Both the position numbers and the translations under genes were made by a program. This document shows, one piece after another, positions 1-23,727 of a stretch of 23,727 nt of DNA. The stretch comes from a virus: IMG/VR virus record IMGVR_UViG_3300020475_000500, positions 1 through 23,727 of that record, one strand, 5' to 3'. The stretch's first letter is position 1, and each line of letters begins with the position of its first letter. The notes under the pieces were generated by a model. It had not been told where the DNA came from and searched no databases. It saw nothing but the letters and a program-made list of their open reading frames with translations.

Positions 1-8
1 TGTTTGAT

Positions 9-254
9 ATGCAAGAACAAGAAGATAAAAAGTTTGTTGAGTTTAAGATAATAAGAGATGAAGAAATGCCTCCTATTATTTTTAAGCCAGGAGCAGAAGA
101 TGAGGTAAATATTATTATCAATCAAAACTTTGCAATATGGTTAGCATTACATAGAAAAACAATTGGTGGATGTGCAGAAGCACTATTTGATAAAATAGAT
201 GAAATGTTATCTGCACACCTATCTGAACAAAGAATGTATGAAAAGATGGAATAA
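9..254 (+). CDS. Small acidic hypothetical protein, possibly 5'-truncated
   Basis: Encodes 81 residues with no family I recognise. It is acidic, with a central hydrophobic stretch (NIIINQNFAIWLAL, residues 34-47) and a predicted helical C-terminal half. The frame is open from the window edge to the ATG, and no ribosome binding site can be seen in the 8 upstream bases. The gene could therefore start further upstream. It ends two bases before the next mini-gene, so it belongs to the same tightly packed transcription unit. Function unknown. Confidence 0.6.
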   Translation: MQEQEDKKFVEFKIIRDEEMPPIIFKPGAEDEVNIIINQNFAIWLALHRKTIGGCAEALFDKIDEMLSAHLSEQRMYEKME

Positions 255-256
255 CT

Positions 257-361
257 ATGTCTGGTAGAATTGCAAGAATATGCGAAACGCCAGGATGTAA
301 AAAACACACCTATGAATTATTTATAGGAATATGTAAAGAATGTAGAGGAGAGGAAGAATGA
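257..361 (+). CDS. 34-aa Cys-pair mini-protein (zinc-ribbon type)
   Basis: A 34-residue reading frame with C-x4-C (residues 9-14) and C-x2-C (residues 26-29). This is the spacing of a minimal zinc ribbon or zinc knuckle. It starts two bases after the preceding stop and its stop overlaps the next start as ATGA, which supports translation by coupling. The last codons (GGA GAG GAA GAA) also act as a Shine-Dalgarno-like sequence for the next gene. The role is unknown; a metal-stabilised nucleic-acid or protein binder is only an inference. Confidence 0.5.
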   Translation: MSGRIARICETPGCKKHTYELFIGICKECRGEEE

Positions 362-537
362 AATTAGAAATAAACAACCTAGAAACAAATATGCAATACC
401 TCATGGGAAAAGAAGATGGGATTAGACTTGCATTGATGATAGTAGGAAGAAGACATGTTGAAGGAACATCCCTTCAATGGTTGATAAACGAAAGAGATAG
501 AATAAGAAAACAAATAAATGAATTAGAGGAGGAATAA
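358..537 (+). CDS. 59-aa hypothetical helical protein
   Basis: The start overlaps the previous stop (ATGA), with a GAGGAG-rich sequence upstream. The product has 59 residues and is mostly charged and helical. A possible amphipathic coiled coil lies at the C-terminus, ending in LEEE. No family is recognised. The purine-rich end GAG GAG GAA is placed correctly to be the ribosome binding site of the next gene at 540. Confidence 0.55.
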   Translation: MKLEINNLETNMQYLMGKEDGIRLALMIVGRRHVEGTSLQWLINERDRIRKQINELEEE

Positions 538-539
538 AA

Positions 540-695
540 ATGAGCGTAGATAATTATTATATGAGAAGATATGGATGCACACGAAATCAATTCAGAAGAA
601 TTGAAAATAAAGTAGCATACCAAGAACACCTTGATGGTGAAATAGAAGAATGGAAACAAAGAAGAAATAAAATATTAGGAGTTGAAGAAGAATGA
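540..695 (+). CDS. 51-aa hypothetical basic/acidic protein
   Basis: A 51-residue protein starting 2 bases after the preceding TAA, with GAGGAGG about 6 bases upstream. The N-terminal half (YYMRRYGCTRNQFRRIENK) is basic and aromatic and could contact nucleic acid. The C-terminal half is acidic and helical, ending in EEE. Its stop overlaps the next start as ATGATAG. No homologue is recognised. Confidence 0.55.
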   Translation: MSVDNYYMRRYGCTRNQFRRIENKVAYQEHLDGEIEEWKQRRNKILGVEEE

Positions 696-901
696 TAGAA
701 GATAGAGAATTTATGACTAACAATGGATATACAATAATAAAAAAAGAAAACATAACTGCTTACACAATTAAGAAAAGACACTTAGCACAGATGGACACAA
801 TAACACAAGTTGATGTATTTATGACCTGTGGAACTGTATTTACAATAAATAGTGTTGATGTAGATGATTTCAAAGATTGGGTAGGTAAACTCAACGAGTA
901 G
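692..901 (+). CDS. 69-aa hypothetical beta-rich protein
   Basis: The start overlaps the previous stop and follows GAAGAAGA. The sequence alternates hydrophobic and polar residues as in a small beta sheet (YTIIKKENITAYTIKK, VDVFMTCGTVFTI). A C-terminal helix follows (DDFKDWVGKL). The pattern loosely resembles the 78-aa protein at 18172, which also has strands followed by a D-rich helix, but this is not firm homology. Function unknown. Confidence 0.6.
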   Translation: MIEDREFMTNNGYTIIKKENITAYTIKKRHLAQMDTITQVDVFMTCGTVFTINSVDVDDFKDWVGKLNE

Positions 902-907
902 GTATAC

Positions 908-991
908 ATGAAATGGGAAGAATATTTTAGAAGAAAAAAAGCATATAAAGAAAAGAGGAATAAAAAATGGAAGAAAAAGAATGGAAATTAA
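908..991 (+). CDS. Possible 27-aa highly basic peptide
   Basis: A 27-codon frame starting after GTAGGTATAC, with more than a third Lys/Arg and a WKKKNGN tail. It overlaps the start of the next mini-gene (967) in another frame. Its main purpose could be to carry ribosomes to that start: the AAAGAGG site for the next gene lies inside it. It could be a leader peptide or chance coding. Confidence 0.3.
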   Translation: MKWEEYFRRKKAYKEKRNKKWKKKNGN

Positions 992-1131
992 TAGAGACCT
1001 GTATAGAGAAAGGAAAGATAGATATCGAAATGGCTACTATATTAAAGAGCCTTTACGATATGACAGATGGACAAGATTACATTAATGATGCAATCTATCA
1101 TCTTACATTACATAGCATGAAGGCTGATTAA
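967..1131 (+). CDS. 54-aa hypothetical helical protein
   Basis: Encodes 54 residues, preceded by AAAGAGGAATAAAA, a good Shine-Dalgarno with about 7 bases spacing. The product is acidic and predicted to be almost fully helical, like a small helical hairpin: WKLIETCIEKGKIDIEMA, then ILKSLYDM, then DAIYHLTLHSM. No family is recognised. It ends one base before the next start. Confidence 0.55.
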   Translation: MEEKEWKLIETCIEKGKIDIEMATILKSLYDMTDGQDYINDAIYHLTLHSMKAD

Positions 1132-1132
1132 A

Positions 1133-1225
1133 ATGGAAGAATGTAGAGTATGCGGTAAAAGTCTTGCTCTTAGAGTTGAAACAAATGAAGAAGATGTTTG
1201 TTGTAGATGGGTTGTAATGAGATGA
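1133..1225 (+). CDS. 30-aa Cys-rich mini-protein
   Basis: A 30-residue frame with C-x2-C at residues 4-7 and a Cys-Cys pair near residues 23-24, so four potential metal ligands in a very short chain. It starts one base after the preceding stop, and its TGA overlaps the ATG of the following gene (1222). This argues that it is translated. The role is unknown. Confidence 0.45.
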   Translation: MEECRVCGKSLALRVETNEEDVCCRWVVMR

Positions 1226-2358
1226 AAAGAAGACTAGGTAATGGTAGGTGGGATAGAGTCCTAATGGCTAACATGGTAGAATTATCTGTAGCAGATAACT
1301 ATGAAGAAGCAAGAGAAGAATGGTTAGCAACTGGAAAATGTTGGTGGTCATCCTCTGGAGAACAAATGCCTAATTGGGTATTAAGACACCCAAACAAATG
1401 TTTGTGTGGTCATGATATAATTTATCATTTTGAAATTCTAAACACAGAAAACGGAATAAGAGAATGTGTTGGTTCAGACCATATCAATTCGTATCTGATT
1501 ATAAGAGCATTGAAACAATCAGGATTAGCAGAAGAACAGATAACTGATGAGAAGATTGAAGAATGGATTAATATTAGAATGAAAGAAATGAAGTCTAATG
1601 CTTGGTGGGAAATGCATGGTGCAGAATTCCAAAGAATGTTTGATGAAATAAAAGATTTCGATTTAAGAGTCAATGTAAGAACGAAAGGAAAATACTACGA
1701 TTCAAAATTAAGAATGAACAGAGATAAAACATTTATTAGGAAGAGACAGTCTGGAAACTTTGGGGAGGCAGGCTATCAAATGGCGTCAATTGTATGGAGA
1801 TGGAATCATCCTGATAACCCAAAACCACAAGTGCAAACTAGAGGTTATCCAAATCAACAATTACATCAAGATGTTATGATGTTTTATTTTAATTTAGGAA
1901 ATGCTAAAAAAATTATAGCAAAGGAAGATAAGTTTATTGAAAGAAGAATAGAAACTTTAGAAAACTTTGACAAACAACAGAAACAAAAGATTGCTGATTC
2001 AATTAAGAAACGAGAAACATTAGTTGAAAAACTAAAGGAACAATCAGATGAACCTAAATTCATTGAGGCTTGTAACTATTATGGTGTGCCTCCCTTTATC
2101 CCAGAAGAAATGGGATTTGATGATTGGTCTGTATCTTTCTTAAAAGATATCAGATTTAGAATGATTAAAGATAGAGAATTATCCGAAAAACAAGTAGCCA
2201 AACTATGGGATATTCTTGATAAAGGTGGTAAACCACCAATGGCTACACAAAAACAAAAAGATTACCTGCAACGTCTAGGTTACGAGGGAGATTTAGACGA
2301 ATTGACTAAAAGCCAAGCAGGTACTGAAATTACCAAACTAAGAAATAATAAATGGTGA
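1222..2358 (+). CDS. Conserved-type phage/archaeal protein with CxCG...VGSDH zinc motif
   Basis: The start at 1222 is chosen because it overlaps the previous stop as ATGA. An in-frame ATG at 1207 would overlap that gene further. The 378-aa product carries an N-terminal module of the form C-x-CG-x5-Y-x-F-x-I-x-N-x5-I-x-E-C-VGSDHI (about residues 58-90). This is a zinc-binding pattern seen in uncharacterised phage and bacterial proteins. The middle is helical and charged. The C-terminus (MATQKQKDYLQRLGYEGDL, then LTKSQAG) matches a short motif I associate with phage DNA-metabolism proteins of the form TxKQxxYLxxLGYxGD...LTxxxA. A DNA-binding role is an inference; no catalytic site is evident. 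Confidence 0.7.
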   Translation: MKRRLGNGRWDRVLMANMVELSVADNYEEAREEWLATGKCWWSSSGEQMPNWVLRHPNKCLCGHDIIYHFEILNTENGIRECVGSDHINSYLIIRALKQSGLAEEQITDEKIEEWINIRMKEMKSNAWWEMHGAEFQRMFDEIKDFDLRVNVRTKGKYYDSKLRMNRDKTFIRKRQSGNFGEAGYQMASIVWRWNHPDNPKPQVQTRGYPNQQLHQDVMMFYFNLGNAKKIIAKEDKFIERRIETLENFDKQQKQKIADSIKKRETLVEKLKEQSDEPKFIEACNYYGVPPFIPEEMGFDDWSVSFLKDIRFRMIKDRELSEKQVAKLWDILDKGGKPPMATQKQKDYLQRLGYEGDLDELTKSQAGTEITKLRNNKW

Positions 2359-2363
2359 AAAAT

Positions 2364-2588
2364 ATGACTGAAAAGAAAAAGACAGGAAAGAAAAGTAAGG
2401 ATGCCTTAAAGGTTGAAGAGTTGGAAGAAGCAATTGAAACACAAAATACGCAGTTAATACAGATTAGTAATGCGTATCAAGAACTTCTTGCTGCTAATTC
2501 AAGTTTGCAAGGTTTAGTAGGGCAATATGAAAGAACAATCAATTTACTAACCGCCAGATTGATTGAGTCACAGCAATCGCAAGGTTGA
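2364..2588 (+). CDS. 74-aa coiled-coil protein with Lys-rich N-terminus
   Basis: The start at 2364 is preferred over the in-frame 2352 ATG, because 2352 lies inside the preceding gene. The first 15 residues are Lys/Thr rich. The rest (about 17-70) shows heptad spacing of hydrophobics (VEELEEAIETQ, LIQISNAYQELL, LQGLVGQYERTINLL), consistent with a single coiled coil and oligomerisation. No family is recognised. Confidence 0.6.
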   Translation: MTEKKKTGKKSKDALKVEELEEAIETQNTQLIQISNAYQELLAANSSLQGLVGQYERTINLLTARLIESQQSQG

Positions 2589-2628
2589 TAAGGCGGCTAA
2601 CAGATAGAGAAATACCGGAGAGAATGAG

Positions 2629-2832
2629 ATGTTATTAACGATTATTAATGAAACAGGACATACTGAAATGTCCGTAACAATGACGGAAGTTATTGAACAA
2701 ATTAACGACCACCCGACACACTGGGTTTTAATTGATGGAGAACTTACTTCAAGGGAAACCATCACTGAGGTAAATTGGGATACTGTTGATTCAGTTGACC
2801 TTATACCAGCAATTGTTGGCGGAAGTCAATAA
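2629..2832 (+). CDS. Ubiquitin-like beta-grasp protein (ThiS/MoaD/Ubl-type) ending GG-SQ
   Basis: A 67-aa protein whose size and strand order match ThiS/MoaD/Ubl beta-grasp proteins. It has an N-terminal beta hairpin (MLLTIINETG, EMSVTMTE), a helix (EVIEQINDH) and a strand (WVLIDGELTS, the 'vaVNGe.v.r' position). It then reads DSVDLIPAIVGG, like the family's 'gD.Vei.PpvaGG' end. Gly64-Gly65 is followed by Ser-Gln, so the diglycine would have to be exposed by a peptidase before adenylation. The same segment encodes an E1-like enzyme (8525) and a JAMM peptidase (9515), which fits. GGAG lies about 10 bases upstream. Homology is read by eye. A sulfur-carrier role and a protein-modifier role are both possible. 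Confidence 0.62.
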   Translation: MLLTIINETGHTEMSVTMTEVIEQINDHPTHWVLIDGELTSRETITEVNWDTVDSVDLIPAIVGGSQ

Positions 2833-2844
2833 TTATATTAGATG

Positions 2845-2889
2845 AGGCAGGGGGTATAACCCTCTTTATCCCCTGTCTCTCAAAGAGGG
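2845..2889. promoter_or_regulatory. Interlocking hairpins (possible pseudoknot) over the 2896 ribosome binding site
   Basis: Between the Ubl stop and the 2896 start, two inverted repeats interleave. AGGCAGGGG (2845-2853) pairs with CCCCTGTCT (2870-2878), 9 pairs including one G-U. CCCTCTTT (2860-2867) pairs perfectly with AAAGAGGG (2882-2889). The left arm of the second lies in the loop of the first, and the right arm of the first lies in the loop of the second. The two could therefore form an H-type pseudoknot or alternative hairpins. The last arm contains the GAGGG Shine-Dalgarno of the 2896 gene, so folding should hide it. Only base pairing is seen; regulation is inferred. Confidence 0.5.
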
Positions 2890-2895
2890 ATTATT

Positions 2896-3294
2896 ATGAT
2901 AGAGGACAATATCAATTTTATAAACGAACAGACCTTTCCACAAATTATGAAAATATTTGGTTGGGAAGTTAAACCTAATTATCAGGTGTATCAAGGTCTT
3001 GCTATTATCAGGGCTGACTTTTATCCTATCGGACATGTTCTAGGATTTAGTAGCAAGGCAACAATTATATGTGATGGTGAATCCATCATAGAATTAAATG
3101 GAACTAAGTATCATGATTTTGATGAAATAGTTCAAGAAATAGGCTTAACAAATGCCATTGAATCTTTTCCTACATGGAAAATTACTGTAGAAAAGCAATG
3201 GGCTATTTTAAAGCATAACAATGATGGGAAAAAATGGGTAGGGGCATTTACCAATTTAGCAGAAATGCCATATAGAAAAACAATAAGGTGTTAA
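2896..3294 (+). CDS. 132-aa hypothetical protein upstream of RNR
   Basis: Preceded by AAAGAGGG, 6-7 bases from the ATG and inside the second hairpin arm described at 2845-2889. The product is mixed alpha/beta (FPQIMKIFGWEV, GLAIIRADFYPIGHV, ATIICDGESIIELNG) with a conserved-looking W-rich end. No family is recognised. It ends just before the ribonucleotide reductase start (AAGGTG overlaps its last codons), so the two genes are probably translationally coupled. Confidence 0.65.
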   Translation: MIEDNINFINEQTFPQIMKIFGWEVKPNYQVYQGLAIIRADFYPIGHVLGFSSKATIICDGESIIELNGTKYHDFDEIVQEIGLTNAIESFPTWKITVEKQWAILKHNNDGKKWVGAFTNLAEMPYRKTIRC

Positions 3295-3296
3295 CA

Positions 3297-5183
3297 ATGG
3301 AATTAGCAAGTAAAATATTAAGCGACATAACAGTATATATGAAATATTCAAAGTGGATAGAAGCAGAACAGAGAAAAGAAACATGGGATGAAGTAGTAAA
3401 TAGAAACATGAATATGCATCTAAAGAAACTTCAAGAATTAGGTTTCGATGAATCAACAGAACAGTATAATAAAGTAGTTGATGTTTATGATAACTTTGTT
3501 AGACCATTCAAGGTTTTACCATCTATGAGGTCAATGCAATATGCAGGTAAACCAATAGAAGTATCCCCTAACAGCATTTACAACTGTGCATATATGCCAG
3601 TTGATTCTGTTGAATGTTTTCACGAAGCAATGTTTTTATTAATGAATGGGACAGGTTTAGGATATTCAGTGCAAAGACACCATGTTAGAAGTTTACCAGA
3701 GATTAGACAACCAAATAGTGATAGAACAAGAAAAATATTAGTTCAGGATTCTATAGTAGGATGGGCAGAAGCAGTTAAAGAATTGTTTAGGTCATATACA
3801 GGTGAATTAACTCAAAGACCTAGATTTATTTATGATGATATTAGACCTAAAGGAACAAGGTTAAAGACAAGAGGTGGTAAAGCACCAGGCCCTGCTCCAT
3901 TAAGACTATGTATAGTTAAAATAGAAAGTATACTAAGACAAAAGGAAAAAGGTTCTAAACTAACAACCTTAGAATGTCACGATATAATGTGTCATTTAGC
4001 AGATGCAGTAACAGCAGGTGGAAACCGAAGGGCTGCTCTAATATCTTTATTTAGTGCTGATGATGATTATATGTTAAATTGTAAGGCAGGAAAGGGATGG
4101 ATGCAAACAGATGCACAAAGATTCCGAGCAAATAATTCGGCTGTTATTTTGAGGCATCGGGTTGATAAGAAATTTTTTGACGGAATTTGGAACAGAATTA
4201 AGACAAGTGGCTCAGGAGAACCAGGAATTTATTTAACAAACGATAAAGATTGGGGAACAAATCCTTGTTGTGAGATAGGGTTGCGCCCATATCAGTTCTG
4301 TAATTTGACAGAAATTAATTCTTCCACTATAGAAAATCAAGAAGATTTAGATGCGAGAGTAGAAGCAGCAGTAATTTTAGGTACTTTACAGGCTTCGTAT
4401 ACAGATTTCCATTATTTAAGAGATATTTGGAGAGAAACGACAGAAAAAGATGCTTTATTAGGTGTATCTTTAACAGGGCTTGCTTCAAATCGTGTATATA
4501 ATTTAGATTTAACAGGAACAGTTTACCATGCAAAACAAACTAATCAAGAATGGGCAACTCACTTAGGTATTAATCCTGCAGCAAGATTAAGTTGTGTTAA
4601 ACCAAGTGGAACTGCATCAATGGTATGCGGGTCTTCATCTGGTATTCACGCTTGGTTTGACAGGTATTATATTAGAAGGATTAGAGTTGGTAAAGATGAG
4701 GCAATTTGTTCTTATCTAACAATGAACCATCCTGAATTGATTGTTGATGATGAACATAATCCAGATGGTAGGATTATTGAGATACCTCAAAAAGCACCAA
4801 AGGGTGGACTAACTAAGAGAGATGAAGATACCTTTATGTTCTTAGAAAGAGTAAAGAATACTACATTAAGATGGGTAAAACCTGGACATACTAATGGGCA
4901 AAACACCCATAATGTTTCTGCTACTGTTTTCATTGAAAGAGACCAATGGGATGAAGTAGGCGAATGGATGTGGTTAAACAGATATTTCTATAATGGATTA
5001 TCATGTTTCCCTAATGATGAAAGTGTGTATATACAAGCACCATTTGAGTCTTGTAGTAAACAAAGATATGAAGAAATGATGAAAGAATTGACTTTGGTTG
5101 ATTTAACGCAGATTGTAGAATTTGATGATGATAGTAATTTTGGACAAGAACCTGCGTGTGCTGGTGGTGTCTGTGAAATTTAA
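3297..5183 (+). CDS. nrdJ: Adenosylcobalamin-dependent (class II) ribonucleotide reductase
   Basis: Reduces ribonucleotides to deoxyribonucleotides using a B12-generated thiyl radical, supplying dNTPs for viral replication. The 628-aa product has YNCAY (Cys97, first redox cysteine) and NPCCEIGL (Cys324, radical cysteine, with Asn322 and Glu326). It also has FCNLTEIN (Cys335, second redox cysteine), GGNRRAALISLF, and VKPSGTASMV followed by SSGIHAWF. A C-terminal CAGGVC swinging pair (Cys621/Cys626) completes the set. The SSGIHAxW and YYIRRIRV stretch resembles the monomeric RTPR branch (Lactobacillus type), though this protein is about 100 residues shorter. The ATG at 3297 is chosen because AAGGTG lies 6 bases upstream; a GTG at 3288 is in frame. 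No radical-generating subunit is needed or seen. Confidence 0.93.
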   Translation: MELASKILSDITVYMKYSKWIEAEQRKETWDEVVNRNMNMHLKKLQELGFDESTEQYNKVVDVYDNFVRPFKVLPSMRSMQYAGKPIEVSPNSIYNCAYMPVDSVECFHEAMFLLMNGTGLGYSVQRHHVRSLPEIRQPNSDRTRKILVQDSIVGWAEAVKELFRSYTGELTQRPRFIYDDIRPKGTRLKTRGGKAPGPAPLRLCIVKIESILRQKEKGSKLTTLECHDIMCHLADAVTAGGNRRAALISLFSADDDYMLNCKAGKGWMQTDAQRFRANNSAVILRHRVDKKFFDGIWNRIKTSGSGEPGIYLTNDKDWGTNPCCEIGLRPYQFCNLTEINSSTIENQEDLDARVEAAVILGTLQASYTDFHYLRDIWRETTEKDALLGVSLTGLASNRVYNLDLTGTVYHAKQTNQEWATHLGINPAARLSCVKPSGTASMVCGSSSGIHAWFDRYYIRRIRVGKDEAICSYLTMNHPELIVDDEHNPDGRIIEIPQKAPKGGLTKRDEDTFMFLERVKNTTLRWVKPGHTNGQNTHNVSATVFIERDQWDEVGEWMWLNRYFYNGLSCFPNDESVYIQAPFESCSKQRYEEMMKELTLVDLTQIVEFDDDSNFGQEPACAGGVCEI

Positions 5184-5508
5184 AATAGAAGAATTAGAAG
5201 ACTATCAATTAGTTGCTTCTATCTTAATTGATAGAATTGATGAAGTAGAGCATACATTACCTGCTCTACTCACAAGTGTAACAGAAAAGTATGCCTATCG
5301 GGATGCGGCTGAATTAAAGGTCGCATTCCGTAAGGCTACTGAAGATGCTCTTAGTGGTAGCCTTTTTTTGCATGTCTATTATAGATATGTCTATAAGGTA
5401 TTTAGGGCAGTAGGCTTTGTAGAAAGCGGAACAGAATTTAACTCATTGCTAACTGAGTATAAAGAATTAGCAGAATATATAAAGGAGAATAAAAATGAGA
5501 TTTATTGA
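5173..5508 (+). CDS. 111-aa hypothetical helical protein overlapping RNR end
   Basis: The frame runs upstream to 5122 inside the RNR gene, but the likely start is GTG at 5173, just after GGTGGT and 10 bases before the RNR stop. The product is acidic and helical (YQLVASILIDRIDEV, LHVYYRYVYKVFRAVGF, LLTEYKELAEYI). No family is recognised. Close coupling to RNR suggests co-expression, not necessarily a shared function. Confidence 0.6.
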   Translation: MKFKIEELEDYQLVASILIDRIDEVEHTLPALLTSVTEKYAYRDAAELKVAFRKATEDALSGSLFLHVYYRYVYKVFRAVGFVESGTEFNSLLTEYKELAEYIKENKNEIY

Positions 5509-5947
5509 TTGTACCTGTGGATGCAGGGATTTTGACTTAACAGCGAAAGGAAATATGGTATGTAAAAACTGTGGAAAGGATTTTAATCCTTTTGAATCAG
5601 AACATGTCAAAGTAGTAAAGGATGATGGTTTTCATTTCTTTTGGGCTATAATTACGCCACACTTTTCTGAGAGACTTGAAAGAAGAGTTCCAGAAAAAAC
5701 AACAGAAGATGTAATATTAGCGGCTAGAGAAATAGAAAAGGTTTCAAAGAAAAAGAAATATTATTTTACCCATTGGGCCGGACACAAATTATTTTGGATT
5801 TACAAATATAATTATAAGAAGAAAAGATTAGAGATGGAATTCATTACTGTTGCCCCGATTGGAAGCAAGGATAAACTCATGCTACCAAATGGATATATAG
5901 TTAAGAATACTCAATATGTGAAGGTGGATTTTGATGGAAAAGAGTAA
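5495..5947 (+). CDS. Zinc-ribbon protein with HxxxRxxxR segment
   Basis: The 150-aa product starts with a zinc ribbon (CTCGC near residues 6-10 and CKNC at 23-26). A basic, aromatic domain follows. The segment TPHFSERLERRVPEKT (about 49-64) has the His/Arg spacing seen in DUF4258-like/RelE-related phage proteins of the form H-x3-R-x3-R, so a small nucleic-acid-binding or nuclease domain is possible but unproven. The gene overlaps the 5173 gene by 14 bases, with AAAGGAG upstream. Nothing else identifies its role. Confidence 0.6.
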   Translation: MRFIDCTCGCRDFDLTAKGNMVCKNCGKDFNPFESEHVKVVKDDGFHFFWAIITPHFSERLERRVPEKTTEDVILAAREIEKVSKKKKYYFTHWAGHKLFWIYKYNYKKKRLEMEFITVAPIGSKDKLMLPNGYIVKNTQYVKVDFDGKE

Positions 5948-6242
5948 GGAAAAAGTATTTTATGATAAGTATCATAAGAAACAATTGGTTAAAGCAATTA
6001 AGCAATTTAAAAAGGACAAGGATATGAGAAGAACAAGAGGAGACGGCTTCAAGAGATTATATGGTAATGGATTGAAAAGACCAGTTATTGAAGATGTTCA
6101 TTATTCATGGAAACAGTTTGAAAAATTACCTAAAGATGTAGTTATAGTTTATGGATTTATGATAGGCTGTAACCAAGAATATATAGAAAAATTAGACAAC
6201 GAAAATTTCTTTGTACCTAAGAGATTATTAAAAGAGGAATGA
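5934..6242 (+). CDS. 102-aa basic hypothetical protein
   Basis: The start at 5934 is chosen because AAGGTGG is about 6 bases upstream; the frame also contains a TTG at 5931. The N-terminal half is very Lys/Arg rich (YHKKQLVKAIKQFKKDKDMRR), and the C-terminal half has a hydrophobic strand (VVIVYGFMIG). No family is recognised. A nucleic-acid-binding role is a guess from charge alone. Confidence 0.6.
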   Translation: MEKSKEKVFYDKYHKKQLVKAIKQFKKDKDMRRTRGDGFKRLYGNGLKRPVIEDVHYSWKQFEKLPKDVVIVYGFMIGCNQEYIEKLDNENFFVPKRLLKEE

Positions 6243-6244
6243 TT

Positions 6245-7624
6245 ATGTTTGAGAATTATGGAAATACTTATGTGGTAAATTTTCAAATCTTTGCACCCGA
6301 TGATTCAAAAAAATCTTATTCCACAACCTTTGTTCTTTATTCTTCTTATGAGATAAGCAATTTGCATAAGCACCCTAAAGACAAACCAATAGAATCTTCT
6401 GTTGTTTATTCAGTAGATAAAATACCTTATCCCAGACGACCAATGCATAATACTCTTAGGATAACCACACATGCAGAAAAGCATTTGAAAGGAGACCCTG
6501 TAATTAATGTAATGAAAAGAGAATTAAGGTCTTTTTTTAAATGGGGAGGGAGAGATTATTATGCTGCACCCAAAGAATGGAAAATAGCATTAACTACTTT
6601 AGATAATAAGATGGCATTGATTATGGAAAAAGGTGCAACTCATTATACATTTATGGGTCAAAGAACAAAGAAAGAAAACTTACTTCAAGCATTGTCTAGG
6701 TTTATTTATAGGTCATGTTTTGAAAAAGACCCTGTAAAACTATTAGAATATATTATGAAGTTGATTTCTTTACCAGAAAATGTTGCCTATGTGTTAGAAA
6801 ACAGAACACCATATCATTATTTTGATGTAAACAAAAGAGAAAAAATAGAATGCAGATTAAACACTCAGTTAATTTCTAGCACAGAGGCTGCATTAGAAAT
6901 ATCAGATGGTATCTGGGCAAGTATTGATATTAATGATTTAGATATTATGGTTAATTATTACTATCACAACCAAAGTCGTTCAAAGAGATGGAGATTAGTT
7001 TCACCTGTTAAACTATGGACTATGTTAATAGGAACAGCACCTTCTGATTCTCAAGCAAAATTAATGATGGAATTCCTTAAGCAAAACAGGACACAAGATA
7101 TCGTTGAATCAAGAGCAGTTGAATTAATGAATAGTTTAGAAATCAAATATCCAAACAGAATAAAGATTCTTGAAAAAGAAAGAAACACTCATAATTATAA
7201 GATTATGTTAGTTAGGGGTAAAATTGCTGATTGGGTAATCATTAATCACAGTCATAGACATACTGATACTCAAAAAGTAAAAGTATATGCCTTTGTTCAT
7301 GAATCTCTACATGAGATGGAACAAAAATTAATTGAAGATAATAATAGAAGAACAAGAAGTTCTGGAGGAATTGCAATGAAAAGTTTAGGTGGTTTCTTAA
7401 GAGGCCCTATTTGTATTGATAACATGCATAGGAATTCTAGTTTAGGAGACCAATATGCTTCAAGAGCATTAGCATTGTTAAATGATAACATAACTGTTAC
7501 TTTAGTATATACTATAGATAAATACTTACCAAAATGGGTATTAGAAGGAGAAAAAACATCAAAAATATTAATTGATTGGGATGCTATTGATAGTGAAAAT
7601 GAAGATTGGGAGAAGATATTATGA
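6245..7624 (+). CDS. Large unrecognised protein (459 aa)
   Basis: One of the largest genes in the window, with no family I can name. ATGs at 6239 and 6245 are in frame; 6245 has the better spacing from AGAGGA. Blocks that look conserved rather than random are NVAYVLENRTPYHYF (about 185-199), a DGIWASIDINDL block, AKLMMEFLKQNRTQDIVESR, and GPICIDN followed by SLGDQYASRALALLND near the C-terminus. There is no P-loop, metal-binding triad, signal peptide or membrane helix. It directly precedes TFB, overlapping it by 4 bases. Confidence 0.75.
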   Translation: MFENYGNTYVVNFQIFAPDDSKKSYSTTFVLYSSYEISNLHKHPKDKPIESSVVYSVDKIPYPRRPMHNTLRITTHAEKHLKGDPVINVMKRELRSFFKWGGRDYYAAPKEWKIALTTLDNKMALIMEKGATHYTFMGQRTKKENLLQALSRFIYRSCFEKDPVKLLEYIMKLISLPENVAYVLENRTPYHYFDVNKREKIECRLNTQLISSTEAALEISDGIWASIDINDLDIMVNYYYHNQSRSKRWRLVSPVKLWTMLIGTAPSDSQAKLMMEFLKQNRTQDIVESRAVELMNSLEIKYPNRIKILEKERNTHNYKIMLVRGKIADWVIINHSHRHTDTQKVKVYAFVHESLHEMEQKLIEDNNRRTRSSGGIAMKSLGGFLRGPICIDNMHRNSSLGDQYASRALALLNDNITVTLVYTIDKYLPKWVLEGEKTSKILIDWDAIDSENEDWEKIL

Positions 7625-8523
7625 AATGTAAAGAATGTAATACATCAACAAGTTTCTCTTATGATGAAGTGTTGGGTGAAGAATATTGTACCCAATGTGG
7701 ATTCATTAGAGTAACAAAGATATTTGAAGATAGACCTGCTGTTAGTGAAATAATAAAATCTAATTTACCTACTAATGCAGGATTAGGAGGAATGATTGCT
7801 CATTATGAAGCAAAGAATAAAAGTTCTAATAGACTTGCTAGAACAGATAAGATGTTTGGTAAAAGAAATAATAAAGATAAAGCATTGAGAACAGGACTTA
7901 GAGAATGTTATATGGTTTTATCTTATCATTCTAATGGTGTTGATTTAGATGATGTTAGAAGATTAGTAAAACATTACTATACTAGATTGTATAGGGCTTC
8001 CGAAATGAGAGGTAATTCATTGATTGAAAGAGCATGTGCAATTGTGTTTCTAACATTAAGAGAATTAGAAATACCTGTTACAGCAAATGAAATAGGAGAA
8101 AGACATTATGTTAAGCCTTCTATTGTTTCTAGGAATGCTAGAAAGTATGCTAGAGTATTAAAGAAATCGCATAAATTACATGCCTTTAATACTCAATCAT
8201 GGGTTGATAAAACAACAGCCAAACTAGGAACAGACTCTGATTTTTATTATGATTTAAGAAGACTCTCTGAGTTTACAGAAAGAGCATTAGAGAATGCTCA
8301 AATAGGAATGACAAGAACCTATTTTGCTGGAACTGTATGGTTGTTAAATTTAATGAGAAGAAAGAATGAAGTAAAACAAGGAGATGTATGTGACGCTTGT
8401 TCTATATCGAGAACATCGTTAAGAAATGCATATAAAAGATTATTACCAATAGTCAATTGTGAATTTGAAGATTTAAAAAATATGACTGTTGATGATTTTA
8501 TATCAGGAATAAGGATAAGATAA
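7621..8523 (+). CDS. tfb: Transcription initiation factor TFB
   Basis: Archaeal TFIIB homologue that bridges TBP-bound promoter DNA and RNA polymerase; a viral copy would direct the host polymerase to viral promoters. The 300-aa product has the N-terminal zinc ribbon (Cys3, Cys6, Cys23, Cys26). A B-reader/linker-like region follows (LGGMIAHYEAK), then two cyclin-type repeats (about 85-185 and 205-295). The first holds IERACAIVFLTLRELEIPVTAN, and the second ends with a recognition-helix pattern (GDVCDACSISRTSLRNAYKRLL). The start at 7621 is chosen because GGAG is about 8 bases upstream; a TTG at 7606 is in frame. No TBP gene is in the window, so host TBP is presumably used. Confidence 0.9.
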   Translation: MKCKECNTSTSFSYDEVLGEEYCTQCGFIRVTKIFEDRPAVSEIIKSNLPTNAGLGGMIAHYEAKNKSSNRLARTDKMFGKRNNKDKALRTGLRECYMVLSYHSNGVDLDDVRRLVKHYYTRLYRASEMRGNSLIERACAIVFLTLRELEIPVTANEIGERHYVKPSIVSRNARKYARVLKKSHKLHAFNTQSWVDKTTAKLGTDSDFYYDLRRLSEFTERALENAQIGMTRTYFAGTVWLLNLMRRKNEVKQGDVCDACSISRTSLRNAYKRLLPIVNCEFEDLKNMTVDDFISGIRIR

Positions 8524-8524
8524 A

Positions 8525-9163
8525 ATGAAAATTAATTATAACAAAAATGAAAAAAGAAAAATACTAGTAATCGGTGTAGGAGGAATAGGTAGTTATCTTG
8601 TTCCTCTTCTCCACAAATCATGGTGCTATGATATACATATAGCAGATAATGATGTAGTGGAAGTAAAAAATTTACTTTATCAAAACTATAAACAAAGAGA
8701 TATAGATAAGTTAAAGATTAAAGGAATGAAACAATTACTACAATCAACGAATCATGATTATGATGTAGGCTTGACTGAATCTCAAATGAGCAAATATCAA
8801 GTGCTTACTGCAAAACAATTAGAAGGTTATGATTTAGTAATATGTTGTGCAGATAATCTATCAGTTAGAAAACTGTTATACTCACAAGGTTTTGGTGATA
8901 ATGCTAAGATTAAGTGGTTAGATTTACGAGCGCAAGGTAGAAATGGAGCGTTAATTAGTTATTTAACAGATGAAAAATTTAGTGAGACATTTTTAAATGG
9001 GCCAGAAGGTTCATTTTCCTGTCAAGGTGATGGGTTTAATACTAGCCTTAATACAAAGGGCTTACATTTTACTCATGTTGCTATTGCAGGATATGGGGCG
9101 CAATGGATTCACCGTTGGTTTAATGGTGATGATGTTGGTGATAAATTTATAATAAATATATAG
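8525..9163 (+). CDS. E1/ThiF/MoeB-like adenylating enzyme
   Basis: A Rossmann-type ubiquitin-activating-like enzyme expected to adenylate the C-terminal glycine of a Ubl with ATP. Visible motifs in the 212-aa product are GVGGIGS (17-23, nucleotide loop), the Asp41/Asp43 pair in IADNDVVEV, and NLLYQ (49-53, the 'NLnRQ' position). DIDKLKIKGM (59-68) carries the conserved Lys region, and CCADNLSVRKLL (108-118) matches 'ctDn...R'. The usual Arg of NLxRQ is Tyr here. Cys166 (SFSCQGDG) lies where thioester-forming or metal-binding cysteines are found in relatives. It starts right after TFB. Two genes downstream is a JAMM peptidase, and a Ubl candidate is at 2629. Confidence 0.88.
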   Translation: MKINYNKNEKRKILVIGVGGIGSYLVPLLHKSWCYDIHIADNDVVEVKNLLYQNYKQRDIDKLKIKGMKQLLQSTNHDYDVGLTESQMSKYQVLTAKQLEGYDLVICCADNLSVRKLLYSQGFGDNAKIKWLDLRAQGRNGALISYLTDEKFSETFLNGPEGSFSCQGDGFNTSLNTKGLHFTHVAIAGYGAQWIHRWFNGDDVGDKFIINI

Positions 9164-9173
9164 GTGAGAAACT

Positions 9174-9527
9174 ATGAGTTGGACAGAAGAACAAGAAGAA
9201 ATAATGATGTATGCCGTAAAAAACGGCTTAAGCGCAGAAGAAACATCTGCTTCATTAATTGAAGCAGGTTATGAAAACAGAACAGTACGTTCTGTTAAAG
9301 CAAAGTGGCGACATATGTATAAAGCGCCATTTGGCGAATTCAATGACTATGAAGTAGTTGTTGAAGAACTATCAGAAGAACTGAATGAAAAGATTGAAGA
9401 ACTAACTGATAGAGTTGAAGTGGAAGAAAAGAAAAGGAAATCCTTTAGGGTACAAACAATATTGTTTGTATTGGTTGGTATTGGTATAGCAGCCTATGGA
9501 TTGGAGACAGGAATATGGACTATTTAA
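9174..9527 (+). CDS. C-terminally membrane-anchored HTH/coiled-coil protein
   Basis: A 117-aa protein with three parts. An N-terminal Myb/SANT-like helical domain covers residues 2-50 (WTEEQEEIMMYAVKNGLS, then RTVRSVKAKW). An acidic coiled coil covers about 58-88 (VVEELSEELNEKIEEL). One transmembrane helix lies at about 94-113 (VQTILFVLVGIGIAAYGL). The HTH side should face the cytoplasm. Its place between the E1-like and JAMM genes (GGTGAG start; its end overlaps the JAMM gene by 13 bases) suggests it could be a membrane platform or substrate for that pathway. No known family is recognised for the whole. Confidence 0.7.
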   Translation: MSWTEEQEEIMMYAVKNGLSAEETSASLIEAGYENRTVRSVKAKWRHMYKAPFGEFNDYEVVVEELSEELNEKIEELTDRVEVEEKKRKSFRVQTILFVLVGIGIAAYGLETGIWTI

Positions 9528-9988
9528 TAGATGCAAGAGATGAAGGCTTTGAAGAAAAAAATCCTGGTTGGAAAGAAGATATAAGTCAATCATATCGGAA
9601 TGATAATGTATTGCATTTTTACGACACAATTTGGAGAGTAAGTCTGCAAGCCTTTGATAAGCCCCGTGAAGTCCAAGTGGTGATAGATTCTAACGACAAC
9701 CTTTTTATTAGTGTGGGGAATGGAGGACTTGTAACCTTTGGAGGCCAAGATGAACAAACTATTGGGATGAAGTTTCCTGTTAAAGAATGGATACACACTC
9801 ATCCCTTTGGTGCTGCTTATTTTAGTGGAACTGATTTGAATACAATATTTATGTATCAAAGACATATGATTAAAGCAACTGTTTTAGGTAACAATGAAAG
9901 GGCAGTATATTACATAGGCATTGAAGAAGACAATGGCGATAGAGTAGAAAGAATAACTGTAGAAAGACAAAACGAGGAAGAATTATGA
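9515..9988 (+). CDS. JAMM/MPN (JAB) zinc metallopeptidase
   Basis: The 157-aa product has a complete JAMM metal site: His94-Thr-His96-Pro, then Ser104 and Asp107 (HTHPFGAAYFSGTD). This matches the H-x-H-P-x6-S-x2-D signature of Rpn11/AMSH-like deubiquitinases and prokaryotic JAB peptidases. The catalytic Glu should be upstream, with Glu52 and Glu91 as candidates. The family cleaves after Gly-Gly of ubiquitin-like proteins, or processes their precursors. The viral Ubl at 2629 ends in GG-SQ, giving a plausible local substrate. There is no NlpC/P60 domain, unlike the tail-assembly K proteins of tailed phages. The gene overlaps its neighbours on both sides, indicating one operon. Confidence 0.9.
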   Translation: MDYLIDARDEGFEEKNPGWKEDISQSYRNDNVLHFYDTIWRVSLQAFDKPREVQVVIDSNDNLFISVGNGGLVTFGGQDEQTIGMKFPVKEWIHTHPFGAAYFSGTDLNTIFMYQRHMIKATVLGNNERAVYYIGIEEDNGDRVERITVERQNEEEL

Positions 9989-10536
9989 AAAAGATATTTG
10001 TATTATTAGTAATAAGTAGTATGTTAGCAGGGTGTACGGATGCTATACCTGCACCAGATGAATGGTTTGATGATTGTGAAGGTGTTGAATCTATGACTGA
10101 ATCAGGTTCAATTGTTGTATTAACAAATGAAACAGTTGATACAGTATCATTTGGTAACACATCAAAATGGATGGAAGTAATATCAGTAAAATATACTGCT
10201 ACCCATTTAAGTTTCACAGTGGATAATAACTCAGTTATATTCAACAATATTACGTTTGTTGATATGCAAGGTGATTTGTATCAGTATAGTAATGATAGCA
10301 TATCCCAAACTATACAAGTATATACTTATGAGTTAAGTAATAATACTACACTCATTGAAACTGAACATAATGTTAGCATAACTTATGATGTTGTTGATAA
10401 GATACATTTTAGACATGGGGATGCACCAAACATAGGATTAGTTTGGTTTGAGTTGCCCAAATTTAATTATGATATTACTATTGAATATGAGATAGTATAC
10501 AAATTAACAACGGGTAAGGAATGTAAGAATGAGTAA
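9985..10536 (+). CDS. Predicted lipoprotein with beta-rich ectodomain
   Basis: The 183-aa product begins with a short basic N-terminus, a hydrophobic stretch (IFVLLVISSML) and a lipobox LAGC with Cys17. This is a lipoprotein signal of the bacterial/euryarchaeal type. The rest is Thr/Ser/Asn-rich, with several N-x-T/S sequons and alternating hydrophobics, suggesting an extracellular beta-sandwich. Strong Shine-Dalgarno GAGGAAG. It could be a surface protein (superinfection exclusion or adhesion) or a virion-associated protein; neither is shown. It overlaps the JAMM gene by 4 bases. Confidence 0.75.
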   Translation: MKKIFVLLVISSMLAGCTDAIPAPDEWFDDCEGVESMTESGSIVVLTNETVDTVSFGNTSKWMEVISVKYTATHLSFTVDNNSVIFNNITFVDMQGDLYQYSNDSISQTIQVYTYELSNNTTLIETEHNVSITYDVVDKIHFRHGDAPNIGLVWFELPKFNYDITIEYEIVYKLTTGKECKNE

Positions 10537-10945
10537 TACTGCTATTACTGTTAAATTCCCTGCCCCTTTGCCAGCAGAAGTGGTTTGTCCCATTTGTTCT
10601 AAAAATGGGTCAAGGGGTGGGGGATGCACCGTTTGTAATTTTAATGGAACATTAAGCATAACTGTAGATGCTAAAGTTCCTATTCAAAGAGGGCATATTA
10701 TCCAATATGTTTCTGAGAATATAAAAACAATAGCAAGCGAATTAACAAGACATAGTGGTTTAGTTCCAGAAGTTGAAACAATACAGATTATTGAAAACGA
10801 AGCAGGACAATTTGAGATAGTTCAGGTTAGTAGTTTAGGTGGCGCAGTTTGGATAGCAAATAGATTAGATGAAATGCAATCGCCTATGTATTTCTATACT
10901 AAAGCAACCTTAAATGAATTTATAAAGGAGTTAAAATATGAATGA
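10529..10945 (+). CDS. Protein with DnaJ-like CxxC zinc module
   Basis: The 138-aa product has C-x2-C (residues 20-23) and C-x2-C (33-36) separated by a Gly-rich loop (SKNGSRGGG). This resembles half of the DnaJ central zinc finger. An alpha/beta domain of about 95 residues follows (VPIQRGHIIQYVSENIKTIA, IQIIENEAGQFEIVQV). No J domain is present, so it is not DnaJ. AAGGA lies upstream of the start. Function unknown. Confidence 0.65.
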   Translation: MSNTAITVKFPAPLPAEVVCPICSKNGSRGGGCTVCNFNGTLSITVDAKVPIQRGHIIQYVSENIKTIASELTRHSGLVPEVETIQIIENEAGQFEIVQVSSLGGAVWIANRLDEMQSPMYFYTKATLNEFIKELKYE

Positions 10946-11159
10946 AGAAAGAGTAGTAGCAAGAATTCCTAGAAACGCATCTGATGAATTAGTCATCAGA
11001 ACAGGAGTTTATTGGAATTTAAATATACTAGATATTAGATGGTATAAAAATGGAAACCCTACCCAAAAAGGATGTAGGGTAAATATGGATGAGGCTAAAC
11101 ATCTATTGAGAGCAATTGATAAAGCGGTGAATAATAATGATAAGCAAGAGAATGATTGA
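10938..11159 (+). CDS. PC4/p15-like ssDNA-binding transcription coactivator
   Basis: The 73-aa product follows the PC4/Sub1 pattern. A basic strand (RVVARIPRN) is followed by strand pairs with YWNLNILDIRWYKNGNPTQKG, matching 'y.g...vdiR.wy...g..PTkKGi'. The terminal helix is MDEAKHLLRAIDKAV. PC4-fold proteins dimerise and bind ssDNA or melted promoters; small versions occur in archaea, bacteria and viruses. Together with TFB, this suggests control of transcription or protection of single strands. Shine-Dalgarno AAAGGAG. Its end overlaps the next gene by 23 bases. The assignment is by motif reading. Confidence 0.72.
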   Translation: MNEERVVARIPRNASDELVIRTGVYWNLNILDIRWYKNGNPTQKGCRVNMDEAKHLLRAIDKAVNNNDKQEND

Positions 11160-11370
11160 ATTAAAATTAAGAGAAAAGATACCAGAAAGAACACACATAA
11201 GAGATGGTTCAGTAGATAGAATCCAACAATTAATAGAACTTAAAATTGATGGTTTCTTAAATCAAATAGTTAACAATGCTAGTATGAAAGGTAGCATGGT
11301 TATAACAACAGATGTTGTGAATGCATCATATGTTGATTTGCAGATTAAAGAGGAAGGTAATTTTATATGA
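11137..11370 (+). CDS. 77-aa possible histone-fold protein
   Basis: Start with GGTGA about 8 bases upstream. The layout fits a histone fold: short helix (MIELKLREKI), loop, long helix from about residue 25 to 50 (SVDRIQQLIELKIDGFLNQIV), a Lys-Gly loop, then VITTDVVNAS. That last part resembles the histone 'TvTa.DVv.A' loop and third helix. The length (77) is close to archaeal histones (about 67-70). Against this, the basic DNA-binding residues are fewer and the match is visual. Another helical DNA-binding fold is possible. Confidence 0.55.
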   Translation: MISKRMIELKLREKIPERTHIRDGSVDRIQQLIELKIDGFLNQIVNNASMKGSMVITTDVVNASYVDLQIKEEGNFI

Positions 11371-12896
11371 CCTTAGCAAGATTTTCAAGATTATGTGAAA
11401 CCATAGAGTTTCAAAGTCCTACACAAACTAAAGAGGCAATTGCTGCAGGTTTATCTTCTTTTGATAGACCTGAAGTTGTTATTGCTATATTATCTCTTGA
11501 TTTACCAGAAAATAATATTGGTGAAAAAAGAGCGATTAAATGGATAGCAAACAGCATGGCTTTATTTGATAGCGAAGTTCAATCTGCGGTTGATATGTGG
11601 GGAGATATTGGTGAAGGGATAAACGAGTTAGATGTAGGAAATGAAACAGATTCAAATATATCACTTGATACATTTTATAATTTATTGATTATGGATTGTT
11701 CTTCAATGCAAGGTAATTCATTTAATGTAATGTCTGAACATCTAAATGAAATGTCTGCTAGAGAAAAGAAATGGTTTGTAAGGTATTGGCTTAGAAAACC
11801 CAGAAATGGAATTAATGAAAGCACTGTAATAAAGGCTATGCAAATTAGACACCCCTCAGAAGATATCAAAAAACTTTCACACTTTTCATCGTTGTTCAAA
11901 ATAGAACAACATTTAACAGAAGGCAAAACAATTAAGCAAGGATTATCCTTTGGTACATTTGTTAAGCCTATGTTAGCAAAACCATATGTAGTAAAAAAGA
12001 AACCAAAGAAGGTTCTTATTGATATTAAATATGATGGTAATAGATATCAAATTCACAAAAGAAGGTCTGATGTTATTGTATTTAATAGGAGAGGAAAGAT
12101 TGTTACTAATCAGTTTTCTGATGTTGTTGATTGGTTATTAAAGTTAGATTTTAATTTTGTTATTGATACTGAAATATATCCAATTAATACAGACGGTTCT
12201 CCTGCAGAACACAAACTTATGGCGAAAAGAGTCCATAAAAAGGATAAGGCCGAAGCAATTAGAGAATGTCCTGTAAAATTAGCAATATTTGATTTACTTG
12301 CTTTAAACGGGGTTTCTTATTTAGATGACCCTCTTTTTGCAAGAGTTGAAACATTAAAGGAAACATTTCCTGAAATGCATCTTGCTTATGTTTTTGATAA
12401 AGAAGATACATTAGAAACTGCATATAACATTGCAATCAATAGAGGTTTTGAAGGTATTATGATTAAAGATGCTAACTTAACTTATCAACCTGGAAAAAGA
12501 AGCATAGGATGGTTGAAGTATAAACCACCTAGATTTGAACTTGATGTTGTAATAACATCAGGCCAATATGGTAAAGGCAAAAGAACAGGTATGTTTGGTT
12601 CTTTTGGTATTTCTGTAAAGGATGGAACTGATTACATTAATGTTGGAAGTTGTGGAACAGGATTTTCAGAAGATGACTTGTCATTATTAACAAATGATTT
12701 AAGAAAAATCATTGATGGTTATGAAGGAGATAACTATCTGTTTTTACCTAGAGTTGTAATACAGGTTACTTGTGATTTAATTACAAATGATGCTGATGGT
12801 AACATTGGTTTGAGATTCCCAAGATGTATGAGATTGAGGCCCGATAAGTTTCCGGCAGATATTGATACTTTAGAAAGGCTGAAGGAGTTGATGTAA
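11367..12896 (+). CDS. lig: ATP-dependent DNA ligase
   Basis: Seals nicks using a ligase-AMP intermediate. In the 509-aa product, motif I is IDIKYDGNR with Lys221 as the adenylated lysine. FNRRG (239-243) is motif Ia-like. FVIDTEIY (264-271, Glu269) is motif III, FEGIMIKD (361-368) motif IV, and GWLKYKPP (381-388, with Lys384 and Lys386) motif V. A C-terminal OB domain follows (about 390-509). Residues 1-200 form the helical DNA-binding domain typical of archaeal/eukaryal replicative ligases (LigI type), here slightly short. Shine-Dalgarno GAGGAAGG. It would join Okazaki fragments made by the viral PolB/PCNA set. No PIP box is obvious at either end. Confidence 0.93.
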   Translation: MTLARFSRLCETIEFQSPTQTKEAIAAGLSSFDRPEVVIAILSLDLPENNIGEKRAIKWIANSMALFDSEVQSAVDMWGDIGEGINELDVGNETDSNISLDTFYNLLIMDCSSMQGNSFNVMSEHLNEMSAREKKWFVRYWLRKPRNGINESTVIKAMQIRHPSEDIKKLSHFSSLFKIEQHLTEGKTIKQGLSFGTFVKPMLAKPYVVKKKPKKVLIDIKYDGNRYQIHKRRSDVIVFNRRGKIVTNQFSDVVDWLLKLDFNFVIDTEIYPINTDGSPAEHKLMAKRVHKKDKAEAIRECPVKLAIFDLLALNGVSYLDDPLFARVETLKETFPEMHLAYVFDKEDTLETAYNIAINRGFEGIMIKDANLTYQPGKRSIGWLKYKPPRFELDVVITSGQYGKGKRTGMFGSFGISVKDGTDYINVGSCGTGFSEDDLSLLTNDLRKIIDGYEGDNYLFLPRVVIQVTCDLITNDADGNIGLRFPRCMRLRPDKFPADIDTLERLKELM

Positions 12897-13376
12897 GTGA
12901 TTAAAGCAGGCTCAATGACCCTAATAGACGCTATACCTTATAATTGCGTAAAAGTTGAGGATGGCGTGGCGTTTTTGAAGAAGGTTGGGGATGAAAGTAG
13001 GGGTCGTTTCAAGAAAATGAGGGTAGAATTATGCCCTTTTGTAAACGAAAAAAACGAATATATTGTTCCTACTCCACCACCAGTTAATAGAAAGCGTATG
13101 GCTAGATTTCACTTTATGAAGGTTATTAAAGAAGAAGTGGAATTACCAGTCTCTCATGATTTAGCCTATTTTGTGGCCGAATGGTTAGAAGACATAGTTC
13201 ATACTGCTGCTATGAAAGCACAAAATAACGCTGAAACACGGAATGATGAAAGAATCACTGCAGCCCATTGGCCTCCCAATAGAGACTTAGGTAATCAATC
13301 CGGTTATTGGGAAAATAATAGAGAATGGGCTAAAGACTACAAACAATATTTAAAGGAGAAAAATGAAGATGTTTAA
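12897..13376 (+). CDS. Protein with histone-fold-like domain (159 aa)
   Basis: Starts with GTG directly after the ligase stop; GGAG lies 9 bases upstream. Residues about 68-127 resemble an archaeal histone. There is a short basic helix (RKRMARFHFMKVIKEE), the loop LPVSHD, and a long helix (LAYFVAEWLEDIVHTAAM...). RITAAHW follows, in the place of 'TI.aeDv'. Lined up without gaps against HMfB-type histones, V-S-x-D, A/LE and A-x2-A spacing of the long helix and the final I-x-A coincide. The N-terminal 65 and C-terminal 30 residues are extra. It may bind DNA or act as a histone-like architectural factor. A search is needed before naming it a histone. Confidence 0.62.
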   Translation: MIKAGSMTLIDAIPYNCVKVEDGVAFLKKVGDESRGRFKKMRVELCPFVNEKNEYIVPTPPPVNRKRMARFHFMKVIKEEVELPVSHDLAYFVAEWLEDIVHTAAMKAQNNAETRNDERITAAHWPPNRDLGNQSGYWENNREWAKDYKQYLKEKNEDV

Positions 13377-13767
13377 TAAAGGACAATTAGAAGGTATACT
13401 TTTATCTATTGCCAAACCTGAAGTGCATGTGGCTAAGGCTGCAAAACTATCAATAGGTTATAGAGTAAGAGTAAGAGTCAATGTTAGAGGTAGTAAAGCG
13501 TTTTTGCAAGCATTGCAAAGAACACTTAATCAACATACCATTAACTGTGATTATAAAGATGAAGAACACAAGAGCAGACCTAGACCTATTTTAACGGTTG
13601 GTGGTTTGTTAAATATCTGGAGATTGTGTCAAATAATCCCAGAAGATTTACCCGATGCAAAAAACACATGGAAAGATTTTAAAGAAATCATACAAATAAT
13701 AGATAACGGTGAGCATCACACATTAGAAGGATTAGAAAGAATCCTTGAAATTAAAGGAGAGATATGA
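13363..13767 (+). CDS. Degenerate LAGLIDADG-type DNA-binding protein
   Basis: The 134-aa product follows a single LAGLIDADG homing-endonuclease unit. It has LEGILLSIAKPE where the active helix belongs, then a strand (GYRVRVRVNVRG). The helix FLQALQRTLNQHTI, strand PILTVGGLLNIWRLCQII, and LPDAKNTWKDFKEI come next. The end is GEHHTLEGLERILEIK, close to the family's 'H.t.eG...i..lk'. The catalytic acidic residue of the signature helix is absent (Leu/Ser/Ile occupy the D-A-D positions), so cleavage is unlikely. A repurposed DNA-binding role is inferred. Shine-Dalgarno AAAGGAG. Confidence 0.65.
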   Translation: MKMFNKGQLEGILLSIAKPEVHVAKAAKLSIGYRVRVRVNVRGSKAFLQALQRTLNQHTINCDYKDEEHKSRPRPILTVGGLLNIWRLCQIIPEDLPDAKNTWKDFKEIIQIIDNGEHHTLEGLERILEIKGEI

Positions 13768-13985
13768 TGGAAGACTATCATTCTGCTTTTAGTTCTAGTG
13801 ATATTTCTTTACTTGAGAAATCAGTAAGGGAAACATTAGAACACGGTTGTAAAGAGTGTGGATTTAGATACATAATTTTTTCAACTAATGTTTCATTAGA
13901 ACCTAATGGAACTAAAACTTTTTTCTTAGAAGTAGAATGTCCAAAATGTAAATGCGAATATAAAGATATAATGACTATGAGATGA
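13764..13985 (+). CDS. 73-aa zinc-ribbon protein
   Basis: Start ATGATG with AAAGGAG upstream, overlapping the previous stop. The 73-aa product contains C-x2-C (about residues 29-32, CKEC) and C-x2-C-x-C (about 59-64, CPKCKC), the spacing of a zinc ribbon with an intervening beta hairpin. A helical stretch precedes it (ISLLEKSVRETLEHG). Probably nucleic-acid or protein binding; no specific family is recognised. Confidence 0.65.
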   Translation: MMEDYHSAFSSSDISLLEKSVRETLEHGCKECGFRYIIFSTNVSLEPNGTKTFFLEVECPKCKCEYKDIMTMR

Positions 13986-13989
13986 TAAT

Positions 13990-14832
13990 ATGTTAAATAT
14001 GAATAGAGAAAGAACAACAATAATAATAGGAAAAACAGGAACAGGTAAAACAACAAAAGCCCTTGAGTTGTTTGATGGTGAACCGCTTGTTAAGTATGCA
14101 AATGAATATAATATAGATGATAACTATTCTATACCATTAGATAAGGGTATATTAATTGAAGAGTGTCATTATAAACCAAATATAAATATGATTGTTAGAA
14201 CACTAATTGAGTATAGAGGTAAAGTTGTATTGACTTCCCTAAATCAAAAGGATGTTCCAAAACAAATAATGGATAAATGTAAGATTAAAAGAGCAGGAAC
14301 TACAAATTATGCTTATGAAAAGATGAAACAAAATGGATGTTCAAATATTGAAACCATGATAGATGAACCTAATTTAAGTATTTTTGAATTGGTTGCTGCA
14401 TATAAAAAATCTGGCGATAGAGATAAAATTGCTAGACTACTAAAACATAACAGACCATTTGATGAACAAATTTTATCATGGTTAGTTAGCACCGTAGGTG
14501 TAAATAAAATTGGCTTCTTAGATGCTAAAGTAAAAAGAAGATGGGCTTCTGCCTATTTTTATGAATTACTTGCTTATGCACATGAAGGGGGTTCTTCTGG
14601 TAGGTTAGACATACCGAAAAGAAGACCCAAAGATAAAAGACCATATGTATGTAAAAAGATAGGTCTTAAAGAAAGTGATTGGTATTTATTAAACCAATTA
14701 AAACAAAATAAAGAATTTCAAAAGTCTATGAAGAAAAGACTTAACAAGATAGAAAGAACAATGGTTGGTCTTAATCCAAGAAAAGAAGACTTACCAAAAA
14801 GAAATACCCAATTAACTTTAGGTGATTTTTAA
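13990..14832 (+). CDS. Clamp-loader large-subunit-like AAA+ ATPase (RFC-L-like) with PIP box
   Basis: The 280-aa product has an N-terminal Walker A (GKTGTGKTT, 14-22), a Walker-B-like ILIEECHY (54-61), and a sensor-1-like VVLTSLNQ. A helical region (LSIFELVAAYKKSGDRDKIA, then DEQILSWLV) resembles the RFC-L segment after the lid. A basic C-terminal tail ends in QLTLGDF (274-280), a consensus PCNA-interacting peptide (Q-x2-L-x2-F) at the very end of the chain. Archaeal RFC-L also ends in a PIP box. It is much shorter than host RFC-L. The RFC small subunit lies 0.9 kb downstream, so these two probably form the viral clamp loader. The RFC-L assignment is inferred; ATPase and PIP box are seen. Confidence 0.7.
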   Translation: MLNMNRERTTIIIGKTGTGKTTKALELFDGEPLVKYANEYNIDDNYSIPLDKGILIEECHYKPNINMIVRTLIEYRGKVVLTSLNQKDVPKQIMDKCKIKRAGTTNYAYEKMKQNGCSNIETMIDEPNLSIFELVAAYKKSGDRDKIARLLKHNRPFDEQILSWLVSTVGVNKIGFLDAKVKRRWASAYFYELLAYAHEGGSSGRLDIPKRRPKDKRPYVCKKIGLKESDWYLLNQLKQNKEFQKSMKKRLNKIERTMVGLNPRKEDLPKRNTQLTLGDF

Positions 14833-15074
14833 TGGCGGGACATAATAAAAATGTCTATCGCCTTCAAGCAATAGAACAATTCGCTGATAAATTAAATAAG
14901 GGTGAGGAATTTCATATTAAGGAATGTGCTACGTTTCTTAATACTAGAAAAGCAGTAGGTAGCAATAAACTCCATAGACAAACGCAAACCGATAGAAGAA
15001 GATTAGCGATGCTTTTAAGAAAGACTGGTATGTTTACTAATGTCGGACATGGCGTATGGAGATATAATAAATAA
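14832..15074 (+). CDS. 80-aa winged-helix-like DNA-binding protein
   Basis: The start overlaps the last base of the previous stop; AGGTGAT lies 6 bases upstream. The 80-aa product is basic, with a layout like a small winged helix. Helices are IEQFADKLNKG, HIKECATFLN and TDRRRLAMLLRKT (recognition helix), and a wing follows (MFTNVGHGVWRYN). No named family. It could be a viral transcription regulator. Confidence 0.6.
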   Translation: MAGHNKNVYRLQAIEQFADKLNKGEEFHIKECATFLNTRKAVGSNKLHRQTQTDRRRLAMLLRKTGMFTNVGHGVWRYNK

Positions 15075-15091
15075 AAATAGGAGAGATAAAT

Positions 15092-15178
15092 ATGAATAAT
15101 TGTATAGATTGTAATAGAATAATAAGTGCTAATAAAACAAAATGCCGAGCCTGTAATATAAAGGAGAATGATGAATGA
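15092..15178 (+). CDS. 28-aa zinc-knuckle mini-protein
   Basis: A 28-residue protein with C-x2-C (4-7) and C-x2-C (18-21). AGGAGAG lies about 7 bases upstream and the stop overlaps the next start (ATGA). Its start, MNNCIDCNRIISANKTK, closely parallels MNTCMICNQIISAKNTK at 21952, so the two are paralogues. This repeat strongly supports both as real genes. Likely one zinc ion per chain; role unknown. Confidence 0.7.
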   Translation: MNNCIDCNRIISANKTKCRACNIKENDE

Positions 15179-15741
15179 ATATTTTTGTATTGGATAACTG
15201 CCCTGTAATTAGTGCAGAACAAATGTTAGATAAACATGTTGTTAAAATGCCTACTGAAAGTATGCAAATGATTTCTACGTGTTTAGACCATATGGGTTAT
15301 GATAGCCCATACAGACCTGTAATGCTTAATCATCCTTGCACCATTTGGGCAAGAGAATCAAAAGATAATATGAGATGGTTAATCAGACATACTAGTGCTT
15401 TGTGTAAAGAATATACCAAAAGATATAATAAAAGACACAAAGTAGAAGACACATTAGAAGAATATTTAGATAAAATTGTATTAATGATTGAGTCAATAGA
15501 GTCTAAAGATTTAACACCGTTTGCTATCGCAATAAGTCAAAACATGAATTGTAGAAAACTAGAAGGTTTTGATGATATGTCAACAGTAGAAAAATACCGC
15601 AACTACTACATCGAAGATAAGTGGTGGTTTGCTGAATGGAAAACACAAGCGCCTGAATGGTGGCCTCATAACCATTATAATTTAAAAATGAAAGAATTAA
15701 CAATAAGGAGAAATAAAAATGTTATGGACAGAAAAATATAG
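15175..15741 (+). CDS. DKHVVKM-family conserved viral protein
   Basis: The 188-aa product has features of a family common in phages and cyanophages but, to my knowledge, without proven function. These are an N-terminal FVLDNCPVISA, LDKHVVKMPTESMQMIST (18-35) and NHPCTIWARES (52-62). The end contains EKYRNYYIEDKWWFAEW followed by PEWW. The D-x-H...E arrangement and late K-Y-x-x-Y-Y faintly recall pyrimidine-dimer glycosylases (T4 endonuclease V), so a DNA repair role is conceivable. Shine-Dalgarno AAAGGAG. Its end overlaps the RFC small-subunit gene by 23 bases. Confidence 0.75.
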   Translation: MNIFVLDNCPVISAEQMLDKHVVKMPTESMQMISTCLDHMGYDSPYRPVMLNHPCTIWARESKDNMRWLIRHTSALCKEYTKRYNKRHKVEDTLEEYLDKIVLMIESIESKDLTPFAIAISQNMNCRKLEGFDDMSTVEKYRNYYIEDKWWFAEWKTQAPEWWPHNHYNLKMKELTIRRNKNVMDRKI

Positions 15742-16621
15742 ACCTAAGTATTTAGAAGAAATAGTGGGACAAGAGAAGTTTGTATCCGATGCTAGAAATT
15801 GGACAAGTATGCCTAATCTATTATTATATGGGCCTGCAGGAACAGGTAAAACAACTGCTGCAGGTGTTATTGCTAGTATGATATTGAAGGAACAACAACA
15901 ATCTAACTATTTTGAAATAAATGCTTCTGATGATAGGAAGTTAGAAACGGTAAGAACCACAATTAAAGAAGTAGCGTCATCTATGAAAGTCGGTGATGTT
16001 CCACATAAAATTGTTTTACTTGATGAAATGGAAGGAATGACGCCCGATGCACAAAATGCATTGAAAAGATTAATGGAACGATATAGTCATAATGTCAGAT
16101 TTATAATTACTTGTAATCATAGACATAAGATTATACCACCTTTACAATCAAGATGTGCAAATTATGGTTTTACTTCATTGTCTGATTCTCAAATTGAGAC
16201 AGTATTAAAATCTATAATGGATAAAGAAGGCATTACATCTATTGAAGATGGCGAATTAGGCACGTTTATAAGTAGCCTACACGGGGATTTACGCAGGGGG
16301 ATTACGGAATTACAGGCTTCTGTATATAGTAATACTCCTATTAATATACAAATAGAACAAATGCAATTACCATATAATGAAATTAAAGATAGTATTGTAA
16401 ATAGAGATTTCAATACTGCCCTTAATAAACTTCATGATTTAGTGTATTTATCGGTAGATATGAAAGTAATATGTCAAAACTTACATGAGGTGTTTGTATC
16501 ATCAGACTTAGATACTGCACAAAAATTCAAATTTTTAAGAGTAATAGGAGAGGCTGAGTGGAGATGTTCAAACATGACTCCGAAAATATTGGCTTCATGG
16601 ATGATAGGGCAGATGATGTAA
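15719..16621 (+). CDS. rfcS: Replication factor C small subunit (clamp loader)
   Basis: AAA+ ATPase that loads PCNA onto primed DNA. The 300-aa product starts with the RFC box (WTEKYRPKYLEEIVGQE) and has Walker A GPAGTGKTT (38-46). INASDDRKLETVR (RFC box IV-like) follows, then Walker B LLDEMEGM (100-107; DEMEG in place of the usual DEAD/DEAE), sensor-1 TCN (131-133) and the arginine-finger motif SRC (144-146). HGDLRRGITELQ carries sensor 2. The chain is about 20 residues shorter than typical archaeal RFC-S, the shortening being in the collar domain. The partner is probably the RFC-L-like protein at 13990. Confidence 0.94.
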   Translation: MLWTEKYRPKYLEEIVGQEKFVSDARNWTSMPNLLLYGPAGTGKTTAAGVIASMILKEQQQSNYFEINASDDRKLETVRTTIKEVASSMKVGDVPHKIVLLDEMEGMTPDAQNALKRLMERYSHNVRFIITCNHRHKIIPPLQSRCANYGFTSLSDSQIETVLKSIMDKEGITSIEDGELGTFISSLHGDLRRGITELQASVYSNTPINIQIEQMQLPYNEIKDSIVNRDFNTALNKLHDLVYLSVDMKVICQNLHEVFVSSDLDTAQKFKFLRVIGEAEWRCSNMTPKILASWMIGQMM

Positions 16622-16863
16622 TGAAAAAGAGATGGTTTGATTTTAATAAAGATGGTAAAGTAGATAGTGAGGATGTAAAACATATCTTACTACGCTATGA
16701 AATCATATTGCTAGGTGGACTAGCATTAATAATATTTCCAGTTTTAAATAGTGCTGGTTATATTTCAGTTTCCTCAGATACTTTCTGGGTTTTAGCAGGT
16801 ATTGTTATTACCGCAGAAGCACTGTTGGAAATTTACTATGAAAAGAAAAAAATGAGGAAGTAA
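16621..16863 (+). CDS. 80-aa two-helix membrane protein with EF-hand/dockerin-like loop
   Basis: An in-frame ATG exists at 16558 inside rfcS, but the likely start is 16621, sharing the last A of the rfcS stop. The product begins MKKRWFDFNKDGKVDSEDV, whose D-x-N-x-D-G-x-V-D-x2-D spacing is that of an EF-hand or dockerin calcium loop. Two hydrophobic segments follow (about 26-46, YEIILLGGLALIIF, and 54-73, TFWVLAGIVITAEALL) with a basic tail. The size and two helices are compatible with a holin-like or virion membrane protein, but no family is recognised. Confidence 0.65.
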   Translation: MKKRWFDFNKDGKVDSEDVKHILLRYEIILLGGLALIIFPVLNSAGYISVSSDTFWVLAGIVITAEALLEIYYEKKKMRK

Positions 16864-16864
16864 T

Positions 16865-18088
16865 ATGGATGAAAGAATTACGAATGAAATAGAAAAAGCA
16901 GCCGAAAGGCTTAATATGGGTGTTGAAGAAACTACCCAAAAGTATATGGAAATATGCGAACAAAATAACTTAGACCCAACAACTGATTTATTGTTGGGTA
17001 GGTCATTGTTTAGACAATGGTTTAGTGGAGCATACGCATACAAGGATGCACCACAACAAGAAAACACAGGAGGAAACAGTCTTGTTAAGAAAGCAAGCGG
17101 GTTCTTTATTTCTGTAAATGAACCATTAGATATGGGGGCAAGAATGATTGAGAACATTGTATCTAATTATAAAATGGATGCAAACAAAGTTTACAGTGAT
17201 GGTAAAGTTGCAGTAGCAGACCTAACTGAAGACGGCGCTTATTTAGTTAAGCGACTACACAACGGAGAAGAAAAAACAGCAACAAAATCTGGTTTACCAG
17301 AAAGCGCAGTAGAAATAGATTCAGGTCATTTTATTATACCTGTTGATAGTATTGCTCAGTATGGTATGCGTGAAAACCCAAATTATGGAAAACCACTACC
17401 TGCATCTCAAGTTAGAATGCAAGCAGTATTTTTGGGAGAAGTAAATGGAAATAGGGGAATGTATTATTTCTCCTATAAGGGAGCATATGCAAAGAAGTTT
17501 ACACCTACAACATTTAGGTTTTTACACTTTGATTGTATCCCTGACTCTAATAACGAGGACAGAATATATGGTTTCAAGCAGGGAACATATGAAAGTTTAG
17601 TTTACAATTCTGAACTTTCAGAAGAACAAAGAATGGAAGAACCTTCTATGGCTGATATGCAAAATTATGTAATGGAAGTAGCAATGGATAATTACAGTCC
17701 TTTAATTGATTTGGATAGATACCATAGCACTGCAGCAAATAAGAGTTATGCTGAAAGATTTGTGATTACTGATGGAACTGTTATTTCTATCAATGCTACA
17801 CCAAATAGAGTAGGTAATAAGAGAATGTCTATTACAGACGTAAACTCTGATTATAACTATGAAAGTGCAGGTTGGGCAGGTACTACTTGTTGGATTCCAC
17901 CACATGTGGAAATTGACTTTGGTATTAATTCAACTGTATTAGTTGTTGCAAGAACTTCTCAAGGAAGAAATGAAGATGGTAGTTTAAGAGAGGTCTCTCT
18001 AAATGTAAGTGGTTTACTATGTATCCACAATATGGGCGTTGTTGCTGAACCGTTCATTGCAGAGGAAGAAGACCTTGATTGGTTTTGA
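16865..18088 (+). CDS. Putative single-stranded DNA-binding protein (OB-fold/RPA-like, acidic tail)
   Basis: The 407-aa product has a helical N-terminal domain (ERLNMGVEETTQKYMEIC, LLLGRSLFRQWFSG) and several beta-rich segments that read like OB folds. Two examples are QVRMQAVFLGEVNG followed by RGMYYFSYKGAYAKKF, and KRMSITDVN followed by STVLVVARTSQG. It ends in the acidic tip AEEEDLDWF, like the protein-docking tails of SSBs. It is flanked by RFC, the Sak4-like ATPase and PCNA, where viral SSBs are often found. No family motif proves it; a replication or recombination accessory protein is the alternative. Confidence 0.6.
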   Translation: MDERITNEIEKAAERLNMGVEETTQKYMEICEQNNLDPTTDLLLGRSLFRQWFSGAYAYKDAPQQENTGGNSLVKKASGFFISVNEPLDMGARMIENIVSNYKMDANKVYSDGKVAVADLTEDGAYLVKRLHNGEEKTATKSGLPESAVEIDSGHFIIPVDSIAQYGMRENPNYGKPLPASQVRMQAVFLGEVNGNRGMYYFSYKGAYAKKFTPTTFRFLHFDCIPDSNNEDRIYGFKQGTYESLVYNSELSEEQRMEEPSMADMQNYVMEVAMDNYSPLIDLDRYHSTAANKSYAERFVITDGTVISINATPNRVGNKRMSITDVNSDYNYESAGWAGTTCWIPPHVEIDFGINSTVLVVARTSQGRNEDGSLREVSLNVSGLLCIHNMGVVAEPFIAEEEDLDWF

Positions 18089-18171
18089 TACTTAAATCCT
18101 ATACCTGTCTTAGTGGAGAGATTGACCAAATCCACCAAATGGGGTGTGAAGCCCCTAAAAAAGTGATTTAA
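18089..18171. promoter_or_regulatory. 83-bp intergenic leader with small hairpins
   Basis: The longest clear gap in the window, and one of very few. GGGGT (18141-18145) can pair with GCCCC (18151-18155) around a 5-base loop. An alternative pairs CACC (18133-18136) with GGTG, and the two exclude each other. An A-rich tract follows, and GTGAT lies 5-6 bases before the 18172 ATG. The gap could hold a transcription start or processing site for the Sak4-PCNA-PolB group. No confident TATA/BRE pair is recognised. Confidence 0.3.
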
Positions 18172-18408
18172 ATGTATAAAATAGAAAATGGAATTATTCA
18201 TGGAAGCAGTTATGCTGTCCATGTAGATAAGATTGAATTTCTTACTTGGAGATTAAATGAAGATACCGGAGATTTTTGGGTTAAACTTCATATTGAATCA
18301 GGTAAAGAAATTAGACTCAAGGTTTCTGAACAAGACCTTAGAGATATTATTGATTGGAAATATGATAATGTAGAATTAGAAATTGGTGATGAATATGGAT
18401 TGGACTAA
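18172..18408 (+). CDS. 78-aa hypothetical beta-rich protein
   Basis: First gene after the 83-bp gap, overlapping the start of the Sak4-like gene. The 78-aa product is acidic and strand-rich (YAVHVDKIEFLTWRL, FWVKLHIESGKEIRLKV), then a short helix (EQDLRDIIDW). No family is recognised. Co-expression with Sak4 and PCNA suggests a replication accessory, but this is context only. Confidence 0.65.
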   Translation: MYKIENGIIHGSSYAVHVDKIEFLTWRLNEDTGDFWVKLHIESGKEIRLKVSEQDLRDIIDWKYDNVELEIGDEYGLD

Positions 18409-19285
18409 AGATAAGAAAGGAAATGCTGTAAATAATAATGATGAGAAATCTAATGATTTCTTTGCAGAAACAAAGAAGAGAATTCTGGCTCAGATTCAAG
18501 AGCGTCTTGATAGAGATAGAAGTCATTTACTGTGTTCTATTACAGGTAACCCAAAGGTAGGTAAATCTGGAATAGCAATGGATTGTAGAACAGAAGAAGA
18601 AATTGAAAAAGGAATGAAGATATTGATATTGGATTTTGATAACGGTTGTGAACCAACATGGAGAACAAACTGGGATTCAGACCCAAATATTATGATTTAT
18701 AATCCTTTAGAAGTAAGACAAGATGGTTCTACGGATTGGGAAGTCACATTTAATAATGCAAATTATTTCTGTGCGCTTGCGAAGGAAATGATTGAAGAAG
18801 AAGAAGTTAAAGCGTTTATCTTTGATGGTGTTGATAAAGCGTTTGAAGGGTCTAGCGATGTGCTAAGAGAGTTGTTAGTTAAACAACAATCAAGAGAAGG
18901 CAGTATTGTTAAGGCTACAGATTCTGTTAGAGTTTCTACCTTAGATTGGAAAATAAGGAACAGAATTTACAACAGGCTTTTAGATTTGGTTTGTAACCTA
19001 AAGTGTGATAGATTTCTTATTACACACATGAAGCCTGTATATGATAACATTAATGTGCCTACTCCTGTTGGAGAAGTACCAGATTGGCATAAAAGCACAC
19101 CTGCTAGGTTTGTGCAAATGTTGCATATTACAAAACAACCATCACAAAATGCTACTAATTATGTTTGTGAACTTGAAGCAAGTAAAACAAACCCAGAGTT
19201 AGTAGGAAATAAATGGACTATTTTCACAACAAACGGTGAAAACAAGTGGTTCGGATTACCCGAATTACGTGAGGGAACATTATGA
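18395..19285 (+). CDS. Sak4/RadA-like RecA-fold ATPase
   Basis: RecA-superfamily ATPase of the phage Sak4 type, likely a strand-annealing or strand-exchange factor working with the viral ssDNA-binding protein. The Walker A is GNPKVGKSG, about residues 51-59 of the 296-aa product. LILDFDNGCEPTWRTNW follows, a Sak4/AAA_24-like 'D.D.G....'. The Walker B is AFIFDGVDKA. A further conserved block is LDWKIRNRIYNRLLDLV, followed by RFLITHMKPVY (the sensor-type 'T.H'). The start at 18395 is chosen because GGTGAT is about 5 bases upstream; 18389 is also possible. It lacks the N-terminal domain of full RadA. Confidence 0.8.
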   Translation: MDWTKDKKGNAVNNNDEKSNDFFAETKKRILAQIQERLDRDRSHLLCSITGNPKVGKSGIAMDCRTEEEIEKGMKILILDFDNGCEPTWRTNWDSDPNIMIYNPLEVRQDGSTDWEVTFNNANYFCALAKEMIEEEEVKAFIFDGVDKAFEGSSDVLRELLVKQQSREGSIVKATDSVRVSTLDWKIRNRIYNRLLDLVCNLKCDRFLITHMKPVYDNINVPTPVGEVPDWHKSTPARFVQMLHITKQPSQNATNYVCELEASKTNPELVGNKWTIFTTNGENKWFGLPELREGTL

Positions 19286-20037
19286 ATATAACAATAAGCG
19301 TATCTGATTTTAAGGATGCGGTTGAGGCAATTTGGCTTAAAGGCAAATATAAGTCCTCAACCACATCTAAGATAGATGTGGTAAGCAATTCTTGCTTATG
19401 CATATGCAGAAATAATAGAATAGAATTCTACAATGGAAATGATAAATCTGCATTAAATGTAAATAAAGTAGTTGACTATAATAAAGAGGAACAAATGTTT
19501 ATCTTTGATATTGAAAAGGTAATGAAATACCTAAAGGTATTCAAAGGTGAAATAAACCTCAAAGTTACAGACTCAAATATTATGCTAAAAAACAATTCTT
19601 CTAATGCTAGAATTGCTAAGTTAGTGGAGCATAATAATTATGGATTGATTTCTAGGATAATGAATCTTTCTTTAGAAACCCCTGTTGTTTTTGGTAAAAC
19701 AGAATTACCAACTGAATTATTATTTCAGGGTGATGATTTAGCAGAAGCGATTAAATTTTGTAATAACGTAGGAACTGCTACTTTCAAACTTAACTATGAA
19801 GCGGGAAGCAATGTTGCTAGTCTTTCTTCTCACACTATACATAATACTGAGTATGCTCAAAAAGACATACCATTAATTAATGTAAGTGATGAAAGCATGA
19901 CTGTTGAATTTTCAGCGCCATTGGATAAGTTTTGTGTTGATGAACCAATGAGAATCTTTGGTGGAGATGATAAACCAATATTGTTATGTGGTTCAGATAG
20001 AAAATTGGTAATAGCGCCATATATAAATGATAGGTGA
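19282..20037 (+). CDS. pcn: PCNA sliding clamp
   Basis: Homotrimeric ring that tethers polymerase and other factors to DNA. The 251-aa length is typical for archaeal PCNA. The C-terminal signature is clear: MTVEFSAPLDKFC, then DKPILLCGSDRKLVIAPYI, corresponding to 'f....L..f..' and '..d.Pv.l.......l.y.iAP.i'. The N-terminal domain has two-fold-like strands (IEFYNGNDKSALNVN, FIFDIEKVMKYLKVFKG). The gene overlaps the Sak4-like gene by 4 bases. Two window proteins, at 13990 and 22086, carry terminal PIP boxes that would dock here. Confidence 0.87.
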   Translation: MNITISVSDFKDAVEAIWLKGKYKSSTTSKIDVVSNSCLCICRNNRIEFYNGNDKSALNVNKVVDYNKEEQMFIFDIEKVMKYLKVFKGEINLKVTDSNIMLKNNSSNARIAKLVEHNNYGLISRIMNLSLETPVVFGKTELPTELLFQGDDLAEAIKFCNNVGTATFKLNYEAGSNVASLSSHTIHNTEYAQKDIPLINVSDESMTVEFSAPLDKFCVDEPMRIFGGDDKPILLCGSDRKLVIAPYINDR

Positions 20038-20041
20038 TGTA

Positions 20042-21712
20042 ATGATTATAAGTGTATCAAATAATAAAAATATGATAGGAATAAGATATAGAAATGAGGA
20101 GAATGAAAGGGTGGAGTATACTACTACCTTTGATGATTTCAAGCCTTATTTTTATATATTGGATACTGCACAAGAGATTAGAGAAGCAGTAATTAAAGAT
20201 AAATACACTAAGTTTAGAGCAACTGTTACTCTTGATTATGAGGAAACGGATGAAGTAAATTTATTTGGTAAGAAGTTAAAGAAAGTAACATGGTCTCCTT
20301 CAAGGCCAGATTTTGTAAAGAATCTTAGAGGGCTATGGGTTCATACCTATGAAGCCGATGTTGCTTACCATTATAGATATACCATAGATAATTTTACTGA
20401 ATTCCCAAATTATAATCTTAGAAAGTTTTATTGGGATATGGAATGGGTATCTGACGACCATCAGTATGAGGGTGCTATTACTTGTATTGTAGTATATGAC
20501 AATTATGAAAAGAAGTATACTACTTATACATGGTTTCCCAGAAATATAAAGTTTAAAAAGAAACCAAACCATTTAGTGTTTGATTCTGAAAGAAGAATGT
20601 TATCTGCATTTGTAGATGATATTATAGATAAAGACCCTGATATGTTGATTTCTTGGTTCGGTTCTAAGTTCGATTTACCAAAGTTAATTGAAAGGTTGAT
20701 GCATTGTAATATAGACCCAAGAGCCATATCTCCATACCAAGATGTAAAAGGAGTTTACTTTGGTTCTGGAGAAATTAAACTATCAAGAGCAGTTAAAAAC
20801 TATTCACCTGTTGAACAACCTATTAGGGGAAGACTAACGCTAAATCTTGACTTAGCATTTGAAAGACAATGGAATGATGCTCAGAAAGGAACATTACCTT
20901 CTCTTGCATTAGACTATATTTCTGAGACAATTTTAGGAGATAAAAAATTAGTTAGTGAAAAGTTCCCAGATAAAAATGAGTTTTTTTCTAGGGGATGGTT
21001 AGAAGATACTGATAATTATTTGCTTTATGCAGAAAAAGATGTGGAATTAATTGTAAGAATTGATGAGAAAAACTTTACATCAGAAGCAGTTTTATCTTTA
21101 CAGCGTTTGCTTATTGCTCCTTTTGATGCTTGTTTTTATGCGAGTAACATGGGTGGTATATATTTTATGCGTAATGCAGATTGGAAAGCGCCAACAGGTT
21201 CTAAAGATGTTAAAGTAGATTATGAAGGTGCTATGATTTATGACCCTTCATCAGAAGCAACAAACGGATTACATTTAGGTGTTGCTGCATTTGATTATGC
21301 GGGTTTGTATCCTTCAATGATGATTGCAAGAAATATATCTTGGGAAACTAAATCTAATGTTCCTACTGAGTTTGGTGTTAATATTCTTACACCAAGAGAT
21401 TTTAGTGAAGAAACTATTAAAGAAATGAGATACTTCAAAACTGATAAGTTAGGTCTTTTACCTAGAGCAGTTTTAGAATTAAAAGAACTTAGAAATGAAT
21501 ATAAGAAAAAGATGAAAGAGGCCGCCACAAAAGAAGAGTATGCAAAATGGGATACTAATCAAATGGCTGTAAAAAGATTAATGGCGTCTTTCTACGGTGT
21601 GGTTGGATATCAAGGATTTGCTTGGGCTGATACAGACCTGGCGGCTAGTATAACTGCTAGTGCTAGAGAAGCAATTAGAGAAGCAGCATTTATAGTGAGA
21701 GGGTTAGAATGA
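20042..21712 (+). CDS. polB: DNA polymerase family B, N-terminal fragment (exonuclease, motifs A and B)
   Basis: Larger half of a split replicative polymerase, 556 aa. Exo I is FYWDMEW (Asp132, Glu134), Exo II is SWFGSKFDLPKL (Asp211) and Exo III is YAEKD (Tyr329, Asp333). Proofreading should therefore be intact, although Exo II lacks the usual Asn. Motif A is FDYAGLYPSMM (Asp418). Motif B is KRLMASFYGVVGYQGF, with Lys511 and Tyr518 and Ser in place of the usual Asn. The chain stops after ITASAREAIREAAF...RGLE, just before where motif C should follow; motif C is in the 22086 gene. The ATG at 20042 is chosen for AGGTGAT upstream (an earlier in-frame ATG is at 20027). Confidence 0.95.
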   Translation: MIISVSNNKNMIGIRYRNEENERVEYTTTFDDFKPYFYILDTAQEIREAVIKDKYTKFRATVTLDYEETDEVNLFGKKLKKVTWSPSRPDFVKNLRGLWVHTYEADVAYHYRYTIDNFTEFPNYNLRKFYWDMEWVSDDHQYEGAITCIVVYDNYEKKYTTYTWFPRNIKFKKKPNHLVFDSERRMLSAFVDDIIDKDPDMLISWFGSKFDLPKLIERLMHCNIDPRAISPYQDVKGVYFGSGEIKLSRAVKNYSPVEQPIRGRLTLNLDLAFERQWNDAQKGTLPSLALDYISETILGDKKLVSEKFPDKNEFFSRGWLEDTDNYLLYAEKDVELIVRIDEKNFTSEAVLSLQRLLIAPFDACFYASNMGGIYFMRNADWKAPTGSKDVKVDYEGAMIYDPSSEATNGLHLGVAAFDYAGLYPSMMIARNISWETKSNVPTEFGVNILTPRDFSEETIKEMRYFKTDKLGLLPRAVLELKELRNEYKKKMKEAATKEEYAKWDTNQMAVKRLMASFYGVVGYQGFAWADTDLAASITASAREAIREAAFIVRGLE

Positions 21713-21849
21713 TTAACATAGAAACAATTGAAACAGTAATTAAGTTATTTATATTATCTTTTACATTGACTTATGGTTTATGGTATATTGGTAATGCATT
21801 AGATTTTGTATTTGCTAAAATATTTAGGAGAGAGTTAGATGAAGTTTAA
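21709..21849 (+). CDS. 46-aa single-span membrane protein inside split polB
   Basis: The start overlaps the polB N-fragment stop (ATGA). The 46-aa product has one hydrophobic helix (about 10-33, VIKLFILSFTLTYGLWYIG) and a charged C-terminus (FRRELDEV). Its last codons contain AGGAGAG, the ribosome binding site for the next mini-gene. No family is recognised. It is the first of three mini-genes lying between the two polymerase halves. Confidence 0.6.
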   Translation: MINIETIETVIKLFILSFTLTYGLWYIGNALDFVFAKIFRRELDEV

Positions 21850-21955
21850 AACTTGGTCTGAAGATAATTTTGCTATACTAGCATTATGGAGAACAATATT
21901 TTCATTTGTTAAAGTTATTATAGCAATTATAGTAGGTGTGGAGTTGTTGTCATGA
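21839..21955 (+). CDS. 38-aa single-span membrane protein inside split polB
   Basis: Overlaps the previous gene by 11 bases with AGGAGAG upstream, and its stop overlaps the next start (ATGA). The 38-aa product has a short polar N-terminus (KFKTWSEDNFA) and one membrane helix (about 12-36, with IFSFVKVIIAIIVGVELL). No homologue is recognised. The tight overlaps on both sides support it as a translated gene. Confidence 0.55.
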   Translation: MKFKTWSEDNFAILALWRTIFSFVKVIIAIIVGVELLS

Positions 21956-22089
21956 ATACATGTATGATTTGTAATCAGATAATATCTGCAAAAAACACTA
22001 AATCATATGATTATACTCGTAGGAATTATTGTGGGATTTGTTATCTCAAAAAGAAAAAACAAGATAGAAAGGAGAAAGGATTAAAATGA
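21952..22089 (+). CDS. 45-aa zinc-knuckle protein inside split polB (paralogue of 15092)
   Basis: The 45-aa product has C-x2-C (4-7) and C-x2-C (27-30) and a Lys-rich tail. Its first 17 residues match the 15092 protein (MN-x-C-x2-CN-x-IISA), so the two form a paralogous pair. The start overlaps the previous stop; the stop overlaps the start of the polB C-fragment (ATGA), and its AAAGGAGAAAGG tail is that gene's Shine-Dalgarno. Expression is therefore coupled to the polymerase. Role unknown. Confidence 0.65.
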   Translation: MNTCMICNQIISAKNTKSYDYTRRNYCGICYLKKKKQDRKEKGLK

Positions 22090-23003
22090 AAGTAGTTTAT
22101 GGGCATACAGATTCAATTTACGTTCAAATTCCAATGAATAGAACAGGAGAAGTTCTTGATTTGTTGAACACCAAAGTTAGAGAGAAGTTTCCTAATGTTA
22201 TGGGATTAAAAGAACACCCTGTAGTATTAGAGTTTGAAAAATATTATGAATCTTTAGGTGTAGGTATAACAAAGAATAGAAACGCAGGTCTTATTTCTTG
22301 GAAAGATGGTGAGTATTTAGATGAACCAAAATTTGTTATGACAGGATTTTCTGCTAAAAGAGTAGCAATTACTAAATTAGCAAAAACAGTTCAATTAGAA
22401 GTTTTAAACAGATGGGTAGGACAACAATCGGAAAAAGAGATTACCGACTATTTAAGAAAAGAATATAATAGGGTTTTGAAAGGTAATATGCAATTAGATG
22501 AAATTGTAAATAGAAGTAGATTTAGACCAGAAAGATTCCAATATAAATGTAAGAGTTGTGAAAAAGCATATAATGTTGATTCTATATTATCTGAAAGAAA
22601 TAAATTTAAGAAACTACAAACCGAACCTTTTTGTTCTAAGTGTGGTAATGGATTTGAGTTTATTACTATAGCAGGTAAAAGACCATCAATAGGTTCAGGT
22701 GTTGAAGGAGTTTTATGGTATAACCAATTGTCTTCTATACCAATTAATGATTCATATATTTATATGAAGGTGTCAGATGACTTACAAAGACCTACATATG
22801 TTAATCCTGTAACTGGTATTAGAAAAAGACCTTCCTATGTATCTGCTCCAACATTTGAAGAACTCGCAACTGAGAATCCTGATTATAAACATTATGCAGA
22901 TTCTATAGTAAAGAAGGCAGAACCTATATACAGAGCAATGGGTTGGGATTTAAAGAAGATTACGATTGATGAAAATCAATCAACATTAGATGAGTGGTGG
23001 TAA
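22086..23003 (+). CDS. polB: DNA polymerase family B, C-terminal fragment (motif C, thumb, PIP box)
   Basis: Smaller half of the split polymerase (305 aa). It begins MKVVYGHTDSIYV, i.e. motif C with the second catalytic Asp (Asp9) kept but the first replaced by His (usual YGDTDS). The downstream block VMTGFSAKRVAITKLAKT matches the palm/thumb 'kG.e.vRrd...k' segment. A zinc ribbon not usual in PolB thumbs is inserted (Cys155, Cys158, Cys183, Cys186). The chain ends in QSTLDEWW (298-305), a textbook PIP box, as in archaeal PolB and RFC-L tails. Placed end to end with the 20042 product, no conserved residues are missing, so the two chains should assemble into one enzyme. Confidence 0.93.
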   Translation: MKVVYGHTDSIYVQIPMNRTGEVLDLLNTKVREKFPNVMGLKEHPVVLEFEKYYESLGVGITKNRNAGLISWKDGEYLDEPKFVMTGFSAKRVAITKLAKTVQLEVLNRWVGQQSEKEITDYLRKEYNRVLKGNMQLDEIVNRSRFRPERFQYKCKSCEKAYNVDSILSERNKFKKLQTEPFCSKCGNGFEFITIAGKRPSIGSGVEGVLWYNQLSSIPINDSYIYMKVSDDLQRPTYVNPVTGIRKRPSYVSAPTFEELATENPDYKHYADSIVKKAEPIYRAMGWDLKKITIDENQSTLDEWW

Positions 23004-23004
23004 T

Positions 23005-23184
23005 ATGGAAAAAGAAAAAAAATTAGAATTAGCAAGAGAAAAAATGCATGATGAAAGAATGAAATTAACATTCAGATATAATAATGATATTGATGCAAAA
23101 CAATTTAGAAAACAAATGGATGAAATAGTTAAAGCATTAGATATAGATTATTATAATAAACACAAAGGAGAGGAAGAAGAATGA
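23005..23184 (+). CDS. 59-aa charged helical protein
   Basis: Starts 1 base after the polB stop; the GGTGG that encodes the PIP-box tryptophans can serve as Shine-Dalgarno. An in-frame ATG at 22990 lies inside polB. The 59-aa product is highly charged and helical (KKLELAREKMHDERMKL, KQFRKQMDEIVKALDI), ending in GEEEE. No family is recognised. Its end overlaps the nuclease gene by 4 bases. Confidence 0.6.
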   Translation: MEKEKKLELAREKMHDERMKLTFRYNNDIDAKQFRKQMDEIVKALDIDYYNKHKGEEEE

Positions 23185-23727
23185 GAGAATATACATACCA
23201 ATGGTATCCAGAAAAATACGATGATGAAAACGAACCCATATTAAAGATTACTAAATCTTCGTTTGGTTCTTTTCAATGGTGTCCTAAGAAATATGAGTTT
23301 TCATATCCACTTAGAATGCCTCAAGGAACAAGCGAAGCAATGATTAAAGGAACAGTTGTTCACAATAGCAGAGAAGAGTTTTTTAATGATTTTGATATTA
23401 AGAAAGCAGAAGATTTAAGTTTTACTGAATTAGTTGAATATAACATGGGACTTCATCCTATTGATGATTATACTGAAATGTATAGGACTCTTTCTGTATT
23501 TGAAGCAGAAAGATTCATTCAAGCAAAGGAGAATGATAGTATAGATGAGTATTTGCCTGTTATAAATGAAATACTGTTGAATGCAGTAATACATATACCT
23601 CATGATATAAACCCAAAATGTATTTTAGAAAGGGATTATAATGTACATTTACAGGGCATTATAGATAGAATGTTTGTTCAAGATGGAAACTATATACCTA
23701 TTGAATTAAAAACAGGCCCGTGGAAAG
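23181..23727 (+). CDS. Cas4/RecB-like PD-(D/E)XK nuclease, 3' end outside window
   Basis: 182 residues are visible before the window ends. The start overlaps the previous stop, with GAGAGGAAG upstream. The order of motifs fits the Cas4/RecB nuclease family. ITKSSFGSFQWCPKKYEF (with Cys34, the position of the first Fe-S cysteine in Cas4/AddB-like enzymes) is followed by MIKGTVVHN (His61). Then come GIIDRMF (Asp162) and IPIELKTGP (Glu175, Lys177), giving H...D...E-x-K. Such enzymes resect or repair DNA in viruses. The remaining Fe-S cysteines would lie beyond the window, so the iron-sulfur type is not proven. Confidence 0.85.
   Translation, partial: MREYTYQWYPEKYDDENEPILKITKSSFGSFQWCPKKYEFSYPLRMPQGTSEAMIKGTVVHNSREEFFNDFDIKKAEDLSFTELVEYNMGLHPIDDYTEMYRTLSVFEAERFIQAKENDSIDEYLPVINEILLNAVIHIPHDINPKCILERDYNVHLQGIIDRMFVQDGNYIPIELKTGPWK

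Follow-up and report, generated by a model that had tools for sequence, protein, structure and literature searches.

Viruses commonly hijack host ubiquitin-type systems, and among bacteria the Bil and CBASS Cap2/Cap3 systems belong to those that combine a ubiquitin-like modifier (Ubl), an E1, an E2 and a JAB peptidase. Bacterial operons encoding a Ubl, an E1-like, an E2-like and a JAB protein in a single locus have been described as types 6a-6e by Iyer et al. 2006 (PMC1779556), and the Caldiarchaeum subterraneum gene cluster has the composition Ub-E1-E2-RING-JAMM (PMC5654768). In the archaeal SAMP/UbaA/HvJAMM1 system, UbaA also acts in sulfur transfer. Conjugation of SAMP proceeds without an E2 (PMC11354881). 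Pairing of a Ubl with a JAB peptidase is additionally known from phage tail operons (PMC1779556). The literature we searched, in which coverage of magroviruses is incomplete, held no account of a ubiquitin or ThiF system in a magrovirus or Poseidoniales virus.

The DNA analyzed here, referred to as the window, is a stretch of 23,727 nt comprising positions 1-23,727 of IMG/VR record IMGVR_UViG_3300020475_000500. An earlier note made from the sequence had pointed to a Ubl, an E1 and a JAMM peptidase in it. We find these three at the positions given there, within the following set of genes, in which a ribonucleotide reductase (RNR) gene lies between the Ubl and the 461-aa protein and a TFB-like gene lies between the 461-aa protein and the E1:

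2629..2832, plus strand: Ubl, a 67-aa predicted beta-grasp modifier with the C-terminus ...AIVGG-SQ
3288..5183, plus strand: class II (adenosylcobalamin) RNR (TIGR02505, E=8e-74)
6239..7624, plus strand: candidate E2-like conjugating protein, 461 aa, with a UBC-fold-like C-terminal domain at about residues 286-446
7606..8523, plus strand: TFB-like transcription factor (PF08271, E=4.5e-4; phrog_20431, E=3e-9)
8525..9163, plus strand: E1/ThiF-like adenylating enzyme, minimal at 212 aa (PF00899)
9515..9988, plus strand: JAMM/MPN+ metallopeptidase, 157 aa, E52...H94-T-H96-P-x6-S104-x2-D107

The cassette resembles the type 6a-6e operons in grouping Ubl, E1-like, E2-like and JAB genes at one locus and in having an E1 without a rhodanese domain and a JAB peptidase with a deubiquitinase motif. 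It differs from them in consisting of separate genes interleaved with TFB and RNR, in being carried by an archaeal tailed virus, and in lying in the replication half of a genome rather than in a sporadic defence island. With SAMP/UbaA/HvJAMM1 it shares a beta-grasp Ubl ending in GG, one E1, a JAMM deconjugase and an archaeal setting, but it adds a constant E2-like partner and its E1 is very reduced. The Caldiarchaeum subterraneum cluster likewise groups archaeal Ubl, E1 and JAMM deconjugase genes; that cluster, however, is cellular, has a Ub and an E2 near those of eukaryotes and includes a RING E3, whereas in the viral E2-like domain no similarity to E2s can be detected by sequence. A search for RING-type E3 proteins matched none here, a point against conjugation, but its positive controls were silent too. 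Among viruses, Crassvirales phage crAss001 has an E1 adjoining a JAB peptidase (gp76/gp77) with a class II RNR nearby. Its E1 is 29% identical to the window E1 over 139 aa, and its JAB peptidase and the window JAMM have an FFSGTD stretch in common. Unlike the window virus, Crassvirales are bacterial phages, and their E1 is extended by 160 aa at the N-terminus. We recognized no separate Ubl of the window family ending in GG there, and the 444-aa gp78 neighbouring gp76/gp77 did not match the 461-aa family.

Conservation and genomic setting of the cassette

The order Ubl, 461-aa protein, E1, JAMM, all on a single strand, is kept in every one of the 120 non-identical IMG/VR loci that span the whole block, which makes a chance association untenable and upholds the view of the earlier note that the Ubl, E1 and JAMM form a set. 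All four genes are also present in 102 of 155 further loci. The Ubl-to-E1 distance ranges from 2.6 to 7.8 kb, and in the 45 loci that have an E1 but no Ubl, the E1 lies at most 4.6 kb from a contig edge. Every locus with E1 and JAMM and no Ubl is interrupted by a contig end, i.e., wherever a contig was long enough, the two enzymes were accompanied by a GG-ending Ubl, which passes a check that the earlier note had proposed. For each of the four genes, dN/dS is about 0.2. Sequence or structure prediction shows the parts, their motifs and their constant co-occurrence and order. The TFB slot is shared by 43 of 52 loci (tblastn), and we assign TFB no role in the proposed cascade.

Magrovirales are described as archaeal tailed viruses of 90-110 kb with a split PolB, RFC-S, PCNA, ligase and TFB (PMC10768690). 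The cassette is located within the replication half of viruses resembling this order: its neighbours in the window are TFB, RNR, ligase, RFC, PCNA and a split PolB, and relatives reach about 103 kb, with TerL found in 18 of 20. This likeness is by the published gene profile (PMC10768690), the reference genomes ON649702 and OR863078 being outside the comparison. A scan of cellular genomes retrieved two contigs only, both in one Altibacter MAG, which we read as misbinned viral contigs. Matches from a sigma-70 style promoter scan were not above those in shuffled sequences, and the host is archaeal.

This setting bears on a role in virion or tail assembly such as that of lambda TapI (Ubl) and TapK (JAB). 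The lambda/T1 proteins are likewise a virus-encoded beta-grasp protein plus a JAB peptidase, and the phage tail operons mentioned above give the pairing a precedent. The tail modules, however, have no E1, and TapK carries an NlpC/P60 domain, while the viral cassette includes an E1 and no NlpC/P60 domain was found in it. Its neighbours are moreover replication genes, and in those relatives where both could be placed, cassette and terminase lie on opposite strands. We disfavour the tail-assembly reading and give it hardly any weight.

The Ubl, the E1 and the JAMM peptidase

The AlphaFold2 model of the 67-aa protein (mean pLDDT 82) has the order beta-beta-alpha-beta-beta-beta with a disordered GG tail. 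The top 50 Foldseek matches to this model are of the ubiquitin/NEDD8/SUMO/ISG15 type, and the best VIA match is MoaD (Z 5.5), followed by TtuB and SAMP2 (both 5.1). As almost all of its structural neighbours in both searches are beta-grasp proteins, the fold proposed in the earlier note is predicted with good confidence. Sequence searches were less informative: no family in Pfam, NCBIfam or PADLOC was assigned to the Ubl, its profile matched nothing meaningful among PDB sequences, and no relative was found among the INPHARED phages searched, a set without magrovirus records. A ThiS model gave weak matches in 7 of 43 Ubls (best 0.0014).

Among 52 orthologues the median identity is 69%, and the C-terminal GG is kept in all 117 distinct relatives, with 0-8 residues beyond it. 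Two relatives have an acidic 8-residue tail, and many tails are of the type GG-C or GG-xC, which recall the termini of QbsE and CysO-Cys. The window Ubl has zero lysines and the family is almost lysine-free. We dropped this scarcity as proof of conjugation because E. coli ThiS is also poor in lysine, so the feature is not diagnostic.

Assignment of the 212-aa protein to the E1/ThiF superfamily is strong by sequence, its match to PF00899 (E=1.1e-20, 74.3 bits, cut-off 28.1) agreeing with the earlier identification, and its profile matches MoeB, UBA5, Cap2 and Uba1 at E 1e-10 to 1e-8. The GxGGxG nucleotide loop is present in 143/143 distinct relatives, and the invariant residues are G17/G19/G20/G22, D41, D43, N49, Q53, K64, D110 and C166. 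When set against the MoeB adenylation residues N70/R73/K86/D130, the E1 has the Asn, Lys and Asp (N49, K64 and D110), as in MoeB/UBA5, but at least 90% of relatives have a tyrosine (Tyr52) in place of R73, and the usual zinc CxxC pairs are missing; both points count against the conjugation reading. Cys166 (SFSCQ), the one invariant cysteine of the C-terminal half in all 143, is a candidate catalytic thioester cysteine.

The chief rival to protein conjugation is that the Ubl is a sulfur carrier, in which case the E1-adenylated Ubl would take up host sulfur as a thiocarboxylate and thiolate a tRNA, cofactor or amino acid, the JAMM would trim tails or release product like QbsD/Mec+, and the 461-aa protein would be the acceptor enzyme. 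MoaD, TtuB and SAMP2 among the best Ubl neighbours (MoaD and TtuB also weighing against conjugation), the ThiS matches and the GG-C or GG-xC tails all speak for this, as does the fact that the nearest NCBIfam models to the E1 are ThiF and MoeB. The scores are nevertheless far under the cut-offs of these full-length equivalogs (ThiF 61 bits vs 275; MoeB 37 vs 377; UbaA 44 vs 450), and by this measure the protein would not class as ThiF or MoeB proper, i.e., as a sulfur carrier E1. Rhodanese (PF00581) and cysteine desulfurase (PF00266) were found in 0 of 20 relatives of 82-103 kb, with positive controls, although the host could provide sulfur, and RNR is the sole metabolic neighbour. Together with two features described below that better match conjugation, the E2-like domain of the 461-aa protein and the likeness of the JAMM profile to deubiquitinases, this leaves the sulfur carrier as a serious but unlikely explanation.

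The JAMM motif E-HTHP-x6-SxxD is complete in the window protein, as first reported. The ligand and catalytic residues E52, H94, H96, S104 and D107 are invariant in 40/40 relatives, and the motif is present in 149 of 150 distinct relatives, the exception being a truncated ORF. While the window protein matches PF14464 under the cut-off (E=0.004, 17.5 bits vs 25), 39 of 40 relatives match this model below E=1 (best 2.2e-5), and the family profile matches AMSH-LP (E=3.6e-5), AMSH, Sst2 and Rpn11-like deubiquitinases, the nearest being of the AMSH/Rpn11 kind. Six kinds of Ubl that end in a bare GG are still accompanied by an intact JAMM, so the role of the peptidase extends beyond maturation. A deubiquitinase-like profile would also suit counter-defence, in which the viral JAMM would strip SAMP-type conjugates of the host while the viral Ubl and E1 compete with the host system; the archaeal host presumably carries its own Ubl system. 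A pure stripper, however, has no need of a Ubl, an E1 and an E2-like partner under purifying selection in every genome, and we regard counter-defence as very improbable.

The 461-aa partner

The earlier note had seen no E2-like protein. This is probably wrong, because the 461-aa constant partner has a UBC-fold-like C-terminal domain. In VIA searches with its AlphaFold2 model (pLDDT 85), most rows were E2/RWD proteins aligned over residues 286-446 (Z 3.1-5.2), the best being FANCL (Z 5.2, 86 residues), with Ube2N (Z 4.4, 115 residues, 4.1 A) and UbcH5A (Z 4.2, 118 residues) also matched. Cys392 is kept in 142/142 distinct relatives within an E2-like motif (GPICIDN vs GSICLDI), which is matched strictly in 140, the other two reading TCIDN and YCIDD by eye. 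The model places a strand before Cys392 and helix 402-414 after it, which would fit an active-site position. Residues D394, G403, D404, Q405 and R409 past the cysteine are invariant.

Other results temper this assignment. Foldseek returned no significant PDB match for the whole model and only three unnamed homologues from a viral library, profile searches of Pfam, NCBIfam and PADLOC found no family for the protein, and the C-terminal profile had zero matches to PDB at E 10. An hhalign comparison with five eukaryotic E2s, a panel whose sequences are in part approximate with the first verified as UbcH5B, gave a probability of 3% and P 0.015 with correct register at helix 1 (controls P 0.53 and 0.69), a likeness that is suggestive at most. 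In contrast to the type 6a-6e E2-like proteins, the viral candidate carries a long stretch ahead of its E2-like domain, and no HPN precedes GPICIDN in the relatives listed, for which reason we call it E2-like and do not class it as an E2. Nor does an invariant His follow Cys392, whereas the type 6d E2-like protein has one C-terminal to its Cys. The E2-like designation is therefore provisional and covers the C-terminal domain, leaving the first 285 residues unassigned.

With structural scores this modest, one may ask whether an E2 is needed at all. SAMP is a precedent for conjugation without one (PMC11354881) and SAMP2 is close to the Ubl in fold, so that Ubl, E1 and JAMM might suffice and the 461-aa protein be an unrelated adaptor or a dedicated substrate. 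The presence of this protein in all 120 spanning loci, with a single invariant Cys in E2-like surroundings, argues against such a scheme, which we rate as improbable, below the sulfur carrier.

A proposed conjugation cascade

Of the roles listed in the earlier note, we favour protein tagging. The cassette would encode a reversible ubiquitin-like protein-conjugation cascade that acts in the replication phase, a reading we hold to be reasonably likely, and abundant ocean archaeal viruses thus probably tag proteins with a ubiquitin-like system of their own. From the gene set we infer each chemical step, the part played by the E2-like protein, its targets and what the virus would gain, as follows. 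Where the Ubl has a tail (0-8 residues), the JAMM would remove it and expose GG. The minimal E1 would adenylate GG and then hold the Ubl as a Cys166 thioester, from which it would be handed to Cys392 in the E2-like domain, with the N-terminal part of the 461-aa protein perhaps selecting the target. The Ubl would then be joined to lysines of its targets, which may be viral or host proteins. Being nearly lysine-free, it would be a poor chain former and serve as a single tag, to be taken off later by the JAMM. The virus could benefit, for example, from host proteins being sent to the host proteasome or from control of its replication machinery. The more specific claim, i.e., that modifier, E1, E2 and deconjugase make up a complete viral cascade, invariant in the replication programme of abundant marine magroviruses, and that the E2 is a new and highly diverged UBC-fold family, has in our estimate slightly less than an even chance.

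A large archaeal virus group thus seems to carry a whole ubiquitin-like system that is always present. If so, protein tagging would be a routine tool among prokaryotic viruses, a natural minimal cascade would be usable for biochemistry, and a diverged E2-like family would be added to ubiquitin prehistory. There would also be an explanation for four genes conserved among some of the sea's most abundant archaeal viruses, three of these genes being otherwise nameless or labelled generically as ThiF or JAB.

As for substrates, RNR is a possible one. It lies between the Ubl and E2-like genes in 94 of the 120 loci and is absent from 26, so it is not required, and a role dedicated to regulating RNR was rejected since those 26 loci keep the cassette without it. 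The slot holds an RTPR-type enzyme in 89 loci and a different, unrelated NrdJ-type enzyme in 5, and RNR is an optional passenger.

The ubiquitin-like protein and its partner genes

An earlier note, made from the sequence alone, had read three open reading frames of the window as a viral ubiquitin-like system (Ubl, E1 and JAMM), and all three were found where it had placed them, on the plus strand. It had seen no E2-like protein, having overlooked a gene that encodes an E2-like candidate and that completes the cassette as follows:

2629-2832 (+), 67-aa ubiquitin-like protein (Ubl)
6239-7624 (+), 461-aa E2-like candidate, cysteine Cys392
8525-9163 (+), 212-aa ThiF-like E1, cysteine Cys166 in SFSCQ
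9515-9988 (+), 157-aa JAMM peptidase (A4 family)

The Ubl itself retrieved no family match from Pfam or NCBIfam. Its predicted structure, folded together with 43 relatives (mean pLDDT 82), runs through strands at residues 2-7 and 10-15, a helix at 18-27 and strands at 31-35, 38-40 and 55-60, followed by a disordered GG tail. Foldseek matched this model to ubiquitin, NEDD8, SUMO and ISG15, and the top VIA matches were MoaD, TtuB, SAMP2 and similar beta-grasp proteins at Z 4.6-5.5, modest values that are expected with 67 residues. The model and its neighbours thus support the beta-grasp fold proposed earlier.

The identity of the E1 is secure, with a PF00899 match at E 1.1e-20 and 74 bits (cut-off 28). 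Residues matching the MoeB/UBA5 adenylation site are kept, except for Tyr in place of Arg (MoeB R73), and C166, the single invariant cysteine within the C-terminal half, is likely the thioester site. The window JAMM alone scores under the Pfam cut-off; however, 39 of 40 relatives have a Prok-JAB match, at best 2.2e-5, and the family profile matches AMSH-LP, AMSH, Sst2 and Rpn11-like deubiquitinases across WIHTHP..A..S..D (best E 3.6e-5), so the family is not in doubt. JAMM C-termini carry a conserved acidic run (EEE/DEE), which in the window lies at about 9976-9985 and overlaps the next gene's start.

The E2-like reading of the 461-aa protein covers residues 286-446; the N-terminal 285 residues carry no assignment. 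With the AF2 model, a confident one (pLDDT 85), most of the 50 VIA matches listed for this region were E2 or E2-related (UBC/RWD) proteins, including FANCL (Z 5.2, 86 residues), Ube2N~Ub (Z 4.4, 115 residues, 4.1 A), UbcH5A (Z 4.2, 118 residues), Ube2K, Rad6, UBE2S, Pex4, UFC1 and UBE2L6, at Z-scores under the level that is safe on its own. The modelled C-terminal elements follow the E2 order of helix, four strands, cysteine and helices. The cysteine sits in GPICIDN, where E2s have GSICLDI (checked in the UbcH5B sequence), with an invariant Asp at +2 and a helix beginning 10 residues later. Because Z is modest, Foldseek alone gave no significant match of the model to the PDB, sequence profile searches gave no match to E2s, and the protein has no HPN motif, we call it an E2-like candidate, whose C-terminal domain, judging from the model, quite probably has the UBC fold.

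Co-occurrence and conservation

Scanning IMG/VR with the Ubl retrieved 52 contigs, every Ubl ending in GG plus 0-2 residues. E1 was present in 46 of 49 Ubl records and JAMM in the same 46, the remaining three ending at a contig edge. Independent JAMM- and E1-family scans gave 155 further loci, 102 of them with all four genes. In the 45 E1 loci without a Ubl, E1 lies at most 4.6 kb from the contig edge, whereas Ubl-to-E1 distances are 2.6-7.8 kb; E1 and JAMM without a GG-ending Ubl therefore occur only where the edge cuts the locus short. A separate scan with PolB, an unrelated marker, found E1 in 8 of 22 records tested, namely those reaching far enough upstream of PolB as judged from contig ranges, and Ubl in all 4 of these 8 with enough further upstream sequence. 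Pooled, the scans gave 120 non-identical loci spanning the block, and in every one of them the four genes share a strand and run from Ubl through 461-aa protein and E1 to JAMM. The co-occurrence that the earlier note proposed to check for Ubl, E1 and JAMM holds for four genes, and the arrangement is not chance.

Key residues are equally constant: GG in 117/117 distinct Ubls, GxGGxG and the SCQ cysteine in 143/143 E1s, the JAMM motif in 149/150 JAMMs (the exception is a truncated ORF) and the cysteine in 142/142 relatives of the 461-aa protein (140 by strict pattern, two by eye). For each gene dN/dS is about 0.2, with ORFs taken stop to stop and thus including slight upstream non-coding DNA. 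Among window proteins compared across Ubl loci, the Ubl is best conserved (median 69%, against 62% for the ribonucleotide reductase (RNR), 51% for E1 and 50% for JAMM; PolB relatives roughly 60-65%). The cassette is real and conserved, and its parts make functional sense together. Two contigs assigned to a MAG of the bacterium Altibacter (L118 and L119; NZTP01000030.1, NZTP01000027.1) also encode the magrovirus Ubl and are probably viral contigs that were misbinned.

Predicted conjugation and known systems

The cassette most likely encodes a reversible conjugation cascade, in which JAMM could first trim the Ubl tail, E1 would take up the Ubl at C166 as a thioester, and the Ubl would be attached as single tags, not chains. 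Deconjugation is the better guess for the main role of JAMM, since JAMM remains intact even in several lineages whose Ubls already end in bare GG. In two relatives (L240, L249) the Ubl has a long acidic tail past the GG (GG-SCTIDDDDY, GG-CEDFDDGF), compared with 0-2 residues elsewhere, which would likely need trimming by JAMM.

Lysine is absent from 35 of 103 distinct Ubl sequences and occupies position 2 in 63 of the others, making the Ubl strikingly lysine-poor against a window proteome at 8%. This scarcity argues for single tags over chains; it fits conjugation and sulfur transfer alike, since E. coli ThiS presumably also lacks lysine. Against sulfur transfer, neither rhodanese nor cysteine desulfurase was found in 20 relatives of 82-103 kb (controls positive), although the host could supply the sulfur.

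Single-locus Ubl/E1/E2/JAB sets are known from bacteria (PMC1779556) and, as a cellular set, from Caldiarchaeum (PMC5654768), and archaeal SAMP conjugation works without an E2 (PMC11354881). Virus-encoded Ubl and JAB are known from lambda-type tail modules (PMC1779556). Our literature search found no description of a Ubl system of this type in magroviruses, where founding papers may annotate single ThiF/JAB genes. As in the cassette, E1 adjoins a JAB protein in crAss-like phages, a pair for which we found no description as a conjugation system and which is possibly a second phage Ubl pathway. In crAss001 (MH675552; L472:4274-6672), JAB (gp77, annotated metalloprotease) lies directly upstream of ThiF/E1 (gp76, annotated thiamine biosynthesis protein). 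A class II RNR is nearby, and gp76 residues 28-40, IIIQTAIVGGSTY, resemble the C-terminus of the magrovirus Ubl. An unannotated stretch near attR in Moraxella phages Mcat17/Mcat22 (L473) encodes a ThiF/E1 relative with 28% identity across 89% of the window E1.

Genomic setting

The window encodes a split PolB, RFC, PCNA, ligase, TFB and class II RNR, and its gene set and GC content are those described for Magrovirales (PMC10768690). The PolB ORFs (20027-21712 and 22086-23003, with two small ORFs in between) resemble the PolB-NTD/CTD described for Aoguangviridae. Terminase was found in 18 of 20 large relatives; wherever both were located, it and the cassette lie on opposite strands. This agrees with the description of the order as having two transcription units in opposed orientation, and puts the cassette in the replication half; membership in tail assembly is rejected on the same ground. 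We regard the cassette as encoding a predicted viral Ubl cascade that is associated with replication and includes a diverged E2-like partner.

An RNR lies between the Ubl and E2-like genes in 94 of 120 loci and is absent from this slot in 26, so it is no required part of the cassette; it may plausibly be a passenger or a substrate. Where present, the enzyme in this slot is of class II and belongs to the RTPR type or to the unrelated NrdJ type (window 3288-5183; relatives L022:10667-12859 and L030:5163-7325), a non-orthologous replacement in place. A group II/thermosome-type chaperonin (PF00118) occurs in 5 of 20 large relatives, and in one of these genomes (G017, C1:63543-64994) it lies about 1 kb past the JAMM gene.

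What the first reader, a model, noticed from the sequence alone, without database searches (positions are those of the whole stretch)
21709..22089. PolB split just before motif C, with three mini-genes in the break
The N-fragment ends after ...REAIREAAF..RGLE and the C-fragment starts MKVVYGHTDS, so joining them end to end loses nothing conserved. The break lies close to the pol-c intein insertion site and at a position comparable to the split PolB of Methanothermobacter. Here two membrane mini-proteins and one zinc mini-protein occupy the gap, all linked by ATGA overlaps. No intein motifs are visible at either edge. The gap may be a landing site for small accessory genes that keeps polymerase halves co-translated.
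Basis: partly seen in the sequence, partly recalled or inferred. Interest (0 to 1): 0.75.

Follow-up and report, generated by a model that had tools for sequence, protein, structure and literature searches.

The report
Split viral polymerase with swappable mini-genes
In one large group of viruses of marine archaea, the gene for the DNA-copying enzyme is permanently cut in two just before its active-site strand, and the cut is a hotspot where whole tiny genes are gained and lost without disturbing either half; such cut enzymes are known elsewhere, but this mini-gene slot is not described in the papers I could search.

Summary
PolB is split (561 + 305 aa) just before motif C, and three mini-ORFs tile the 373-nt gap (0 of 2,000 shuffles do so). 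In public viral contigs I found 108 distinct loci split at this residue and 38 with continuous polB. On the tree the split is one clade with one origin and no re-fusion. The break falls in a three-residue loop between a palm helix and the motif-C strand.

The gap is a hypervariable slot: -4 to 1,576 nt, 0-8 small genes, 71 families, 64 arrangements in 108 loci. Rarefied to 60 loci it holds 41 arrangements, against 5-15 at five neighbouring junctions. Near-identical relatives differ by whole genes, joined at ATGA. Four independent 'empty' states join the halves directly. The mini-genes are under purifying selection. Family c0 was found only here (35/35), family c2 almost only here (19/23), while the zinc family c1 is more general.

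I found no intein or intron, and no typical homing endonuclease among the families scanned. The split itself is already labelled for Aoguangviridae (PolB-NTD/CTD), and split T4-like polymerases are known. The mini-gene slot appears undescribed. Mini-protein function and reassembly of the halves are inferred, not shown.

The parts
19282..20037 (+). PCNA-like sliding clamp (family assigned by reading and by synteny; used as a control anchor)
   Evidence: ORF; its junction to PolB-N is about 0 nt in 85 of 100 split loci
20027..21712 (+). PolB N-fragment: exonuclease, palm and fingers, motifs A and B; ends ...REAAFIVRGLE*
   Evidence: Pfam PF00136 9e-22, PF03104 2e-07, PHROG 262 2e-67; motif A in 106/108 split loci
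21709..21849 (+). mini-gene 1, 46 aa, family c8, borderline transmembrane segment; start overlaps the PolB-N stop as ATGA
   Evidence: both strong whole-record matches lie in polB gaps
21839..21955 (+). mini-gene 2, 38 aa, family c2, one clear transmembrane segment; 11-nt overlap with mini-gene 1
   Evidence: 19 of 23 unbiased viral hits lie in or directly at a polB gap; dN/dS about 0.16
21952..22089 (+). mini-gene 3, 45 aa, family c1, CxxC-x19-CxxC zinc-type protein; linked by ATGA on both sides
   Evidence: 12 of 26 viral hits in or directly beside a PolB fragment, the other 14 elsewhere
22065..22085 (+). purine-rich ribosome-binding-like stretch (AAAGGAGAAAGG) before the PolB-C start, inside mini-gene 3
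   Evidence: sequence; SD-like 4-mers precede PolB-C in 103/108 loci, a lax criterion
22086..23003 (+). PolB C-fragment: motif C (YGHTDS), rest of the palm, thumb, a CxxC..CxxC insertion, C-terminal PIP-like box QSTLDEWW
   Evidence: Pfam PF00136 1e-09; motif C in 108/108 split loci; QxxLxxWW-type tail in 89/99

Best explanation
Shown: in one clade of magroviruses (order Magrovirales, viruses of MGII/Poseidoniales archaea) the replicative family-B polymerase is encoded as two polypeptides, broken once in evolution in the short loop between a palm helix and the motif-C strand. The breakpoint is a stable, hypervariable slot in an operon of overlapping genes. Whole mini-genes are gained and lost there with gene-exact boundaries, because every unit starts with ATG and usually ends so that its stop overlaps the next ATG (ATGA). 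Any unit or set of units can be removed or added without touching either half. Inferred: the two halves are made in tandem by termination-reinitiation and reassemble non-covalently into a working, PCNA-bound polymerase. Also inferred: cassettes move by homologous or microhomology recombination between co-infecting relatives, with the essential halves on both sides selecting against imprecise events. Families confined to the slot (c0, c2; membrane mini-proteins) probably act with, or are usefully co-expressed with, the polymerase; their biochemical role is open.
For: Same break residue in 108 distinct loci. Split and fused form one clade each, 1 change, SH-aLRT 99. Both halves keep their motifs and are conserved between window and L003 (pN 0.020 and 0.045 against pS 0.35). 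Block distances across the gap correlate (0.805) as well as neighbouring blocks within N (0.77-0.78), so the halves are inherited together. Structure model of the fused sister: pLDDT 88, TM about 0.75 to KOD polymerase, helix 531-554, loop 555-557, strand 558-563, with the break in the loop. Gene-exact indels between near-identical relatives; four independent empty states and 72 arrangement changes on 100 tips. 263 of 401 links are 4-nt overlaps. Purifying selection on mini-genes. Junction control 41 arrangements against 5-15. Residence: c0 35/35, c2 19/23. The same architecture in a GenBank MAG contig outside IMG/VR.
Against: No expression, co-purification or activity data. Contigs are metagenomic fragments, uncultured. 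Loci were found by similarity to the window or its relatives, so frequencies are not population frequencies. In the fused clade the PCNA-to-polB junction is about as variable (15 arrangements per 20 loci), so the variability may belong to the neighbourhood and not to the break. c1 is common elsewhere. The split versus fused polarity rests on outgroups (haloviruses, T4-like) being continuous, not on a rooted test.
Confidence: 0.77

Rival explanations
1. The split came from erratic excision of an intein at the pol-c site, as proposed for the split PolB3 of Methanobacteriales; the mini-genes arrived later.
For: The break is only about five residues upstream of pol-c; PMC4104785 proposes this route for Methanobacteriales, and N. 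equitans PolB is split at pol-c with intein halves (PMC549080).
Against: An intein leaves YGD/YGH on the N-side; here the whole strand KVVYGHTDS is on the C-side. No intein family match in either half or in the gap families scanned. The 38 fused sister loci show none. The empty state is a bare ATGA/TAATG stop-start overlap.
Confidence: 0.08
2. Genes-in-pieces by a homing endonuclease, as in T4-like Aeromonas phage 25: a free-standing endonuclease split polB, later lost or degraded, and small genes fill its place.
For: Known precedent with a functional split polymerase (PMC2988022). One gap holds an HUH/Viral_Rep nickase (L071, PF02407 4e-17) and one a weak HNH-like match (L022, E 3e-04).
Against: No GIY-YIG, HNH or LAGLIDADG Pfam match among 62 gap proteins scanned. 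The break lies elsewhere than in 44RR 43A/43B, which is cut between motifs A and B. The mini-genes are intact and selected, not endonuclease debris.
Confidence: 0.12
3. Ordinary small-gene turnover: once split, the break is just another gene boundary in a compact viral operon and the mini-genes have nothing to do with the polymerase.
For: c1, c4, c9, c25 and c33 families also occur elsewhere. The fused clade has an equally variable small-gene stretch beside polB.
Against: Five neighbouring junctions are 3-8 times less diverse. c0 was found nowhere else in an unbiased scan of 2.9 million viral contigs and is inherited with few changes.
Confidence: 0.3
4. The halves are joined into one polypeptide by RNA splicing, ribosomal bypassing or frameshifting.
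For: Programmed bypassing is known in phage T4 gene 60 (own knowledge, not tested here).
Against: The gap varies from -4 to 1,576 nt with unrelated contents. PolB-C has its own ATG/GTG/TTG start in 105 of 108 loci. No Rfam intron match in five loci.
Confidence: 0.03

Closest known systems
Split PolB of Aoguangviridae (Aobingvirus yangshanense, Poseidoniales virus YSH_150918)
   Same: Same virus order; the ICTV profile's figure legend lists PolB-NTD/CTD (PMC10768690).
   Different: The text does not describe the gap, its contents or its variability, and the record is not in the collections I could search.
Split gene 43 (43A/43B) of Aeromonas phages 44RR and 25
   Same: T4-like family-B polymerase in two adjacent genes; the phage 25 halves co-purify and are active (PMC2988022).
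   Different: Break lies between motifs A and B; the gap holds a short untranslated sequence (44RR) or is associated with a seg endonuclease (phage 25), not a varying set of ATGA-linked mini-genes.
Split PolB3 of Methanobacteriales (Methanothermobacter MTH1208/MTH208)
   Same: Family-B polymerase encoded in two genes.
   Different: Attributed to erratic intein excision (PMC4104785). Exact break position not compared here; no embedded mini-gene slot known to me.
Nanoarchaeum equitans split PolB
   Same: Break near motif C.
   Different: Split within the pol-c intein, genes non-adjacent, halves joined by trans-splicing (PMC549080, PMC4104785); no intein here.

Membership tests
Family-B DNA polymerase (magrovirus/halovirus T4-like group) | DNA_pol_B and exonuclease domains with motifs A, B and C | tested here: met
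   PF00136 in both halves, PF03104 in N; motif A 106/108, motif C 108/108; halovirus PolB hits over 93% of N
Family-B DNA polymerase (magrovirus/halovirus T4-like group) | Family-B fold | tested here: met
   AlphaFold2 model of the fused sister L117, pLDDT 88; KOD polymerase TM 0.75-0.77
Split-intein PolB (N. equitans type) | Intein halves at the break, at YGD|TDS | tested here: not met
   No intein match; break about five residues upstream of the site
Homing-endonuclease genes-in-pieces (phage 25 gene 43, Aeh1 nrdA) | Homing endonuclease gene in the break | tested here: not met
   No HNH/GIY-YIG/LAGLIDADG Pfam match in 62 gap proteins; one weak HNH-like and one HUH protein in single gaps
T4-like split gene 43 | Same break position | tested here: not met
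   44RR cut between motifs A and B; here between motifs B and C
Two-subunit PolB enzyme | Halves associate and give polymerase activity | not testable with these tools
   Needs expression and assay; only conservation and co-inheritance were shown
Methanobacteriales split PolB3 | Comparable break position | not tested
Intron-interrupted polB | Group I/II intron in the gap | tested here: not met
   No Rfam match in the window and four large-gap loci

The most novel reading that the evidence does not exclude
The break is a dedicated accessory slot. Slot-confined membrane mini-proteins (c0, c2, perhaps c8) are made in fixed ratio with, and act on, the split polymerase, for example as small subunits or membrane tethers of the replisome. 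The virus swaps them like modules, and the split is maintained because it lets the polymerase operon carry exchangeable subunits.
Probability: 0.22. Interest if true: 0.78.

Novelty: new variant of a known kind. Interest (0 to 1): 0.55.

Why it matters
Essential replication genes are usually the most rigid part of a genome. Here one is broken open once, never re-fused in the sample, and used as a socket where whole genes are exchanged without loss of frame. Close pairs with and without each cassette make the mechanism of gene-exact exchange in archaeal viruses directly readable. Two small gene families are confined, or nearly so, to this socket, which gives concrete candidates for uncharacterised polymerase partners and a natural guide to where a family-B polymerase can be cut.

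Tried and rejected
Assembly artefact or pseudogene: rejected, since 108 distinct loci and an independent GenBank MAG contig share the break, and both halves are under purifying selection. Chance ORFs: rejected (0/2,000 shuffles, dN/dS below 0.4 for most families; a few small sets give higher, uninformative values). Shuffling of N and C halves between viruses: no sign. Rfam introns: none. Named magrovirus records ON649702 and OR863078 are not in the collections, and P0002 found no match in the phage collection. The papers by Philosof 2017 and Prabhu 2025 are not held. The first AlphaFold2 job with 7 rows was poor (pLDDT 52), was not used, and was replaced by a 47-row job. The genome-contig scan gave only one true magrovirus contig, probably mis-binned as Maricaulis.

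Full report
What is there. The window is a 23.7-kb IMG/VR virus fragment with genes read as a magrovirus-type replication operon: TFB, RFC small subunit, a RecA-like ATPase, PCNA, PolB, and a PD-(D/E)XK nuclease. PolB-N (20027-21712) and PolB-C (22086-23003) together match family-B polymerase without a notable gap (Pfam profile 36-199 in N and 222-380 in C). The 373-nt gap is tiled by ORFs of 46, 38 and 45 aa. Three of the four links are ATGA overlaps and one is an 11-nt overlap. No dinucleotide shuffle of 2,000 gave such a chain.

How general it is. Scans of viral contigs by each half and by divergent relatives gave 252 loci with both halves, reduced to 146 with distinct sequence: 108 split and 38 with a continuous polB. 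All 108 splits lie at the same place: typically ...AAF-K-V-R-E-L* and (M)KVVYGHTDS. The fused sisters read ...AFKAQELGYEVIYGHTDS. A maximum-likelihood tree of 133 representatives puts all split loci in one clade and all fused loci in the other, with one change and support 99 (quick method, long branches noted, root placed on the fused group). Haloviruses and most T4-like phages have one gene, so fused is the likely ancestral state (inference). A contig from GenBank, deposited as part of a Maricaulis MAG, shows the same split with two mini-genes and is independent of IMG/VR.

Where the enzyme is cut. A 47-row AlphaFold2 model of a fused sister (L117, pLDDT 88, pTM 0.79) has helix 531-554, a loop at 555-557 and the motif-C strand at 558-563. 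The break falls in that loop. The model resembles KOD and related polymerases (TM 0.75-0.77). In the profile alignment to Pfu polymerase the same point is the FGF loop before KVLYIDTDG. The cut therefore leaves the catalytic motifs intact, with A and B on one chain and C plus the thumb on the other. The C-fragment ends in a PIP-like box (QSTLDEWW; 89 of 99 complete C-fragments match the motif and the others are close variants), which suggests that the C-half recruits PCNA (inference).

The gap as a cassette slot. Gap length runs from -4 to 1,576 nt (median 361.5). 293 mini-ORFs fall into 71 families, and 64 different arrangements occur in 108 loci. In five loci, in four separate places on the tree, there is no mini-gene at all and the halves meet in ATGA or TAATG. 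Pairs with nearly identical polymerases differ by exactly one gene: L089 has c4 and L091 lacks it (99.5% identical PolB); likewise L061/L062 (c9), L099/L104 (c2) and L116/L110 (c11). The alignments resume at the shared ATGA. Of 401 links, 263 are 4-nt overlaps and 57 are 1-nt overlaps. By parsimony the arrangement changes at least 72 times on 100 tips. These counts depend on my automatic tiling of small ORFs and on clustering at E 1e-3.

Controls. Using the same tiling and clustering at five neighbouring junctions of the same loci, the number of arrangements rarefied to 60 loci is 15, 12, 5, 5 and 11, against 41 at the polB gap. PCNA and PolB-N abut (median 0 nt). One caution: in the fused clade the PCNA-to-polB junction is 0.6-2.6 kb and about as variable (15 arrangements per 20 loci against 17 at the split gap), with little family overlap. 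A variable small-gene zone next to polB may therefore be older than the split.

Are the mini-genes real, and do they belong here? Nei-Gojobori comparisons give dN/dS of 0.07-0.4 for most families (pairs are not independent and small sets are noisy). Scanning 2.9 million viral contigs with the mini-genes alone, without reference to polB, family c0 was found 35 times, always in a polB gap (one contig ends before PolB-C). Family c2 (mini-gene 2 of the window) was found 23 times: 19 in or directly at a gap, two just after PolB-C, two with no polB nearby. Family c1 (mini-gene 3) was found 26 times, 12 of them in or directly beside a PolB fragment and 14 elsewhere. Whole-record searches of 30 contigs agree. 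So some residents are confined to the slot and others are general. c0 is inherited with few changes (3 on the tree); c2 comes and goes (11).

Mechanism. Shown: two genes, one break, gene-exact turnover, conserved halves. The two halves are also inherited together: distances in the last N block and first C block correlate as well as neighbouring blocks within N. Inferred: tandem translation by reinitiation at ATGA, non-covalent reassembly, and exchange by recombination in co-infection, with the essential halves filtering out imprecise events. The minimal split needs only small indels that turn GAA-TTA-GGC-TAT-GAA-GTT into a stop-start overlap such as GAATTATGAAAGTA, as seen in the empty loci. 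A mobile element is therefore not required for the origin, though it is not excluded.

Against known systems. The split itself is not new for magroviruses: the Aoguangviridae profile lists PolB-NTD/CTD (PMC10768690), but nothing I could read describes the gap. Aeromonas phages 44RR and 25 have a split gene 43 whose halves co-purify and are active in phage 25 (PMC2988022), but 44RR is cut between motifs A and B and the gap contents differ. Methanobacteriales and N. equitans splits are tied to inteins (PMC4104785, PMC549080), of which there is no trace here. I therefore file it as a new variant of a known kind: a split family-B polymerase whose break serves as a cassette slot.

Limits. No function was tested for any mini-protein. 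Most have no family match. The sample was drawn by similarity and almost only from viral contigs. The key magrovirus papers are not in the library. Methanothermobacter could not be compared.

Noticed in passing
L071:5410-5751: A 114-aa HUH endonuclease / CRESS-type Rep domain (Pfam Viral_Rep 4e-17) sits among the mini-genes of one polB gap and is missing from the closely related locus L075 (95% identical PolB): a Rep-like nickase inside a tailed archaeal virus.
   Followed up: partly
fused clade, e.g. L117-L152, PCNA-to-PolB junction: Relatives with continuous polB carry a 0.6-2.6 kb, highly variable small-gene stretch between PCNA and PolB, a junction that is closed in the split clade.
   Followed up: partly
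window 22542-22650 (PolB-C residues 153-188): Zinc-ribbon-like CxxC..CxxC insertion in the PolB-C thumb; two CxxC motifs occur in 38 of 99 split C-fragments and in none of 34 fused ones.
   Followed up: partly
window 21570-21600: Motif B of the split clade reads KRLMASFYG, with Ala where the fused clade has the usual Asn (KRAVNAFYG).
   Followed up: no
window 8525-9163 and 9515-9988: A ThiF/E1-like protein (PF00899 1e-20) close to a weak JAB/JAMM-protease match (HTHPFGAAYFSGTD): a possible ubiquitin-like activation/deconjugation pair in an archaeal virus.
   Followed up: no
L241:5912-6226: A MazG pyrophosphohydrolase gene (Pfam 3e-09) occupies part of a polB gap; relatives of it lie about 5.5 kb upstream of polB in other loci.
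   Followed up: no
window 14832-15074: An 80-aa protein (MAGHNKN...) whose family (c33) occurs inside the polB gap of L056 and L101, so genes move between the slot and other places.
   Followed up: partly
L103 and L244, just 3' of PolB-C; also L420, L421: c2-like mini-genes lie directly after PolB-C instead of before it.
   Followed up: no
L312 (NZMJ01000151.1): A magrovirus contig is binned in a MAG deposited as Maricaulis (a bacterium): a likely mis-bin.
   Followed up: no
window 15175-15741: Pyrimidine-dimer DNA glycosylase (Pfam Pyr_excise 3e-10), a T4 endonuclease V-type repair enzyme, in the replication operon.
   Followed up: no
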